A stretch of 64,000 nt of DNA. It comes from Limnohabitans sp. Its GTDB lineage: Bacteria; Pseudomonadota; Gammaproteobacteria; Burkholderiales; Burkholderiaceae_C. Below the pieces are notes generated by a model that did not search any database, was not told the origin of the DNA, and was given only the letters and a program-made list of their open reading frames with translations. This document shows, in pieces, positions 1 to 64,000 of this stretch. The translations under genes were made by a program, and so were the position numbers. The DNA is taken from positions 35,056-99,055 of the forward strand of contig NZ_JAFEIF010000002.1 of assembly GCF_017848645.1 (NCBI RefSeq), given 5' to 3'. Position 1 is the stretch's first letter; the number at the start of each line of letters is the position of its first letter.

Positions 1-1265
1 ATGTGCTGCCCTATTTCAAGCGCTCCGAAGACCATGTGTGGGGCGCCTCGACGCACCACGGCGCGGGCGGTGAGCTGCGCGTGAGCGATTTCACCCAACA
101 AGTGCACCCCTTGTGCCAAACCTTTTTGAACACCGGTGTGGCCTTGGGTTGGCCCAAGACCCCAGACTTCAACGGTGCGCAAGCCGAAGGGGTGGGTCTG
201 TGGCAAATGACGATTCGCGACGGCAAGCGCGAGTCCACCGCCAACGCGTTTTTGCGCCCGGCCATGGGCCGCGCCAACCTGACGGTCATGACCCACACGC
301 AGGTCACCCGTGTGCTGATGGCCAACGGCCGCGCCACCGGGGTGGCCTGCGTGCACAAAGGCCGCGAACAGACCTTCAACGCACGCAAAGAGGTGATTTT
401 GTCGGGCGGTGCGATCAACTCGCCACAGCTGCTGCAGCTGTCGGGCATCGGCGACGCCGAGCACCTGCAAAGCGTGGGGGTGCCCGTGGTGCACCACCTG
501 CCCGCTGTGGGCCAAGGTCTGCAAGACCACCTGTGCGTGTCTTATTACTTCAAGTCCAAGGTCAAGACGCTCAACAACGAGCTCTACCCGTGGTACGGCA
601 AGGTGAAAGCAGGGCTGCGCTACTTGTTGGATCGCAAAGGCCCGTTGGGCATGAGCGTGAACCAGGCGGGGGCTTTTGTGCGCAGCCGCCCTGGCTTGGA
701 GCGCCCCAACATGCACCTGTACTTCAACCCGATCAGCTACACGGCCAGCACCATGAAGCCCGGGCGCATCCCCAACCCCGACCCGTTCGCCGCCTTCTTG
801 ATTTCCTTCAACACTTGCCGCCCCACCAGCCGCGGCCGCGTGTCCATCGCATCGGCGAACCCCTTGGACAAGCCCAAGATCGAAACGAATTTTTTGAGCA
901 CCGAGCAAGACGTCAATGATGTGCTGGAAGGCGCGCAGTTGCTGCGCCGCATCGCCGCCACGCGACCACTGGCCGATGTGGTGGAGAGCGAGCACTTGCC
1001 GGGGCACGAGACCCAAACACCGCAGGCCATCCTGGACGACTTTCGCGCCAGGGCCGGTTCCGTCTACCACGCCTCGTGCACCTGCGCCATGGGCCCAAGC
1101 GCCGAAACCTCGGTGGTTGACGCCCGCTTGCGCGTGCACGGCATCCAAGGCCTTCGGGTGGTGGACGCCTCGGTGTTCCCCTTTGTGACCTCTGGCAACA
1201 CCAACGCGCCGACCATCATGGTGGCCGAAAAAGGCGCCGAGATGATTTTGCAAGACAACGCCTGA
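1..1265 (+). CDS. GMC-family FAD-dependent alcohol/choline-type dehydrogenase (5' truncated by window edge)
   Basis: This is the C-terminal ~420 residues of a glucose-methanol-choline oxidoreductase, which oxidises an alcohol to an aldehyde using FAD. The reading frame is open to the left edge, so the N-terminal GxGxxG FAD loop (about 110-130 residues in this family) lies outside the window. The GMC signature 2 is clear ([15 protein letters not shown], about residues 137-151). The C-terminal catalytic pair is the His in [11 protein letters not shown] and the Asn in TSGNTNAPT. The gene ends 34 bp before an AcuI-like reductase and heads a catabolic operon. DddA, a GMC enzyme acting on 3-hydroxypropionate, is a relevant relative given the neighbours, but the substrate cannot be read from the sequence. 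Confidence 0.9.
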
Positions 1266-1299
1266 GTCCCTTTCTTTTTTTAACACAGACCCCATCACC

Positions 1300-2289
1300 A
1301 TGAGCACAGATTTTCAAGCGCTGGTTTTGAACCAGCAAGACGGCAAAACCACGTCAAACGTCCAAGGCCTGAGCCTGCAAGATTTGCCCGAGGGCGATGT
1401 CTTGGTGCAAGTCGAGTACTCCAGCATCAACTACAAAGACGCCATGGCGGTGACCGGCACCGGAAAAATCATCCGCCAATTCCCCATGGTGCCGGGCATC
1501 GATTCGGCCGGTACCGTGATCGAGTCGAGCAACCCACGCTTCAAAGCGGGCGACGCGGTGGTGCTGACCGGTTGGGGCGTGGGCGAACGCCACTGGGGTG
1601 GTCTGGCGCAACGCCAGCGCGTCAAGGCCGACTGGTTGGTGCCCTTGCCCCAAGGCATGAGCCCCTTGACGGCGATGACCATGGGCACCGCCGGTTTGAC
1701 CGCCATGCTGTGCGTGATGGCCTTGCAAGACGCGGGTGTCGCATCCGGCCCCGTGTTGGTCTCGGGTGCCACGGGCGGCGTGGGCAGTGTGGCCGTGGCG
1801 GTGTTGGCGCGCTTGGGCTACAGCGTGAGCGCCTTGAGCCAGCGACCCGATGCCTCGCGCGACTATTTGACCCAACTCGGCGCCACCGACGTGATTGGCG
1901 GGCCTGAGTGGAGCGAGAAACCCAGCCCCTTGGCCACCCAGCGTTGGGCTGGCGCGGTGGATGTGGTGGGCGGCACGACCTTGGCGCGGATCTTGAGCGA
2001 AACCCATTACGGTGGCGCGGTCGCGGCCTGCGGCTTGGCCGGTGGCGTGGGCTTGGAGACCACGGTGATGCCCTTCATCTTGCGCGGTGTGCGCCTCTTG
2101 GGGGTGGACTCGGTGATGTGTCCGACCGAGCGGCGTCTGTTGGCTTGGCAGCGTTTGGGCACCGAGTGCCCCAACGTCGAAGGCCTGGGTTTACAACGCG
2201 TTGTGGGTCTGAGCGAGGTGTTGGCGATTTCGAAAGAAATGATGGCCGGCCGCGCACACGGCCGCGTGGTGGTCGATGTCAACCGCTGA
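1300..2289 (+). CDS. acuI: AcuI/YhdH-family acrylyl-CoA reductase (NADPH), zinc-free MDR
   Basis: A 329-residue quinone-oxidoreductase-like medium-chain dehydrogenase of the YhdH/AcuI group. Characterised members reduce acryloyl-CoA to propionyl-CoA with NADPH. Family features seen are SSINYKDAMAVTGTGKI near the N-terminus, FPMVPGIDSAGTV, GWGVGERHWGG and the nucleotide-binding SGATGGVGSVAV loop around residue 150. The length is normal for the family (about 325-330). It lies between the GMC dehydrogenase and an ADP-forming acyl-CoA synthetase, with an enoyl-CoA hydratase next. That context supports detoxifying or assimilating an acryloyl-CoA-type intermediate. The exact substrate is inference. 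Confidence 0.88.
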   Translation: MSTDFQALVLNQQDGKTTSNVQGLSLQDLPEGDVLVQVEYSSINYKDAMAVTGTGKIIRQFPMVPGIDSAGTVIESSNPRFKAGDAVVLTGWGVGERHWGGLAQRQRVKADWLVPLPQGMSPLTAMTMGTAGLTAMLCVMALQDAGVASGPVLVSGATGGVGSVAVAVLARLGYSVSALSQRPDASRDYLTQLGATDVIGGPEWSEKPSPLATQRWAGAVDVVGGTTLARILSETHYGGAVAACGLAGGVGLETTVMPFILRGVRLLGVDSVMCPTERRLLAWQRLGTECPNVEGLGLQRVVGLSEVLAISKEMMAGRAHGRVVVDVNR

Positions 2290-2305
2290 AATGCCAGAGG
2301 ACACC

Positions 2306-4411
2306 ATGTACGCCACCCGTGAACACCGTCTGGACGCCCTGCTGCGTCCCCGCTCCATTGCCATCGTGGGCGCCAGTGGGCGTGAGGGCAGTTTTGGCAA
2401 ACAGTTGCGCTTGTCGATCGAGTCCCTGGGCTACGAAGGTGAAGTTTTTCTGATCAACCCCAAGTACGAGCAGATCGATGGTCTGCCGGCTTACCCCAGT
2501 TTGGCCGCACTGCCGCATCCGGTCGATTGCGTGGCCATGGCCATCGCCGACAAGGCCTTGCCACACAACCTGGAGCTGGCGGTTACTGCCCAGGCACGCT
2601 CGGCCCTGATGTTTGGCCGTGCATATGGCGCAGCCGATGATGGGCGCGAGCTGATGCCCACCTTGTCTGCCATCGCCCAAGCGGGCAACATGCAGTTGTG
2701 TGGGGCCAATTGCATGGGCTATGTGAATTTGGAAGACCGCTTGCAAATGACGGGCTTCCCGTTTTCCACCTTGTCCGAACCGGGCCATGTGGCCTTGGTG
2801 TCACACAGCGGCTCGACGTGGTCGGGCATCGTGGGCAATTTGCGCCAACTGCGCTTCAACTACGCCATTTCGGCCGGTCAAGAATTGGTCACCGGGGTGG
2901 CCGACTACATCGACTTTTTGGTCGATCAGCCCTCGACGCGGGTCATCTGTTTGGTGCTGGAAACGGTGCGCCAGCCCGAGGCATTTTTGGCGGCGCTGGG
3001 GCGCGCGCGCACCCAAGGCATCGCGGTCATTGCCTTGAAGCTGGGACGCAGCGCACAAGGCCAGGTGTTTGCCCAATCGCACAGCGGGGCCATGTCGGGC
3101 AGCGCCGACGTGTACGACGCCATTTTTGAACGCCACGGCGTGGTCAGCGTGCGCACCTTGGACGAGTTGATGGACACTGCCGAGCTGTTTGCTGCTGCGC
3201 GGCGTCCCCACAACGGATCGATTGGCCTGGGGTGCGACTCTGGAGGGGAGCGTCAACTGATCGCCGATGTGGCCGAGCCACTGGGCTTGTCGTTTGCGCC
3301 TTTGAGTCGCGCGACCGTGACCCGGCTCGAAGGCTTGCTCGATCCGGGCATTGAAGTGGCCAACCCTTTGGATTACTGGGGTGACGGCAACGACATCATC
3401 GCCGACGCTTTGCTGGCCTTGGCCAGTGACGAAGGGGTCGGCACTGTGGTCATGGCCACCAACATCCCCGACGGTCAAGACTTCACCAACGCTTGCACCG
3501 CCGCCTTGGAAAAAACCTATGCGGGCACATCCAAACCCGTGGTTTTGATGGGCAACGTGGCCAACACCATGTCGCCCACCGAATGCGCGCGCTACCGCGC
3601 GGCGGGCATCCCGGTGCTGATGGGGACAGAGACCGCTTTGCGTGCCTTGCGCCACTACACGCGGTACCACGACCGTTTGGCTGCCCGTGCTGAACATGCG
3701 CCCGCTCTGGCAGCACCGAGCGTGTCTGCCGCCGTGACCGAGCGTTGGCTCAAGCGCCTGCAACAAGCTGCACAAACCCAGACCAGCGTGCAAGACTTTG
3801 ATTTGCTGCGCGACTTTGGCGTGTCGGTGCCGGCCTCGCTGAGCACCGCCGATCTGGCGCAGGCTTTGGACTTTGCGAGCGCCACCGGGTATCCGTTGGT
3901 GGCCAAAATTGATTCGCCTGACATCGCCCACAAATCCGATATGGGCGGCGTGATCTTGGGCATCCACAACGAGGACGCTTTGCGCGAAGCCTTTGCGCGT
4001 TTGCAGTCCATCGCGCCGGGCCCGGTTTTGCTGCAACAGCAACTGCAGGGCAGTGAATGGATCCTGGGCATGAAACAAGACCCCCAGTTTGGTCCCACCT
4101 TCACCTTCGGTTGTGGCGGCATCTTCGTGGAAATCCTCAAGGACTACACCACCTTGTTGCCCCAGGACAGCGTGGCGCAGATTCGCCAAAAAATCCAATC
4201 GCTCAAGGCCTATCCCTTGTTGGCAGGCGCGCGCGGACGCGCAGTAACCGATGCGACGAAATTGGCCGCCGTGGTGCACGCGTTCATGCGCATGGGCCTG
4301 GCCTTGCAAAGCGGGGTGGCCGAAATGGAAATCAACCCCTTGCTGGTCGATGGCCACCGCATCGCCGCAGTCGACCTGTTGGTCATCCCCCTGTCTGAGG
4401 TCAACTCATGA
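2306..4411 (+). CDS. ADP-forming acyl-CoA synthetase (acetate-CoA ligase family)
   Basis: A 701-residue fusion of the two subunits of NDP-forming acyl-CoA synthetases, which make acyl-CoA from acid, CoA and ATP with release of ADP and phosphate. In order: a CoA-binding Rossmann domain (PRSIAIVGASGREGSFGKQ), a succinyl-CoA-ligase-like domain with the phospho-histidine loop (KLGRSAQGQVFAQSHSGAMS), and a C-terminal ATP-grasp domain (YPLVAKIDSPDIAHKSDMGG, then EMEINPLLV). An in-frame ATG at 2276 overlaps the previous gene by 14 bp. The start at 2306 is preferred because AGAGGA lies 6-8 bases before it and the protein then begins directly before the CoA-binding domain. It is translationally coupled to the hydratase by an ATGA overlap. 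Substrate unknown. Confidence 0.88.
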   Translation: MYATREHRLDALLRPRSIAIVGASGREGSFGKQLRLSIESLGYEGEVFLINPKYEQIDGLPAYPSLAALPHPVDCVAMAIADKALPHNLELAVTAQARSALMFGRAYGAADDGRELMPTLSAIAQAGNMQLCGANCMGYVNLEDRLQMTGFPFSTLSEPGHVALVSHSGSTWSGIVGNLRQLRFNYAISAGQELVTGVADYIDFLVDQPSTRVICLVLETVRQPEAFLAALGRARTQGIAVIALKLGRSAQGQVFAQSHSGAMSGSADVYDAIFERHGVVSVRTLDELMDTAELFAAARRPHNGSIGLGCDSGGERQLIADVAEPLGLSFAPLSRATVTRLEGLLDPGIEVANPLDYWGDGNDIIADALLALASDEGVGTVVMATNIPDGQDFTNACTAALEKTYAGTSKPVVLMGNVANTMSPTECARYRAAGIPVLMGTETALRALRHYTRYHDRLAARAEHAPALAAPSVSAAVTERWLKRLQQAAQTQTSVQDFDLLRDFGVSVPASLSTADLAQALDFASATGYPLVAKIDSPDIAHKSDMGGVILGIHNEDALREAFARLQSIAPGPVLLQQQLQGSEWILGMKQDPQFGPTFTFGCGGIFVEILKDYTTLLPQDSVAQIRQKIQSLKAYPLLAGARGRAVTDATKLAAVVHAFMRMGLALQSGVAEMEINPLLVDGHRIAAVDLLVIPLSEVNS

Positions 4412-5226
4412 ACAAACCATACGAAACCATCCGCACCGAAACCGTCGGTCGTGTCGGCGTGATTCACCTGAACCGCGCCCGCAAACTCAACGCCATCAAT
4501 GGCCAAATGATGCAAGAGGCCACCGAGGCCTTGCGCGCTTATTCGATCGACCCAGCCATCGGTGCCATCGTCCTGGCAGCCGAGGGCCGGGCCTTCAGCG
4601 CGGGCTTTGACTTGAAAGAGTTGGCCGAACAACACCTCACCACGGCCGAGCAGTGGGGCGAGGTCTTGCGCGCCGACTTTGACTTTGTCATGCAGTTTTG
4701 GGACTGTCCCAAGCCCACCGTCTCGGCCATCCACGGCCACTGCATTGGCGGCGGCATGGAATTGGCCGTGTCGTGCGATTTGACGATTGCCGACGCCGAC
4801 ACACTCATGGGCGAGCCCGAAATGAAGTTTGGCTCCAGCATCGCGGCCTTGGTCTTGCCTTGGCTGATCGGCCCCAAGCAGGCCAAAGAGTTGTTGCTCA
4901 CCGCCAGCGACCGGGTCACGGCACAACGCGCTTACGAGTTGGGGCTGGTCAATGAGGTCACGCACGGCGGCACGCACTTGCAACGCGCCCTGGAGGTTGC
5001 CCAAGCCATGGCGGGTTACTCGGCCATGTCGGTGCAAATGACCAAAAAAGCCATCAACCGCAGCCTGGACATCGCCGGCATGCGCCAGGCTTTGCTGGCC
5101 GCCATCGACACCGCCACCTTGATCGAGGCCAATGTGCGCCCCGAAAACGTCGAATTCGAACGCATCCGCAGCACCGAAGGCATGCAAGCGGCCTTGGCTT
5201 GGCGCGATGCCAAAGCCAAACCCTGA
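4408..5226 (+). CDS. Enoyl-CoA hydratase/isomerase family protein
   Basis: A 272-residue crotonase-fold enzyme. The oxyanion-hole segments are visible (AFSAGFDL near residue 65, and GHCIGGGMELA near 110-120). Both acidic residues used by hydratases are present: E118 in GGGMELA and E138 in MGEPEMKFG, 20 residues apart as in the rat enzyme (E144/E164). Water addition to a 2-enoyl-CoA is therefore plausible. The start codon overlaps the stop of the acyl-CoA synthetase (ATGA), so activation and hydration are probably coupled. The neighbours suggest a short-chain or branched enoyl-CoA such as acryloyl- or methacryloyl-CoA; this is inference. Confidence 0.9.
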   Translation: MNKPYETIRTETVGRVGVIHLNRARKLNAINGQMMQEATEALRAYSIDPAIGAIVLAAEGRAFSAGFDLKELAEQHLTTAEQWGEVLRADFDFVMQFWDCPKPTVSAIHGHCIGGGMELAVSCDLTIADADTLMGEPEMKFGSSIAALVLPWLIGPKQAKELLLTASDRVTAQRAYELGLVNEVTHGGTHLQRALEVAQAMAGYSAMSVQMTKKAINRSLDIAGMRQALLAAIDTATLIEANVRPENVEFERIRSTEGMQAALAWRDAKAKP

Positions 5227-5270
5227 GGTCAGACCTCATCCACAGACACGCAACAAAGGAAACAGACACC

Positions 5271-6203
5271 ATGAACAACGCCAGCCAACCCGCCGTGGGC
5301 TTCATCGGATTGGGCAGCCTCGGTGAAGGCTTGTGCCACAGTTTGGTCAAAGCGGGCTTTCCCGTCACCGTGACCGATTTGAACAAAGCCAGCGCCCAAC
5401 GCTTGATCGCCGCCGGTGCGCAGTGGTCCGACGACGTCGCGGGCGTGTGCCGCAACGCCGAGGTGGTCATCACCGTCTTGCCGTCACCTGCCGTCTCGCG
5501 CCAAGTGGTCGAAGGCCCCGAGGGCGTGTTGACGCACCTCAAGTCCGGTGGCATCTGGATCGAGATGAGCACCACCGACTTGGAAGACCTCAAGCGCTTG
5601 GCCGCTTTGGCCAAAACCCGTGGGATCTCGGTGCTGGAGTGTCCCGTCACGGGCGGTGTTCATTTGGCCAACTCGGGTGAAATCACCGTGCTGGTCGGTG
5701 GTGAAAAAGACACCTTCGAGCGCGTCGAATCGCTGCTGGGCACCATGGGTGGCGAGATCATTTACATGGGCCCCATGGGCAACGCCTCGGTGGTCAAGGT
5801 GGTCACCAACATGCTGGCCTTCATCCACTTGGTGGCGGCCGGTGAGGCCATGATGCTGCCCGCCAAATACGGCGTGGACCCCGATGCCACCTACCGCGCC
5901 ATCCGCGCGAGTTCGGGCAACAGCTTTGTGCATGAAACCGAATCCAAGCTGATCCTGAGCGGCAGCTACAACGTGAAATTCACCATGGACTTGGCGTGCA
6001 AGGACTTGGGCCTGGTCAACGGCATCGCCGAAAAACTGGGTGTGCCGCTCGAGTTGGGCAGCATCACGCAGCAAATTTTCCGACGCGCCCGTGGCCTGTA
6101 TGGCAGCCAAGCGCAATCGCCCGAGGTGGTGCGCATGCTGGAGCAGGCGTGCGGCTTGGAGTTGCGCGCCGATGGTTACCCGACCGAGTTGGTCGCCGAG
6201 TAA
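5271..6203 (+). CDS. NAD(P)-dependent beta-hydroxyacid dehydrogenase, 3-hydroxyisobutyrate dehydrogenase-like
   Basis: A 310-residue member of the 6-phosphogluconate/3-hydroxyisobutyrate dehydrogenase superfamily, which oxidises a beta-hydroxyacid to a semialdehyde. The Rossmann motif is GFIGLGSLGEGL (residues 10-21), with D36 of TVTDLNKA expected at the cofactor-binding position. The substrate loop is ECPVTGG (123-129) and the catalytic Lys is K176 in GNASVVKVVTN. The family usually has GLGxMG; here the Met is Leu. The start at 5271 is chosen because AAAGGA lies about 10 bases upstream; an earlier in-frame start would lack a ribosome site. It precedes two aldehyde dehydrogenases, which could take a semialdehyde product. 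Confidence 0.88.
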   Translation: MNNASQPAVGFIGLGSLGEGLCHSLVKAGFPVTVTDLNKASAQRLIAAGAQWSDDVAGVCRNAEVVITVLPSPAVSRQVVEGPEGVLTHLKSGGIWIEMSTTDLEDLKRLAALAKTRGISVLECPVTGGVHLANSGEITVLVGGEKDTFERVESLLGTMGGEIIYMGPMGNASVVKVVTNMLAFIHLVAAGEAMMLPAKYGVDPDATYRAIRASSGNSFVHETESKLILSGSYNVKFTMDLACKDLGLVNGIAEKLGVPLELGSITQQIFRRARGLYGSQAQSPEVVRMLEQACGLELRADGYPTELVAE

Positions 6204-6207
6204 ACCC

Positions 6208-7716
6208 ATGAGCTCGTCCAACCCCACACGAACACGCGACGACTGGGCGCGAGCCGCTGCGCAGCTCACGCCCGCTCAGGGCCATTTCATCGGTGGCCGC
6301 AGCGTGCAGTCGCGCGCAGGCGCCACCATGCCTTGCATCAACCCGGCCAACGGGCAGCTCATCGCCCAGGTGGCGCGGGGCCAGGCCGAGGATGTGGACG
6401 CGGCCGTGGCCTCGGCACAAGCGGCCTGGCGCGACGGGCGCTGGCGCCTGCAGTCGCCGCGCCAACGCATGGCGGTGTTGCAGCGCTGGGCCGACCTGAT
6501 CGAGCAACACGCGCACGAGCTGGCTTTGCTCGAAACGCTGGACATGGGTAAGCCCATTTCCGATGTGCTCAACATCGACCTGCCCGAGGTGCTGCGCACC
6601 GTGCGTTATTTCGCCGAGTGCATCGACAAACTCGACGGTGCCGTCACGCACACCGCGCCCGAGGCCATGCACCTCATCACACACGAGCCTTTGGGGGTGG
6701 TGGGGGCGATCACCCCTTGGAACTACCCCATGCTCATGGCCATGTGGAAGCTTGCACCCTGTTTGGCTGCGGGCAACTGTGTGGTGCTCAAGCCGGCCGA
6801 ACAAGCGCCCTTGACGTGCACGCGTTTGGCGCAGTTGTTTGTGGACGCGGGCGGCCCCGAGGGGGTGTTCAACCTGGTCAATGGCGTGGGGGCCGAAGCC
6901 GGACAAGCGCTGGCCCTGCACCCCGATGTCGCCAAGATCACCTTCACCGGATCGACCGCCGTGGGCAAGTTGCTCATGGCCTATGCCGGTCAGTCCAACC
7001 TCAAGCGCGTGGCCTTGGAGACCGGGGGCAAGAGCCCGCAAATCTTCATGCCCGATTTGTACGACCTCGACGCCGCAGTGGACCGCGCCGTGGGTGGCAT
7101 CTACGACAACGCCGGCCAGGTGTGCAACGCCGGTTCGCGTTTGTTGGTGCACCGCTCCTTGTACGACGCTTTTGTGGAGCGCTTTGTGGCGCGCACGCAG
7201 CAAACCTACCGCCCCGGCGACCCTTTGGATCCCACCACCACCATGGGCCCCTTGGCCAGCCGAGGCCACCAAGCTGGTGTGCTCAAACGCATCGCGCTGG
7301 CCCAAGCCGAGGGTGCGCAATGCGTGATAGGCGGCGGCAGCACCTTGGGCGAGGAAGCCACCTTTGTGGCGCCCACGCTCATCGCCGGAGCGACGCAGTC
7401 GATGGCCATCGTGCAAGAGGAGGTCTTTGGCCCCGTCGCCACGGTGCAAGCCTTTGACACCGAAGCACAAGCGCTGCAGATGGCCAACGACTCCATCTAC
7501 GGCTTGGCCGCCTCGGTCTGGACGTCCGACCTGAAAACCGCGCACCGCATGGTGGGCGCGCTCGAGGCGGGTGTCGTCTGGGTCAACTGCTTTGGCGACG
7601 GCGACATGACGCAGCCCTTTGGTGGCTACAAGCAAAGCGGCAACTCGCGCGACAAACACATCGACAGCCTGCTGTCGTACATGCAAACCAAATCGGCGTG
7701 GTTCAACCTCGTTTGA
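6208..7716 (+). CDS. Aldehyde dehydrogenase family protein (betaine-aldehyde / PuuC-like)
   Basis: A 502-residue NAD(P)-dependent aldehyde dehydrogenase. The active-site Glu is E271 in ALETGGKSPQ and the catalytic Cys is C306 in GQVCNAGS. The substrate/cofactor segment is ITPWNYPMLMAMWKLAP and the NAD-loop motif is FTGSTAVGK. It starts 4 bp after the preceding stop codon. No good Shine-Dalgarno is seen, so translational coupling is likely. It belongs with 2-aminomuconate/betaine/gamma-glutamylaminobutyraldehyde-type enzymes, but the substrate cannot be fixed. It probably acts on the aldehyde made by the GMC enzyme or the beta-hydroxyacid dehydrogenase of this operon. Confidence 0.9.
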   Translation: MSSSNPTRTRDDWARAAAQLTPAQGHFIGGRSVQSRAGATMPCINPANGQLIAQVARGQAEDVDAAVASAQAAWRDGRWRLQSPRQRMAVLQRWADLIEQHAHELALLETLDMGKPISDVLNIDLPEVLRTVRYFAECIDKLDGAVTHTAPEAMHLITHEPLGVVGAITPWNYPMLMAMWKLAPCLAAGNCVVLKPAEQAPLTCTRLAQLFVDAGGPEGVFNLVNGVGAEAGQALALHPDVAKITFTGSTAVGKLLMAYAGQSNLKRVALETGGKSPQIFMPDLYDLDAAVDRAVGGIYDNAGQVCNAGSRLLVHRSLYDAFVERFVARTQQTYRPGDPLDPTTTMGPLASRGHQAGVLKRIALAQAEGAQCVIGGGSTLGEEATFVAPTLIAGATQSMAIVQEEVFGPVATVQAFDTEAQALQMANDSIYGLAASVWTSDLKTAHRMVGALEAGVVWVNCFGDGDMTQPFGGYKQSGNSRDKHIDSLLSYMQTKSAWFNLV

Positions 7717-7741
7717 ACCCCCCATACGCCAAAGGAACCAC

Positions 7742-9166
7742 ATGATTCGATGCAACTTTTATATCGACGGCGCTTGGGTAGAACCCCAGCGGTCCGGTGC
7801 CGAGCACCCCATCGTCAACCCGGCCGACGAGAGCATCATGGGCACGGTGGCCATGGGCTCTACCGAGGACGCGGCGCTGGCGGTGCAAGCTGCACGGCGC
7901 GCTTTTGAGGATTTCAGCCAAACCACGATGGCGCATCGCCGGGCCTTGTTGGCGCAGCTCAAAACGGTCTTCGAAAAACGTTACACCGAGATGGCCCAAG
8001 CCATCAGCCACGAAATGGGCGCGCCGTGGGATTTGGCCTACGACTCCCAAGCCGAGTGCGGCCCGGGTCATATCCAGGCCACCTTGGACGCGGCTGCGGA
8101 CTACCCCTTTGAAGCACCAATCGGCACACACGGTCAGCTCTTGGCCGAGCCCATTGGTGTGTGTGTGCTCATCACGCCGTGGAACTGGCCCATCAACCAG
8201 ATCATGTCCAAACTGGCCCCGGCTTTGTTGACCGGTTGCACTGTGGTCATGAAGCCCAGCGAATTCGCGCCCTTGTCGGCGCGCTTGGTGGCCGAGATGG
8301 TGCACGAAGCCGGTTACCCGCCCGGTGTGTTCAACCTGTTGTACGGCGATGGCCCCGTGGTGGGCTCGGCGCTGTGCGCAGACCCCGAGGTGGACCTGGT
8401 GTCCTTCACCGGCTCGACCGCCGCCGGCGTGTCGGTGGCCAAGGTCTCGGCCGACACGGTCAAGCGCGTGGTGCAGGAGTTGGGTGGCAAATCGCCCAAC
8501 CTCGTGTTCGCCGATGCGCCTTTGGAAGAAACGATCGGGCGCGCGGTGCGCAAGTGCTTCAACAACACCGGGCAGTCGTGCAACGCACCCACGCGTTTGT
8601 TGGTGCAGCGCGCCGTATACGACGAAGCGGTGGCGATTGCCGCACGCGTGGCGGCCCAGGTGCGCGTGGTTCACCCGAGCGAGCGCGGTGATGGCGTGGG
8701 TCCACTGGCCATGCGCCGCCAATTCGAGACGGTGCAGCGTTTCATTCAGTTGGGTCTTGACGAAGGGGCCCGTTTGGTCGCCGGTGGTTTGGGTCGCCCC
8801 GACGGGTTTGAGCGTGGTTACTACGTCAAGCCCACGGTGTTTGCCGATGTGCGCAACGACATGGCGATTGCCCAGCAAGAGATCTTCGGCCCCGTGCTGT
8901 GCATCTTGCCCTTTGACGACGAAGCGCACGCCATCCGCTTGGCCAACGACACCCCGTTTGGCTTGGCCGCCTACATCAACACCGCTAACCCCGAGACCGC
9001 GCAGCGCGTGGCGCGGCATTTGCGCGCGGGCACCATCTCCATCAACGGTGTGGGCAACGAATACTGCTCGCCCTTTGGCGGCTACAAACAGTCGGGCAAC
9101 GGCCGCGAGTGGGGCCGCTTTGGTTTGCAAGACTACCTCGAATACAAGTGCATCAACGGACAGTGA
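7742..9166 (+). CDS. Aldehyde dehydrogenase family protein (second, divergent copy)
   Basis: A 474-residue aldehyde dehydrogenase, clearly different from the one just upstream and so not a recent duplicate. E246 (QELGGKSPN) and C280 (GQSCNAPT) supply the catalytic pair. ITPWNWPINQIMSKLAPAL and FTGSTAAGVSVAK are the NAD-binding segments. The C-terminal SPFGGYKQSGNGREWG is typical of the family. AAAGGA upstream of the ATG supports this start. Two aldehyde dehydrogenases in one operon suggest two aldehyde intermediates or a dialdehyde/diol substrate (inference). Confidence 0.9.
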   Translation: MIRCNFYIDGAWVEPQRSGAEHPIVNPADESIMGTVAMGSTEDAALAVQAARRAFEDFSQTTMAHRRALLAQLKTVFEKRYTEMAQAISHEMGAPWDLAYDSQAECGPGHIQATLDAAADYPFEAPIGTHGQLLAEPIGVCVLITPWNWPINQIMSKLAPALLTGCTVVMKPSEFAPLSARLVAEMVHEAGYPPGVFNLLYGDGPVVGSALCADPEVDLVSFTGSTAAGVSVAKVSADTVKRVVQELGGKSPNLVFADAPLEETIGRAVRKCFNNTGQSCNAPTRLLVQRAVYDEAVAIAARVAAQVRVVHPSERGDGVGPLAMRRQFETVQRFIQLGLDEGARLVAGGLGRPDGFERGYYVKPTVFADVRNDMAIAQQEIFGPVLCILPFDDEAHAIRLANDTPFGLAAYINTANPETAQRVARHLRAGTISINGVGNEYCSPFGGYKQSGNGREWGRFGLQDYLEYKCINGQ

Positions 9167-9181
9167 AACAGGGAGAACCTC

Positions 9182-10372
9182 ATGAAAATTACCGATGTCA
9201 AAACGTTTGTGGTCGGCAACCCGCCCCCGGGGTTTGGTGGCCGCTATTTTGTTTTTTTGAAACTCATCACCGACGCCGGCATTGAAGGCCTGGGCGAGGT
9301 GTACAGCCTGCCCTTCCACCCACACGTGGTGGAAAAAATGATCAAAGACGTGGTCGAGCGCTGCGTGATCGGACAAGAGCCCTACAACATTGAGCGCATT
9401 TGGCGCAGCGTGTATTCGAGCGGTTTCACCCAGCACCCCGACCTGTCGATGATGGGCATCTTGAGCGGCATCGAAATGGCCTGCTGGGACATTGTGGGCA
9501 AGGACGTGAACAAGCCGGTCTACAAATTGTTGGGCGGCCAAGTGCACGAGAAGTTGCGCAGCTACACCTACATCTACCCCAAGCCCGGCGACAAGACCGA
9601 TGTCTACGCCGACCCGATCTTGGCCGCCGAGCGCGCCGCCGAGTACATCGCCATGGGCTTCACCGCGCTCAAGTTTGACCCGGCCGGGCCGTACTCCGCA
9701 TATGACGGCCGCCAACTGTCCCTCACCGAGTTGGACCGCTCCGAAACCTTCGTGAGGATGTTGCGCGAAGCCGTGGGCCTCAAGGCGGACCTCTTGTTCG
9801 GCACGCACGGCCAGATGACGGCAGCAGGTGCGCTTCGCCTGGCGCGCCGTTTGGAGCCCTACGACCCGCTGTGGTTCGAAGAGCCCATGCCCCCGGACAA
9901 CCCACGCGAGATGGCCAAGGTCGCCCGTGGTACGAGCATCCCGATCGCCACTGGCGAACGCTTGGCCACGAAATACGACTTTGTGCGTTTGCTCGAAGAG
10001 GGCGCTGCGGCGATTTTGCAAATGAACCTGGGCCGAGTCGGCGGCATTTTGGAAGCGAAAAAAATCGCCTCCATGGCCGAGGCCTACCACGTGCAAATCG
10101 CGCCACACCTGTATTGCGGACCGGTGGTGGGCGCGGCCAACATCCAGTTGGCCACCTGCAGCCCGAACTTCCTGATCCAAGAAAGCATCTTGGATTGGAA
10201 AGGCTTCCATTCCGAGATTTTGAAGAAACCGATCCAGTGGCAAGACGGCTATATCATCCCGCCGACCGAACCCGGTTTGGGTGTGGAACTCAATGAAGAG
10301 GTGGCCTTGAAGCACCCCTACACCGGCACGGCACTGCACTTGGACATGACACACCACCCGATCCTGCCTTGA
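9182..10372 (+). CDS. Mandelate racemase / muconate lactonizing enzyme family protein (sugar-acid dehydratase-like)
   Basis: A 396-residue enolase-superfamily enzyme, last gene of the operon, with GGGAG-like spacing upstream of the ATG (AGGGAG at 9170-9175). Members abstract a proton next to a carboxylate using Mg2+. Visible residues are K164 in ALKFDPAG, H209 in LLFGTHGQ, metal-ligand candidates E233 (WFEEP) and E259 (TGERLATK), and H309 in IAPHLYCGP as a possible general acid. The position that is Asp in galactonate dehydratase (DFHG) reads Gly207 here (GTHG), so a third metal ligand appears missing or is supplied differently. The substrate is unknown; sugar-acid dehydratases such as gluconate or galactonate dehydratase are the nearest named relatives. 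Confidence 0.85.
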   Translation: MKITDVKTFVVGNPPPGFGGRYFVFLKLITDAGIEGLGEVYSLPFHPHVVEKMIKDVVERCVIGQEPYNIERIWRSVYSSGFTQHPDLSMMGILSGIEMACWDIVGKDVNKPVYKLLGGQVHEKLRSYTYIYPKPGDKTDVYADPILAAERAAEYIAMGFTALKFDPAGPYSAYDGRQLSLTELDRSETFVRMLREAVGLKADLLFGTHGQMTAAGALRLARRLEPYDPLWFEEPMPPDNPREMAKVARGTSIPIATGERLATKYDFVRLLEEGAAAILQMNLGRVGGILEAKKIASMAEAYHVQIAPHLYCGPVVGAANIQLATCSPNFLIQESILDWKGFHSEILKKPIQWQDGYIIPPTEPGLGVELNEEVALKHPYTGTALHLDMTHHPILP

Positions 10373-10395
10373 GTCTTGTCATCCTGAAAAATGTT

Positions 10396-10444
10396 GTGAT
10401 GCATTGCGAGTACTACAGGGGGGCAAATACTCGGATTGCATCAC
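10396..10444. promoter_or_regulatory. Large imperfect inverted repeat and promoter region of the peptide ABC operon
   Basis: Two 17-base arms (10396-10412 and 10428-10444) match at 15 of 17 positions, beginning GTGATGCA and ending GAGTA in rotated symmetry, with a 15-base centre. The right arm overlaps GGCAAATACTCGGATTG (10422-10438). A near copy of that motif lies before the porin gene. There is no T-run after the right arm, so an operator is more likely than a terminator. The LysR gene of this locus is the obvious candidate binder. Confidence 0.55.
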
Positions 10445-10539
10445 GGGTTTCCGATGATTCATGTCCAGGAAGTCAGAGATAACCTAAGCGCCGAGTTGTT
10501 AAACGGCTCTGTCAAATCAATTTACGAAAGATTCACATC

Positions 10540-12132
10540 ATGAACGATATGGAACAACTGAACGCTCTTGTAGCCAATGGGAAATTGTCGCGTCGGGAAT
10601 TCGTCTCCCGTGCCAGCGCGCTGGGTGTTGGCTCTTCGCTCGGTGGTTTGCTGTTGACCGGCGAGGCAGCTGCACAAACAAAGAAAACCCCTAAAAAAGG
10701 CGGAACCCTTCGTGTGGGTATGGAGGGTGGAAGTGCCAGCGATTCTCTCGATCCTCGCACTTATGCAGACTCCATCATGATTGCAGCGTCATTGACGTTG
10801 ATGAATGGCTTTATTGAAATTGGCAATGATGGCAAAGCCAAAGGTGAATTGTTGGAGAGCTGGTCCACCAAGCCTGGTGCGACCGAGTGGGTGTTCAATG
10901 TGCGCAAAGGCATCAAGTTCACATCGGGCAAGACGCTCGATGCCGACGACATCCTGTATTCCTTGTCGTTGCACATGGGTGATACGAAATCGCCCGCCAA
11001 AGGTTTGCTCAAGCAAATCAAGGAAATGAAGAAGCTGTCACCGACGCAAGTTCAGTTCACGCTGGAGAGCGGTAATGCCGACTTCCCATCCGTCTTGTCG
11101 GATTACCATTTGGTCGTGACCTCCAATGGCTGGACAGATTGGACAAAACCAGACGGTACAGGTGCTTTCACGCTCGAAAAATTCGAGCCAGGTGTCCGCA
11201 TCACGTTCAAGAACAAAGGCAGTTATTGGAAGCCAGGCCGCGGCAATTTCGATGGCGTGGAAATTTTGTACATCAATGACAAGGCGGCCCGCACAGCCGC
11301 ACTCCAATCCGGAAAAATCGATGCAGCCAACCGCCTGGATGCCAGGACCGTGAATTTGCTGGCCAAAAATCCGAAGCTCAACATTGTTCGGACCAAAGGC
11401 TCTGGCAACCGCTACTGCTTCGTCTCTCACGTCACGGCGGCACCTTACAACAACAAGGACTTGAGAACCGCTTTGAAGTTCGGTATTGATCGCAAAAAGA
11501 TCATTGACACGGTGTTCAATGGTTTTGCATCCGTGGGCAACGACCACACCTTGGATGCCAACAATCCTTTCTACAACAAGAAGATGGCCCAGCGTGCTTA
11601 TGACCCGGACAAAGCCGCATTCCACTTCAAGCGTTCCGGTGTCGCGGCTTCGGATCTTGAATTGCTCACCTCTGAGGGTGCCTGGGGTTCTGCTGTCGAT
11701 TGCGCATCGATCTACCAGGAGTCACTGAAAAAAGCAGGCATTCAGCTCAAAGTCAAAAAGGTAGCCGCCGATGGTTACTGGAGTGATGTGTGGCTCAAGC
11801 AGCCTTTCTGCGCCGCCTATTGGGGAAGTCGCCCAACGGCAGACGTTGCCTTGTCGACCACCTTCAAATCAGATGCCGAGTGGAATGACACCAAATGGAA
11901 AAACGCCGAGTTTGACAAACTGATTCTGGAAGCGCGTGTTGAACTGAACGAAGCCAAGCGCAGTGAGATGTATGCCCGCGCGCAAGAGATCGTTGCAGAC
12001 GACGGCGGCATGGTTTGTTTTGCCATCAGTGACTATTTGGATGGCTATGCCAAAAACGTCATGGGCAACGATCCTCACCCCCGTTACGACCTCGCGGATG
12101 ACCGGATCGCAGAAACCGGATGGTTCGCCTGA
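10540..12132 (+). CDS. Peptide/nickel-type ABC transporter substrate-binding protein (SBP_bac_5), Tat-exported
   Basis: A 530-residue periplasmic binding protein of the DppA/OppA family, the receptor of the ABC importer encoded downstream. The N-terminus carries a twin-arginine signal (SRREFVSRAS, about residues 20-29), followed by a hydrophobic stretch and a cleavage-like AAAQ near residue 45, so folded export is expected. The SBP_bac_5 start is seen at KKGGTLRVGMEGGSASDSLD. An alternative start is the Met four codons in. It is the first gene of a four-gene operon. The ligand may be a peptide, an opine or another polar compound; it cannot be read from sequence. Confidence 0.9.
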   Translation: MNDMEQLNALVANGKLSRREFVSRASALGVGSSLGGLLLTGEAAAQTKKTPKKGGTLRVGMEGGSASDSLDPRTYADSIMIAASLTLMNGFIEIGNDGKAKGELLESWSTKPGATEWVFNVRKGIKFTSGKTLDADDILYSLSLHMGDTKSPAKGLLKQIKEMKKLSPTQVQFTLESGNADFPSVLSDYHLVVTSNGWTDWTKPDGTGAFTLEKFEPGVRITFKNKGSYWKPGRGNFDGVEILYINDKAARTAALQSGKIDAANRLDARTVNLLAKNPKLNIVRTKGSGNRYCFVSHVTAAPYNNKDLRTALKFGIDRKKIIDTVFNGFASVGNDHTLDANNPFYNKKMAQRAYDPDKAAFHFKRSGVAASDLELLTSEGAWGSAVDCASIYQESLKKAGIQLKVKKVAADGYWSDVWLKQPFCAAYWGSRPTADVALSTTFKSDAEWNDTKWKNAEFDKLILEARVELNEAKRSEMYARAQEIVADDGGMVCFAISDYLDGYAKNVMGNDPHPRYDLADDRIAETGWFA

Positions 12133-12158
12133 TTCACGGTTTCGTAAAAAGGTAAGAC

Positions 12159-13106
12159 ATGTTGAGAATCGTATTCAGCCGACTGTTATTGGGTGTGTTG
12201 ACTTTGTTGGCTGTGAGCATGCTTATCTTTGCCGCAACCGAAGTACTGCCTGGCGATGTCGCCAGTGCAGTACTGGGGCAAGGTGCCACCGCCGAAACAC
12301 TGGCGGTATTCCGCAAGGAATTGGGCTTGGACCTGCCGGCGACAACGCGGTACATGAACTGGCTAACAGGGGCACTCAGTGGTGACCTGGGTGTGTCCAT
12401 GACCAACCAAAGACCCATTTTGGAAGAAATTGCGCCACGCTTTCTGAACACCTTGTTCCTGGCGTTTTTTGCGGCATTGATTGCCATTCCTTTGGCCGTT
12501 GGCTTGGGGATTGTGTCTGCGATCAATGAAGGAAAGTCGGTTGACCGTGCGTCCAATGTCTTGTCATTGATGACCATCTCGGTGCCCGAGTTCTTCATTG
12601 CCTACCTGTTGATCATGGTGTTTTCCGTGCAACTCGATTGGCTGCCTTCACTGGCGACGGTATTTCCGGACATGGCCTTGGGCGAGCGCCTGTATGTGAC
12701 GGCCTTGCCGGCCATCACCTTGACACTGTTGGTGACTGCGCACATGTTGCGCATGACCAGGGCATCGGTTTTGTCCATCATGTCCCAGCCCTACATAGAG
12801 ATGGCCTTTCTCAAGGGTTTGACACGGTCACGCATCGTGATCCGCCATGCACTGCCCAATGCTGCGGCACCGATCATTGCTGTGGTCGCACTCAATTTGG
12901 CTTATTTGATTGTTGGGGTGGTGGTCATTGAAGTGGTTTTTGTGTACCCAGGCATTGGGCAACTGATGGTGGATGCGGTGTCTAAACGCGATCTGCCAGT
13001 TGTTCAGGCGTGTGGCCTCATTTTTGCTGGTGCATTTGTGGTGCTCAACACCTTGGCCGATGTGCTGGCCATCTTGGTCAATCCCCGGTTGCGCAAGCCA
13101 CGATAA
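12159..13106 (+). CDS. ABC transporter permease, DppB-like
   Basis: A 315-residue inner-membrane permease with about six hydrophobic segments, starting with the usual first helix (LLLGVLTLLAVSMLIFAA). It carries the DppB-type EAA loop (MAFLKGLTRSRIVIRHALPN, near residue 215-235). An AAGG site sits 8-11 bases before the ATG. It pairs with the next gene as the two-subunit channel of the importer. Confidence 0.92.
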   Translation: MLRIVFSRLLLGVLTLLAVSMLIFAATEVLPGDVASAVLGQGATAETLAVFRKELGLDLPATTRYMNWLTGALSGDLGVSMTNQRPILEEIAPRFLNTLFLAFFAALIAIPLAVGLGIVSAINEGKSVDRASNVLSLMTISVPEFFIAYLLIMVFSVQLDWLPSLATVFPDMALGERLYVTALPAITLTLLVTAHMLRMTRASVLSIMSQPYIEMAFLKGLTRSRIVIRHALPNAAAPIIAVVALNLAYLIVGVVVIEVVFVYPGIGQLMVDAVSKRDLPVVQACGLIFAGAFVVLNTLADVLAILVNPRLRKPR

Positions 13107-13127
13107 ATCAATTCAAAGAACTAAAAA

Positions 13128-13961
13128 ATGCGCTTGTTTGGACAAACTCCGACCCCCTCTGCAAAGATGGGCCTTTCCATCATTTTCATCTTTCTGAGCT
13201 TGGCCATATTTGCCCCTTGGCTTGCACCCTATGGCGAATCTGAAACCTTGGCCGGTACGTGGGATCCACCCTCCGCACAACATTGGCTGGGCACAGACAA
13301 CATCGGTCGGGATATTTTTTCACGTTTGATCTATGGAGCCAGAATGACGGTGGCCGTGGCGCTGGCAACGACACTTTTGTCTTTTGTTTTCGGCACTGTG
13401 ACGGGTTTTCTGGCGGCTGTGGGTGGCAAGTGGATTGATCTGACTTTGTCAAGAATTGTGGATGTGATGCTGAGCATTCCGCTGCTCATCTTTGCGCTGA
13501 TCATCCTGTCTGTTTTTGGCTCGTCCATTCCCGTTTTGATCCTCACCATTGCGATCCTCGATGCCACGCGCGTTTTCAGATTGGCCAGAGCGGTGGCGAT
13601 GAATATTTCGGTCACCGAGTTTGTGGAAGTGGCGAGATTGCGGGGTGAAGGTCTGTGGTGGATCATCCGGCGTGAGGTATTGCCCAACGCGGCCCCCCCC
13701 ATGATTGCAGAATTCGGTTTGCGTTTTTGTTTTAACTTTTTGTTTGTCGCTGGCCTGAGTTTTCTGGGTTTGGGCATTCAGCCACCCTTGGCGGACTGGG
13801 GCGGCATGGTGCGGGACAACGCTCAAGCCATCTCTTTTGGTCTGATGGCGCCCATGTGGCCAGCCTTGGCCATTGCCTTGATGACCATCGGTATCAACCT
13901 TGTCGTGGACTGGGTGCTTTCAATCAATTCGCGCCCATCTGGTGCGTCGGCGGAGTTGTGA
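13128..13961 (+). CDS. ABC transporter permease, DppC-like
   Basis: A 277-residue permease of the DppC/OppC group. The N-terminal OppC_N segment ends in HWLGTDNIGRDIFSRLIYGA, a family hallmark. The EAA loop is VEVARLRGEGLWWIIRREVL, around residues 165-185. It partners the DppB-like subunit 21 bp upstream. Its stop lies 3 bp before the ATPase start codon, which suggests coupled translation. Confidence 0.92.
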   Translation: MRLFGQTPTPSAKMGLSIIFIFLSLAIFAPWLAPYGESETLAGTWDPPSAQHWLGTDNIGRDIFSRLIYGARMTVAVALATTLLSFVFGTVTGFLAAVGGKWIDLTLSRIVDVMLSIPLLIFALIILSVFGSSIPVLILTIAILDATRVFRLARAVAMNISVTEFVEVARLRGEGLWWIIRREVLPNAAPPMIAEFGLRFCFNFLFVAGLSFLGLGIQPPLADWGGMVRDNAQAISFGLMAPMWPALAIALMTIGINLVVDWVLSINSRPSGASAEL

Positions 13962-13964
13962 TCC

Positions 13965-15572
13965 ATGAGCGATAACTATCTGGAAATCAAGGACTTGAGG
14001 ATTGAAAGCATTGCCGGTCAAGTCCTGGTCGACGGCATTTCATTGACCCTTCGACGGGGTGAGGTGCTTGGCCTGATTGGAGAAAGCGGCGCTGGTAAAT
14101 CCACGATTGGGTTGGCTTCCATGGTGTATGCCAGAGGGGGCTGCCACATCCACAGTGGACATGTGCTGGTTGAAGGCCGCTCCATCAGAGATCTCGATGC
14201 CGATCAGCGCAGAGGGGTTCGGGGTGTCAAGATCGCCTACATCGCACAAAGTGCTGCTGCATCGTTCAACCCCGCCCACACATTGATGGATCAAGTGTGT
14301 GAAATGCCTCTGCAGCACAAGCTGATGAGCAGGCAGGAAGCGAGGCAATGGGCGATTGAGTTGTTCAAGGCGCTGGATTTGCCCGATCCGGAAAATTTCG
14401 GTGAAAGATACCCGCACCAGGTTTCAGGCGGTCAACTTCAGCGGGCCATGGCGGCCATGGCCATGTCTTGCCGTCCGGATGTCTTGGTTCTGGATGAGCC
14501 AACCACCGCGCTGGATGTGACCACACAAATTGAAGTGCTGGCCTTGCTCAAAAAACTCATTCGTGAGCACAACATGGCTGCCTTGTACATCACGCATGAC
14601 CTGGCGGTGGTTGCGCAAATTGCGGATCGCATCATGGTGTTGAGGCAGGGGCAACAAGTTGAATTGGGCTCAACCGAACAAATACTTCACCAACCCCAAC
14701 AAGCCTACACCGCTGCCTTGGTGGCGGAGCGCAGTGCATCCGAGAAAATGTCCTCCAATACGCTGGACGATGCAGCCGAAGACGTGTTGACCGTGACACA
14801 TGCAGTCGGGGCCTATGGCGATGCCGTGATTGTTCGTGATGTCTCCATTCGAATTCGACGCGGTCAAACCATGGCCGTTGTGGGTGAGTCCGGTTCGGGT
14901 AAAAGCTCTTTGGCAAGATTGGTTGCCGGCTTGTTGACCCGCAGAAGCGGAGACATCCAACTCAGTGGTGAATCGCTGGCGCCCTCGTATGCCAACCGAA
15001 CCAAAGAGCAGTTGCGTCGCTTGCAATTGATTTTTCAATTGCCCGATGTGGCGCTCAATCCTCGGCATACCGTCGGGGACACCATTGGCAGGCCGCTCGA
15101 ATTTTATTTTGGCTTGAAGGGCGATGAAGTTCGGCGCAGGGTGCAAGAACTGTTGACGCAAGTGGGCTTGCCCAAAGACTATGCGCATCGGTTGACCAGT
15201 GCACTGTCAGGTGGTCAGAAGCAGCGCGTGTGCATTGCCAGAGCCTTGGCAGCCAAGCCCGATGTGATCATTTGTGATGAACCTACTTCGGCGCTGGACC
15301 CCTTGGTCGCAGATGAAATTTTGAAGCTTCTCAAAAAATTGCAGGACGACATGGGACTGGCTTATCTCTTCATCACGCACGACTTGGGGGTTGTTCGGCG
15401 CATTGCGCACAACACGGCTGTCATGCTCAAAGGTGAGTTGGTGGTGGAAGGTCCTACCCAAACGGTTTTTTCGCCACCCTTCCATCCTTACACCCAGTCA
15501 TTGATTTCATCGGTGCCAGAAATGCGAACCGATTGGCTGGACAAGGTGTTGGCTAATCGGGTGACAAGCTGA
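13965..15572 (+). CDS. Fused double ABC ATPase (DppD-DppF type)
   Basis: A 535-residue protein carrying two complete ATP-binding cassettes, equivalent to DppD plus DppF in one chain. The first has Walker A GESGAGKST at 39-47, signature VSGGQLQRAM and Walker B VLDEPTTALD. The second has Walker A GESGSGKSS near residue 305, LSGGQKQRVCIARAL and [11 protein letters not shown]. It energises import by the two permeases upstream. The 3' end overlaps the convergent LysR gene by 20 bp. Fused forms of this kind (YejF, GsiA) are well known. Confidence 0.93.
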   Translation: MSDNYLEIKDLRIESIAGQVLVDGISLTLRRGEVLGLIGESGAGKSTIGLASMVYARGGCHIHSGHVLVEGRSIRDLDADQRRGVRGVKIAYIAQSAAASFNPAHTLMDQVCEMPLQHKLMSRQEARQWAIELFKALDLPDPENFGERYPHQVSGGQLQRAMAAMAMSCRPDVLVLDEPTTALDVTTQIEVLALLKKLIREHNMAALYITHDLAVVAQIADRIMVLRQGQQVELGSTEQILHQPQQAYTAALVAERSASEKMSSNTLDDAAEDVLTVTHAVGAYGDAVIVRDVSIRIRRGQTMAVVGESGSGKSSLARLVAGLLTRRSGDIQLSGESLAPSYANRTKEQLRRLQLIFQLPDVALNPRHTVGDTIGRPLEFYFGLKGDEVRRRVQELLTQVGLPKDYAHRLTSALSGGQKQRVCIARALAAKPDVIICDEPTSALDPLVADEILKLLKKLQDDMGLAYLFITHDLGVVRRIAHNTAVMLKGELVVEGPTQTVFSPPFHPYTQSLISSVPEMRTDWLDKVLANRVTS

Positions 15573-16485
15573 GTTCATCCAGTTCCATCGCACGCGTATC
15601 GGACAAGGAGAGTTGTTTCATCAACCAGGTCCGAAATGTTGTGACCAGTTCTTTTTGCTGGCTATTTTGGGTGATCTCTGCAAACCAATAAGCTTGTGGC
15701 CCCATGAGTTCCCGGTCATCAAATCGTTTGAGAAGACCCGACTGAAGCTCCTGGATGATCATGGTCTGGTCAACCACCAAAATGCCTGCCCCGGCAATGG
15801 AGGCATTGATGGCTTGATCCAAAGTACTGAAATGCAGTCCCCCCTGTGTATCCACGCCACTCAAGCCGAAGTGGAGATCCCATTGCTCCCAAACCGGTAA
15901 GCGTTTGTCACCATCCAAGATGTGCAACAGGGTTGCTTTGACCAGCTTCGGCGGTTGGTTGCCGTGCCACAGTGATGGGCTGCAGGCCATGATGTGGTGT
16001 TCCTGCATCAGCCTCTGGCAGGCGAGGTCCGGCCAAGGTGCTTGGTCAAAGAACACCAGGCAATCGTGTTGGCGCGCGCTTTTGAGCGTTTGAATCCTGT
16101 CTGTGGTGATGGACAAATCGATGAACGGGTATTGGCTCCTGAAGTCTGACAATCGGGGCGCCAACCACCGCGTGGCAAATGTAGGCGGCGCATTGATGTT
16201 CAGCATTTGCCTTGCGGGCGTTTGGCGCGCTTTTTCCACGGCTTCTTCTATTTGTCCAAAAGCGTTCAGCAGTGCGTCCGACAGCGCTTGACCAGCAGGC
16301 GTCAAGCTGACCGATTGATGCGCCCTTTCAAACAAGCGTGTATCCAAATGTTGCTCGAGCATTTTCACCTGTCGACTGATGGCGCCTTGCGTGACATGCA
16401 GCAGCTCGCCTGCTTTGGTGAAGCTGCCTGTTTGTGCTGCGGTTGCAAATGCCCTCAGCGCGTTGAGGGGGGGGAGTCTTTTCAT
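15553..16485 (-). CDS. LysR-family transcriptional regulator, GcvA-like
   Basis: A 310-residue regulator beginning MKRLPPLNALRAFATAAQTG, the typical opening of GcvA-like LysR proteins. The winged HTH occupies about residues 5-60 (SFTKAGELLHVTQGAISRQ). A substrate-binding LysR domain follows. A Met eleven codons upstream (16518) is possible, but MKRLPP fits the family start. It faces the peptide ABC operon, overlapping its last gene by 20 bp, and is divergent from the porin. A motif shared by the ABC and porin promoters makes both likely targets; this is inference. The effector is unknown. Confidence 0.9.
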   Translation of the reverse strand: MKRLPPLNALRAFATAAQTGSFTKAGELLHVTQGAISRQVKMLEQHLDTRLFERAHQSVSLTPAGQALSDALLNAFGQIEEAVEKARQTPARQMLNINAPPTFATRWLAPRLSDFRSQYPFIDLSITTDRIQTLKSARQHDCLVFFDQAPWPDLACQRLMQEHHIMACSPSLWHGNQPPKLVKATLLHILDGDKRLPVWEQWDLHFGLSGVDTQGGLHFSTLDQAINASIAGAGILVVDQTMIIQELQSGLLKRFDDRELMGPQAYWFAEITQNSQQKELVTTFRTWLMKQLSLSDTRAMELDELSLSPD

Positions 16486-16843
16486 GGGGGCTTCAAGATG
16501 AATGAACAAAACTGACAATCAATACATGTTCAACGAATTCCTTGATTCGGCAGTGCTTGGTGTGATGGTTTGTCGCGCAATAGCCGCTTGATTGGGCTCA
16601 ATGATTATGCGGTCTGGCTGCTCTGTCAGAACCTCAGAGGGTCAATTTTGCAGTGCGTTTTATTTTTTTATCCATGGCATGACTGACATCCAAGTTGGAT
16701 GAAATTGGGGAAAACCAACAAGGCAAATACTCAAATTGAACGGATTGCATGCCAGTAAATCGGCACATAAGATTTATTCAAAGCAGTGTGTGACTGCTTG
16801 GTTGCAGATCAATCCGGATCGGCAAAAGATGAAAGAAAGACTT
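16486..16843. promoter_or_regulatory. LysR-porin divergent intergenic region with shared motif at 16722-16738
   Basis: No gene is seen in this 358-bp stretch, which is AT-richer than its surroundings. It contains GGCAAATACTCAAATTG (16722-16738), matching 15 of 17 bases with 10422-10438 upstream of the ABC operon. The motif starts 122 bp before the porin ATG and 118 bp before the ABC receptor ATG. A weak promoter-like pair follows: TTGCAT at 16745 and TAAGAT at 16768, with 17-bp spacing. The porin and LysR promoters must both lie here. Confidence 0.5.
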
Positions 16844-17866
16844 ATGAAAAAATCAACTGTTTTCCGCGCCTTACCTTTGGTGGCTTTGTGTGCATCCAAT
16901 CTGAGCTTTGCCGCTGAAACCAATGCCAACAGCTACAAGTTTTCTGGCACGCTGGATCTTGGCATTTTCCGTGACTTCGATGGCACCAACAACGTGGGCC
17001 CCATCTCCAGAAGCAACGTGGCGCTCTCAGGCGAACGTGATCTTGGCAATGGCAACAAAGCCAACTTCAAGCTGAGTGTTCGTCTGGACCCTTCTTCTGG
17101 CGATGCCAACGATCCTGGTGATACCAAAAAGCCTTTTTTCCACGGTGAAGCCACGGTGGGTCTGAAAAACGACAAGCTCGGTAGCATCAAGTTGGGTCGT
17201 GCACTGGATGTGTTGGGTAACAACAACTGGGCTTATGACCCGTTCTACAACTTTGACTCCATTGCCTCTTCGGCCTGGCATCTTTGGTCATGGAACTACA
17301 CCACGGACCGCACCAGCAACACGAGCAAAGCCACGGGCAAACCTGCCGGTGAGTACGGTCGACTGAACAACGGTATTTTTTATGATTCGCCCGACTTCAA
17401 TGGCTTCAAGCTGCACGTGAGTGGCTCTTTTGAAAAGAGCCCCAAAGTGCAAGGTTCGGGTACAGAGAACAATTTGGGCGCTGCTGTGACCTACAACAAG
17501 GGCCCCATTTCCTTGATGCTGGGCAACAGCAAAAACACCAGTGGTGACAAAGAGACATTTCTGGGTGGCAAGTACACCATTGGAACGCTGGAGTTGATGG
17601 GTGCGATCGACCGTACCTCTTACAACGGCACCACGGTGTCGACCAACACGGCCAAAACGGCTGGCGTGAGCTACGGCATGGGCAAATACCGTTTCATGGG
17701 CAGTGTGGGTCAGATCGATGACGCGCAATCCACAAAAATGATGGGTGTGGGTGCCCAATACTTCATCGATAACCAAACCAATGTGTACGTGAGTGCGGGT
17801 AGCAAATCATTCAAGACACTTTCTTCCACCAATGCCATTGGTGTTGGCATCAATTACAGTTTCTGA
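16844..17866 (+). CDS. Outer-membrane porin, Gram-negative general porin family
   Basis: A 340-residue porin of the betaproteobacterial Porin_4 type, predicted to form a beta-barrel channel for small solutes. The start at 16844 gives a clean signal peptide (MKKSTVFRALPLVALCASN) with cleavage after SFA; an earlier in-frame start would add 36 residues before it. The mature protein has alternating beta-strand patterns (SGTLDLGIF, AKTAGVSYGMGKYRFMG). It ends in the C-terminal aromatic signature GVGINYSF, with terminal Phe for Bam-dependent insertion. It is divergent from the LysR regulator and shares a promoter motif with the ABC operon, so it may be the matching outer-membrane entry. Confidence 0.92.
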   Translation: MKKSTVFRALPLVALCASNLSFAAETNANSYKFSGTLDLGIFRDFDGTNNVGPISRSNVALSGERDLGNGNKANFKLSVRLDPSSGDANDPGDTKKPFFHGEATVGLKNDKLGSIKLGRALDVLGNNNWAYDPFYNFDSIASSAWHLWSWNYTTDRTSNTSKATGKPAGEYGRLNNGIFYDSPDFNGFKLHVSGSFEKSPKVQGSGTENNLGAAVTYNKGPISLMLGNSKNTSGDKETFLGGKYTIGTLELMGAIDRTSYNGTTVSTNTAKTAGVSYGMGKYRFMGSVGQIDDAQSTKMMGVGAQYFIDNQTNVYVSAGSKSFKTLSSTNAIGVGINYSF

Positions 17867-17903
17867 TCGGTTAGTAGTTTCATCCAAGTGTTAGACCTTT
17901 GAC

Positions 17904-17955
17904 CATGGCGAATGCAATGTCTGAAATTCAGGCCTTGCATTTGCCATGTTTTTTT
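17904..17955 (+). terminator. Rho-independent terminator after the porin gene
   Basis: Arms of about 22 bases (17904-17925 and 17927-17948), 19 of 22 complementary, both beginning CATGGC in rotated symmetry, are followed directly by seven T residues (17949-17955). It lies 37 bp after the porin stop. The remaining sequence up to 18178 shows no gene and only the gnd leader. Confidence 0.85.
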
Positions 17956-18178
17956 ATTGTTGTTTCACTATTTCCTCTTAGGTCACTTTTTTAGACCCTG
18001 TCTTTGGCTCATTCAATGCATCACTTGTTCTTTGACGATGCATTTGACTTAGCGCCTTAGACTCACCACCGCATCCTGCAGCTTGTGGGCATCCATGCGA
18101 CAGGATGCTCCGGATTTTGATTGGACAATCCCGAACCGTGCGTCTTCGTCTGGAAGACTGGCATAAGGATTCAAATCA

Positions 18179-19594
18179 ATGACAACGATACATGCGATGG
18201 ACATCGGCCTTGTGGGCCTGGGCGTGATGGGGGAAAACCTCGCGCTGAACCTGGAGCGCAATGGCTTTTCGGTTGCGGGCTTTGACCTCGATGCCCTCAA
18301 GCGCGACAACTTTACACAACGCACCCAAGGCCTCCAGGCACAGGTCTGCGCCAGCTTGGCCGATTTGGTGGCCAGTCTGTCGGTGCCCCGGCGCGTCTGG
18401 CTGATGGTGCCCGCTGGCGCGGCCGTTGACCAGGTGCTGGCGCAGCTCACGCCCCTCATGTCCTCTGGTGATGTGCTGATCGATGGCGGCAACACGCTCT
18501 TCACCGACACCCAGCGGCGCATCGAGGCCCTGCGTGCATCGGGCATCTTGTATGTAGGCGCGGGGGTCAGTGGCGGCGAGGAGGGCGCTTTGCGGGGCCC
18601 GGCCCTCATGCCCGGCGGCTCGCCCGAGGCCTGGCAACTGGTCAAGCCCTTGCTGCAGGCCATTGCCGCCCATGCCGAAGACGGTCAGCCCTGCTGCGAG
18701 TGGATGGGGCCAGATGGCGCAGGCCATTTTGTGAAGATGGTGCACAACGGCATCGAATACGCCGACATGCAGATGATTTGTGAGACCTATGCCTTCATGC
18801 ACAAGCTGGGCTTGTCGGCGGCAGAAATGAGCGAGGTGTTCGCCACCTGGAACGAGGGTGAGCTGGGCAGCTACTTGATCGACATCACCGCGCAAATCCT
18901 TCGACGCACCGACCCCGAGACCGGTGCGCCTTTGGTCGACATGATTCTGGACACCGCCGAACAAAAAGGCACGGGCAAATGGACCAGCCAGGTGGCGCTG
19001 GATTTGGGCGTGCCTGCGCCCACCATTGCAGAGGCCGTGTTCGCCCGCACCCTGAGCGCCATCAAGACCGAGCGCGTGGCAGCCGCCCAGGTCTTGCACG
19101 GGCCTGATGATTCGCCCTGGCCTGAGCGCAGTGCGGTGTTGGCCCAGCTGCGCAGCGCCCTGATGGCCGCCAAGGTCTGCGCCTACGCCCAGGGCTTTGC
19201 CCTGTTGCGGGCCGCTGACCGCGAACACCAGTGGCAGCTGCCCATGGCCCAGGTGGCCCAAGTCTGGCGGGCCGGTTGCATCATCCGCGCCCACCTGCTC
19301 GAAGACATCCGCCGCGCCTATCAACATCAGGCCGATTTGCCCAATTTGCTGGTGGACCCGCACTTCGCCCGCGTCATGGCCGACAGCCAGCAAGACCTGC
19401 GTGAAGTCGTGGCCCAAGCTGCGCTGCATGGCGTGCCCATGCCCGCTTTCATGAGCGCCCTGGGTTATTACGACGCCTACCGCTCAGCGCGTTTGCCCGC
19501 CAACTTGCTGCAAGCCCAGCGCGATTATTTTGGAGCCCACACCTACCAGCGCACGGACCGTGCGGGCAAGTTCCATACGCGCTGGGGAGCTTGA
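18179..19594 (+). CDS. gnd: 6-phosphogluconate dehydrogenase, decarboxylating
   Basis: A 471-residue oxidative pentose-phosphate enzyme that converts 6-phosphogluconate and NADP+ to ribulose-5-phosphate, CO2 and NADPH. The dinucleotide motif is GLVGLGVMGENLALN (about residues 10-24). IDGGNTLFTD and GAGVSGGEEGALRGPALMPG are family segments, and the catalytic Lys/Asn lie in GAGHFVKMVHNGIEYADMQ. The length matches the long (dimeric) form. AAGGA at 18165-18169 lies nine bases before this ATG; a second Met six codons in is less well placed. Confidence 0.95.
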   Translation: MTTIHAMDIGLVGLGVMGENLALNLERNGFSVAGFDLDALKRDNFTQRTQGLQAQVCASLADLVASLSVPRRVWLMVPAGAAVDQVLAQLTPLMSSGDVLIDGGNTLFTDTQRRIEALRASGILYVGAGVSGGEEGALRGPALMPGGSPEAWQLVKPLLQAIAAHAEDGQPCCEWMGPDGAGHFVKMVHNGIEYADMQMICETYAFMHKLGLSAAEMSEVFATWNEGELGSYLIDITAQILRRTDPETGAPLVDMILDTAEQKGTGKWTSQVALDLGVPAPTIAEAVFARTLSAIKTERVAAAQVLHGPDDSPWPERSAVLAQLRSALMAAKVCAYAQGFALLRAADREHQWQLPMAQVAQVWRAGCIIRAHLLEDIRRAYQHQADLPNLLVDPHFARVMADSQQDLREVVAQAALHGVPMPAFMSALGYYDAYRSARLPANLLQAQRDYFGAHTYQRTDRAGKFHTRWGA

Positions 19595-19613
19595 AGCAAG
19601 GCGGCTAGCCCCC

Positions 19614-20783
19614 TCAAGCCAGCCAGCCCACGCGCTCCAAAGTCCAGACAAGACCCAACACCACGATGGCTGTCGAACCGCCTGCCACGACCACCCAGCG
19701 GTAAAAACGGGTGCGGCGCAACAGCCAGGCGATGGGCAAGAACACCAAAACGATGGCCAGCTGGCCCAGTTCTACGCCCACATTGAATCCGCCCAGGGCT
19801 GCGACCAGGGCGCTGGCGGGCAAGCCCAGATCCAGCAGCACGCTGGCAAAGCCAAAGCCGTGAACCAAGCCAAACACGAAGGCCAAGCGCCAGCGCTTGA
19901 GCGAGTTGATGCCCAGCAGATTGTTCAAGGCGGCCAGCACCACCGACAAGGCGATGGCCGGCTCCACCAGATCGGGCGGGGGCGTGAGCCACCCCAGGAT
20001 GGTCAAGCCCAGTGTGATGGAGTGCGCCACCGTGAAAGCCGTGACCACGGCCAGCACATCGATCAGCACAGGTCTGGCCTGCTGCGCTGCGGGCCACTGC
20101 GTGATCCGTTGGCGCGAGGGCTGCAAGGGTGCCAGCACCAACAGGCTGAGCAAAAAAACAATGTGGTCAATGCCGATCCAGATGTGCCACACCCCTTCGA
20201 CGATGTAGCGGCCGAACACCCGCCAAGCGCTGCTGTCGGCCTGGCTCAGCTGCGCCTCGGGGCGCTCGGGGCTGAGCAAGGCGCTGCTCTGAAAGCCCGG
20301 CAAATCCACCTTCAACAGGCCACGGTGCAAGCTGTCTTGATCAAACATCAGGCCATAGCGCAAGGTCAGAGGGGCACTCGAAAGATCCGAGATGCCGGGG
20401 CAATCGGGTGTCCACTGCGCACTCAGATAAGTCCCGTCGGCGTGTTCGCTGGCTTGCAGATCGGCCACGCCCAACTGGCATTTTTGGCCCGCCGCACTCA
20501 GCTGCAAACCCTGATCGAGCCAACGGCCCAGTTCAGCGCTGCGCATCTGGGTCTCGCCCCAGCTGACTTGGCCATCGCGGTCGGCATCCAGATCGAAGAT
20601 CAGGTCCACATCGCGCAGATGCAGGTCGGCACGCAAGGTCAGCCGCCCCTCTGGCGCGCTGAGCGTGAGATAACTGTTGCTGCTGGAATGCGCCAGAGCC
20701 GCGCCCGACCACAGCACAGCAGCCACAAAGGTCAACACACCGAGCAAGGCACGCCAGTGCTGGCGCATGGGTTGGCGGGTCAT
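19614..20783 (-). CDS. HupE/UreJ-family membrane protein with EF-hand loop
   Basis: A 389-residue protein with an N-terminal signal-like helix (residues 11-31), an exported domain of about 190 residues, and a C-terminal HupE/UreJ_2 membrane domain of six to seven helices. The membrane domain has the conserved WHIWIGIDHIVFLLSL and FGLVHGFGFA, with His and Asp in membrane segments as in metal permeases. The exported part contains a canonical 12-residue EF-hand loop at D66-E77 (DADRDGQVSWGE), with D66, D68, D70, G71 and E77 in place. The start at 20783 has AAGGAG upstream and overlaps the stop of the TPR gene (ATGA). A Met 30 codons earlier would lie deep inside that gene. HupE/UreJ proteins are linked to nickel uptake; here the substrate is unknown. 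Confidence 0.85.
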   Translation of the reverse strand: MTRQPMRQHWRALLGVLTFVAAVLWSGAALAHSSSNSYLTLSAPEGRLTLRADLHLRDVDLIFDLDADRDGQVSWGETQMRSAELGRWLDQGLQLSAAGQKCQLGVADLQASEHADGTYLSAQWTPDCPGISDLSSAPLTLRYGLMFDQDSLHRGLLKVDLPGFQSSALLSPERPEAQLSQADSSAWRVFGRYIVEGVWHIWIGIDHIVFLLSLLVLAPLQPSRQRITQWPAAQQARPVLIDVLAVVTAFTVAHSITLGLTILGWLTPPPDLVEPAIALSVVLAALNNLLGINSLKRWRLAFVFGLVHGFGFASVLLDLGLPASALVAALGGFNVGVELGQLAIVLVFLPIAWLLRRTRFYRWVVVAGGSTAIVVLGLVWTLERVGWLA

Positions 20784-22090
20784 GGGCGCTCCTTGGACCA
20801 GCTCGGGTGAGCCTTCAGCTGTAACAGGAGCGGGGCCAATTGCGGGTCGGTGTAGCTCGTAGTTTGCGCCCACTGGACCACCGGTTCGGCCGCCCGTGCC
20901 TGCTGGAGCGCGAGCGCGGCCTGGGCGAACAGCAGTGCGTCAGGTGGTTCCTTTTGCATTTGCCAGTTCTCGATGGACAAGGCCAGGCCGGCCGCCAGAT
21001 CTTGCCCATACGCAATTTGGTAAATCAGTTTGGGCCGTTCGATCAGTGATTCCTGGCGCAGCGCTTGCGATTGCAGGCGCGCCCCCATCTGCCCGGCCAA
21101 GGCCGCTTCATCCGGCGCTTTCAGCCCGCGACTGGCCATCAGGGCCTGCATCAACAAGGCATCGGTCAAGTTGGCGTTGAGCTTGGCCGAGTTGGCCGTG
21201 GCGACGGCTTTGGCCTGCTGAAACTGCCCCTGCTGGTTGAGCAAATCCGCCAAGGACAGCCTGAGCAAATGCGACTGGGGGTGGGCCTGCAGCAGCCGCT
21301 GCCAGACGGCGATGGCCCGATCGGGCTGATGGGCCACGCGGTGCGCCTCGCCCAGATGAAAGCCGATCCAGACTTGCGAGGCGGCATCTTGGTGATCGGG
21401 CGAGCGCATCGACGCGCTCAGCAATTGCACGGCAGTCAAGGCTTGTCCGGTTCGGTAAAGCAAAACAGCGCGGTAAATCTCGCCTTCTCTCGGGCCAAAG
21501 CGTCGCGCTATGTCTTCGGCGTCTTGGCGGGCAGCGCTCATGTTGGCTTGGAGCAAATGCAGGGCAAAGCGCCACGACCAGAACTCTGTACGCTCGGGGT
21601 TCAGGGCGATGGCCTGGTTGATGTCTTTCAAGCCACCATCGAAGTCGTGGAAACCCTGCTTGACCAAACCCCGCATGAAAAAACCATCGGCGGGCAGATC
21701 AGATGTCTGCCACCAAGGCATCAAAGCCGCCTTGGCCGAACCAAACCAGCGCAAATCGCCCTCATTGAAGCCCAAGCTGAACACGGCCCGGGCATAGGCC
21801 AGTGCTGCCTGCAAGTCTTGCGGTTGAGCTCGCCAAGCCTGGTCCAGAGCACGCAGCGAACTGGCGCTGCCCCCCGCCGTGTGCACCGAAGCGGCCAAAA
21901 CAACCGCCGAAGGTTGAGGCAAAAAACGCTCCTGCGCGGTGGCGCTCAAGCCTGTCAACACGAGCGAGGCGGCCATTGCGATGTGGCGGCAGTCACGCCA
22001 GTCATTGGAAAACGGTGCAGATTGAAAAGGCGACCCAAGCAAAGGGGTTTTGTCCATCTTGGGAGAGCTTTCAAGGAATGTGACTAGCAT
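20780..22090 (-). CDS. Exported tetratricopeptide-repeat protein coupled to HupE-like gene
   Basis: A protein of up to 436 residues with a hydrophobic stretch near residues 38-52 ending SATAQE, probably a signal peptide. Alpha-helical TPR-like repeats follow (for example LKDINQAIALNPERTEFWSW and IAVWQRLLQAHPQSHLLRLS). An alternative start is the Met at 22057, which shortens the N-terminus by 11 residues. Its stop overlaps the start of the HupE/UreJ-like gene by 4 bp, so the two are translated together and probably act together at the periplasmic face. No enzyme motif is seen. Confidence 0.75.
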   Translation of the reverse strand: MLVTFLESSPKMDKTPLLGSPFQSAPFSNDWRDCRHIAMAASLVLTGLSATAQERFLPQPSAVVLAASVHTAGGSASSLRALDQAWRAQPQDLQAALAYARAVFSLGFNEGDLRWFGSAKAALMPWWQTSDLPADGFFMRGLVKQGFHDFDGGLKDINQAIALNPERTEFWSWRFALHLLQANMSAARQDAEDIARRFGPREGEIYRAVLLYRTGQALTAVQLLSASMRSPDHQDAASQVWIGFHLGEAHRVAHQPDRAIAVWQRLLQAHPQSHLLRLSLADLLNQQGQFQQAKAVATANSAKLNANLTDALLMQALMASRGLKAPDEAALAGQMGARLQSQALRQESLIERPKLIYQIAYGQDLAAGLALSIENWQMQKEPPDALLFAQAALALQQARAAEPVVQWAQTTSYTDPQLAPLLLQLKAHPSWSKERP

Positions 22091-22162
22091 GGAGGTGTGT
22101 CTGAAACCGCAGACACTTGATTCTGAATCTTTTCGACAACCTCATTCCCAGAAGGTGTTTCT

Positions 22163-22315
22163 ATGAAAATCGTGATGACGGCTCTTGTTTCTGCTTTCAT
22201 GCTGATGTCCGCTCCCGCCTTCGCAGGCAGCCATGGCGGCGGCAAAATGGACGACAAAAAAGTTGACTGCTCGAAAAAAGAAAACGAGAAGAACCCCGCT
22301 TGCGTCAAGAAGTAA
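22163..22315 (+). CDS. Small exported Lys-rich protein with two cysteines (50 aa)
   Basis: A short gene with GAAGGTG upstream of the ATG and a textbook signal peptide (MKIVMTALVSAFMLMSAPAFA), leaving a mature peptide of about 29 residues. The mature part is charged and contains GSHGGGK plus two cysteines ten residues apart (DCSKKENEKNPACVKK), which could form a disulfide. A strong terminator follows 18 bp after the stop, which supports a real monocistronic gene. It is divergent from the TPR/HupE pair. The His-Gly-rich start and the two Cys could bind a metal, but no function is recognised. Confidence 0.7.
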   Translation: MKIVMTALVSAFMLMSAPAFAGSHGGGKMDDKKVDCSKKENEKNPACVKK

Positions 22316-22333
22316 TTTTTCTTGGCTCTGCGC

Positions 22334-22360
22334 AAAAACCCCTCTTGAGGGGTTTTTTTT
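22334..22360 (+). terminator. Rho-independent terminator
   Basis: A perfect hairpin AAACCCCTC-TT-GAGGGGTTT is followed by a run of eight T residues. It ends the small exported-protein transcript and insulates GAPDH. Confidence 0.92.
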
Positions 22361-22534
22361 CGCCTGTCTGCAAACCCATCTTATTCTTCCTGTCCAAGGT
22401 TACAAAACCAGAACAATTCAACCAGCCTACGGATTTGGTAACAAAATTTCACGATATCGCATAGGATGGTTACATACAAGGGCCACGCGTTGAGTGTGGC
22501 CATTGCTCAAATCCCCAACGAAAGTGAGACCCCC

Positions 22535-23533
22535 ATGACCACCAAAATCGGCATCAACGGATTTGGCCGCATCGGCCGCATGGTGCTGCGTGCAGCGGTG
22601 CAAAACTTCAAGGATGTCGAGATCGTCGGCATCAACGACCTGCTGGAGCCCGAGTACCTGGCCTATATGCTGGAGTACGACAGCGTGCATGGCCGCTTCC
22701 AGGGCACGCTGTCGGTCGAGGGCAGCACCCTGATCGTGAACGGCCAACGCATTCGCCTCACACAAGAGCGCGACCCGGCCAACCTGAAGTGGAACGAGGT
22801 GGGCGCGGACGTGGTGATCGAAGCGACAGGCTTGTTTCTGGACAAGGACAGCGCGGGCAAACACCTGAGCGCAGGCGCCAAAAAGGTGGTGATGTCGGCG
22901 CCGTCGAAAGACGACACGCCGATGTTTGTGTATGGGGTGAACCATGCGTCCTACGCGGGCCAGGCCATCATCAGCAACGCCAGCTGCACCACCAACGCGC
23001 TGGCCCCCATCACCAAAGTACTGAACGACAAATGGGGCATCAAGCGCGGCCTGATGACCACCGTGCACGCCACCACCGCGACCCAAAAAACCGTGGACGG
23101 CCCGAGCAACAAAGACTGGCGCGGGGGGCGCGGCATTCTGGAAAACATCATCCCCAGCAGCACGGGCGCAGCCAAGGCGGTGGGCGTGGTGATCCCCGAG
23201 ATCAAGGGCCGGCTCACAGGCGTGGCGGTGCGCGTGCCCACCAGCGATGTGTCGCTGGTGGATTTGACGGCCGAACTGAACAACCCAGCCACCTATGCCG
23301 AAATCTGCGCCGAGATGAAGGCGCAAAGTCAAGGGGCGCTCAAGGGGGTGTTGGGCTACACCGAGGCCAAGGTGGTGTCGACCGATTTCCGGGGCGAGGT
23401 GTGTACCAGCGTGTTCGACGCAGAGGCAGGCATGGCCCTCGACAGCACCTTCGTCAAGGTGATGGCTTGGTACGACAACGAGTGGGGCTACTCGAACAAG
23501 TGCCTGGAGATGGCGCGGGTGGTGGGGCGCTGA
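22535..23533 (+). CDS. gap: Glyceraldehyde-3-phosphate dehydrogenase, type I
   Basis: A 332-residue NAD-dependent GAPDH for glycolysis/gluconeogenesis. It has the N-terminal [17 protein letters not shown], the active-site [12 protein letters not shown] (Cys near residue 151), and [20 protein letters not shown]. It ends with [15 protein letters not shown]. The start at 22535 gives the normal family length; an earlier in-frame ATG at 22466 would add 23 unrelated residues. The leader from 22361 to 22534 holds the promoter, but no convincing -35/-10 pair was picked out. Confidence 0.96.
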
Positions 23534-23634
23534 GCAAGCTCATGGGCATGGAGGCAAGCGGGTAAATGCTGTCTTGACAGCTTGGTGCGCCCCGCACAAA
23601 GTGGGCGGCTGTTCTTTTGAAGGCTCGCCTGCCC

Positions 23635-25569
23635 ATGAACACCTCTCAGCACGAACACATTGCCCAAGTGGTCCATGTCGCCACCTACGGCACAAACGCT
23701 GCGGCACCGCGCCATGAGCAGCTGATACGCGACTCCTGGTTTCGCTGTGTGCACGAGCACCAGCTGGACCCCACCCGCATGCAGGAAGCCATCATCTTGC
23801 CGCACACGCGCTTGCGTGAGCACCAGGACCAGATGGAAGCGTTTTTGCACATCGCGCGGCATGGCCTGGAGTCGCTCTATGCCAAAGTCGCGGGCCTCGG
23901 TTATGTGGTGTTGCTCACCGATGCCAAGGGCGTGACGGTGGATTTTCTGGGCGATCTGGTGTTCGAGCCCAGCTTGCGCAAGGCGGGGCTGTACCTGGGG
24001 GCCGACTGGAGCGAGCAGCATGCAGGCACTTGTGGCGTGGGCACTTGCATCAACACCGGGCAGGCGCTCACGGTGCATTTGGACGACCACTTCGATGCCA
24101 CGCACATTCCACTGACCTGCACCTCGGCGCCCGTGTATGACAGCCGCGGCCAGCTCAGCGCCGTGCTGGACATCTCGCAACTGAGCTCGGCCCAGCCCAA
24201 GGCGAGCCAGCACCTGGCCTTGCAGCTGGTGCAGATGTACGCGCACGACATCGAGAACGCCGCTTTTTTGTACCGACATCGCCGCGACTGGATTTTGCGC
24301 TTGTCCAGTGCGCCGCAGTTTCTGGATGTGCAGCCCGAGTACCTGCTGGCGCTGGACACGCAGGGCCGCGTGGTGGGTCACAACCGCCGCGCTCAGCTGG
24401 GTTTGCAAACTGACCCGATGCAGCCCCTGCTCGGGACGCGTTTTGAGCGATTGTTTGAATTGCCCTTTGCCGATTTGGGGCGTTATGTGCAAACGCGCCC
24501 CTCGGACCAGCGCGCGGTATTGCACGCTGGCGGGCGGCAATTGCTGTTTTTGTCAGCCACCCCGCCGCCCAAACAGCCCGCCAGCCAGAGCCTGCGCGAG
24601 ACAGCGGTACCACCCGCCTTGGCGGCCCTGTCTGCAGGAGACCCGTCCTTGGATCGGCAAATCGAGCGCGTGGCGCGGCTGGTCAACTCGCCCATCAGCT
24701 TGCTGATCACGGGTGAGACCGGCTCGGGCAAGGAATACTTTGCCAAGGCCGTGCATGCCAGCAGCGAGCGCAGGCAGCGGCCCTTTGTGGCGGTCAACTG
24801 CGCCGCGATTCCCGAGACCCTGATCGAGAGCGAGCTGTTCGGGCATTTGCCCGGCAGCTTCTCGGGCGCTTCGCCCAAGGGCAAACGGGGGCTCATTCCA
24901 GAGGCCGATGGGGGCACCTTGTTTCTGGACGAAATCGGGGACATGCCGCTGGCCTTGCAGGCCCGGCTGCTGCGTGTGCTGTCCGAGCGCGAAGTCTTGC
25001 CCGTGGGGGCCACGCGGGCGGTGCCGGTCAATGTGCGGGTGATCGCGGCCACCCATGCGCCTCTGGAGACCTGGGTGCGGGCCGGGCGTTTTCGGGACGA
25101 CCTGTATTACCGCCTGAATGGGGCGCACATCACGCTGCCGCCCTTGCGTGAGCGATCCGATCTGAGCGCCATGATTGACCGTCTGCTGCAGGGGCGAACG
25201 CTGGCCCCCGAAGCTCGGCAGCGCCTCTTGCAGCACCGCTGGCCAGGCAACCTGCGTGAACTGCGCAATGTGCTCGATTACGCCAGCAGCATGGGGCGTC
25301 ATGACCCGATCGGGCTGGAGGACTTGCCGGAGCTGCTGGGCAGCGAAGTGATCAAGCCGGTTGTGTCCCTTGGTACCGCGCAGCCTTTGCCAGCAGGCGA
25401 TGACGCCGCTTTGTTGCACGCGCTGCGCCAAGCGCAGTGGAACGTGAGCGCCGTGGCCCGCGAGTTGAAGCTGTCGCGCATGACGCTGTACCGGCGCATG
25501 AAGCGTTCAGGCATCGTGGCACCGCATCGGCAAGCTGACGGATCGGTGGGTGATGGGGCGAGTCTGTGA
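23635..25569 (+). CDS. Sigma54-dependent transcriptional activator, AcoR-like
   Basis: A 644-residue enhancer-binding protein. The N-terminal half holds a GAF-like sensor (about 60-220) and a PAS-like segment. The central AAA+ domain has Walker A GETGSGKE (about 359-366) and Walker B GGTLFLDEIGDMPL. The C-terminal Fis-type HTH is NVSAVARELKLSRMTLYRRM. The sigma54-contact loop reads GSFSGA at 407-412 instead of the usual GAFTGA. Sigma54 promoter and repeat sites just downstream point to the adjacent monooxygenase as target. A perfect TTGACA (23574-23579) lies upstream, but its -10 is weak. The ATG at 23635 is preferred over an upstream TTG. Confidence 0.9.
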   Translation: MNTSQHEHIAQVVHVATYGTNAAAPRHEQLIRDSWFRCVHEHQLDPTRMQEAIILPHTRLREHQDQMEAFLHIARHGLESLYAKVAGLGYVVLLTDAKGVTVDFLGDLVFEPSLRKAGLYLGADWSEQHAGTCGVGTCINTGQALTVHLDDHFDATHIPLTCTSAPVYDSRGQLSAVLDISQLSSAQPKASQHLALQLVQMYAHDIENAAFLYRHRRDWILRLSSAPQFLDVQPEYLLALDTQGRVVGHNRRAQLGLQTDPMQPLLGTRFERLFELPFADLGRYVQTRPSDQRAVLHAGGRQLLFLSATPPPKQPASQSLRETAVPPALAALSAGDPSLDRQIERVARLVNSPISLLITGETGSGKEYFAKAVHASSERRQRPFVAVNCAAIPETLIESELFGHLPGSFSGASPKGKRGLIPEADGGTLFLDEIGDMPLALQARLLRVLSEREVLPVGATRAVPVNVRVIAATHAPLETWVRAGRFRDDLYYRLNGAHITLPPLRERSDLSAMIDRLLQGRTLAPEARQRLLQHRWPGNLRELRNVLDYASSMGRHDPIGLEDLPELLGSEVIKPVVSLGTAQPLPAGDDAALLHALRQAQWNVSAVARELKLSRMTLYRRMKRSGIVAPHRQADGSVGDGASL

Positions 25570-25612
25570 CACCTGTCACAGGGTGGGTGTGACACCTGAC
25601 GCGCTGTGACAT
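25565..25612. promoter_or_regulatory. Upstream activator sites: three TGTGACA repeats
   Basis: A perfect 16-base palindrome TGTGACACCTGTCACA lies at 25565-25580 and includes the stop codon of the activator gene. Further copies are TGTGACACCTGAC at 25588-25600 and TGTGACAT at 25605-25612. They sit about 70-115 bp upstream of a -24/-12 promoter, the usual spacing for sigma54 activators. The AcoR-like protein encoded immediately upstream is the likely binder (inference). Confidence 0.75.
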
Positions 25613-25679
25613 CCGGGAAGACCCCCGTGCCATCTGGGATTGTTGAGCTCTGACAAGGACTTGCGTGTGCTGAACGGGC

Positions 25680-25695
25680 TGGCACGGCACTTGAT
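25680..25695 (+). promoter_or_regulatory. Sigma54 (-24/-12) promoter of the flavin monooxygenase
   Basis: The sequence TGGCACGGCACTTGAT matches the TGGCACG-N4-TTGC consensus with exact spacing between the -24 GG (25681-25682) and the -12 element. The only departure is A for C in TTGC. Transcription would begin near 25706, about 40 bp before the ATG. Confidence 0.75.
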
Positions 25696-25746
25696 TGACC
25701 CACAGACCGCGCCATGTCGTGTGCGGCACAACCAGGAGAGAAACCC

Positions 25747-27555
25747 ATGAGTGACAAGACCCCCTCGCAGAGGGCGCAAGATTGGCTGTCGGGCTTTGAG
25801 AATGCCCTGAGCCAAGGCCAGACGGCGCAAGCCACCGCCCTGTTTGACACCGACTGCTACTGGCGGGATTTGGTGTCGTTCACTTGGAACATTTGCACCC
25901 AGGAAGGCCAAGATGCCATTGAGGCCATGCTGCAAGCGCGGCTGGCCGATGTGCAGCCCTCGAACTTTGCGCTCGAAGGCGAGGCCACCGAGGCCGATGG
26001 CGTGGTCGATGCCTGGTTCACCTTTGAAACCGGTGTCTCGCGCGGGCGTGGTCACCTGAGGCTCAAGGCCACGGCCCAAGGCGATCGGGCCTGGACGCTG
26101 TTGACCACCATGACCGAGCTCAAAGGCTTTGAAGAAAAAAAGGGCAGCCGCCGCATCAAAGGGGCCGAACACGGCGCACAAGTGGGCCGCAAAAGCTGGC
26201 TGGAGCGACGCCAGGATGAAGAGGCCCGCTTGGGCTACGACGAGCAGCCGCATGTGTTGATCGTCGGGGGCGGGCAGGGGGGCATCATGCTGGCGGCCCG
26301 GCTGCGGCGTCTGGGTGTGCCGACCATCGTGGTCGAGCGCAATGAAAAAGCCGGTGACAGCTGGCGCAAGCGCTACAAAACCCTGTGCCTGCACGACCCG
26401 GTCTGGTATGACCACCTGCCCTACATGCCTTTCCCCGACGACTGGCCGGTGTTTGCCCCCAAGGACAAGGTCGGTGACTGGCTGGAGATGTACACCAAGG
26501 TCATGGAGATCAACTACTGGGGATCGACCACGGCCAAAAAGGCCACCTTCAACGAGGCCCAAGGCGAATGGGAAGTCGTGGTGGACCGCGCTGGCCAAGA
26601 GGTGGTGCTGCGCCCCAAAGAGTTGGTGTTTGCGCTGGGCGTGTCGGGTTATGCCAACGTGCCCAAGATTGCGGGCGCTGACAGCTTTTTGGGCGACCAG
26701 CACCATTCCAGCAAGCACCCTGGCCCAGAAGACTACAAAGGCAAAAAAGCGGTGGTGTTGGGCTCCAACAACTCGGCCCACGACATCTGCGCCGCCCTGT
26801 GGGAGAACGGCGTTGATGTGACCATGGTGCAGCGCAGCAGCACACACATCGCGCCTTCGGAGTCCCTCATGGAGCTGGCCCTGGGCGGGCTCTACAGCGA
26901 AGAGGCGGTGCAAAGCGGCATCGATCACCACAAGGCCGATTTGGTGTTTGCCAGCGTGCCCTATCAGATCATGCACACCTTCCACATTCCGGTGTACGAC
27001 GAGATGAAAAAGCGCGATGCCGACCTGTATGGACGGCTGGAGAAGGCGGGCTTCATGCTGGACTTTGGCGACGATGGCTCAGGCTTGTTCATGAAGTACC
27101 TGCGCCGGGGCTCGGGTTATTACATCGACGTGGGCGCGAGCGAGCTGGTGGCCAACGGCAGTGTGAAGCTCAAAAGCCACAACAACATCGAGCGCATCAA
27201 CCCCAAGAGCGTGACCCTGACCGATGGCACCGAGCTGGAGGCCGATTTGCTGGTGTACGCCACGGGTTATGGCTCGATGAACCACTGGCTGGCCGACCTG
27301 ATCTCTCCAGAGGTGGCTGACCGCGTGGGCAAGGTCTGGGGCTTGGGTTCGGGCACCACCAAAGATCCTGGCCCTTGGGAAGGCGAGTTGCGCAACATGT
27401 GGAAACCCACGCAGCAAAAGCAGCTGTGGATCCATGGCGGCAACCTGCACCAAAGCCGCCACTACTCGCAGTTCCTGTCGCTGCAACTGAAAGCGCGTTA
27501 CGAAGGCCTGGACACGCCGGTGTACAAGCCTGCGCCCGTGCACCACTTGCGCTGA
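25747..27555 (+). CDS. NTF2/SnoaL-like domain fused to FAD/NAD(P)-dependent flavin monooxygenase
   Basis: A 602-residue protein. Residues 1-140 resemble an NTF2/SnoaL-like fold (QATALFDTDCYWRDLVSF). From about 165 on it is a flavoprotein monooxygenase. The FAD loop is LIVGGGQGGIMLAARL (near 170). YKTLCLHDPVWYDHLPYMPF is typical of this group. The NADP-binding loop is VVLGSNNSAHDI and the late ATG-type motif is LLVYATGYGS. AGGAGA precedes the chosen ATG by 8-13 bases. Promoter elements place it under sigma54 control. The family includes Baeyer-Villiger and N-hydroxylating enzymes; the substrate here is unknown. Confidence 0.87.
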   Translation: MSDKTPSQRAQDWLSGFENALSQGQTAQATALFDTDCYWRDLVSFTWNICTQEGQDAIEAMLQARLADVQPSNFALEGEATEADGVVDAWFTFETGVSRGRGHLRLKATAQGDRAWTLLTTMTELKGFEEKKGSRRIKGAEHGAQVGRKSWLERRQDEEARLGYDEQPHVLIVGGGQGGIMLAARLRRLGVPTIVVERNEKAGDSWRKRYKTLCLHDPVWYDHLPYMPFPDDWPVFAPKDKVGDWLEMYTKVMEINYWGSTTAKKATFNEAQGEWEVVVDRAGQEVVLRPKELVFALGVSGYANVPKIAGADSFLGDQHHSSKHPGPEDYKGKKAVVLGSNNSAHDICAALWENGVDVTMVQRSSTHIAPSESLMELALGGLYSEEAVQSGIDHHKADLVFASVPYQIMHTFHIPVYDEMKKRDADLYGRLEKAGFMLDFGDDGSGLFMKYLRRGSGYYIDVGASELVANGSVKLKSHNNIERINPKSVTLTDGTELEADLLVYATGYGSMNHWLADLISPEVADRVGKVWGLGSGTTKDPGPWEGELRNMWKPTQQKQLWIHGGNLHQSRHYSQFLSLQLKARYEGLDTPVYKPAPVHHLR

Positions 27556-27587
27556 AACGGGCTCTGACCTGGCGCTGATGCTGCGCT

Positions 27588-27645
27588 GATCGGCACCACT
27601 GCCTGCACATTGTCCGGTGTGCGGGTGGGGTGCCGATCCCTTTTC
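27588..27645. terminator. Possible bidirectional stem-loop between convergent genes
   Basis: GATCGGCACC (27588-27597) and GGTGCCGATC (27629-27638) are perfect complements, with an inner GCACA/TGTGC pair. A short CCCTTTTCTC follows on the plus strand. It lies between the convergent monooxygenase and amidase genes. The T-run is weak. Confidence 0.4.
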
Positions 27646-29058
27646 TCAGCCCCGGCCCCTCAAATAAGCCAGCGCCGAAAAATGTGCGGCCCGCTCGATT
27701 ACCTCGCCCGCCGCCAACATGCGGTCTTCGCGGAATTTGGTGCTGACGATTTGTACGCCCACAGGTAAGCCATTCACCACGCCTGTGGGCACCGACAGGC
27801 CGGGCAAACCGAGGGTTGCAGTGCTGAGCATAGGGGCTTGTGCCAGCAGGATTTGTGCAGTGCGCTCAGGTGATTGCTGGTCGTCGTCGATCGGGAACTG
27901 CCGCTCCCACGAGTTGGGCATGAGCAGCACCGGGTAACGCTCCAAAAACACCGCCCAGTCGCGGGCGATGTTGAAGCGCCGGGTCATCGCTTCCAGATAT
28001 TGATCGCGGTCCCACACCGGGTTGATGGCCATGTAGTGGCTCAATGCGGTGCGCAAAGCGTCGTCGCCATGCTCCCGCATGAAGGGCTCGCCGCCCCGGC
28101 GCATGTCGTTCATGACCATGTGGAACTGCATGGCCGAAACCTCGGCAAAGTGGGGTGGCTCGGCTTCTTCGACGGTGTAGCCCGCCGCTTCCAGCCAGTG
28201 TGCCGCTTGGTCCACCGCTGCGCTCACAGTCGGGTCGACGGCCGAATGCGCCCAGCTGCGAAACACCGCCACGCGGGTGGGTTGCTTGGCATCGGCAAAT
28301 TCAAGCGGGGCGGGCACCCATTGTGGGTCCAGCGGTGTGCCTTTCGACATCACCTGCAGCGCCAGCCGCGCATCGGACACCGTGCGGGTGAGCGGGCCTT
28401 GCACCGACATTTGCTGGTTGCTGATGATGCGGTTGGGGGCGCTGGCCTTGTAAGACGGCACCCGGCCCACGGTGGTGCGTAAGCCCACCACGCCACAGGC
28501 CCAAGCCGGGTAGCGGATCGAGCCGCCGTAGTCGTTGCCGTGCGCGATCGCGCCCATGCCCAAAGCGGTGGCCACGGCTGCACCGCCGCTGGAGCCGCCG
28601 GGGGTGACGCCCACGTCAAACGGGTTGAGCGTGCGGCCATGCAAGGCGTTGTCGGTGAACCAGCGCAGCGAAAAGGCGGGCGCGTTGTTGCGGCCCACCA
28701 CAATGGCTCCCGCCTCGCGCATGGACTGCACCAGGGGTGAGTCGCTGCTGGCGATGTTGTGCTTGAAGTCGTGCACGCCTTCGTCGGTGGCCTCGCCCTG
28801 CACGTCGATGTTGATCTTGATGGTGACCGGCACGCCGTGCAGTGGCCCCAGAGCATCGCCCCGGGCCTGCGCGGCGTCGGCTGCATCGGCGGCTTGCAAA
28901 GCTTTCTCGGGCGTGACGCTGGCCAAGGCGTTGACCTGCGGGTTGGCCTCGGCAATGCGGGCCAACACGCTTTCGGTGGCGGCGCGTGCGGTGGTTTCGC
29001 GGCGGGCGATGCGAGCAGCCAATTCGGTGGCGCTCAGTTGCCAAAGTTCGGTGGCCAT
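27646..29058 (-). CDS. Amidase signature family protein
   Basis: A 470-residue amidase that hydrolyses a C-N amide bond with a Ser-cisSer-Lys triad. Lys is in VPVTIKINIDV (near residue 80). The cis-Ser is in TPGGSSGGAAVATALGMG and the nucleophile Ser in GNDYGGSIRYPA. It is the last gene of an operon with an M20 hydrolase and a Bug-type receptor, 5 bp after the M20 stop. It belongs to the general amidase group rather than GatA, since no gatB/gatC are nearby. The substrate is probably an amide imported or processed by the same operon (inference). Confidence 0.9.
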   Translation of the reverse strand: MATELWQLSATELAARIARRETTARAATESVLARIAEANPQVNALASVTPEKALQAADAADAAQARGDALGPLHGVPVTIKINIDVQGEATDEGVHDFKHNIASSDSPLVQSMREAGAIVVGRNNAPAFSLRWFTDNALHGRTLNPFDVGVTPGGSSGGAAVATALGMGAIAHGNDYGGSIRYPAWACGVVGLRTTVGRVPSYKASAPNRIISNQQMSVQGPLTRTVSDARLALQVMSKGTPLDPQWVPAPLEFADAKQPTRVAVFRSWAHSAVDPTVSAAVDQAAHWLEAAGYTVEEAEPPHFAEVSAMQFHMVMNDMRRGGEPFMREHGDDALRTALSHYMAINPVWDRDQYLEAMTRRFNIARDWAVFLERYPVLLMPNSWERQFPIDDDQQSPERTAQILLAQAPMLSTATLGLPGLSVPTGVVNGLPVGVQIVSTKFREDRMLAAGEVIERAAHFSALAYLRGRG

Positions 29059-29063
29059 GGTGT

Positions 29064-30266
29064 TCAGTCTTTCAAATAGCGTTGTGTGAGCAAGGCCCAG
29101 AAGGCCGCGCCCACGGGCAGGATGTCGTCGTTGAAGTCGTAACCCGGGTTGTGCACCATGCAGGCTTGGGCGGCCGCGCTGTCACCTGTGCCTTCACCCG
29201 TGCCTTCGCCCGCACCGTTGCCAATCATGAAATAACTGCCCGGGCAGTGCTCCAGCATGAAGGCAAAGTCTTCGCTGCCCGTGAGGGGTCGGCCTTGGCG
29301 CGTGACGCGTTCTGCCCCCAGCAGCTCGGTGCCCACTTGGCGGGCCAGCTCGGTCTCAGCGGCGGTGTTCACCAACACGGGGTAGTCGCGCTTGTAGTCG
29401 ATTTGCGCTTGCACGCCCAGGCTTTGGGCTTGCGCTGTGACCAGCTGGGTGATTCGTTCTTGCAGCAGGTCGCGCACCTCGCGGTCGAGCGAGCGCACGC
29501 TCAGCTCCAAGCGGGCGCTGGCGGGGATCACGTTGTTGGCCTTGCCTGCCACGAGCGATCCCACGGTGATCACGGCGGTGTGCTGCGGGTCCACATTGCG
29601 CGACACGATGGTTTGCAGCGTCATGACGATGGCGGCTGCCGCCACGATCGGGTCTTGTGCGCGGTGCGGCATGGCGCCATGCCCACCCACACCCGTCAGC
29701 GTGATGGTCACATCGTCGCTGGAGGCCATGGCCGGGCCCTCGATGAACACCAGCTGCCCGGCAGGCACGCCGGGCATGTTGTGCGCAGCAAAAATCGCAT
29801 CACATGGAAAGCGCTCAAACAGGCCTTCCTCGATCATGATCTTCGCGCCGCCCGGGTGCTCTTCGGCGGGCTGAAAAATCAGGTTCAGCGTGCCCGAAAA
29901 CTCGACCTCTTGTGCAAGGTATTGCGCCGCCGCCATCAGCATGGCGGTGTGCCCGTCGTGGCCACAGGCGTGCATCACGCCTTCGTGAACGCTGCGGTGC
30001 TCAAACGCATTGACTTCGTGGATCGGCAGTGCGTCCATGTCGGCCCGCAGGCCCAGGCGTTTGCTCCCGCTGCCGCGCCGCAGTTGCGCCACCAACCCGG
30101 TAGTAGCCAGGCCGCGTGTGACGTTGTAGCCCCAGCTTTGCAACTGCTGGGCCAACAACTCAGAGGTGCGGAACTCTTTCAGGCCTAGCTCGGGGTGGCG
30201 GTGCAAATCGTGGCGCAGCGCCACAAAGGGCGCGGCGCGCGTTTGCAGGGCATGCAGCACGCTCAT
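29064..30266 (-). CDS. M20-family amidohydrolase (hippurate hydrolase-like)
   Basis: A 400-residue metal-dependent N-acyl amino acid hydrolase. Metal-binding residues appear in LRADMDALPI, HACGHDGHTAML and FQPAEEHPGGA, with a His in GGHGAMPHRA and the C-terminal TGSEDFAFM. Near residue 353 there is a low-complexity insert (GEGTGEGTGD) made by a repeated 12-base unit that keeps the frame. Its start overlaps the stop of the receptor gene upstream (ATGA). Together with the amidase it suggests use of an N-acylated or amide compound. Confidence 0.9.
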   Translation of the reverse strand: MSVLHALQTRAAPFVALRHDLHRHPELGLKEFRTSELLAQQLQSWGYNVTRGLATTGLVAQLRRGSGSKRLGLRADMDALPIHEVNAFEHRSVHEGVMHACGHDGHTAMLMAAAQYLAQEVEFSGTLNLIFQPAEEHPGGAKIMIEEGLFERFPCDAIFAAHNMPGVPAGQLVFIEGPAMASSDDVTITLTGVGGHGAMPHRAQDPIVAAAAIVMTLQTIVSRNVDPQHTAVITVGSLVAGKANNVIPASARLELSVRSLDREVRDLLQERITQLVTAQAQSLGVQAQIDYKRDYPVLVNTAAETELARQVGTELLGAERVTRQGRPLTGSEDFAFMLEHCPGSYFMIGNGAGEGTGEGTGDSAAAQACMVHNPGYDFNDDILPVGAAFWALLTQRYLKD

Positions 30267-31249
30267 TGGGCTTCGAGCTTGATCGATTTGGCGATGCCCT
30301 GGTACAGCTTGACCTCATCGGCATAGACCTGCTCGGTTTGGTCCAGACGCAAAGCTTCACCCACTTCCTGGCCCATGGCGGTCATGGTGTTGCGGAAGTC
30401 GGCGTCGAACATGACCTTGGTCAGCGCGCGGTGCAAGGCTTCGACGACGGGCTCAGGCGTGCCTTTTTTCACGTAGTAGCCGCTGCCAATCGTGTAATGA
30501 AAGCCCTTCAACTCTTTGGCCTGGTCGATCGAAGGCACATCCGGAATCAGGCGCTGCGGCTGGGTTGACAAGGCGGCAATGAATTTGATCTTGCCTTCTT
30601 TGGCCATGTGCACATGCGGTGCGCCGTAAGGGGTGATGAACAGGTCAATCTGGCCACCCATCAAATCCTGCGTGATGGGGCCACCGCCTTTGTAGGGCAC
30701 ATGCAGCATTTCAGCGCCGATCTTCTTGGCCATTTCTTCACCCAGCAAATGGTAGAAGCTGCCGATGCCCACACTGGCGTAATTGACCGGTTTGCCCGCT
30801 TTGGCGCGTTTGACGATCTCGGCCACCATCTCTTGTGGGGTGTTGCCCGGGAAGTTCTTGCTGGCGACGATGGCCATGGGGGCCATGGCCATGCGCTGGA
30901 TCAGGCGAAAGTCATCGGGCTTGTGCTTGACGGCCTTCATGGCCAAGGGGGCGAGGATGAGTTCGTTGGGCGAACCCTGGAACAGGTAGTAGCCGTCTGC
31001 GGGGGCGTTGAGCACTTTTTGCGCCGCGATGGCCCCGCCTGCGCCGCCCAGGTTTTCGATGATGACGGGCTGCTTGAGCTCGGCCGCCAGGGGCACGTTG
31101 ATTTTGCGCGCGATGATGTCCGACAGGCCACCAGCCGGGTAGGGCACCATCAGGTTGATGGGCTTGTTGGGATAGCTTTGCGCTTGCACGGGGGCATGCA
31201 CGGCCAGGGCAGCGCCCAGCAACAGGCCCAAGGTGTTGATCAGTTTCAT
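30263..31249 (-). CDS. Bug/TctC-family tripartite tricarboxylate-type receptor
   Basis: A 328-residue periplasmic solute receptor. The signal peptide (LINTLGLLLGAALAVHAPVQ, cleaved near AQS) is followed by the family start YPNKPINLMVPYPAGGLSD and the DGYYLFQGSP segment. The start at 31249 has GGAG seven to ten bases upstream; a Met six codons earlier is less likely. No TctA/TctB membrane genes are nearby, as is common for orphan Bug proteins in Burkholderiales. It heads the amide-hydrolase operon and is divergent from a LysR gene. The ligand is unknown. Confidence 0.9.
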   Translation of the reverse strand: MKLINTLGLLLGAALAVHAPVQAQSYPNKPINLMVPYPAGGLSDIIARKINVPLAAELKQPVIIENLGGAGGAIAAQKVLNAPADGYYLFQGSPNELILAPLAMKAVKHKPDDFRLIQRMAMAPMAIVASKNFPGNTPQEMVAEIVKRAKAGKPVNYASVGIGSFYHLLGEEMAKKIGAEMLHVPYKGGGPITQDLMGGQIDLFITPYGAPHVHMAKEGKIKFIAALSTQPQRLIPDVPSIDQAKELKGFHYTIGSGYYVKKGTPEPVVEALHRALTKVMFDADFRNTMTAMGQEVGEALRLDQTEQVYADEVKLYQGIAKSIKLEAQ

Positions 31250-31365
31250 GGGGTTCTCCATCGTCAAAAAGATGGCCCCATGCTAGTCCTGCGAGGGGAC
31301 AACTGAAAGACTGTCAATTTTCTTCATGACAACTTTGGGTAGTCACTGCTTTACACTGCTTCAGC

Positions 31366-32289
31366 ATGAAACTGCACCAACTCCAGGCCCTGGTGGCCGC
31401 CGTCGAGCACGGCAGCATCCGCGCCGCTGCCCGAGAACTGCACCTGACCCAGGCGGCCCTGACCAAGTCCTTGCGCCAACTGGAAGAGGAGGCGGGGGTG
31501 GCCCTGCTGGTGCGCAAATCGCGTGGGGTGGGACTGACCGAGGCAGGCCTACGCTTGCACGCCCGGGCGCTGCTGGTGATGCGCCAACTGGCGCTGGCAC
31601 AAGACGAGTTGCAGCAAGCCCAGGGCGACGAGGCCGGAACGGTGCGTGTGGCGCTCACGCCCTACCTGATGCTCACCGTGCTGGGTGAGGCGTTTTTGTG
31701 GTTTCGCAAACGCTACCCGCGCATCGAGTTGCGCCTGATTGAAGGCCTGGTGGCCCGTGTGTTGCCGGGCTTGCGCGATGGCACGGTGGACTTTGCCATC
31801 GTGGCCGACAGCGGCGATGTCACGCCCCAGGAGTTTCAGTGCACACGGCTGCAAAAAGACGAGCAAAAACTGGTGGTGCGCGCCGGGCACCCAGTGCTGC
31901 GCCAGCCCACTGCGGCCAAGCTGGCCGCGCTGGAGTGGGTCATGCCCGGGCCTTTTTCACAAGGGCTGGACGAGGGCTTGCTGGCCATGTTTGCGCAGGC
32001 GGGCGTACCACCACCGCAGCAGATCACACGTTGCGACGCGATGGCCGCGATGGCCTTGATTCGGCAAACCGATGCCATGAGCGTGATGCCCGCGCCTTTG
32101 CTGGCCCAGCCCGAGGGGCATGGTCTGGTGGAGTTGTCGCTGCGCAGCATGCGCCCGCCCGACATCGAGCTGGTGTTGTTGTCTCCACCCGAGGTCCCGC
32201 TCACGCCTGCGGCGGCCTATCTGGCGCGCTGCCTGACCGATGCCATTGCGGCGCGGGGCCGGTCGGATTCAGTCAATCGGGCACTCTGA
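31366..32289 (+). CDS. LysR-family transcriptional regulator of the amide module
   Basis: A 307-residue regulator with an N-terminal winged HTH (SIRAAARELHLTQAALTKSL, about residues 17-36) and a LysR effector domain. It is divergent from the Bug receptor gene across a 116-bp gap, so it probably controls that operon and itself. The gap contains TTCTTCATGACAAC and other AT-rich sequence but no motif that can be named with confidence. Confidence 0.9.
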   Translation: MKLHQLQALVAAVEHGSIRAAARELHLTQAALTKSLRQLEEEAGVALLVRKSRGVGLTEAGLRLHARALLVMRQLALAQDELQQAQGDEAGTVRVALTPYLMLTVLGEAFLWFRKRYPRIELRLIEGLVARVLPGLRDGTVDFAIVADSGDVTPQEFQCTRLQKDEQKLVVRAGHPVLRQPTAAKLAALEWVMPGPFSQGLDEGLLAMFAQAGVPPPQQITRCDAMAAMALIRQTDAMSVMPAPLLAQPEGHGLVELSLRSMRPPDIELVLLSPPEVPLTPAAAYLARCLTDAIAARGRSDSVNRAL

Positions 32290-32385
32290 TGGCCCCAACC
32301 GGGATGGCATGCAGGCGGGCCCCTGTCCCTGAGCCTAGGTTCATGGCCCCTGTAAAGTCTGATATGACTGCGCTCGGCATGGGCT

Positions 32386-33357
32386 TCATTCTCCGAGGCT
32401 GACGGCATTTTTTGTGAGATGGTTCGTCGGCCACCTCGCTGAAAGATGCACCCCCGCCAACATGCAGCGCACCGAGCCTCCCGCCAGCTCAATGGTCGGA
32501 ATGTGCAGTGGCAACAGACGGGCGCTGCGCTCGATGGCTTCGATCTGCCACGGCTGCAAAGCGGCCATGGCCCGAGTTGACAAGGCCACCACCCGACCTG
32601 TTGGGGTTTGCAGCTCGATGGCGTTGCCACAAAACTCAGCAATTTGGGCGGCGGTCAAGGCGATCACTTCGCGTCCGGTTTCGGCCAGGCGATCTTGCAC
32701 TTGGGCGCGTCGTTTCACGTCCGGGATCAGGTCCAGCCCCACCAGCGCGAAATCGGTTCCGATGCACATCAGCACATTGGTGTGGTAAATCGCCCGGCCG
32801 TGCAGATCCACCGCATCAAAGGCCATGGGCTCAAAATTGAAATGGGTGGCAAACCGCTCCAGCACGATCGGGTGCGCCCGCTGCGACTGGCAGACATAGG
32901 CCACGCGGCTGATGTGATCCAGCACCATCGCCCCGGTCCCTTCGAGAAACAAGCCGTCGGGCTCCAGGCCGGAGTAATCAATGACGTCTTGCACCCGGTA
33001 ATCGGCTTTGAGCGCATCGATCACGTCCTGACGCCGTTCGCGGCGGCGGTTGGGCGAATACATCGGGTACACCGCAAGGTGCCCACCGGCATGCGTAGAA
33101 AACCAGTTGTTCGGAAAGACCGAATCGGGCGTTTTTTGTTGGCCATCGTCTTCAAAAAGGTGCACCCGGACACCCGCCTGCACCAAGCTTTGGGCCGCCT
33201 GCGTGACTTCTTCAAAAGCCTGCTTGGCCACGATGGTCCGGTCTGTGGCCTCGCTGGATTTTTGAAACGCGTTGTCTGCTTGCGTCTCGGGGTTGGATTC
33301 AAAAGCATGTGGACGAATCATGACCACTGCACTTGGGGCTTGAACGGCATATCGCAT
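32386..33357 (-). CDS. ctlX: CtlX-like citrulline hydrolase / amidinotransferase-fold protein
   Basis: A 323-residue member of the arginine-deiminase/amidinotransferase fold. The opening MRYAVQAPSAVVMIRPHAFE and the segment TPDSVFPNNWFSTH are typical of the CtlX group. The catalytic His is probably in AIYHTNVLMCIG and the Cys in GGSVRCMLAGVHL near the C-terminus. CtlX enzymes are reported to hydrolyse citrulline to ornithine. The next upstream gene is ornithine cyclodeaminase, which fits. The start at 33357 is chosen from the family N-terminus; Met codons at 33378 and 33402 are alternatives. Confidence 0.8.
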   Translation of the reverse strand: MRYAVQAPSAVVMIRPHAFESNPETQADNAFQKSSEATDRTIVAKQAFEEVTQAAQSLVQAGVRVHLFEDDGQQKTPDSVFPNNWFSTHAGGHLAVYPMYSPNRRRERRQDVIDALKADYRVQDVIDYSGLEPDGLFLEGTGAMVLDHISRVAYVCQSQRAHPIVLERFATHFNFEPMAFDAVDLHGRAIYHTNVLMCIGTDFALVGLDLIPDVKRRAQVQDRLAETGREVIALTAAQIAEFCGNAIELQTPTGRVVALSTRAMAALQPWQIEAIERSARLLPLHIPTIELAGGSVRCMLAGVHLSARWPTNHLTKNAVSLGE

Positions 33358-33386
33358 AGGGGTTTCTTTCAAGGTCATATTCAATT

Positions 33387-34502
33387 TCAGGCGGTCATGC
33401 ATTCGAGCGGTTCGATGGCTGCAAGATGTGCACCACCGAGCAAGGTGCCAAACAGGTTCTTGGGGTCGGCCATGTGCGGGATCAGCGCCAGGCGCTGGCC
33501 CAAACCCAATGTCAGCGCCGCTTCATGCATGAAGCGCAGGGCTGCAAAGTCTTCCAAGGCAAAGCCCACCGAATCAAACACCGTGATCTGGTCGTTGTGG
33601 TCGCGGCCGGTGCGGGTGCCACGGAGCACCTCCCACAACTCGGTCACAGCAAAGTCAGCGGGCATCTGCTGGATGTCGCCTTCGATGCGGGTTTGGGGTG
33701 TGAACTCCACAAACACCTTGGCCCTGTCCAAAACGGCAGCGGCCAATTCGGTCTTGCCGGGGCAGTCGCCGCCCACGGCATTGATGTGCATGCCGGGCAC
33801 CAACATGTCGGCTGTGACGATGGTGGCACAGGCCTTGTCCGCCGTGACGGTGGTCACGATGTCAGCGCCTTGCACAGCCTCTGCGGTGCTGGTGCAGACC
33901 TGCAGCGTCAGGCCGCTGCCACTCAGGTTGGCCACCAGTTTGGCGGTGGCATGTGGGTCGATGTCAAACAGACGCAGGGTGTCGATGCCCAGCAGATGCT
34001 GGAAGGCGATGGCCTGGAACTCGCTCTGAGCGCCGTTGCCGATCAGCGCCATCACGCGGCTGTTCGGGCGGGCCAGGGTTTGGGCGGCCAGCGCCGAGGT
34101 GGCAGCGGTGCGCAAGGCGGTGGTCAGCGTCAGCTCGCTCACCAAAGTGGGCAAGCCTGTGGCCACATCGGCCAGCACGCCAAAGGCCATCACCGTGGGC
34201 AAACCGATGGCGGTGTTTTGGGGGTGGCCGTTGACGTATTTGAAGCTGTACGCCGTGTCGTCCGAAATCGGCATCAACTCGATTACGCCGTTTGGCGAGT
34301 GGTTGGCCACACGGGCCGATTTGTCAAAGTCCGGCCAGCGCAAAAAGTCGGCACGGATGTGCTGGGCGATGCCTGCGATGCAATGTTGAAGGCCCAGGCG
34401 GCGCACCAGGGTCACGGCATCGGGGGCGCTGAGGTACAGGGGTTGGGTGGCCAAAGGGGCCGTTGTCATGGGGGAGTGGAGGGCTTTGCTCAGTCGGTTC
34501 AT
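33387..34502 (-). CDS. ocd: Ornithine cyclodeaminase
   Basis: A 371-residue enzyme of the ornithine cyclodeaminase/mu-crystallin family, which converts ornithine to proline and ammonia with NAD+. Family segments are KYVNGHPQNTAIGLPTV, the dinucleotide loop MALIGNGAQSEFQAI, and INAVGGDCPGKTEL with its acidic residue. A later Met (34469) is an alternative start. It lies 29 bp upstream of ctlX on the same strand and is divergent from an Lrp-type regulator. The proline it makes could be used by the PutA encoded 7 kb away. Confidence 0.9.
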   Translation of the reverse strand: MNRLSKALHSPMTTAPLATQPLYLSAPDAVTLVRRLGLQHCIAGIAQHIRADFLRWPDFDKSARVANHSPNGVIELMPISDDTAYSFKYVNGHPQNTAIGLPTVMAFGVLADVATGLPTLVSELTLTTALRTAATSALAAQTLARPNSRVMALIGNGAQSEFQAIAFQHLLGIDTLRLFDIDPHATAKLVANLSGSGLTLQVCTSTAEAVQGADIVTTVTADKACATIVTADMLVPGMHINAVGGDCPGKTELAAAVLDRAKVFVEFTPQTRIEGDIQQMPADFAVTELWEVLRGTRTGRDHNDQITVFDSVGFALEDFAALRFMHEAALTLGLGQRLALIPHMADPKNLFGTLLGGAHLAAIEPLECMTA

Positions 34503-34579
34503 CTGCAGGCTGTTTCTGGTCGTTCAGACCGGGTTGTTGATGCCTGCAGTCTCCCGGAGGCGACTGTCAATGTAAATCG

Positions 34580-34599
34580 GCAAAAATATACTGTTTTGC
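34580..34599. promoter_or_regulatory. Palindromic operator candidate between ocd and Lrp-type gene
   Basis: GCAAAAATATACTGTTTTGC has complementary GCAAAA and TTTTGC ends around an AT-rich centre. That resembles sites bound by Lrp/AsnC proteins. It lies in the 141-bp divergent region, 45 bp before the Lrp-type start. Confidence 0.45.
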
Positions 34600-34643
34600 T
34601 GTATTGGTTGCCATAATGGCAGCCTTGACTGACAATTTGACGC

Positions 34644-35063
34644 ATGGATGACATCGACCAAGGCCTGATTGGCCTGCTGCGGCAAAACGCCCGCCTGAAC
34701 ATCGCCGACTTGGCCCACAAGCTGGGCGTCTCGCGTGGCACCGTGAACAACCGCCTGCGCAAGCTCGAAGACAGCCAAGTCATCGTGGGCTTCACCGTCA
34801 AGCTGCGGCCCGAAGCCGAGCCCGAGCGCATCAAGGCCTGGATGGGCGTGCTGGTGGAGGGCAACACCACCCGGCAGGTGATTGCGAGTTTGTTGGGCGA
34901 GCCGGGTGTGGTGACGCTGCACGACACCAATGGCCGCTGGGATCTGCTGGCCGAAATCGAGGCCTCGTCGATGAAAGAGCTGTCTGAGGTGCTGGAGCGC
35001 ATCCGCCTGATCAGCGGCATCCGCAGCACCGAAACCAACATCCATTTGACGTCCTACCGCTGA
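34644..35063 (+). CDS. Lrp/AsnC-family transcriptional regulator
   Basis: A 139-residue regulator, shorter than typical Lrp (about 150-165). The HTH is in NIADLAHKLGVSRGTVNNRL (about 19-38). The C-terminal ligand-binding RAM domain contains VVTLHDTNGRWDLLAEIEA. It is divergent from ocd-ctlX and so is the likely local regulator responding to an amino acid such as ornithine or citrulline. The LRR-kinase gene starts only 12 bp after its stop. Confidence 0.9.
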   Translation: MDDIDQGLIGLLRQNARLNIADLAHKLGVSRGTVNNRLRKLEDSQVIVGFTVKLRPEAEPERIKAWMGVLVEGNTTRQVIASLLGEPGVVTLHDTNGRWDLLAEIEASSMKELSEVLERIRLISGIRSTETNIHLTSYR

Positions 35064-35075
35064 GCGCAAGGCCCC

Positions 35076-36419
35076 ATGCACACCCTTGAACAACTGCGCA
35101 GCGGCGCACTGGCGGGCACGCGTCGCCTGGACCTGGCCTGCGGCCTGACCGAACTGCCGCACGAAATTTTTGACCTGGCCGACACGCTGGAAGTGCTCAA
35201 TCTGAGTGGCAACCGCCTGCGCGATTTGCCACACCAACTGGGCCGTCTGCACAAGTTGCAGGTGCTGTTTGCCTCGGACAACGACTTCTCCGCGGTGCCC
35301 GAAGTGCTGGGTGAATGTCCTGCTTTGCAAATGGTCGGCTTCAAGGCCAATCGCATTGCGGATGTTCCCGCTGCCGCGCTGCCGCCCGCCTTGCGCTGGC
35401 TGACCTTGACGGACAACGCCATCGGCCATTTGCCCTCCGAACTGGGCCAACGCCCCGCTTTGCAAAAGCTGATGCTGGCAGGCAACCGGCTGCAGGCCTT
35501 GCCCGAGAGCCTGCAAAACGCTCAGCGCTTGGAACTGCTGCGCGTGTCGGCCAACCGCATGGAGCGCGTGCCCGGCTGGCTGACCGAACTGCCGCGCCTG
35601 GCTTGGTTGGCACTGGCGGGCAATGCCATGGGCTGGGTTTGTCCCGCAGGGCCCGAGCTGCCGGGCATGGCTTGGTCCGATTTGTCGCACGGTCCGCTGC
35701 TGGGCGAAGGGGCTTCGGGTCATATCTACCAAGTCCAAGCCTCGGCTTGGCCGCAGCCCTTGGCGCTCAAGCTGTTCAAAGGCGAGGTGACCAGCGACGG
35801 CCTGCCCGAAGACGAACTGGCGGCGTGTTTGGCAGCGGGGCAACACCCGGCACTCACCACGCCCGTGGCGCGGCTCACAGGCCACCCCGGACAGGCGCAG
35901 GGTTTGCTCATGCCGCTGATCCCGGCTGCACATGTCAATCTGGCGGGGCCGCCCAGCCTGCAAAGCTGCACCCGTGACGTGTACCCACCGGGCTTTCAGC
36001 TCTCAGCCGCTTTGGCCTTGCGCATCGCCAGTGATGTGGCCGGTGCCGTGGCACACCTGCACCAGCGCGGCGTGATGCACGGCGACTTGTACGCGCACAA
36101 TATCCTGATCGACCCGGTGCACGGTCAGGCCCAGCTGGGCGATTTTGGAGCGGCCACGCGGCTGCCGACCGATCAGCCCGAACTGTGCCAAAGCCTGTTG
36201 GCGCTGGAGGTGCGTGCCTTGGGGTGTTTGCTGCAAGAGTTGGGTACTGCCGTGCAGGCACCCGCGGCCCACCCGGCAGTCCAGGCCCTACAGGCATTGG
36301 CCCGTGACTGCCTGTCAGCGCAGCCGAGTCTGAGGCCGTGCGCCATCGAAGTGGCTCAGGCCCTCCAAAGCCTCAGGTCCGGGAGAGACGCAACGGGCTG
36401 GGTTGGGCCAGGGCTTTGA
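35076..36419 (+). CDS. Leucine-rich-repeat protein fused to a protein kinase domain
   Basis: A 447-residue protein. The first ~185 residues hold about seven leucine-rich repeats (such as LEVLNLSGNRLRDLPHQLG and LQKLMLAGNRLQALPESL). A eukaryotic-like kinase domain follows from about 207: glycine loop LGEGASGHIYQV, Lys in LALKLFK, catalytic loop MHGDLYAHNILID and metal-binding GDFGAA. The catalytic loop has HGD where most kinases have HRD, as in atypical kinases. No transmembrane helix or signal peptide is visible, so it should be cytoplasmic. It is the second gene after the Lrp-type regulator. Targets are unknown. Confidence 0.85.
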   Translation: MHTLEQLRSGALAGTRRLDLACGLTELPHEIFDLADTLEVLNLSGNRLRDLPHQLGRLHKLQVLFASDNDFSAVPEVLGECPALQMVGFKANRIADVPAAALPPALRWLTLTDNAIGHLPSELGQRPALQKLMLAGNRLQALPESLQNAQRLELLRVSANRMERVPGWLTELPRLAWLALAGNAMGWVCPAGPELPGMAWSDLSHGPLLGEGASGHIYQVQASAWPQPLALKLFKGEVTSDGLPEDELAACLAAGQHPALTTPVARLTGHPGQAQGLLMPLIPAAHVNLAGPPSLQSCTRDVYPPGFQLSAALALRIASDVAGAVAHLHQRGVMHGDLYAHNILIDPVHGQAQLGDFGAATRLPTDQPELCQSLLALEVRALGCLLQELGTAVQAPAAHPAVQALQALARDCLSAQPSLRPCAIEVAQALQSLRSGRDATGWVGPGL

Positions 36420-36634
36420 TCCGCTTCGTCTTGCTCGTCAAAGCCTGATCCAGGATGGAGATCAGGACGACCAAGACGTCGGCAAAGGACTGACGGCCGC
36501 TTTGGACGTTGTGGTGTTTTTCCCGGCAAGCTGATGCTATGCTTGTAGTCATTTCTAAAGTATTTAAAAAATACAAATTTGTGTTCTTTAATATCTTTTA
36601 AAGAACTTGAGTCACCACAATGGAGATTGTTTTC
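36420..36634. promoter_or_regulatory. Leader and promoter region of the amino acid ABC operon
   Basis: No gene is seen. The last 80 bases are strongly AT-rich, unlike the flanking genes, and so should contain the promoter of the transporter operon. No -35/-10 pair is convincing. Confidence 0.4.
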
Positions 36635-37417
36635 ATGTTCAAAAAATCCTTGCTTTGGGGTGCCATGCTCATGGCCGTTAGCGGGTCTGTGTCAGCCAAA
36701 GAGTGGAAGGAAATCCGCGTCGCTATTGACCCGACCTACAAGCCCTTTACCTTCAAGACGCCCGATGGCAAGCCCACGGGCTTTGACGTGAAGATTGCAC
36801 AGGCCTTGTGTGACAAGGTCAAAGCCAAGTGCGTGTTTGTCGAGCAACAATGGGACGCGATGATTCCGGGCCTGATGGCCAAGAAATACGACACCATCAT
36901 TTCCTCGATGTCGGTGACACAGGAGCGCTTGCGTCAGGTAGCGTTCACGGGCAAGTACTACAACACACCCTCCAAAATTGTGGTGCGCAAGGACATCAAG
37001 ACCGATGGCACCCCTGCCAGCCTGAAAGGCAAGAAGATTGGCGTGCTCAAGGGTTCGACCCAGGAAAAGTACGCCAAGGGCGAACTCGCCCCAGCGGGCG
37101 TGAGTGTGGTCGCTTATGACGCGCAGGATCAGGTTTACCTCGACATCAAAGCTGGTCGCCTCGACGGCACCGTGGCCGATGTGGTCGAAGTCCAAGGCGG
37201 ATTTTTGAGCACACCCGATGGCAAAAACCATGTGTTTGTGGGCCCCTCGCTCAGGATGAGCAAGTATTTTGGCGAAGGCGTGGGCGTGGCCATGCGCAAG
37301 GGGGACAAAGAGCTCAAAAGCGCTTTGGACAAAGCCATCACGGACATCCGGGCCGATGGCACCTGGAAAAAGATCGCCGATGAATTTGTGCCAGGCGTTG
37401 ACCTTTGGGGCGAATGA
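36635..37417 (+). CDS. Polar/basic amino acid ABC transporter substrate-binding protein (HisJ/ArgT-like)
   Basis: A 260-residue periplasmic binding protein with signal peptide MFKKSLLWGAMLMAVSGSVS and cleavage near SAKE. The SBP_bac_3 opening is IRVAIDPTYKPFTFKTPDGK, with FDVKIAQALC and a C-terminal ADGTWKKIADEF. A GGAG site lies 9-12 bases before the ATG at 36635; a Met five codons earlier has none. It is the receptor for the three genes downstream, and the similarity is to lysine/arginine/ornithine/histidine receptors. Confidence 0.9.
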   Translation: MFKKSLLWGAMLMAVSGSVSAKEWKEIRVAIDPTYKPFTFKTPDGKPTGFDVKIAQALCDKVKAKCVFVEQQWDAMIPGLMAKKYDTIISSMSVTQERLRQVAFTGKYYNTPSKIVVRKDIKTDGTPASLKGKKIGVLKGSTQEKYAKGELAPAGVSVVAYDAQDQVYLDIKAGRLDGTVADVVEVQGGFLSTPDGKNHVFVGPSLRMSKYFGEGVGVAMRKGDKELKSALDKAITDIRADGTWKKIADEFVPGVDLWGE

Positions 37418-37444
37418 CCCCGCATCGGCAGCACAGTCGCTGGC

Positions 37445-38143
37445 ATGACCCCTTACCTCCTGAGCATCCTTGAAGGCTCGCTGCTCGTCCTTCAGGTCGG
37501 GCTGGCGTCCTTGTTGGTGGCAATGGTGCTCGGCATGGCCGGGGCCGTGGCCAAAATTTCAGGCCGACCAATGGCAGTCTGGGTCGCCAATGTCTATGCC
37601 ACCGTGATCCGGGGCATCCCCGATCTGGTGCTGATGCTGCTGCTGTTTTACGGGGGGCAGATCGGGCTGAACGCGCTGCTGGAAGTGGTCGATTGGGACC
37701 CCATCGAGATCGACCCCTTCACCGCAGGCGTGCTGACCATCGGCTTCATTTATGGCGCCTACATGACAGAGACCTTTCGTGGGGCCATTTTGGCCATCCC
37801 CAAAGGCCAGATGGAAGCGGGCATGGCCTTTGGCATGCGGCCTTGGCTGGTGTTCTGGCGCATCACCTTGCCGCAAATGGTCCGACTGGCCTTGCCCGGT
37901 TTCACCAACAACTGGTTGGTGCTGATGAAGTCCACCGCCTTGGTGTCTTTGCTGGGTTTGCATGACATGACCTATCTGGCCAAACAAGCTGGGGCCGCAG
38001 CGCGTGGAGAAATCGCCAACGCGCCACTGCTGTTTCTGGCCTTTGCCGCCTTGCTGTATCTGGCCATGACCTCGGTCTCGATGCTCGTGCTGGGTTGGCT
38101 GGAGAAAAAATACAGCATGGGCGTTCGGCAGGAGCAAGGCTAG
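37445..38143 (+). CDS. Amino acid ABC transporter permease, HisQ/ArtQ-like
   Basis: A 232-residue inner-membrane permease with the HisMQ opening (ILEGSLLVLQVGLASLLVAM), the segment TVIRGIPDLVLMLLLFYG, and the EAA loop EAGMAFGMRPWLVFWRITLP. Its stop codon directly abuts the start of the second permease, so the two are co-translated. Confidence 0.92.
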   Translation: MTPYLLSILEGSLLVLQVGLASLLVAMVLGMAGAVAKISGRPMAVWVANVYATVIRGIPDLVLMLLLFYGGQIGLNALLEVVDWDPIEIDPFTAGVLTIGFIYGAYMTETFRGAILAIPKGQMEAGMAFGMRPWLVFWRITLPQMVRLALPGFTNNWLVLMKSTALVSLLGLHDMTYLAKQAGAAARGEIANAPLLFLAFAALLYLAMTSVSMLVLGWLEKKYSMGVRQEQG

Positions 38144-38860
38144 ATGGAATTTGATGTCATCTTGCGCCCGGAAAACTTGCGTTTGTTCTGGGAGGGCAGC
38201 CTCAACACGCTGTCGCTGCTGCTGGTGTCATTGCTCGTGGGCGGCTTGCTGTCCTTGCCCATGGCGCTGGCCCGGGTGTCCAAGCGAGTCTGGTTGCGCG
38301 GGCCCGCCTGGCTATTCACCTATGTGGTGCGCGGCACACCCTTGCTGATTCAGGTGTACCTGATTTATTACGGCCTGGGGCAGATGGAATACATCCAGGC
38401 ACGCTGGGACGATTCGTTTTTCTGGCGCGGCTTCAAAGAGCCTTTTTTCTGCGCCGCGCTGGCGTTTTCCCTGAACACCTGCGCCTACACCACCGAGCTG
38501 CTGGCCGGGGCCATGCGCCATGTGCCACCGGGTGAAATCGAGGCCGCACGCGCGTGCGGCCTGAGCGAATGGGCTTGTTTGCGCCGCATTGTCTTGCCAT
38601 CGGCCCTGCGCCGCAGTTTGCCCGGCTACGCCAATGAAGTGATCATGATGCTGCACAGCACATCGCTGGCCAGCGCTGTACCGGCTTTGCTCGACATCAC
38701 GGGCGCGGCACGCTCGATCTATGCCGATTTTTACCTGCCGTTTGAGGCCTTCATCAGCGCAGGCCTGATCTATTTGTCACTCACTCTGGTCTTGGTTCAG
38801 TTGTTCCGTCTTGCCGAAAAGCGCTGGCTGGCCCATCTGCGGCCACGACCATCCGATTAG
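38144..38860 (+). CDS. Amino acid ABC transporter permease, HisM-like
   Basis: A 238-residue partner permease: [19 protein letters not shown], then [18 protein letters not shown], then the EAA loop [20 protein letters not shown]. It begins at the base after the HisQ-like stop. HisQ- and HisM-like proteins form the heterodimeric channel. Confidence 0.92.
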
Positions 38861-38876
38861 TTCTGGAGCACACCCC

Positions 38877-39647
38877 ATGAGCACCAAGCTCCAAGTCCAT
38901 GACATCCACAAACGCTTTGGCACGCACGAGGTGCTCAAAGGCGTCTCGCTCACGGCCCAAGCTGGCGATGTCATCAGCATCATTGGCTCCAGTGGTTCGG
39001 GCAAAAGCACTTTTTTGCGCTGCATCAACCTGCTCGAGCGCCCCAACAGTGGCAGCATCAGTGTGGCTGGCGAAGCGCTGTCACTCAGCCAAGGTGCCGA
39101 TGGCCTGCTGCAAGCCACACAGCCACGCCAGCTGGAACGTTTGCGCACCCGCTTGGGCATGGTGTTTCAGCATTTCAATTTGTGGAGCCACATGACGGTG
39201 CTGGAAAACGTCATGGAGGCACCCATACAAGTGCTGGGTTTGAGCCGCGCCCAGGCCCGTGAGCGAGCCCAGAACTACCTGGATAAAGTGGGCCTGAAGC
39301 CGCAAGCCATGCAGCTTTATCCAGCCCACATTTCGGGCGGCATGCAGCAGCGTGTGGCCATTGCCCGTGCCTTGGCCATGGAGCCGGAGGTGATGTTGTT
39401 TGACGAACCCACTTCGGCCCTCGACCCTGAATTGGTGGGTGAAGTGCTGCGCGTGATGCAAGCCCTCGCCCAAGAAGGCCGGACCATGGTGGTGGTGACC
39501 CACGAAATGGGCTTTGCCCGCGAGGTCTCCAGCGAGGTGATGTTTTTGCACCAAGGCCGTGTCGAGGAGCAAGGTGCACCCCGCGACATCCTGCTGCAGC
39601 CCAGCAGCGAACGCCTGCAGCAATTTCTGTCGGGCCATCTGAAGTGA
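38877..39647 (+). CDS. Amino acid ABC transporter ATP-binding protein, HisP-like
   Basis: A 256-residue ATPase with Walker [11 protein letters not shown]-loop [17 protein letters not shown], signature [15 protein letters not shown] and Walker [13 protein letters not shown]. The start at 38877 has GGAG upstream and gives the normal family length. The ~60-residue spacing between Walker A and the Q-loop, longer than in most importers, is typical of HisP. Given the adjacent citrulline/ornithine and proline enzymes, ornithine, citrulline or arginine is a reasonable cargo guess. Confidence 0.93.
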
Positions 39648-39686
39648 ATCGACAGCGGCGTCCTTCAACGCCGGGTGGACAAACCT

Positions 39687-40580
39687 TCAAGCCTTGACGA
39701 TCGTGACCTGGTTGAGCTGGGCCTGCGCCTTGACCAGCGAGGGCACCATCTCACTGCCGTAGCCCAAAGCCACGGCCGTGTTCAGGGCTTGGTGCACGCT
39801 GGTGCCGATGATGGAGGGCACCTTCACGCTCTCGGTCAGGTGTGAGTAATAACGCAAATCCTTGGCCGCGTTGTTCAGCTCGAACTTCATCGCGCCGTAG
39901 TCGCCCTGCAGGGTTTTGCTCATCAGCTGGAACAGGCCCGAATTGACGCCCCCGGCCGAGATGACCTGCACCAGTTGGTCAAGGTCCACGCCCGCCTTGG
40001 CCCCCACCGCAAAGGCCTCTGCTGTGGCGGTGCAAATGGCCTGCGCCACAAAATTGTTGAGCAATTTGATGACGTGGCCTGCGCCCATCTCGCCCACATG
40101 GAACACGTTTTCGCTGTAGGCCCGAATCACTGGCTCGATGCGGGCGAACACCCCAGGCGTTGCGCCCACCATGGAGTTGAGCTTGCCCGCCTCGGCCTCA
40201 ATGGGCGTGCGTGTGAGCGGCGCGTCCACATAAATCACGCCCTGCTCGGCGCACAACGCGGCCAAGCGGCGGGTGGATTCGGGCTCGCTGGTGGAGGTGT
40301 CGATGACGATCAGGCCCGCGCGTGCCTGGGACAAAATGCCGCCCGGCCCGGCCACCACCGCCTCGACCTGGGGCGAGCCGGTCACACAAATGAGCACCGC
40401 GTCGCATGCCGCCAAGTCGGCATAACTGTCCACCTGGCGGGCACCTGCGGCCAACAGGTCCTGCACGGGCGCGGTGCGCTGGTGCACCGAAATCGACAAG
40501 TCAAACCCCTTGGCCCGGATGTTCTTGGCCATGCCATGGCCCATCAAACCCGAAGCGCCGACAAATCCGATGTGTTGCAT
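39687..40580 (-). CDS. NAD(P)-dependent beta-hydroxyacid dehydrogenase family protein
   Basis: A 297-residue member of the 3-hydroxyisobutyrate dehydrogenase superfamily, related to tartronate semialdehyde reductase. The Rossmann motif is GFVGASGLMGHGMAKN and the substrate loop is VDAPLTRTPIEAEAG. The catalytic Lys is in GAGHVIKLLNNFV. The loop usually reads DAPVSGG; here it is DAPLTRT, so substrate preference may differ. The start at 40580 puts the Rossmann strand right at the N-terminus; extending upstream adds a sequence unlike protein. It converges on the hisP-like gene and lies 149 bp after an Lrp-type gene on the same strand. Confidence 0.87.
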   Translation of the reverse strand: MQHIGFVGASGLMGHGMAKNIRAKGFDLSISVHQRTAPVQDLLAAGARQVDSYADLAACDAVLICVTGSPQVEAVVAGPGGILSQARAGLIVIDTSTSEPESTRRLAALCAEQGVIYVDAPLTRTPIEAEAGKLNSMVGATPGVFARIEPVIRAYSENVFHVGEMGAGHVIKLLNNFVAQAICTATAEAFAVGAKAGVDLDQLVQVISAGGVNSGLFQLMSKTLQGDYGAMKFELNNAAKDLRYYSHLTESVKVPSIIGTSVHQALNTAVALGYGSEMVPSLVKAQAQLNQVTIVKA

Positions 40581-40729
40581 GTGAGTCTCTGGTATGGGGT
40601 GAAAGGAGGTGTCCATTCTGGAATGGGCTGCAGTCAGGCGCTGTCGCCTGTGTGAACCCCAAGCACCGAATTGCGGGGAGGGCGAGACTGTTGAGGTTGC
40701 CTTGGTGTGCACAGCCTTTGGGGCCATCT

Positions 40730-41203
40730 CTATAAAGCCAGCGCTGTCGTGTTCTTGACCTCTTCCATCACCGCGTAGGTGCGCGTCTCGCGCACGCCGG
40801 GCAGTTGCCACAGCACGGTGCCCGCAAATTCGCGGTAGGCGTTCATGTCGGCAGCGCGGGTCTTGAGCAGGTAGTCAAAACCCCCGGCCACCATGTGGCA
40901 CTCCAGGATCTCTGGGCGCACCTGCACCGCCGCCTTGAACTGTTCAAACACATTGGGGCTGGTGCGGTCGAGCAGGATTTCCACAAACACCATCATCCCC
41001 GCGCCCAGTTTGAGCGGGTTCAGCCGCGCCTCGTAGCCCAGGATGAAGCCCTCGCGCGTGAGGCGCTGCACCCGCGCCAACACCGCCGTGGGCGACAGCG
41101 CCACGCCTTCGGCGAGCTTGAGGTTGCTGATGCGGCCATCGCGTTGCAGCAGGTCTAGGATGCGGCGGTCGGTGCGGTCAATGTCTGGGCTTGAGGGGTT
41201 CAT
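40730..41203 (-). CDS. putR: Lrp/AsnC-family regulator, probable PutR
   Basis: A 157-residue Lrp-type regulator. The HTH is in RISNLKLAEGVALSPTAVLA (about 24-43). The RAM ligand domain has ECHMVAGGFDYLLKTRAAD and ends in RTYAVMEEVKNTTALAL, a classic Lrp tail. It is divergent from putA across a 198-bp region. This matches PutR/Lrp-type proline-responsive activators of putA in proteobacteria whose PutA lacks the DNA-binding domain. The assignment as PutR rests on that context. Confidence 0.85.
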   Translation of the reverse strand: MNPSSPDIDRTDRRILDLLQRDGRISNLKLAEGVALSPTAVLARVQRLTREGFILGYEARLNPLKLGAGMMVFVEILLDRTSPNVFEQFKAAVQVRPEILECHMVAGGFDYLLKTRAADMNAYREFAGTVLWQLPGVRETRTYAVMEEVKNTTALAL

Positions 41204-41294
41204 CTGGATTTTTATTCGTTACATGTCGTGAATTTTGGTGAAACATTCATGCGCATATCCGGATGATAGCGATTCATGTCGCTTAAAGGTCATT

Positions 41295-41358
41295 GTCGGG
41301 GCTGAAGCCACCGACCTACAAGAACCTGTCTCTGTAGGTCGGCGGCTTCAGCCCCGAC
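41295..41358. repeat. Near-perfect 26-bp inverted repeat, REP-like, in the putA promoter region
   Basis: Arms 41295-41320 and 41333-41358 are complementary at 25 of 26 bases (ends GTCGGGGCTGAAGCC and GGCTTCAGCCCCGAC), with a 12-base loop. It ends 43 bp before the putA start. The GC-rich stem without a T-run is more like a dispersed REP-type element than a terminator, but other copies can only be checked in the full genome. Confidence 0.8.
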
Positions 41359-41401
41359 ATGACCGCAGAACCACACCAATGGCATTTGCAAGGCCACCAC
41401 C

Positions 41402-44400
41402 ATGAACGCACCCATGACCCCAAACACCCTGCCCACGGGCGCCCACTTCACCCCCGGCGGCCCCTTGCCCGAGCGCAGCGCCCTGCGCGAAGCCATCGCC
41501 CGCGCCACCCGCCTGCCTGAAGCGCAGGCCCTGGCCCCCTTGCTGGCCGCCGCCCGCGTGAGCGGCCCCCAAGCCGAACGCACCGACGCGCTGGCCCGCC
41601 AACTGGTGACGGGCATGCGCGAAGGCCCACAGCAGGGCGGTCGTGCCGGTCGCGTGCAAAGTCTGATGCAGGAATATGCGCTGTCGAGCGAAGAGGGCGT
41701 GGCCCTGATGTGCCTAGCCGAGGCGCTGCTGCGCATCCCCGATGCGGCCACACGCGACGCGCTGATCCGCGACAAGATCGGCCAGGGCGACTGGCACCAG
41801 CATGTGGGCCGCAGCCCCTCGCTGTTTGTGAATGCGGCGTCGTGGGGCCTGCTGCTCACAGGCAAACTGGTGGCCACGCACAGCGAGGGCGCGATGCTGG
41901 CCTCGCTCACCCGGCTGATCGGCAAGAGCGGCCAACCGCTGATCCGCCAGGGCGTGCAACTGGCCATGCAGATGCTGGGCGAACAGTTCGTCACAGGCGA
42001 GACGATTGACGAGGCACTGCACCGCGCCCGCACCCTGGAGGCGCAAGGCTTTTGCTACTCCTACGACATGCTGGGCGAAGCCGCGCTCACCGAAGCCGAT
42101 GCGCAGCGCTATTTCCGCTCTTATGAAAACGCCATCCACGCCATTGGCAAAGCATCGAACGGGCAGGGCGTCATTCAAGGCCCGGGCATCTCGATCAAGC
42201 TGTCGGCCCTGCACCCACGCTACAGCCGCGCCCAGCACCAGCGCGTGATGGATGAACTGTTGCCGCGTGTGTTGAAGCTCACCGAGTTGGCGAAACATTA
42301 CGATATTGGCCTGAACATCGACGCCGAAGAGGTGGACCGCCTGGACATCTCGCTCGACCTGCTCGAGGCCCTGTGCCTGGCCCCCAGCCTGCAAGGCTGG
42401 CACGGCATCGGCTTTGTGATCCAGGCCTACCAAAAGCGCTGCCCCTTGGTGATCGATTTTGTGGTGGACTTGGCACGCCGCACAGGCCACCGGCTGATGG
42501 TGCGCCTGGTCAAAGGCGCGTATTGGGACAGCGAAATCAAACGCGCCCAGCTCGACGGGCAAAGTGACTACCCGGTCTTCACCCGCAAACACCACACCGA
42601 CGTGTCTTACCTGGCCTGCGCCCAAAAACTGCTGGCCGCGCCGGATGCGGTGTACCCGCAATTCGCCACCCACAACGCGCACACGCTGGCGGCCATCGTG
42701 CACATGGCACAGGACATGCACGGCGACTACGCGCCGGGCCAATACGAGTTCCAGTGCCTGCACGGCATGGGCGAGCCGCTGTTCCGGCAGGTGGTGGGTC
42801 CACTGCAGCGGCCCTGCCGCATCTACGCGCCCGTGGGCACGCACGAAACCCTGCTGGCCTACCTGGTGCGCCGCCTGCTCGAAAACGGGGCCAACAGCTC
42901 GTTCGTCAACCGTATGGCCGACGCCAGTGTGTCGGTTGACGATCTGGTGCAGGACCCGGTGGTGCGCACCGAAGAAGATGCCCAGCGTGAAGACAGCAGC
43001 CCTGGGCAGCCTCATCCGCAAATCGCGCTGCCCGCGCAGCTGTATGGCGCGGCCCGCCGCAACTCCAGCGGCCCGGATCTGGCGCACGAACCCACACTGC
43101 GCCAGCTGGCCGCCGACATGCAAGCGCAGGTGCAAACGGTGGCGGTGACACCTCTGATGGCCACGCCTTTTGTGGGCGCTGAACGCATCAACCTGCGCAA
43201 CCCCGCCGACCACAGCGATGTGCTGGGCACAGTGCAATACGCCAGTGCGGCCGATGTGGAGGCTGCCCTGCAAACGGCCAGCGAAGCCGCACTCAGTTGG
43301 GCCGCCACGCCACCCGCACAACGCGCTGCGATGCTGGAGCAGGCCGCCGATCTGCTGCAAGCCGATGCGCCCCGCGTGATGGCCCTGCTGGTGCGCGAAG
43401 CGGGCAAGACCTGGGGCCACGCCGTGGCCGAACTGCGTGAGGCGGTGGACTTTTTGCGTTATTACGCCGCACAGGTGCGCCGCGACTTTGACAACAACAC
43501 CCACATGCCGCTGGGCCCGGTGGTCTGCATCAGCCCGTGGAATTTTCCGTTGGCGATTTTTGTGGGGCAGGTGGCCGCCGCGCTGGCTTCAGGCAACACG
43601 GTGCTGGGCAAACCGGCCGAGTCCACGCCCGCCATTGCCGCGCTGGCCGTGCAGACCTTGTGGCAAGCCGGCGTGCCCCAGGCTGCTGTGCAACTGCTGC
43701 AAGGCCAGGGCCGCGAGGTGGGCATGCAGCTGGTGCGCGATGCCCGCGTGCAAGGCGTACTGTTCACCGGCTCCACCGAGACCGCCCGCGTACTGCAAGC
43801 CGCGCTGGCCGAGCGTCTGAACGCGCATGGTCAGCCCGTGCCGCTGATCGCCGAGACCGGCGGGCAAAACTGCATGGTGGTGGATTCGTCGGCCTTGCTG
43901 GAGCAGGTGGTGACCGATGCCGTGGCCTCGGCCTTTGAGGCGGCCGGTCAGCGCTGCTCGGCCCTGCGCGTGCTGTGTGTGCAGGACGATGTGGCCGACC
44001 GCCTGATCGAAATGCTGCAAGGCGCGATGGCCGAAATCCGCATGGGTGCGCCCGCGCATCTGGCCGTGGACGTGGGGCCGGTGATCGACGAGCGGGCACG
44101 CACAGGCATCGAGGCGCATGTGAGCGCCATGGCGCAACGCGGCTGCCAAATCCACCGCGCCAAAGCGCCAGACACCTTGCCCGCAGGCACCTATGTGCAA
44201 GCCACGCTGATCCAGATCGACAGCATCGCCCAACTGAAGCGAGAAGTGTTCGGCCCGGTGCTGCACATCGTGCGCTATGCCCGCAGTGAATTGCCTCAGC
44301 TGCTGCAAAGCATCCACGCCACCGGCTACGCCCTCACGCTGGGCGTGCATTCGCGCATCGAAGAGACCATCGCGCAGGTCATTGACCACAGCCACGCGGG

Positions 44401-45145
44401 CAACGTCTATGTGAACCGCAACATGGTGGGCGCGGTGGTGGGCGTGCAGCCCTTTGGTGGTGAAGGCCTCTCGGGCACCGGCCCCAAAGCGGGTGGTCCG
44501 CTTTACCTTTTGCGATTGTTGGCACGTTGCCCGCAGGACGCCGCCTTGCGCAGCGTGCAGGCCAGCGGTGCGGCAGCGCTGCCTCAGGCCACCCCTGCGC
44601 TGCAAGCCCTGCACGAATGGGCGGTGGCCCAAGGCCGTTTGCCGCTCGCGCATGTGTGTGCGCAATTTGCCGCGGCCAGCCCGGCAGGTCTGCAAGCCAC
44701 CCTGAGCGGGCCCACCGGCGAGCGCAACGTCTACCGTGTGCAAGCCCGTGCAAGGGTGCTGTGCCTGACGGGCGAGCAGCCCGGTGCCAATGCCGATCGC
44801 CTGACCCAACTGGCTGCCGTGCTGGCCGTGGGCAGCCACGCCGTGTGGCCGCTGTCTGCGCAGGCGCAGCACGCGCAGCTGCCTGCTGCGGTGCAAAGCC
44901 AGGTGATGCTGGAAGAGATTGCCAACGGCCACCCGGTAGACGCAGCCTTGCTGCACGGCGACGCAGCCACCACTTTGCTCTGGCAAGCGCAGCTGGCGCA
45001 GGGGCCGGGGGCCATCGTCACGCTCACGGCCTTGCGCCCGGGCGATGCCGCCGTGCCGCTGACACGCCTGGTGAGCGAGCGCAGCATCAGCACCAACACC
45101 GCCGCTGCGGGGGGCAACGCCAGTTTGATGACACTGGAGGCTTGA
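41402..45145 (+). CDS. putA: Bifunctional proline dehydrogenase / L-glutamate gamma-semialdehyde dehydrogenase
   Basis: A 1247-residue PutA that oxidises proline to glutamate in two steps. The N-terminus shows no ribbon-helix-helix domain. The FAD proline dehydrogenase barrel covers about 190-500 (SYDMLGEAALTEADAQRY, GISIKLSALHPRY, LMVRLVKGAYWDSEIKRAQ). The aldehyde dehydrogenase domain covers about 590-1050 (ISPWNFPLAIFVGQ, Glu in AETGGQNCMVV near 818, Cys in GQRCSALRV near 850, GPKAGGPLYLLRL). About 200 further residues form the extra C-terminal domain seen in long PutAs. It is probably controlled by the divergent Lrp-type gene. Confidence 0.95.
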   Translation: MNAPMTPNTLPTGAHFTPGGPLPERSALREAIARATRLPEAQALAPLLAAARVSGPQAERTDALARQLVTGMREGPQQGGRAGRVQSLMQEYALSSEEGVALMCLAEALLRIPDAATRDALIRDKIGQGDWHQHVGRSPSLFVNAASWGLLLTGKLVATHSEGAMLASLTRLIGKSGQPLIRQGVQLAMQMLGEQFVTGETIDEALHRARTLEAQGFCYSYDMLGEAALTEADAQRYFRSYENAIHAIGKASNGQGVIQGPGISIKLSALHPRYSRAQHQRVMDELLPRVLKLTELAKHYDIGLNIDAEEVDRLDISLDLLEALCLAPSLQGWHGIGFVIQAYQKRCPLVIDFVVDLARRTGHRLMVRLVKGAYWDSEIKRAQLDGQSDYPVFTRKHHTDVSYLACAQKLLAAPDAVYPQFATHNAHTLAAIVHMAQDMHGDYAPGQYEFQCLHGMGEPLFRQVVGPLQRPCRIYAPVGTHETLLAYLVRRLLENGANSSFVNRMADASVSVDDLVQDPVVRTEEDAQREDSSPGQPHPQIALPAQLYGAARRNSSGPDLAHEPTLRQLAADMQAQVQTVAVTPLMATPFVGAERINLRNPADHSDVLGTVQYASAADVEAALQTASEAALSWAATPPAQRAAMLEQAADLLQADAPRVMALLVREAGKTWGHAVAELREAVDFLRYYAAQVRRDFDNNTHMPLGPVVCISPWNFPLAIFVGQVAAALASGNTVLGKPAESTPAIAALAVQTLWQAGVPQAAVQLLQGQGREVGMQLVRDARVQGVLFTGSTETARVLQAALAERLNAHGQPVPLIAETGGQNCMVVDSSALLEQVVTDAVASAFEAAGQRCSALRVLCVQDDVADRLIEMLQGAMAEIRMGAPAHLAVDVGPVIDERARTGIEAHVSAMAQRGCQIHRAKAPDTLPAGTYVQATLIQIDSIAQLKREVFGPVLHIVRYARSELPQLLQSIHATGYALTLGVHSRIEETIAQVIDHSHAGNVYVNRNMVGAVVGVQPFGGEGLSGTGPKAGGPLYLLRLLARCPQDAALRSVQASGAAALPQATPALQALHEWAVAQGRLPLAHVCAQFAAASPAGLQATLSGPTGERNVYRVQARARVLCLTGEQPGANADRLTQLAAVLAVGSHAVWPLSAQAQHAQLPAAVQSQVMLEEIANGHPVDAALLHGDAATTLLWQAQLAQGPGAIVTLTALRPGDAAVPLTRLVSERSISTNTAAAGGNASLMTLEA

Positions 45146-45229
45146 GCCGAACAGGCTTGTCGCAGTGCCATAGCAGTCTTTGGCTGTGGTGGTGTGGCTG
45201 TGGTGCGGAGCGGCCCGATGGCCCCGATT

Positions 45230-46204
45230 TCAGCCCTGTCCCAGCAGCTGCGCAAAGCGGGCCAGGTCCACATTGCCGCCGCTGACAATGATGCCCACGC
45301 GCTGGCCTTGCAATTGCCCGGTCGCTTGAAGGGCGGCCGCCAGCGACAAACAACCCGTGGGCTCGACCACCATCTTCATGCGTTCGACGTAAAAGCGCAT
45401 TGCCTCAATCAGTTGCGCATCGGTCACGGTGTGCACGTCGTCCACCAGGCGACGGATGATCTCGAAGGTGATTTCGCCGACCATGGGCGTTTGCGCACCG
45501 TCGGCAATCGTCACCGGGGTGGCAATGCGCACCCGCTGGCCCTGTTGCAAGGACTGCTGCACATCGTTGCCCGCTTCGGGCTCGACGCCGTAAATTTTGC
45601 AGTTTGGCGACAGCGCCTTGGCCGCCAAGGCGCTGCCGCTGAGCAGGCCGCCGCCGCCCAGGCACACGAACAAGGCGTCGAGCTCGCCCACTTCCTGAAA
45701 CAACTCCAGCGCGGCTGTGCCCTGGCCACTGAGCACATCCGGGTGGTCAAACGGTGGAATGAAGCGCCTGCCCTGTGCGGCGGCAATGCCCTGCGCAATG
45801 GCCAGTGCATCGTCCTTGTAACGGTCATAGCCCACCACCTGCGCGCCGTAGCCCCGGGTAGCGGCCAACTTGGCAGGCGAGGCGTCGTGCGGCATGACGA
45901 TGGTGGCCGGGATGTCCAGAATCTGCGCCGACAAAGCCACGGCCTGTGCGTGGTTGCCCGACGAGTAAGCCACCACCCCGGCGCGGCGCTCGGCAGGTGT
46001 CAGCCGCGACAGGGCATTGAAGCCGCCGCGGAACTTGAAGGCCCCCATTCGCTGGAAGTTTTCGCATTTGATAAACGCCTGCGCGCCCAACTGCGCGTTG
46101 AGCGTGCGCGACTGCAGCACCGGCGTGCGGTGGGCATGCCCTTGCAGCCGCGCGGCAGCGGCCAGGACGTCGTCAAAAGTGGGTAGGGTGCTGGCATCGT
46201 GCAT
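45230..46204 (-). CDS. PLP-dependent threonine/serine dehydratase-like enzyme
   Basis: A 324-residue fold-type II PLP enzyme. The PLP Lys is in GAFKFRGGFNAL, the phosphate-binding loop is CLGGGGLLSGSA and the substrate loop is VAYSSGNHAQAVAL. The short length and lack of an ACT domain fit catabolic threonine dehydratase, serine racemase or threo-3-hydroxyaspartate ammonia-lyase. These cannot be told apart from sequence alone. The start at 46204 has AGGGA upstream; a Met 24 codons earlier is less likely. It converges with putA (84 bp between stops) and is divergent from an acyl-CoA synthetase. Confidence 0.87.
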   Translation of the reverse strand: MHDASTLPTFDDVLAAAARLQGHAHRTPVLQSRTLNAQLGAQAFIKCENFQRMGAFKFRGGFNALSRLTPAERRAGVVAYSSGNHAQAVALSAQILDIPATIVMPHDASPAKLAATRGYGAQVVGYDRYKDDALAIAQGIAAAQGRRFIPPFDHPDVLSGQGTAALELFQEVGELDALFVCLGGGGLLSGSALAAKALSPNCKIYGVEPEAGNDVQQSLQQGQRVRIATPVTIADGAQTPMVGEITFEIIRRLVDDVHTVTDAQLIEAMRFYVERMKMVVEPTGCLSLAAALQATGQLQGQRVGIIVSGGNVDLARFAQLLGQG

Positions 46205-46318
46205 GGGGGATCCCTGAAAGCTTGCAAAGTGGACATGGTGACATGACTGGCGGATTGAAAAGCACCCGCTTGCCACTTGCGAGACAAAGTCAGCCTCAGG
46301 TGCTGGCTAACATGGGTC

Positions 46319-48214
46319 ATGCACCTGACTGTTTCATCCCCCGTTCAAAGCCTGGCCGACATCCACCGCATCGAGGCCACGCCACTGGCCGAGGCCGCGC
46401 CTTGGACCAACACCTATGCGCTGATCCGAGCCAGCGCCTTGGTTCATGCCGAGCAGCCTGCGCTGAGCTTTTTGCACACGGGCCTGCCCGGCGGTACGGT
46501 CACCACCTGGACCTACCGCCGCTTGCTGCAAGGCATCCACCAAACCGCCAATTTGTTGCACCAGCTGGGTGTAGGTCCTCAAGACGCCATGGGGGTTTTG
46601 TTGCCCGGCGGCCTGGCTTACCACCTGGCGCTGTGGGGCGGCGAGGCGGCGGGCATTGTGCAGCCGCTCAACCCGCTGCTCAGCGATGAAAAACTGCTGT
46701 CGCTGCTGCGGGCCAGCAACGCCAAAGTGCTGATCGCGCATGGCGCTGAAGACGACAGCCAGTTGCGGTCCAAAGCCTTGCGGCTGCAAGCGCAATTGCC
46801 CAGTTTGAAGACGGTGTTGCTGGTCAATCCAGATGGAGGCCCACTTCAAGATGGTGACGCGCTGCCTGCAGGTGCGCAAGACTTCCACGCCTTGCGGGCT
46901 ACGCAAGTGGCCGACCACCTGCTCAGCCAACGGACTTTTCAGCCCACGGACATCGCGGCTTACTTTCACACAGGCGGCACCACCGGCGCGCCCAAACTGG
47001 CGCGGCACAGCCATGGCGCGCAGGTCTTCACCGCTTGGGCCAATGCCACGATGCAGGGCTTTCAGGCCAGCGATGTGACGATCAATGGCTACCCGCTGTT
47101 CCATGTGGCGGGCGTGTTGCCCGGGGCTTTGTGCTCGCTGGCGGTGGGCATGCATGTGATCATTCCGACCGAGGCCTTGTTTCGCAACCGCGAGGTGGTG
47201 AAAAACTATTGGCGGCTGGTGGCGCACCACCGCTGCACGCTGATGTCGGGCGTGCCCACGGTGCTGGCTGCATTGGCGGGCGTGCCGCTGCAGGGGGCCG
47301 ACATCTCCACCCTGCGTGCCGTGCGCACGGGCGCAGCGCCGCTGCCGCCTGAGCTGGCGCAGCGCTTTGAACAAGCCTTCGGTTTGCACATCAACGAGAG
47401 CCTGGGCATGACCGAAACCGCCGGTCTGAGCACCGTGGCCCCGCCGGGCTTGAGTGCGCCCGCAGGCTGCGTCGGTTGGCCATTGCCGCATGCGCGTGTG
47501 CGCATCGTCGCGCTGAACAGCGATGACCAGGCCACAACGCACGCCCTGCCCGCAGGCGACAAAGGCATGGTGCTCTACCAAGGGCCGAATTTGTTTTCTG
47601 GCTACCTGGATGCCGCGGAGACAGCGCGCAGTTTCACGCCCGACGGCTGGCTCATCACGGGCGATGTGGGCTTCATCGACACACAAGGCCGCCTGCACCT
47701 GTCGGGCCGGGCCAAGGACCTGATCATCCGCAGCGGCCACAACATCGACCCCAAAGTGATCGAAGACGCACTGGGCGCGCATCCGGCGGTGGCCTTGTGC
47801 GCGGCAGTCGGTGCGCCAGACGCCTACGCGGGCGAATTGCCTGTGGCCTTTGCCACCCTCAAACCCGGCAGCCAGGTGACCGAAGCCGAGTTGCTTGCCT
47901 TCACGGCCGAGGGTGTGGACGAAGGCCCTGCCAAACCCAAATCGGTCACGGTGCTGAGCGCCATGCCGGTGACCAACGTGGGCAAAATTTACAAACCCGA
48001 ATTGCGCACCCTGGCCACTGCGGCGGTGGTGCAGAAACTGATCCACAACGCGATGTCACCCTTGCCGCTTGAGCCCGCGCAATGGCCACAGGTGCTGGCC
48101 ACAGGCGATGCCATGGTGGCGGTGGACGCCCGCGCCACGCCTGCCGCTGCTTGGAACACGCTCAAACCCCTGCTGGACGCTTTGCCCGTGAAGCTGGTGT
48201 TGCACGCACCTTGA
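46319..48214 (+). CDS. AMP-forming acyl-CoA synthetase (ANL superfamily)
   Basis: A 631-residue adenylating enzyme that activates a carboxylic acid to its CoA thioester. The P-loop is YFHTGGTTGAPKLARHSH, A5 is NESLGMTETAG, and the hinge region is GWLITGDVGFIDTQGRLHL followed by GRAKDLIIRSGHNIDPKVIE. The C-terminal catalytic Lys is in TNVGKIYKPEL. It is longer than standard members by a ~60-residue tail. The chosen start (46319) gives MHLTVSSPVQ; a Met 14 codons earlier is possible. It is monocistronic and ends with a terminator shared with topB. Confidence 0.9.
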   Translation: MHLTVSSPVQSLADIHRIEATPLAEAAPWTNTYALIRASALVHAEQPALSFLHTGLPGGTVTTWTYRRLLQGIHQTANLLHQLGVGPQDAMGVLLPGGLAYHLALWGGEAAGIVQPLNPLLSDEKLLSLLRASNAKVLIAHGAEDDSQLRSKALRLQAQLPSLKTVLLVNPDGGPLQDGDALPAGAQDFHALRATQVADHLLSQRTFQPTDIAAYFHTGGTTGAPKLARHSHGAQVFTAWANATMQGFQASDVTINGYPLFHVAGVLPGALCSLAVGMHVIIPTEALFRNREVVKNYWRLVAHHRCTLMSGVPTVLAALAGVPLQGADISTLRAVRTGAAPLPPELAQRFEQAFGLHINESLGMTETAGLSTVAPPGLSAPAGCVGWPLPHARVRIVALNSDDQATTHALPAGDKGMVLYQGPNLFSGYLDAAETARSFTPDGWLITGDVGFIDTQGRLHLSGRAKDLIIRSGHNIDPKVIEDALGAHPAVALCAAVGAPDAYAGELPVAFATLKPGSQVTEAELLAFTAEGVDEGPAKPKSVTVLSAMPVTNVGKIYKPELRTLATAAVVQKLIHNAMSPLPLEPAQWPQVLATGDAMVAVDARATPAAAWNTLKPLLDALPVKLVLHAP

Positions 48215-48241
48215 GGGTCTGAGCGGCTTGCGCATGGCCCA

Positions 48242-48272
48242 CAAAAACGCCACGACGGGCGTGGCGTTTTTT
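48242..48272. terminator. Bidirectional rho-independent terminator
   Basis: AAAAACGCCAC and GTGGCGTTTTTT are complementary around ACGGGC-type loop bases, with A-run before and T-run after. It therefore works for both the acyl-CoA synthetase (plus) and topB (minus). Confidence 0.9.
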
Positions 48273-48290
48273 GGGGTTCGGCTTGCGGAC

Positions 48291-51230
48291 TCAGCTCAGG
48301 TGCTTGCCAATGATCCCTGCCAGCTCGAACATGGTGGCCTGGTCTTTGCCAAACACCGCTTGCAACTTGCCATCGGCTTTGATGGAGCGCTTGTCTGCCG
48401 GGTCCTGCAGGTTGTTGGCCTTGATGTAGTCCCAGATTTTTTTGACCACTTCGGTGCGCGCAAAGGTGCCGTCGCCAATCACGGCCATCAGGGCCGGGCT
48501 GGGTTTGAGGGTGCCCACGGCGGCTTTGCGCGGGGCTTTTTCGGCGGCAGGTTTGGCGGCTTTTTTGGCGGCTGGGGCCTTGGCGGTTTTGGCGGCCGCC
48601 GTCTTGGCTGTGGTTTTCTTGGCCGCCGCTTTGCCAAACGGTGTTTTGGTCGCAGCCGTTTTGCGCGGTGGGTATTTCTTGCCGCCTTCACGCGGCTCGA
48701 ATTCGAACGTCACCTTGCCCTCTTCGGGGTTCCAGGCCAGCATGGCCTTGAAGCTGCGGCGGGTGCGGTTGCTGACGAACTTGTCGAGCACATCGGTTTT
48801 GCCGTTGGTCAGCAGTTTGACGACCTGCTCACGCTCGATGGGTTGCTGCAAGATGAGTTTGCCGGTCTTGAAGTCGCAACTCGGTGTGGGCTGTGAGTGG
48901 GTGGGCACGGCTTTGCTGCACAGGTAGTTGCTGCCGTGCTCGTGCACCGGGCTGCCGCACTTAGGGCATGAGCCCAGAGACTCGTCGGTGAACTCGACGA
49001 TCTCGCCACTCTCTTCGTTCTTCTTGTCGTCACCAAAGTCGAATTCGAGCTTCCAGTTCTTTTCTTCTTCGTTGTATTTGAGCGCCATCTCGGCCACAAA
49101 AGGCCAACCCGCCTTGGAGCGGAAGCCGTCCAGCGGGCCGATTTTTTTGTCGCGCATGAACTGCTCGACTTCGGCTTGTTCAAAGGTGCGGCCCGCAGGC
49201 GACTTGCCAAACGAGAAGCCACAGCCGTCGCTCGCGCCATCGGCCCCGGTGCAGGTGTACCTGCGGTAGTTTTCTTTGACCACACCGCCGCAATTGGGGC
49301 AAGGCGTGCTCAGTGTGGTGTAGTCACCCGGCACGGTGTCGCGGTCGTACTCTTTGGCTTTTTTGACGATGTGCTCGGTCATGGCCGCGATCTCGGCCAT
49401 GAAGGTGGCGCGGCTCAATTTGCCTTGCTCCATTTGCGCGAGCTTGTATTCCCACTCGCCCGTGAGTTCGGGGCGCGAGAGTTCTTCGACCTGCAAGCCG
49501 CGCAGCAGCGTCATGAGCTGGAAGGCCTTGGCCGTGGGGATGATCTCGCGGCCTTCGCGCAGCATGTATTTTTCGTTCAGCAGGCCCTCGATGATGGCCG
49601 CACGCGTGGCGGGTGTGCCCAGGCCTTTTTCCTGCATGGCTTCGCGCAGTTCGTCGTCGTCCACCAATTTGCCTGCGCCTTCCATGGCACCCAGCAGGGT
49701 GGCTTCTGAATAGCGGGCGGGCGGCCGGGTCTTCAGGCCCTTGGCCTCGACCGACTCGACACCGACTTGCTCGCCAGGCTGCACCGGCACCAGGTTCTGG
49801 CCTTTGTCACCGTCTTTGGCGTCTTCCACTTCGGCGGCGGCTTCCTTGCCGTAAATCGCCAGCCAACCCGGCTTGACCAGCACCTTGCCCACGGTCTTGA
49901 AGCTGTGGCCTGCGGCCACGCTGATGCGGGTGGTGACTTGGTACTCGGCGCTGGGGAAGAACACCGCCATGAAGCGGCGCACCACCAAGTCGTACAGCTT
50001 TTGTTCCGCCTCAGACAAGCCGCTGGGCGCTTGCAGCGTGGGGATGATGGCGAAGTGGTCCGAGACCTTTTTGTTGTCAAACACCCGTGGGATCTTGCGC
50101 ACGTAGTTGTTGTTCAGGGCCGTGAGCGCGTGCGGGGCCAGGTGGCGCATGCCACTGTCGGCCAGCATTTCAAAGGTTTGTTTGGCCACGGGCACGTAGT
50201 CCTCGGGCAGGTGGCGCGAGTCGGTACGGGGGTAGGTCAGGGCCTTGTGGCGCTCGTAGAGGCTTTGGGCCAGCGCCAGCGTCGTCTTGGCCGAGAAGCC
50301 GAACTTGCCGTTGGCCTCGCGCTGCAAACTCGTCAGGTCAAACAAACCGGGGCTCGCTTGTGTGGTGGGTGTGGCCTCTTCGGTCACGTTGGCCGTCTTG
50401 CCGCGCACAGCCTCAACAATGGCTTGGGCTTCGGCAGCCGTCCACTTGCGGTCGGCTTTCTTTTCGGCGTCCTCGTCCTTTTTCCATGCGGGGTCAAACC
50501 ACTTGCCCGGGTAGGTGCCTGCAGCGGCGGCGAACTCGGCGTGGATTTCCCAATAGTCACGGCTGATGAATTTGCGGATCTGCTCCTCGCGCTCGACCAC
50601 CACGGCCAGCGTGGGTGTTTGCACCCGGCCCACGGTGGTCAAAAAGAAGCCGCCATCGCGCGAATTGAACGCGGTCATGGCGCGGGTGCCGTTGATGCCC
50701 ACCAGCCAATCGGCCTCCGAGCGGCTGCGGGCGGCGTCGGCCAGGCCCTGCATCTGGGTGTTGGTGCGCAGGTTGTCAAAGCCATCGCGGATGGCTTGGG
50801 GCGTCATGGACTGCAGCCACAGGCGTTGCACTGGCTTGTCCAGCGCCTTGGTGCCGCCTGCGTACTGCTCGATCAGGCGGAAGATCAACTCGCCCTCGCG
50901 GCCGGCGTCGCAGGCGTTGATGAGGGCGTTCACGTCCTTGCGCTTGGCTTGCCTGACCACGGCCGTCAAGCGGCTCTTGGTTTTGTCCACCGGCTTCAAG
51001 TCAAAGTGCGGCGGAATCACCGGCAAATTGGCAAAGCTCCACTTGCCGCGTTTGACGTCGTATTGCTCGGGGGCCTGGATCTCCACCAAGTGGCCCACGG
51101 CGCTGGTGACCACATAGCGGTCGTTTTCGAAATGGTCGTCGTGTTTCTCGAACTTGCCCGAGGTCGGCGTCAAGGCTTTGACGATGTCTTGAGCCACCGA
51201 AGGCTTCTCTGCAATTACCAGTGTCTTCAT
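48291..51230 (-). CDS. topB: DNA topoisomerase III with histone-H1-like tail and C-terminal SWIB domain
   Basis: A 979-residue type IA topoisomerase. The Toprim domain opens MKTLVIAEKPSVAQDIVKAL and has CDAGREGELIFRL. The active-site Tyr is near residue 332 in ALTYPRTDSRHLP. C-terminal zinc-finger-like blocks begin CPNCGGVVKENYRRYTC (about 649) and CPKCGSPVHEHGSNYLC (about 754). Then comes a Lys/Ala/Pro-rich stretch (about 860-903, such as GKAAAKKTTAKTAAAKTAKA). The last ~73 residues form a SWIB/MDM2-like domain (VVKKIWDYIKANNLQDPADK and LQAVFGKDQATMFELAGIIG). E. coli TopB is about 650 residues and lacks both extras. It is divergent from a SET-domain gene. Confidence 0.93.
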   Translation of the reverse strand: MKTLVIAEKPSVAQDIVKALTPTSGKFEKHDDHFENDRYVVTSAVGHLVEIQAPEQYDVKRGKWSFANLPVIPPHFDLKPVDKTKSRLTAVVRQAKRKDVNALINACDAGREGELIFRLIEQYAGGTKALDKPVQRLWLQSMTPQAIRDGFDNLRTNTQMQGLADAARSRSEADWLVGINGTRAMTAFNSRDGGFFLTTVGRVQTPTLAVVVEREEQIRKFISRDYWEIHAEFAAAAGTYPGKWFDPAWKKDEDAEKKADRKWTAAEAQAIVEAVRGKTANVTEEATPTTQASPGLFDLTSLQREANGKFGFSAKTTLALAQSLYERHKALTYPRTDSRHLPEDYVPVAKQTFEMLADSGMRHLAPHALTALNNNYVRKIPRVFDNKKVSDHFAIIPTLQAPSGLSEAEQKLYDLVVRRFMAVFFPSAEYQVTTRISVAAGHSFKTVGKVLVKPGWLAIYGKEAAAEVEDAKDGDKGQNLVPVQPGEQVGVESVEAKGLKTRPPARYSEATLLGAMEGAGKLVDDDELREAMQEKGLGTPATRAAIIEGLLNEKYMLREGREIIPTAKAFQLMTLLRGLQVEELSRPELTGEWEYKLAQMEQGKLSRATFMAEIAAMTEHIVKKAKEYDRDTVPGDYTTLSTPCPNCGGVVKENYRRYTCTGADGASDGCGFSFGKSPAGRTFEQAEVEQFMRDKKIGPLDGFRSKAGWPFVAEMALKYNEEEKNWKLEFDFGDDKKNEESGEIVEFTDESLGSCPKCGSPVHEHGSNYLCSKAVPTHSQPTPSCDFKTGKLILQQPIEREQVVKLLTNGKTDVLDKFVSNRTRRSFKAMLAWNPEEGKVTFEFEPREGGKKYPPRKTAATKTPFGKAAAKKTTAKTAAAKTAKAPAAKKAAKPAAEKAPRKAAVGTLKPSPALMAVIGDGTFARTEVVKKIWDYIKANNLQDPADKRSIKADGKLQAVFGKDQATMFELAGIIGKHLS

Positions 51231-51325
51231 GTCATTACAATCCGTTGTCTCGCGTGTGCGCACGCGCCCGGGCACACGCTCACGCGCACGCCCACATGGA
51301 TTCACCATAACAAATTTTTAACGCC
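51231..51325. promoter_or_regulatory. Shared divergent promoter region of topB and the SET-domain gene
   Basis: A 95-bp gap holding both promoters. It contains CGCGTG-TGCG-CACGCG dyad sequence (about 51252-51267) and CA-rich repeats. No clear sigma70 hexamers were picked out. Confidence 0.4.
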
Positions 51326-51859
51326 GTGGCCAAAACACCTGTTTCATCCCCCAGCCGCGCCAAGCCGAGCGCATCCGGCAAACGCATCCAGGTTCGCCGC
51401 TCCGGCGTGCACGGCAAGGGCGTGTTCGCGCTGCAAGACATCGCCGAAGGCGAGACCCTGATTGAGTACGTGGGCGAGGTCATCAGCTGGGACGAGGCAC
51501 AAGACCGCCACCCGCACGACCCCGAAGATCCGAACCACACGTTTTACTTCCATGTGAACGAAGACCGGGTGATCGATGCCTTGTACGGCGGCAATTCTTC
51601 GCGTTGGATCAACCACAGCTGCGACCCCAACTGCGAGGCCGACGAAGACAATGACCGCATCTTCATCAAAGCCATCCGCAACATTGCAGCAGGTGAAGAG
51701 CTCAATTACGACTACGGCCTGATCATCGATGAGCCCTACACCAAGAAGCTCAAGGCCGAATACCCCTGCTGGTGCGGCAGTGCCAATTGCCGGGGCACCC
51801 TGCTGGCTCCCAAGCGCCGCCCGGCGACGCCCAAAATCCCTGGTCAGAAAAGACGCTGA
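51326..51859 (+). CDS. SET-domain lysine methyltransferase
   Basis: A 177-residue protein starting at GTG. A short basic N-terminus leads into a SET domain (about 20-145): VHGKGVFALQDIAEGETLIE, the SAM/pseudoknot motif WINHSCDPNCEA, and GEELNYDYG with its catalytic-type Tyr. A post-SET segment follows with Cys residues CWCGSANCRG (about 146-156), and a basic tail. Bacterial SET proteins are mostly close to this minimal size. It is divergent from topB, whose Lys-rich tail is a possible substrate (inference). Methyltransferase activity is expected from family, not proven. Confidence 0.9.
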   Translation: MAKTPVSSPSRAKPSASGKRIQVRRSGVHGKGVFALQDIAEGETLIEYVGEVISWDEAQDRHPHDPEDPNHTFYFHVNEDRVIDALYGGNSSRWINHSCDPNCEADEDNDRIFIKAIRNIAAGEELNYDYGLIIDEPYTKKLKAEYPCWCGSANCRGTLLAPKRRPATPKIPGQKRR

Positions 51860-51901
51860 ACCCCGACGGCGGCTGGCGTACCCCCAGTGGGTTTCGCCTC
51901 T

Positions 51902-51930
51902 TTGTAGGAGCCCATCCCTGTGGGCGATGG
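51902..51930. repeat. REP-like short palindrome in the SET-birA gap
   Basis: TGTAGGAGCCCATCCCTGTG and the following GGCGAT contain the hairpin GCCCA-TCCCTG-TGGGC (51910-51925) preceded by a TGTAGGAG head. That is the layout of REP elements known from Pseudomonas and relatives. The rest of 51860-52018 shows no gene. Confidence 0.5.
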
Positions 51931-52018
51931 AAGTCACGACGACAGGAGTCATCTCCCCAAAGCTGGGGTCCATACAAAGACCCGCCTCAACCACGCATGT
52001 TTGCATCCACCTTGCCCC

Positions 52019-52780
52019 ATGATCACGCCTACCGCCTGGCCCGCTGAAACGATATGGGAGCAGGTCTACTCCCTGTTGCCCGATTTCACCGTCGAGGTGT
52101 TGCCCGAGATCGACTCGAGCAACAGCGAGCTGATGCGCCGCGCCCGCGCAGGCCAGCACGAGCCGACCTTGTTGGTGGCCGAGCGCCAAACGGCAGGCCG
52201 GGGCCGCATGGGGCGTGTCTGGCAAAGCCAGCCCGGCGACTCCCTCACGTTTTCGCTCAGCCTCCCGCTGACGCCGCAAGACTGGTCGGGTCTGTCGCTG
52301 GCCGTGGGCCTGAGCCTGGCCGAAAGTCTGCACCCCGACGTGGGCCTGAAGTGGCCCAACGATCTGTGGTTTCAGGACCGCAAGCTCGGTGGCATCCTGG
52401 TCGAGGCGGCCAGCATGGGCGGGCGCAGCCAGGTGGTGGTGGGCGTGGGCCTGAACATTCGCCCCCGGGCCTCAGACGGGCTGAATACGCCGCCAGCGGC
52501 CCTGACCGAGTTGTTGCCCGAGCTCACGGCCCCCGCTGCCTTGGGGGCAGTGGCATGGCCTCTGATCCAGACCCTGAAGGCTTTTGAAGCCCAGGGTTTC
52601 GCGCCGCTGCAAAAGCGCTTTGCCGCGCGTGACGTGCTGCAAGGCCGTGCCGTTTACACCAGCGATGGGCAGCAAGGCGTGTCGCTGGGGGTGGGCCCTG
52701 GGGGTGCGTTACGATTGCAGACAGAGCTTGGCGTGCAGGACATCCACAGCGCCGAGATCAGCGTACGCCCCAAGACCTGA
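52019..52780 (+). CDS. birA: Biotin-[acetyl-CoA-carboxylase] ligase, single-domain
   Basis: A 253-residue biotin protein ligase that biotinylates the acetyl-CoA carboxylase carrier. The ligase signature is AERQTAGRGRMGRVWQSQPG. KWPNDLWF and KLGGILVEAA contain the adenylation Lys residues. No N-terminal HTH is present, so it should not repress biotin genes as E. coli BirA does. The C-terminal SH3-like domain is present (LQGRAVYTSDGQQGVSLGVG). The ATG at 52019 fits the ligase-only start. The downstream membrane protein follows after 14 bp. Confidence 0.92.
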   Translation: MITPTAWPAETIWEQVYSLLPDFTVEVLPEIDSSNSELMRRARAGQHEPTLLVAERQTAGRGRMGRVWQSQPGDSLTFSLSLPLTPQDWSGLSLAVGLSLAESLHPDVGLKWPNDLWFQDRKLGGILVEAASMGGRSQVVVGVGLNIRPRASDGLNTPPAALTELLPELTAPAALGAVAWPLIQTLKAFEAQGFAPLQKRFAARDVLQGRAVYTSDGQQGVSLGVGPGGALRLQTELGVQDIHSAEISVRPKT

Positions 52781-52794
52781 CGGAACTGTGCAAG

Positions 52795-53115
52795 ATGAAA
52801 TACTGGTTGGCCATTTTGCTGGTGCTCAATGCCGCTGTGCTGGCGTGGCAATGGGACGCTTTTGCGCGCTGGGGCCATGGCCCCAACCAAGAGCGCGAAC
52901 CCGAGCGCTTGCAGCAGCAGGTGAGCCCCGAAGCCCTGAAGTTCGTGGTCATGCCGCCCGCTTCAAGCACGGCCGAGCCCGCCGCCGTGCAGGCCAGTGA
53001 CCCAGCCAGCGCCTTGCCTCCGGATGCCAGTGCCCCGGATGGAGCCGCCCAGGACCCAACCTCGGTCGCACCCTCCGCTCCCACCTCAGCAGCCCCGCCC
53101 GCTGCGCCTCGATGA
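52795..53115 (+). CDS. Small membrane-anchored Pro/Ala-rich protein downstream of birA
   Basis: A 106-residue protein with one N-terminal membrane helix (MKYWLAILLVLNAAVLAWQW), then NQEREPERLQQQVSPEALKF, then a low-complexity Ala/Pro/Ser/Asp tail. In related Burkholderiales the gene after birA usually encodes a longer protein with the same REPERL-QQV-PE stretch and a SPOR domain. No SPOR domain is visible here, so this may be a shortened form. It is not recognised beyond that. Confidence 0.7.
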   Translation: MKYWLAILLVLNAAVLAWQWDAFARWGHGPNQEREPERLQQQVSPEALKFVVMPPASSTAEPAAVQASDPASALPPDASAPDGAAQDPTSVAPSAPTSAAPPAAPR

Positions 53116-53139
53116 TTTTTTGCCACGGAGATGATCCCT

Positions 53140-53799
53140 ATGAGTCTGAAACTTTACTTTGCCCCAGGTGCTTGCTCCTTTGTGCCCCATGTGCTGCTGG
53201 AGATGAGCGGTGCCGTGTTCGAGCCCAGCATGGTCAAGCTGCACAAGGGCGAGCAAAACAGCGCCGAATACCAGGCCATCAACCCGCGCGCTCAGGTGCC
53301 AGTGTTGGTCAATGCCGGTCAGCCGATTACGCAAATTTTGGCCATCGTGCTGCACCTTGATCAAATCTTCCCGCAGATGGGCTTTTTGCCCACCGAGCCC
53401 TTGGCCCGCGCCCAGGCGCTGTCCACCCTGGCCTGGATGAACAACACGGTGCACCCCACCTTCACGCACATCTTCATGCCGCAAAAGTTCTCGGACCAGC
53501 CCGAGGTTCAAGCAGCGCTCAAGCCCTACAACACGCAGCTGTTTCGCGGCATGCTGGGCGAGTTGCAAGGCTTGGTCCAGGCGGCCGCGACCCAAGGCCG
53601 ACCCTGGCTCAGCGGTGAACGCTTTGGCCCGCTTGACGCCTACAGCCTCACGCTCACCCGCTGGGGCACCATCGCGGGCATCACGCCCGAGGCTCACCCT
53701 GACTTGTGGGACTTTGTGCAGAAGGTGGCTGCCGAGCCTGCCGTGGCCCGCGTGATGGCGCGTGAGCGCTTGCAGCTGAACATGGGCGCGCCAGCCTGA
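53140..53799 (+). CDS. Glutathione S-transferase family protein
   Basis: A 219-residue GST-like protein. The N-terminal thioredoxin fold begins MSLKLYFAPGACSFVPHVLL, with Ser/Cys near the bacterial beta-class catalytic positions. The cis-Pro is in RAQVPVLVNAGQPITQI. The C-terminal helical domain has FGPLDAYSLTLTRW. GGAG at 53127-53130 lies at good distance from the ATG at 53140; the ATG three codons earlier sits against it. It converges with the sensor kinase gene (25 bp between stops). Confidence 0.88.
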   Translation: MSLKLYFAPGACSFVPHVLLEMSGAVFEPSMVKLHKGEQNSAEYQAINPRAQVPVLVNAGQPITQILAIVLHLDQIFPQMGFLPTEPLARAQALSTLAWMNNTVHPTFTHIFMPQKFSDQPEVQAALKPYNTQLFRGMLGELQGLVQAAATQGRPWLSGERFGPLDAYSLTLTRWGTIAGITPEAHPDLWDFVQKVAAEPAVARVMARERLQLNMGAPA

Positions 53800-53824
53800 T
53801 CGAGGGGCCTGGGTGCAGGGTGAC

Positions 53825-55264
53825 TCAGCTCACCCGAAAGCGCAAAGTGAAGCAGGCCCCCGGTGGTGTCTGGCCCGGGTGGGTGGCATCGATGCTGACT
53901 GTGGCTCTGTGCTGTTGCGCGATTTCCTTGACGATGGGCAGGCCCAGGCCGGAGCCATCCACGTTGGTGCCCAGCGCGCGGTAAAAGGGCTGGAACACCA
54001 GCTCGCGCTCGGGCAAAGGGATGCCAGGGCCGTTGTCTTCCACCTGGATGACCAAGGCCCGGCTGTAGGGGTCCACCAGCACCCGCAGCGTGATCACACC
54101 CTGGCGCTCGGGGGTGCTGGGCGTGTAGTGGATCGCGTTTTCCACCAGGTTGCGCAGCATCTCCTTGAGCAGCGTGGGGTTGCCTTGCACCTGCGCTCCG
54201 GGTGTGCCAGCGTCCACGCCCTCAAAGCCCAGGTCCAGCCCTTTGTCCATGGCGCGTGGCAGGCTGTCTTGCAGCACTTCGCTCGCCAGCGTCACCATGT
54301 TGCACGACTGCAAGGGCAAGTTGGCCCCACCGCCCTCGGCGCGTGCCAGTGACAGCAGCTGGTTGACAGTGTGTGTGGCCTGCACGCTGGCGCGGCCAAT
54401 TTGCTGCAAGGACTTTTTCAGGTCTTCTTCGCTGGAGCCCGAGCGCTGCGCCAGATCGGCCTGCATGCGCAAGCCCGCCAAGGGGGTTTTGAGCTGGTGC
54501 GCGGCATCGGCCAGAAAGCGCTTTTGCGTGACGATGGAGTCTTTCAGGCGCTCGAGCAAGTCGTTCACCGACACCACCAAGGGGGCCACCTCCATGGGCA
54601 CCGCCTTGTCGTCCAGGGGGCTCAGATCATCGGGTTTGCGCTCGCGGATGCGCTCTTCCAGTTGCGACAGTGGTTTGATGCCACGCACCAGCGCCAGCCA
54701 CACCAGCAGCACCGCCAGCGGAAGCAAGGCAAACTGGGGCAGCATCACGCCCTTGATGATTTCGGCGGCCAGCACCGAGCGCTTTTCGCGGGTCTCGGCC
54801 ACCTGCACCAGGGCGGGGCGCTTGCCCTCAGCATCGAGCCGGATCCAGGTGTAGGCCACCCGCACTTCCAGGCCGCGCATTTCATCGTCGCGGATGTGTA
54901 CTTCGTAACTGCTGCCGTGGGGCTCATTGGCTTGTGGCAAGGGCAGCTCGCGGTCACCGCTCAGGTGCTCGCCCAGACTGCCGGTCACCTGGTAATACAC
55001 CAGATCAGCTTCGTCGGCGCGCAGCAGTTCGCTGGCTGGCTGTGGCAGGCTGAACTGAACCAGTTTGTCAGGCCCCAACCTGACCTGTTGAGCCAAGGCT
55101 TGCACGTTGTAGACCAGCGCCCGGTCAAAAGGCTTGTTGGCCAAACCTTGCGCCACCAGCCAAGTCAGCGCCAGACTGATGGGCCACAGCAAGAGCAGTG
55201 GCGTGAGCATCCAGTCCAGAATTTCGCCAAACAACGAACGCTGTTCGCGTTTGAAAACCCGCAT
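53825..55264 (-). CDS. Sensor histidine kinase, TctE-like
   Basis: A 479-residue membrane kinase. A first membrane helix (about 20-38), a 2CSK_N-type periplasmic domain and a second helix near 175-195 are followed by a HAMP-like linker. The H-box is ADAAHQLKTPLAGLR, with NLVENAIHYTP and VEDNGPGIP, then GSGLGLPIVKEIA. The chosen start has AAGGG upstream; a Met seven codons earlier exists. It lies 56 bp after the response regulator on the same strand. TctE-like kinases often sense carboxylates; the signal here is unknown. Confidence 0.9.
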   Translation of the reverse strand: MRVFKREQRSLFGEILDWMLTPLLLLWPISLALTWLVAQGLANKPFDRALVYNVQALAQQVRLGPDKLVQFSLPQPASELLRADEADLVYYQVTGSLGEHLSGDRELPLPQANEPHGSSYEVHIRDDEMRGLEVRVAYTWIRLDAEGKRPALVQVAETREKRSVLAAEIIKGVMLPQFALLPLAVLLVWLALVRGIKPLSQLEERIRERKPDDLSPLDDKAVPMEVAPLVVSVNDLLERLKDSIVTQKRFLADAAHQLKTPLAGLRMQADLAQRSGSSEEDLKKSLQQIGRASVQATHTVNQLLSLARAEGGGANLPLQSCNMVTLASEVLQDSLPRAMDKGLDLGFEGVDAGTPGAQVQGNPTLLKEMLRNLVENAIHYTPSTPERQGVITLRVLVDPYSRALVIQVEDNGPGIPLPERELVFQPFYRALGTNVDGSGLGLPIVKEIAQQHRATVSIDATHPGQTPPGACFTLRFRVS

Positions 55265-55320
55265 GTTCCAGCCCTTGGATTTCATGGCTTAAGGGGACTG
55301 CAGCATGGGGTGCGCGGCCT

Positions 55321-55995
55321 TTAGCCCGGGATTTTTTCGAGGCAGTAACCCAGGCCCCGCACGGTGGCAATGCGGATCGGGCCTTTTTCGATCTTTTTGC
55401 GCAAGCGGTGGATGTACACCTCGATCGCGTTGTTGCTGACCTCTTCGCCCCATTCGCACAGGCGTTCGACCAGCTGGTCCTTGCTGACCAGGCGGCCGGC
55501 GCGCTGCAGCAGCACCTCGAGCAAGCCCAACTCACGGGCCGACAACTCGACCATCTTGCCGTCGATCGTGGCCACGCGGCCGGACTGGTCGTACACCAAG
55601 GGGCCGTGCTTGATCTGCGAAGTGGCACCGCCCATGCCCCGGCGGGTGAGGGCGCGCACGCGGGCTTCGAGCTCCTGCAAGCTGAAGGGCTTGGCCATGT
55701 AGTCGTCTGCGCCGTAATCCAGGCCTTTGACGCGTTCTTCCACGCTGTCGGCCGCCGTGAGGATCAGCACGGGCAAAGTCGAGCCGCGCGCGCGCAAGCG
55801 CTTGAGCACGTCCAGGCCATGCATTCTGGGCAGGCCCAGGTCCAGGATCAGCAAATCGAACTCGTTGTTCGTCATCAGGGCCGCATCGGCCTCGCTGCCG
55901 CTGGCCACATGGTCCACGGCTGCCCCCGCGCTGCGCAAGGTGCGCAACAAACCATCGGCAAGCACTTGGTCATCTTCGGCTATCAGAATGCGCAT
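55321..55995 (-). CDS. OmpR/TctD-like response regulator
   Basis: A 224-residue regulator. The receiver domain has acidic EDD at 7-9, phospho-acceptor D52 (LLILDLGLPRMHG) and Lys in YMAKPFSLQEL. A winged-helix DNA-binding domain follows (SNNAIEVYIHRLRKKIEKGP, then IATVRGLGYCLEK). It is the first gene of a two-gene system with the kinase. Confidence 0.93.
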   Translation of the reverse strand: MRILIAEDDQVLADGLLRTLRSAGAAVDHVASGSEADAALMTNNEFDLLILDLGLPRMHGLDVLKRLRARGSTLPVLILTAADSVEERVKGLDYGADDYMAKPFSLQELEARVRALTRRGMGGATSQIKHGPLVYDQSGRVATIDGKMVELSARELGLLEVLLQRAGRLVSKDQLVERLCEWGEEVSNNAIEVYIHRLRKKIEKGPIRIATVRGLGYCLEKIPG

Positions 55996-56133
55996 GGCTG
56001 TCTCCTGTTGTTTTTGGGGGCGTCTGAGCGGGCTGGCGCTGCAGACCTTGGTCGATTCTAGTGTCTACAGGGCCTGTAACAGGCCGCTTGCAGGGGGGTG
56101 CATGGTTTTCTGACCGACTCAAGGCGTCCTGGC

Positions 56134-56637
56134 TCAATGGGCATAAGCCTCCAGCCCCAAGGCCACCACGGTGGCTACATCCTTGCCCACCGCCTCGCGA
56201 AACTCGGCCTCGGCCTGGGCCACGGCGTCCTGGAAGGCCTGCAACCAGGCCAGGCCCACTGGCGTGAACACCACGCGCCGGGCGCGGGCGTCCAGCGGGT
56301 CGGCCTCGCGCTGGACCAGGCCCCACGCAGCGCATTGGTCGACCAGGTCGCCCATGGCCTGTTTGCTCATGCCCGCAGCCCGCGCCAGATCCGTCAGGCG
56401 CGAGCCCTCCAGCGCCAGATGCCGCGTGATGTGCACATGCGCGGCGCTGATCTGGTCGCGCGCCGCCAGATTGGCCAAAGCCAGCGGCACGCCCTCATTG
56501 CCCGCCATCAGGTGCAACACGCGCTCGTCAAAACGCCGCATCGCGTGGCCCAGCAAACGGCCCAAATGGGTCTCTCGCCAGCGATCGTCTTGCAACAGGG
56601 GGCTGGCCTGGGGGCTGAAATCGTGGAGATCGGACAT
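56134..56637 (-). CDS. MarR-family transcriptional regulator
   Basis: A 167-residue winged-helix protein. The recognition region is [20 protein letters not shown] (about 77-96), followed by the wing [13 protein letters not shown]. The start at 56637 is preferred over a Met nine codons earlier. It is divergent from recA across a 141-bp gap containing several short repeats. No adjacent efflux or stress gene on its own strand indicates its role. Confidence 0.85.
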
Positions 56638-56700
56638 GGCCAAATGATAAGGCAAACTGACCAAAAATATCGTTTACAGCTTTGTACAGCTCGTTTACAG

Positions 56701-56720
56701 TACTGTTCAAGCATCCAGTC
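56701..56720 (+). promoter_or_regulatory. LexA-type SOS box upstream of recA
   Basis: TACTGT-N8-CCAGTC fits the CTGT-N8-ACAG pattern with one mismatch in the core (CCAG). It lies 59 bp before the recA ATG. It overlaps the perfect palindrome ACAGTACTGT at 56697-56706. GTTTACAG occurs twice just upstream (56672 and 56693). Confidence 0.6.
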
Positions 56721-56778
56721 AACAGCACGGCGCTGCAGAACCCGGTGCCCCAACCCATTGATATTCAAGGAGATTCCC

Positions 56779-57816
56779 ATGAGCGACGACAACAGCGAAA
56801 AGTCCAAAGCCCTGCAAGCCGCCCTGGCCCAGATTGAAAAACAATTCGGCAAAGGCACCATCATGCGCTTGGGTGAAGGCGAAGTGATCGCCGACATCCA
56901 GGTGGTCTCCACCGGCTCTTTGGGCCTGGACATCGCGTTGGGCGTGGGCGGTCTGCCCCGTGGCCGCGTGATTGAAATTTACGGCCCAGAGTCTTCGGGC
57001 AAAACCACCCTCACTTTGCAAGTCATCTCCGAAATGCAGCGCCTGGGCGGCACCTGCGCCTTTGTGGACGCCGAGCACGCCCTGGACGTGCAATACGCCC
57101 AGAACCTGGGCGTCAACCTGCAAGAGCTGCTGGTCAGCCAGCCCGACACCGGCGAGCAGGCTCTGGAAATTGTGGACAGCTTGGTGCGCTCCGGCGCGGT
57201 CGATCTGGTCGTCATCGACTCGGTCGCCGCCCTCACGCCCAAGGCCGAAATTGAAGGCGACATGGGCGACAGCCTGCCCGGCCTGCAAGCGCGTTTGATG
57301 AGCCAGGCCCTGCGCAAGCTGACCGCCACCATCAAAAAGACCAACTGCACCGTCATCTTCATCAACCAGATCCGCATGAAGATCGGCGTCATGTTCGGCA
57401 GCCCCGAAACCACCACCGGCGGCAATGCGCTCAAGTTTTACGCCTCGGTGCGTCTGGACATCCGCCGCACCGGCACCATCAAGAAGGGTGACGACGCGAT
57501 AGGCAACGAGACCAAAGTCAAAGTGGTCAAGAACAAAGTCGCGCCGCCCTTCAAGACGGCCGAGTTCGACATCCTGTTTGGCGAGGGCATCAGCCGAGAA
57601 GGCGAGGTCATCGACATGGGCGTGACCGCCAAGATCGTCGACAAATCGGGCGCGTGGTACGCCTACCAGGGCGAAAAAATCGGCCAAGGCCGCGACAACG
57701 CCCGGGAGTTTTTGCGCGAAAACCCGGCCCTGGCCCGCGAGATCGAAAACAAGGTGCGCGAATCGCTGGGCATCCGCTTGCTGGAATCGGCCATTGCCGT
57801 GCCCAAAGGCGAATAA
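56779..57816 (+). CDS. recA: Recombinase RecA
   Basis: A 345-residue RecA that forms filaments on single-stranded DNA, promotes strand exchange and triggers LexA self-cleavage. Walker A is GPESSGKT (71-78), Walker B is [12 protein letters not shown], and loop L2 is [19 protein letters not shown]. The N-terminal helix ends in [18 protein letters not shown] at 56767-56772 is a strong ribosome site for this ATG. recX follows after 24 bp. Confidence 0.98.
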
Positions 57817-57840
57817 AAGTCCACTGGGAGGCGGCAAAGC

Positions 57841-58311
57841 GTGAACAAGCCCGGCTTTCAGCCCTCGCTCAAAGGCCGCGCCCTGCGGCTCTTGAGCCAG
57901 CGTGAACACTCGCGTGCCGAGCTGGAGCGCAAGCTGGCCGCACACGAGGAAGTGCCTGGCGAGCTGGCCAAGGCGCTCGACGAGCTGCAGGCGCGGGACT
58001 TCATCAACGACGGCCGGGCAGTGGATTCACTGGTCAACCGCCGTGCGGGCAAGCTCGGCAGTGCCAGGATTAAACAAGAGCTGGCCACCAAGGGCTTGTC
58101 GGGCGAGGCGGTGGCCGAGGCGCTGGAGAGCCTCAAAGACACCGAGTTCAGCCGGGCGCAAGAGGTCTGGCGCAAGAAGTTCGGCACCCCCGCGCAAGAC
58201 CCACAGGCGCGCGCCAAGCACATGCGTTTCCTGATCACCCGGGGTTTCAACGCCGAGGTGGTGCGGCGTGTGGTCAAAGGCGATGGCCTGGATGAGGACC
58301 CGTCAGATTGA
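57841..58311 (+). CDS. recX: Regulatory protein RecX
   Basis: A 156-residue RecX, which binds RecA filaments and restrains them. It starts at GTG with GGGAGG nearby upstream. Helical repeats are seen in LRLLSQREHSRAELERKL, LQARDFINDGRAVDSLV and IKQELATKGLSGEAVAEAL. Its place directly after recA is the standard arrangement. Confidence 0.95.
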   Translation: MNKPGFQPSLKGRALRLLSQREHSRAELERKLAAHEEVPGELAKALDELQARDFINDGRAVDSLVNRRAGKLGSARIKQELATKGLSGEAVAEALESLKDTEFSRAQEVWRKKFGTPAQDPQARAKHMRFLITRGFNAEVVRRVVKGDGLDEDPSD

Positions 58312-58330
58312 GACCTGGCTCAGAGGCTTG

Positions 58331-58361
58331 TGGGTGCGAGGCCGCAAGGCCTACGCCACCC
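58331..58361. terminator. Stem-loop between convergent recX and kinase genes
   Basis: An AGGCC-GCAA-GGCCT hairpin is extended by outer GGGTG/CCACCC pairing with small bulges. There is no T-run, so termination is only a possibility. Confidence 0.35.
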
Positions 58362-58384
58362 ATTTAGCCATTAGTCCATAAGCT

Positions 58385-59779
58385 TCAGTCCACCACCGGC
58401 AACTGCAATTCGACCACGGCACCGCCCGAGGGGCTGTTGCCAATGCTCAGGCTGCCCCCGTGCTGCTGGGCAATCGATTTGGAAATGGACAAGCCCACGC
58501 CCAAGCCTTCTGTTTTGGTGGTGAAAAAAGCGGTGCCCACCTGGCTCAAGGCTTCAGCAGGCAGGCCCGGCCCGTTGTCGGTGAGGGTGATGTGCGCCAT
58601 CTCCCCTTCGCGCCAGACGCGAATCAGCAAGCGCCGTGATGCCTGACCCTGAGTGGCCTGGATGGCGTTGCGCAGCACGTTCATGAAAATTTGCGACAGC
58701 TGAACCGGGTCGGCCCATACGGCCAAGCCCTGAGGTGGCAAGGAGACTTGGAGGTCCACCGATTCGTTGTAAGCCAGGTCGTGGATCAGGGCGCTCACAT
58801 CAGTGATCACCTGGCTGAGTTCAACACGCTCAAAAAGGGTGTTCTTGGACTGGATGAAGGTGCGTATGCGTCCCAGGATGTCGCCTGCTTTTTGGGTGTT
58901 GCGGTTGAGGTCTGCAAAGTACTTGTTGAGCGATTCGTCCTGGCGCTGCTGAAGTGTCAGCTCCATTCGGTCTGCGATCAGGTAAATGTTGGTCAGCGGC
59001 TGGCTCAATTCGTGCGCCAAAGAAGCCGCAATTTCTCCCACACTGCGGCGGCGGTCGAGTTGGGCGATTTGATCACTCAAACGCGTCGCCTCTTCCTGAC
59101 GGGCCTGCACTTTGGCAGATTCCAAGGCCTCGCGGTTCATCCGCTCAATGAACATGCCCAAGAAGCCGATGTTCCCCACGATGGAGGTGACCACACCCAT
59201 AAAAATCAGCAAGGTCGACAAGGGGTCCGAGGTCATGGCTGTGGGCTCGCTCAAGCCCAGCAAAACGCTGGGGACGCGCAGGGCCAGCACCACCGCCAAA
59301 GCCAGGTAAAACATGAAAATCCACCGTGCGCTGATGCTTTGGTCGCGACGGTAGACCTCTCTGGCCAAAAAAGCGAGCCACCCGAAAGCTGCTGCTGCTC
59401 CTAAGGATGACCAGATGAAACGCATACTGGCGTTGTTCAACACCCCATGGAACACACCATACACCGCGATGAACACCAAAGACAGGATCAACAACCAAGT
59501 CAAAGGGATCGGCTTTTGTAATTCGTGGCGCAAAGCATTCACGCGCAACAAGGGCCCCAAGACCAGCAACCAAATGGCGACACCGTAGGTCAAGGCTTCA
59601 GGCCATGTGTCTCGCATGCCCAAAAAGATCAGACTCAGGCCAAAGGACAGGCCACCCAGGCACCACAGCGTGTTGCTGGGCGCGTGCTGCTTGCGCAGCA
59701 TCAGCCACACCGCCACCGGCATGGTCAGGTACAAAATGCCGGCGATGAAATAGGCCGTGGGCAAATGCAAGGGCGTCAT
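58385..59779 (-). CDS. Orphan sensor histidine kinase with multi-helix membrane sensor
   Basis: A 464-residue kinase. About seven hydrophobic segments fill residues 1-215, with no large periplasmic domain. A short coiled-coil-like linker follows, then the H-box EIAASLAHELSQPLTNIY. N-box MNVLRNAIQATQG, ITLTDNGPGLP and GLGVGLSISKSIA complete the catalytic domain. The HELSQPL type H-box is that of NtrB/DctB-like (HisKA-type) kinases. No response regulator is adjacent, so its partner must be elsewhere. Confidence 0.9.
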   Translation of the reverse strand: MTPLHLPTAYFIAGILYLTMPVAVWLMLRKQHAPSNTLWCLGGLSFGLSLIFLGMRDTWPEALTYGVAIWLLVLGPLLRVNALRHELQKPIPLTWLLILSLVFIAVYGVFHGVLNNASMRFIWSSLGAAAAFGWLAFLAREVYRRDQSISARWIFMFYLALAVVLALRVPSVLLGLSEPTAMTSDPLSTLLIFMGVVTSIVGNIGFLGMFIERMNREALESAKVQARQEEATRLSDQIAQLDRRRSVGEIAASLAHELSQPLTNIYLIADRMELTLQQRQDESLNKYFADLNRNTQKAGDILGRIRTFIQSKNTLFERVELSQVITDVSALIHDLAYNESVDLQVSLPPQGLAVWADPVQLSQIFMNVLRNAIQATQGQASRRLLIRVWREGEMAHITLTDNGPGLPAEALSQVGTAFFTTKTEGLGVGLSISKSIAQQHGGSLSIGNSPSGGAVVELQLPVVD

Positions 59780-59825
59780 GGCTTGACTGTGTCCTGGTGT
59801 GCGCGGGGGTCAGCAGACCATCACA

Positions 59826-60323
59826 TCAGGCGACTGCGACAAAGCTGCCCGATTTGCCGCCATGCTTTTCCAGCAGCTTGACGCCGTTGATGGTCATGCC
59901 CCGGTCCACCGCTTTGCACATGTCGTAGATGGTGAGCAAGGCCACCTGTACGGCCGTGAGGGCTTCCATTTCGACGCCCGTTTGGCCATGCACTTCGGCA
60001 GTGGCGGTGCACACCACACAAGAGAGGTCCGTTTGCACCTCAAACTCGACCGCCACCCGCGTCAAGGCAATCGGGTGGCACAAAGGGATCAGGTCGCTCG
60101 TTTTTTTGGCCCCCTGAATGCCCGCAATGCGGGCAATGCCCAAGACATCGCCTTTTTTGGCTGTGCCTGAGGCGATCAAAGCCAAGGTGGTGGGCAGCAT
60201 CTCGATGCGGCCGGTGGCCACCGCCACGCGCCGGGTGCTGGCCTTGCCACCCACGTCAACCATGTGGGCCTGGCCTTGGGCGTCAAAGTGGGTCAGTGTG
60301 GCTGGGTTCTGGCTCTGGCTCAT
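59826..60323 (-). CDS. moaC: Cyclic pyranopterin monophosphate synthase MoaC
   Basis: A 165-residue molybdenum cofactor enzyme that makes cPMP from the MoaA product. It has the start [50 protein letters not shown], and the active-site [14 protein letters not shown] with its Asp and Lys. The start at 60323 gives the usual length. It is divergent from the BepA-like gene (80-bp gap). Confidence 0.95.
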
Positions 60324-60403
60324 GGCAGTCAGGATCAAAAGGGTTTACAGAAAGTTCACAAGATGCGGGCATCATACGAGGCTTGAACCGGGCAAGGACA
60401 GCT

Positions 60404-61990
60404 TTGAAACACAAATACCGTGATCGCCTTTTACCTTGGCTGCTGGCTGCGGCGCTGGTTTGTCCGCCTGTGCAGGCGCAGCCTGCGGGTTTACCCGGAC
60501 TGGGGGATGGCGAGAGCATTTCGCTCAGCGCCGAGCGGCAACTGGGCGACCGCATCGCCCGCGAACTTTACCGCGACCCCGACTACATTGAAGACCCGGT
60601 GCTCGACGAGTACATCCAGCTGCTGTGGGCCCCCTTGGTGCGGGCAGCAGCGGCCCGGGGCGAATTGTCGGCCGAATTGCAAGAGCGTTTTGCCTGGCGC
60701 ATCCTGCTCGGGCGCGACCGGTCGGTCAACGCCTTTGCCTTGCCGGGGGGATACCTGGGGGTGCACCTTGGCCTGATCGCGGTGGTGGGCTCGCACGACG
60801 AGTTGGCCTCGGTGCTGGCCCACGAATTGAGCCACGTCAGCCAGCGCCACATTGCCCGCGGCATGAGCGAGCAAAGTCGCATGACACCCTGGTTGGTTGG
60901 GGCCATGATTTTGGGGGCCTTGGCCGCCAGCAAAAGTCCGCAAAGCGCGCAGGCCCTGATCGTGGGCGGGCAGGCCGCAGCTTTGCAGTCCCAGCTGAGC
61001 TATTCGCGCGACATGGAGCGCGAAGCCGATCGTGTGGGCTACGGCATTTTGGTCGACGCAGGCTACGACCCCCGAGGCTTTGTGGGCATGTTCGGCAAGC
61101 TGCAGCAAGCGGCGGGCTTGAACGACAACGGCGCCTTTCCGTATTTGCGCAGCCACCCCCTGACCAGCGAGCGCATCGCCGACATGCAGGCCCGCCAGCA
61201 GCTGAACACGCCCGCCGCCGTGCCTGTTGCCGACATGGCCCAAGCCCTGATGTCGGGGCGGGCGCGGGTCTTGTCACAAAACACCCCCGATGCGCTCAAG
61301 GCCTGGACCCTGGAAGCCGAGCAGCCATCGCCGCAGGACGGCCCGGCCCAACGTGCGGGCAAGCTTTATGCTGGCACCTTGGCTCATTTGCAGCAAAGAA
61401 ACATGCTTGCAGCCGAGCAAAGTCTCCAGAAATTGCAAGAGTTGGTGAAAAAGTCAGTGCCCACAGACTCCAAAGTTACCCAGGCGTTGGCTTCACCGGT
61501 GGCGCTGTCGGTGGATCGTTGGCTGCGCCTGTTGTCGGCCGAAGTGGCCATGAAGCAAGACCGATTTGAAGCCGCACTGCAGCAGCTGCTGCCCGGTGGG
61601 GCTGTGCCTGACTTGGCGCGTCCCGAGCTGATGGCCGCTGCGCAAGCCGTGCAGCGCTTGCCTGGCCATGCGCTGCAGGCCGAGATCACCCGGCAATTGC
61701 GCCAGCGGGTGTTTGTCGCCCCCCATGATGCCCAGGCCTGGAACCTGCTGGCAGGTTTGCTGGCTGCGCAGGGGCAAGCCTTGGCGGGTTTGCGGGCCGA
61801 AGCCGAGGCCCAGGTGGCCCGACTCGACTGGGAAGGCGCACTCGACCGCTTTCGGGCGGCACAAGATCTGGCCAAGCGCAGCCGCCTGCAAGCGGGTGAG
61901 CACATTGAAGCCTCGATCGTGGACACCCGCTTGCGCGAAGTGCAGGCCCAGTTGCGGGCCTTGCAGCAGCCATCAACCGTGCCCCGCTGA
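60404..61990 (+). CDS. bepA: Periplasmic M48 metalloprotease with TPR domain, BepA-like
   Basis: A 528-residue protein of the BepA/YfgC type, involved in outer-membrane protein and LptD quality control in E. coli. A TTG start at 60404 is proposed because AAGGA lies six to ten bases upstream and a signal peptide follows at once (LLPWLLAAALVCPPVQAQ). The zinc site is H140-E141-x-x-H144 in LAHELSHVSQRH, with E207 in MEREADRVG. The C-terminal half is helical and TPR-like. An upstream in-frame GTG/ATG would run into the moaC start region. Confidence 0.87.
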   Translation: MKHKYRDRLLPWLLAAALVCPPVQAQPAGLPGLGDGESISLSAERQLGDRIARELYRDPDYIEDPVLDEYIQLLWAPLVRAAAARGELSAELQERFAWRILLGRDRSVNAFALPGGYLGVHLGLIAVVGSHDELASVLAHELSHVSQRHIARGMSEQSRMTPWLVGAMILGALAASKSPQSAQALIVGGQAAALQSQLSYSRDMEREADRVGYGILVDAGYDPRGFVGMFGKLQQAAGLNDNGAFPYLRSHPLTSERIADMQARQQLNTPAAVPVADMAQALMSGRARVLSQNTPDALKAWTLEAEQPSPQDGPAQRAGKLYAGTLAHLQQRNMLAAEQSLQKLQELVKKSVPTDSKVTQALASPVALSVDRWLRLLSAEVAMKQDRFEAALQQLLPGGAVPDLARPELMAAAQAVQRLPGHALQAEITRQLRQRVFVAPHDAQAWNLLAGLLAAQGQALAGLRAEAEAQVARLDWEGALDRFRAAQDLAKRSRLQAGEHIEASIVDTRLREVQAQLRALQQPSTVPR

Positions 61991-62061
61991 GCCTGTTGCG
62001 GGTGGGTCTCGCGCCAGCAGCATTCAGGGGCTATGATCGCCCTCCCTGCACCACACACACC

Positions 62062-62523
62062 ATGGCCGGAATCCACATCACCGACATCGAAGCCGCCATC
62101 AACCACTGGCGCGCCAAGAGCCCCTCGCCCGACGGCGTCTCGCTCACGCCGCCACTGCGTGCGTTGGCCGAGGTGTATGGGCTCATGGTGTATTACAAAC
62201 AGGACTTGGCCGACGAATTCAGCCTGCCCCTGGCTGCGGCCGAGGCCTGGCAAGACTGGTACGCCACCACCCCCGACACGCCATGCATTGCCATCTGTTC
62301 CACCAGCCAAGGCGACGAAACCTGCAAAGGCTGCGGGCGCAGTTTTGAAGAGGTGCAGTTGTGGATTGAGATGAGCCCCGGCGAAAAACGCAGCATCTGG
62401 CACCGCATCACCATGGAGGGCAACTCCTGGCGCTTCAACCGCTACGCCGAACGCGCCGCCGAAGACCGGCGCTGGGCCAAAGCTGCCGCCGACGCGCAGG
62501 TGCCACTGGACCTCCAACCCTGA
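62062..62523 (+). CDS. DUF3717-DUF1289 two-domain protein
   Basis: A 153-residue protein. The first ~75 residues (HITDIEAAINHWR, then LRALAEVYGLMVYYKQ) match the DUF3717 type. The second half (CIAICSTSQGDETCKGCGRS, then EEVQLWIEMSPGEKRSIW) matches DUF1289, with cysteines spaced CxxxC...CxxC that may bind a metal or Fe-S group. The two domains occur more often as separate proteins. No function is assigned to either. It follows the BepA-like gene by 71 bp. Confidence 0.8.
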   Translation: MAGIHITDIEAAINHWRAKSPSPDGVSLTPPLRALAEVYGLMVYYKQDLADEFSLPLAAAEAWQDWYATTPDTPCIAICSTSQGDETCKGCGRSFEEVQLWIEMSPGEKRSIWHRITMEGNSWRFNRYAERAAEDRRWAKAAADAQVPLDLQP

Positions 62524-62566
62524 ACCCTTGGCCGACGCGCAGGACGGCGAGGGGGCAGGGGTTGGT

Positions 62567-64000
62567 TCAGGGCAACTGGACCGCTTGTTGCGCCATCTCG
62601 GCGGGGTAGCAAACTTCCAGCGACTGCCCTTTGGGTTGCTCACAGATGCAGCCTTCGAGTTGCAAGGGTGAGCAGGTGCGGGTGTCCTTGGCTTGGAGCG
62701 CATAAAACAACTGCCCGGTGGTGGCACCCATGCGCACCAAGCCGCCAAATCCGAGGAAAGACAAGCGGCTGATGGGTTTGGCATCCCGAATCACTTCAGG
62801 GGAAGGTGCTTGCACTGAGGTGTCGCCAGTGATGCTGGCTTTGACGGTGACAGGTGACCATTGGTAATTGGCCACCAGTCCGCCGTTGGCCCCATCGCTC
62901 AGGCCGTAGACCACCGTCACCGGTTTGGCCGTGCCCATCTCTGCGCTGTCAAATTGGCCCTGCACCGTGTCAATGTTCAGCGTCTCCGAGCCCACCAGGC
63001 CCGTGATGGTGCCAGCTGTCACACTCGCCAGGGTGTTGCCGTCATACACCTTGTTGGCCGCCGACGTGCCCACAAACTGCAGCGGGGCCTTGTCGATGGT
63101 CAACGCGCCTTGCTGGTACGTGATGCTGTAGTTGCCCGCGTCCTGGCCCGAGGCCAGCACGTTCGAGCCGTACACCCCCGCATTGCGCCCCGAGGCCAGG
63201 CCCGAGACCCGGATGTCGTCACCGGCCACAAAGCCCTCCAGCACCGCAGCCGATTGCTGCTGCGTTTGGCCGTTGTAGGTCACGCGCTCGGGCCGGGCGG
63301 TGACGCTGGCGCTCTTGGGCGTGATGGTCAAGGTCGCATTGCCCAGGGTGATGTCGTAGTTGGCAGCGTCCGCCCCCGAGACCGTCATGGCCGAGGTGTA
63401 TTGGCCCACATTGCGTCCGCTGGGCAGGCCGCCAAAGCTCAAGGCGTCGCCTGCCACAAAGCCCGTGCCTTGTGTGCCATTGAGGCTTTGGGTCTGGCCG
63501 TTGTAAACCACGGTTTGCCCCAGCGCAGACAAGCTGGCCGGGCGTCTGCTGATGTTCAGAGATGCGTTGTTGAAAGTGATGTTGTAGTTGCCAGCATCAG
63601 CGCCTGACGCGCTCAGGCTGGAGAGGTAGCTGCCCGCATTGCGCCCGCTGGCCAGACCTGTGGCCTGCACATCGTCGCCCGCCACAAAGCCGCTGTACGT
63701 CAAGCCCGTTTGCGTCTGGACAGCGCCGTTGTAGACCGTGTTGTTGTCCTGCGCCGCGATGCTGGCGTTGGCCCGGTCGATGGTGCCGTTTTGGCTGTTG
63801 ACGTAGGTGATGGCGTAATTGCCGCTCACATCGGTGTTGCTGGCGTCCACCAGGCGCACCCCGGTCACCGTGACGGTTTTGCCCGTGCCCGCGTTTTTGT
63901 CGGTGAAGGCCAGCGATCCGGCAAAGGCCACCGTGTCGCCCGCAGCGGCGCCAGCCAAGGCGCCCACCGAGCCGACGCCAGGCGCTGTGGTGTTGCCGTC
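62567..64000 (-). CDS. C-terminal part of a large MBG/YDG-repeat surface or secreted protein (5' part beyond window)
   Basis: The frame is open to the right edge, so about 478 C-terminal residues are seen and the N-terminus is missing. Four to five repeats of about 75-80 residues share VYNGQTQ, GFVAGDD, GLASGRNAG, SGADAGNYNITF and a strand ending in ASLNI-like sequence. This is the MBG/YDG pattern found in haemagglutinin-like exoproteins. The last repeat (KVYDGNTLASVTAGTITGLV) is the YDG form. The tail after about residue 390 has no repeats and carries several Cys (TCSPLQLEGCICEQ). The full protein is probably a filamentous-haemagglutinin-type adhesin, but its secretion domain is not in view. 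Confidence 0.85.
   Translation of the reverse strand, partial: DGNTTAPGVGSVGALAGAAAGDTVAFAGSLAFTDKNAGTGKTVTVTGVRLVDASNTDVSGNYAITYVNSQNGTIDRANASIAAQDNNTVYNGAVQTQTGLTYSGFVAGDDVQATGLASGRNAGSYLSSLSASGADAGNYNITFNNASLNISRRPASLSALGQTVVYNGQTQSLNGTQGTGFVAGDALSFGGLPSGRNVGQYTSAMTVSGADAANYDITLGNATLTITPKSASVTARPERVTYNGQTQQQSAAVLEGFVAGDDIRVSGLASGRNAGVYGSNVLASGQDAGNYSITYQQGALTIDKAPLQFVGTSAANKVYDGNTLASVTAGTITGLVGSETLNIDTVQGQFDSAEMGTAKPVTVVYGLSDGANGGLVANYQWSPVTVKASITGDTSVQAPSPEVIRDAKPISRLSFLGFGGLVRMGATTGQLFYALQAKDTRTCSPLQLEGCICEQPKGQSLEVCYPAEMAQQAVQLP

Follow-up and report, generated by a model that had tools for sequence, protein, structure and literature searches.

In a 64,000-nucleotide stretch of DNA from Limnohabitans sp. 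(the window), a gene for DNA topoisomerase III with a lysine-rich tail and a SWIB domain is divergent from a gene for a small SET-domain protein, raising the question of what the SET protein modifies and whether TopB itself could be its substrate. We consider methylation of lysines in the TopB tail by the SET protein to be the most likely answer, with a probability of roughly 0.45 on the basis of sequence comparisons. The features of the locus are listed here in window coordinates.

48291–51230, minus strand: topB, DNA topoisomerase III, 979 amino acids, ATG start (translation, Pfam, NCBIfam NF011313/PRK14724)
48297–48509, minus strand: SWIB domain, TopB residues 908–978 (PF02201, E 5e-26)
48510–48695, minus strand: Lys/Ala/Pro-rich TopB tail, residues 846–907 (composition count)
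48516–48536, minus strand: second RK motif, APRKAAV, residues 899–905, directly N-terminal of SWIB
48657–48677, minus strand: conserved tail peptide KYPPRKT, residues 852–858, with candidate methylation sites K852 and K857
51231–51325, no strand: 95-bp divergent control region common to topB and the SET gene (interval between the two starts)
51251–51267, no strand: alternating purine-pyrimidine run CGCGTGTGCGCACGCGC, Z-DNA-prone (sequence comparison)
51326–51859, plus strand: SET-domain protein, predicted lysine methyltransferase, 177 amino acids, GTG start (translation, Pfam, alignment, fold)
51413–51718, plus strand: SET domain, residues 30–131, with NHSC (96–99) and catalytic-type Tyr130 (PF00856, E 3.9e-26)
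51767–51790, plus strand: post-SET-type cysteine cluster CWCGSANC (C148, C150, C155; alignment of 27 SET proteins)
51920–52780, plus strand: birA-like biotin-protein ligase (PF03099), third member of the topB-SET-birA block

A sequence-only reading of the window had described a Lys/Ala/Pro-rich TopB tail at about residues 860–903, a C-terminal SWIB domain and a SET gene divergent from topB over 95 bp. All three descriptions hold; the full tail takes in that range and is 62 residues long, with 15 lysines, 20 alanines, 7 prolines and 3 arginines. Pfam matches Topoisom_bac at TopB residues 160–611, Toprim and two Toprim_Crpt stretches (best 784–845), and the KYPPRKT peptide sits directly after the last core repeat. 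A histone-H1-like HC2 match at residues 847–904 is weak (20.2 bits against a 40-bit cut-off). NF011313 (PRK14724, DNA topoisomerase III) covers TopB entirely (residues 1–979; 1947 bits against a curated cut-off of 1088), and the TopB-SWIB architecture is already part of this curated NCBIfam family; TopB itself is no different from it, and the additions here are the SET linkage and the tail peptide. The occurrence of the tail, SWIB and a divergent SET gene at the TopB locus is no chance pattern.

The SET protein matches class V SET-domain lysine methyltransferases by sequence, with HGxG, NHSC and the catalytic Tyr present. Residues H29, G30, G32, N96, H97, C99, Y130, C148, C150 and C155 are invariant across 27 aligned SETs, and we take H29/G30/G32 (HGxG), NHSC and Tyr130 to be the active-site motifs. 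The best PDB sequence match is KMT2A/MLL1 (E 3.9e-26), and the top fold match of the AlphaFold model (mean pLDDT 81.5) is the MLL1 SET domain (E 1e-14, 36% identity). Nearest fold and a CxCx4C after the SET domain place the protein in the SET1/MLL (KMT2) type, and it shares its fold, the NHSC and YDY motifs and the post-SET cysteines with these H3K4 methyltransferases; unlike them, it consists of SET and post-SET only, at 177 amino acids and without known partner subunits. In eukaryotic SETs the first Tyr of YDYG goes with a mono- or dimethyl-lysine product, and by analogy the product here would be mono- or dimethyl-lysine. Some SETs bear H1-like lysine-rich tails of their own, which are C-terminal in several Limnohabitans and N-terminal in three of the four f12 loci seen (f1 is the family of Limnohabitans, f6 and f12 are other family labels, and g, G and L label genera, genomes and loci). 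These tails suggest action on DNA-bound targets.

The topB-SET adjacency is not confined to a few strains. The two genes are divergent in 73/73 scorable named loci, with gaps of 58–180 bp (80 named loci in total, 7 without a scorable TopB and 66 with a closed tail). The pair follows TopB and not SWIB: among the 60 f1 loci at which TopB lacks SWIB, 58 have SET adjoining topB (57 divergent and 1 abutting), and both g136 and G586 have SWIB without SET. The sequence-only reading had made SWIB and a long H1-like tail parts of the coupling; SWIB is thus rejected as a coupled partner, and the long tail is not needed, as many tails of SWIB-less f1 TopBs measure only 16–25 amino acids. In other families, TopBs often have lysine-rich tails (80 of the 99 non-family TopB genomes were fetched and 78 tails scored), and 61 of these 99 genomes have no SET match. 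In f6, SET lies beside TopBs whose tails have one lysine.

Adjacency was rejected as proof of a functional link between SET and TopB. Of the 122 f1 loci that offer 3 kb of room or more, 121 have birA close to SET; conservation of this second link equals that of SET-topB, and through shared ancestry adjacency alone proves little. The SET gene is found in 378 of 397 family genomes. Among the 19 SET-less ones, G337, G296 and G268 (TopB at a contig end) and G594 (no TopB at E 1e-130) were set aside, and all 15 resolved genomes have a clean SET excision with TopB kept and birA then beside topB. Outside the family, 38 genomes have both genes. SET and topB lie within 20 kb of each other in 12 of these, against 0.5 expected for random placement and independent genomes, and the other 26 show no SET at that distance, many of them carrying SET and topB on separate contigs.

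The co-decay of a TopB tail peptide with SET is stronger evidence than adjacency, as judged from the sequences. The peptide K[YF]P.{0,2}R occurs in 82 of 84 SET-containing rows and in 1 of 15 SET-less rows, so that it is missing from 14/15 and 2/84, respectively; these figures stem from one clade in which SET was lost independently about four times, there is one exception, and the motif was in part defined post hoc. When compared on a tree, four independent pairs gave on average 3.5 differences in the same direction, 0 in the opposite direction and 0.5 without difference, and four pairs are too few for significance at 0.05 in a sign test. Four of six peptide losses fall on SET-less stems, which account for 8% of the branch length in the comparison (P 0.0006; P 0.008 when all SET-less branches are counted). 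The tree used every fourth named locus and left out L271 and L272, both of which have SET and the peptide. Some genomes on which the peptide was first defined were later scored as losses (g134, g136, g178), and no losses are new relative to the definition except G586 and, within g134, G545 and G589. G586 lost both SET and the peptide while its five congeners have both, an out-of-sample loss. With the pattern fixed beforehand, 38 of 40 fresh SET-containing genomes of 39 genera kept the peptide (39 after one tail was re-delimited).

The co-loss that the sequence-only reading proposed to check is seen in most cases, for one tail peptide in one clade, and it has exceptions: SET-less G254 (g148) retains KYPARKT, and SET-less g178 retains other ARK motifs. 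The strict pattern [YF]P[PA]RK was found in 12 of 22 new SET-containing tails, with 5 of the 10 failures, as judged by eye, due to loss of the lysine after the arginine, and in 34 of 40 fresh SET-containing genomes (6 fail). These fresh genomes weaken the lysine after the arginine as an invariant site; the relaxed peptide, with its lysine before Y/F-P, held better than the strict pattern. Among SWIB-less f1 tails with SET, the strict peptide occurs in 7 of 58, all seven from the one clade, and the rest resemble AKxPAKKAAAKK. Roughly one half of the family carries another kind of TopB tail.

Lineages that lack SET have small genomes, their TopB branches are rather long, and general decay is a possible cause of their peptide loss. 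Of the SET-containing genomes of at most 2.8 Mb in the clade whose tails were read, 8 of 9 retain the peptide. In SET-less g134, the four TopB tails scored have 0–1 K, which is 7.5–8.8 SD under the GC trend of 124 SET-containing tails; GC drift is an unlikely cause given this distance from the trend and the retention of lysines in the free SWIB protein. This free protein, which in Limnohabitans has an H1-like N-terminal tail (KKAAPAKK), keeps lysine-bearing tails in the six genomes of SET-less g134, and its MATAKK and KRTPNAAF lysines persist in SET-less g134, g136 and g178. In G586, MATAKK is kept and ANSGFM replaces KRTPNAAF. In this comparison K counts include residues upstream of the start codon, L359 (G254) gave no match, and L361 and L365 are fused TopB SWIBs of g136. 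We saw no co-decay of the free SWIB protein with SET and rejected it as the coupled substrate.

The equal conservation of the birA linkage, the survival of TopB after clean SET excision and the distance between SET and topB in most two-gene genomes of other families all favor a possible, although less probable, explanation in which SET methylates a different protein of the cell, be it a ribosomal, translational or metabolic one, and merely inherited its place in an ancestral topB-SET-birA block. This accounts neither for the joint decay of the TopB tail peptide and SET nor for the excess SET-topB proximity outside the family. It is unlikely, in our view, that SET modifies H1-like nucleoid proteins generally, with free SWIB, the lysine-rich tail of SET itself and TopB among several substrates. 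The H1-like tails of the free SWIB protein and of some SETs would fit such a role, as would the chlamydial and archaeal SETs that parts of PMC3980110 and PMC6426960 describe as acting on nucleoid proteins, with discordant results for Hc1. Against it, free SWIB persists with its conserved lysines in the SET-less genera, and a PF07432 search of the Limnohabitans genome for Hc1-type histones gave 0 matches.

Two further alternatives are much less probable. BurB of Burkholderia thailandensis, a SET-domain methionine S-methyltransferase according to passages of PMC12542666, shows that a SET could act on a small molecule; the Limnohabitans SET aligns with KMT2/MLL, including the post-SET cysteines, and the SET neighbors are topB and birA with no DMSP pathway, making such an activity very improbable here. 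It is equally hard to credit a secreted effector acting on eukaryotic (protist) histones. Sections of PMC3980110 describe LegAS4-like SETs of other proteobacteria in these terms, but the presence of SET throughout most of the family, with the topB-linked copy within a conserved chromosomal block, argues against this.

The nearest known arrangement is that of the Chlamydiae, for which passages of PMC6426960 and PMC12445093 describe a topoisomerase I fused to SWIB after an unstructured stretch, a free SWIB and a SET protein. Common to the chlamydial set, in which the SET protein is NUE/cpnSET and Hc1/Hc2 are histone-like, and to Limnohabitans are a C-terminal SWIB on a type IA topoisomerase, a free SWIB and a SET in the genome. 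In contrast, the Limnohabitans topoisomerase is TopB (III) and not TopA, its SET is directly linked to topB and co-varies with the TopB tail, and Hc1 has no match while HC2 appears only below threshold within that tail. Other prokaryotic SETs with histone- or chromatin-protein-directed activity (BtSET, LegAS4/RomA, BaSET and archaeal Go1-SET) differ from the Limnohabitans protein in that parts of PMC3980110 describe them as effectors aimed at the host or as enzymes that act on MC1-alpha. Nowhere does the text of this review contain the word "topoisomerase".

Methylation of the tail of divergently encoded TopB by SET would have its best candidate site in K852-Y-P-P-R-K857-T, and we infer from sequence that the KYPPRKT peptide may be the substrate. 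Modification could alter the grip of the tail on DNA or on a partner with its charge unchanged, and TopB may in turn be tuned in its decatenation or relaxation activity. SWIB would be a later add-on that is not required, a module akin to the free SWIB protein that binds protein or DNA. The modification idea of the sequence-only reading thus gains from the family-wide pairing, the SET motifs and the peptide co-loss, and loses SWIB and the long H1-like tail.

The alternating purine-pyrimidine run is kept at the same place of the topB-SET control region family-wide, and this conserved Z-DNA-prone tract is a new observation. No sigma-70 consensus promoters were found in 48150–52100, and an Rfam search of 46000–53500 gave no match at gathering scores. 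The tract is an independent lead on the response of topB to supercoiling. A broader proposal, a bacterial analogue of histone-tail modification in which an MLL-type SET methylates K[YF]PPRK of TopB, the common control region drives both genes and its tract senses supercoiling, so that topology, TopB level and TopB modification would form one loop across this family of free-living bacteria, strikes us as doubtful.

To our knowledge, what SET proteins do natively in non-host-bound bacteria has largely gone untested. Most characterised bacterial SETs are treated in parts of PMC3980110 as effectors against host histones. The SET gene kept beside topB family-wide, together with the co-varying peptide, offers a concrete candidate substrate with candidate sites K852 and K857, and g134, g136, g178, G254 and G586 provide natural SET knock-outs in which to test for an endogenous substrate. 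If true, bacteria would have a parallel to chromatin modification in the modified tail of an enzyme of DNA topology.

The window lies on contig C76 of its own genome, that of a Limnohabitans-like member of the Comamonadaceae, and its SET protein is up to 93% identical to those of named relatives. The sequence-only reading had described a topoisomerase III with a lysine-rich tail and a SWIB domain, divergent from a SET gene that starts 95 bp away, and this description was confirmed in coordinates, domains and tail composition:

48291–51230, minus strand: TopB, with a type IA core, two C-terminal Toprim_Crpt stretches, the tail and SWIB
TopB residues 846–907: tail of 62 residues (15 Lys, 20 Ala, 7 Pro)
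TopB residues 908–978: SWIB domain
51251–51267: alternating purine-pyrimidine run of 17 bp, third longest in the 64 kb
51326–51859, plus strand: SET gene, encoding a minimal SET plus post-SET protein

The TopB-SWIB architecture itself is already known, as NCBIfam PRK14724 spans this form end to end. The genome also encodes a free SWIB protein with an H1-like tail, gave 0 matches to Hc1, and carries a second SET gene (C12, 68260–68565; 62% identical) whose neighbor looks by eye like a sodium/calcium antiporter. A mini-frame (ATG GAT TCA CCA TAA, 51296–51310) precedes the GTG start of SET; in family members of the other half a corresponding ATG (MISMYPK...) seems to be read in the SET frame, which may mean that the start codon has moved.

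The 80 named loci gathered through the SET protein yielded 73 with a scorable TopB, and in all 73 topB and SET are divergent, with gaps of 58–180 bp. Among 60 family loci with a SWIB-less TopB, 57 are divergent and one is abutting; in the remaining two the only SET lies on another contig (G339) or TopB is at a contig end (G337). Since 58 of these 60 loci still have SET beside topB, SWIB is ruled out as what the SET gene follows, and the gene follows topB instead. SWIB-fused TopB occurred in 7/7 family members and 0/213 others among 220 genomes of the order, and in a wider family sample roughly half of TopB matches, counted by eye, reach the SWIB end. The biotin-protein ligase gene birA is near SET in 121 of the 122 family loci with enough sequence. 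The adjacency is thus kept across the family, and topB-SET-birA is one inherited block, so that adjacency within the family is not independent evidence. The topB 3′ side of the block is variable, since an AMP-binding ligase (46277–48214 in the window) was found there in few loci (at least 19/132, a lower bound because many loci have little sequence there). One contig filed as an Akkermansia muciniphila MAG bears a Limnohabitans-type topB-SET locus (SET 92% identical) and is probably misbinned.

Of 397 family genomes, 19 lack SET. Four were set aside, three with TopB at a contig end (G337, G296, G268) and one in which no TopB was found (G594). The other 15 comprise genera g134, g136, g178 and g148 and a single genome, G586, of g126; all have birA beside topB, which indicates that SET was cleanly lost. 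The TopB tree requires at least four changes between presence and absence of SET.

In the clade of the window the TopB tail opens with SKFPPRKTAA, KKYPPRKTAA or a similar peptide. A first pattern, [YF]P[PA]RK, matched 66/66 tails of SWIB-bearing TopB from genomes with SET and 7/58 of the SWIB-less ones, all seven from this clade; tails in the family's other half are different (e.g. AKxPAKKAAAKK). When tried on further genomes from the clade, the pattern matched 12/22 with SET and 0/3 without. Five of the ten failures were by spacing alone and five had lost the lysine that follows the arginine, which is thus dispensable. Before 40 fresh genomes with SET from 39 genera were checked, a relaxed pattern, K[YF]P.{0,2}R, was fixed; it was found in 38 at the first scan and in 39 after one tail was re-delimited.

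The sequence-only reading had proposed co-loss of SET and tail as a check. In a 99-row TopB tree the relaxed pattern is present in 82/84 rows with SET versus 1/15 without. The four independent pairs are too small a number for a sign test; on average 3.5 of them show peptide and SET varying together, and none shows the reverse. Four of six peptide losses fall on SET-less stems, which make up 8% of compared tree length (P 0.0006); counting all SET-less branches (16%) gives P 0.008. Three of the five SET-less groups had helped suggest the motif. G586 had not, and it lost both SET and peptide while five congeners retain both. The exception is G254, which is SET-less yet keeps the peptide.

In SET-less g134, arginine replaces lysine in the TopB tails (loci L104–L107, L293 and L294), with K/(K+R) of 0.00–0.10 in the four scored, far under the GC trend of 124 tails from genomes with SET. 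Free SWIB proteins keep lysine-bearing tails in 6/6 g134 genomes. Base composition or a general loss of H1-like tails therefore explains the change poorly. Two observations count against the tail as substrate: ARK motifs persist at other places in the TopB tail of SET-less g178, and TopB tails beside SET in family f6 have one lysine.

Across the 220 genomes of the order, 56 carry SET and 106 carry TopB. Of those that do not belong to the family, 38 carry the two together, 61 TopB alone and 11 SET alone. SET lies ≤20 kb from topB in 12 of these 38 (0.5 expected by random placement), the 12 being non-independent genomes of six families, two of them (G030, G074) with a distance measured across the end of one contig on the assumption that it is circular. 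Part of this proximity is chromosomal geography, as gyrB and topB are often close together anyway: with gyrB recognized by eye, the order is gyrB-SET-topB in two of three f6 genomes (L164, L169), the third contig beginning at SET, and SET follows gyrB in 3/5 f31 loci (L136, L269, L270). In L136 SET is also close to dnaA (by eye). By family, 17 have SET and TopB, 7 TopB only, 4 SET only and 20 neither (Fisher P 0.0004, genome size uncontrolled).

The SET protein is nearest to MLL1/KMT2 by both sequence and fold, and an alignment of 27 SETs shares the residues that we take to be catalytic and zinc-binding. A Tyr before the catalytic Tyr in eukaryotic SET enzymes favors mono- or dimethylation, and by analogy its presence here would favor mono- or dimethyl-lysine as product. 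Some SETs have H1-like lysine-rich tails of their own, C-terminal in several Limnohabitans and N-terminal in 3/4 f12 loci; C-terminal examples are L010, L020, L030 and L050, N-terminal ones L007, L008 and L253, with further cases at L142, L143 and L144. Such tails suggest DNA binding or self-modification. The window's SET is without a long tail of this kind. SWIB-containing TopA is reported as unique to Chlamydia (PMC12445093), a SET enzyme acting on methionine is described (PMC12542666), and bacterial SETs are listed as host-directed, with one archaeal SET acting on a chromatin protein (PMC3980110, whose text has neither the word topoisomerase nor SWIB). No description of a SET gene linked to topB was found in the literature searched, as far as its coverage, without most subscription journals, extends.

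The topB-SET gap, in the window as in loci L009–L088 and L191–L250, holds a conserved tract in which purines and pyrimidines alternate in CG and CA steps. Over 127 gaps the longest run has a median of 21 (7–52) versus 10.3 in dinucleotide shuffles. Of 116 loci of ≥8 kb, 101 have their longest run here (median 21 in the gap, 13 in the rest of the locus), and a comparison in fresh loci favored the 250 bp upstream of topB over the topB side in 51/62. Density is a less clear measure: the densest 60-bp stretch falls in the gap in 59/116, and in the window the gap reaches 43 versus 44 at its densest place elsewhere. At least 50 alternating steps per 60 bp were seen in 10/130 in the family and 0/79 in other families (medians 43 versus 33). 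Most gaps inspected have a TACAAT box just upstream of the tract. Negative supercoiling can convert tracts of this kind to Z-DNA, and judged by its sequence the gap tract can be considered Z-DNA-prone. Runs of ≥17 persist in 5/6 g134 and 3/3 g178 genomes, all SET-less, so the tract belongs at least partly to topB; the run is shorter in SET-less G254 (11) and G586 (13) and lost in g136 (6–9).

The proposal that the SET enzyme modifies the TopB tail is thus borne out in part: in the clade of the window SET and the tail peptide mostly decay together. We regard methylation of the TopB tail by SET as the best single explanation, at a probability of roughly 45%, and prefer it chiefly because of this co-decay.
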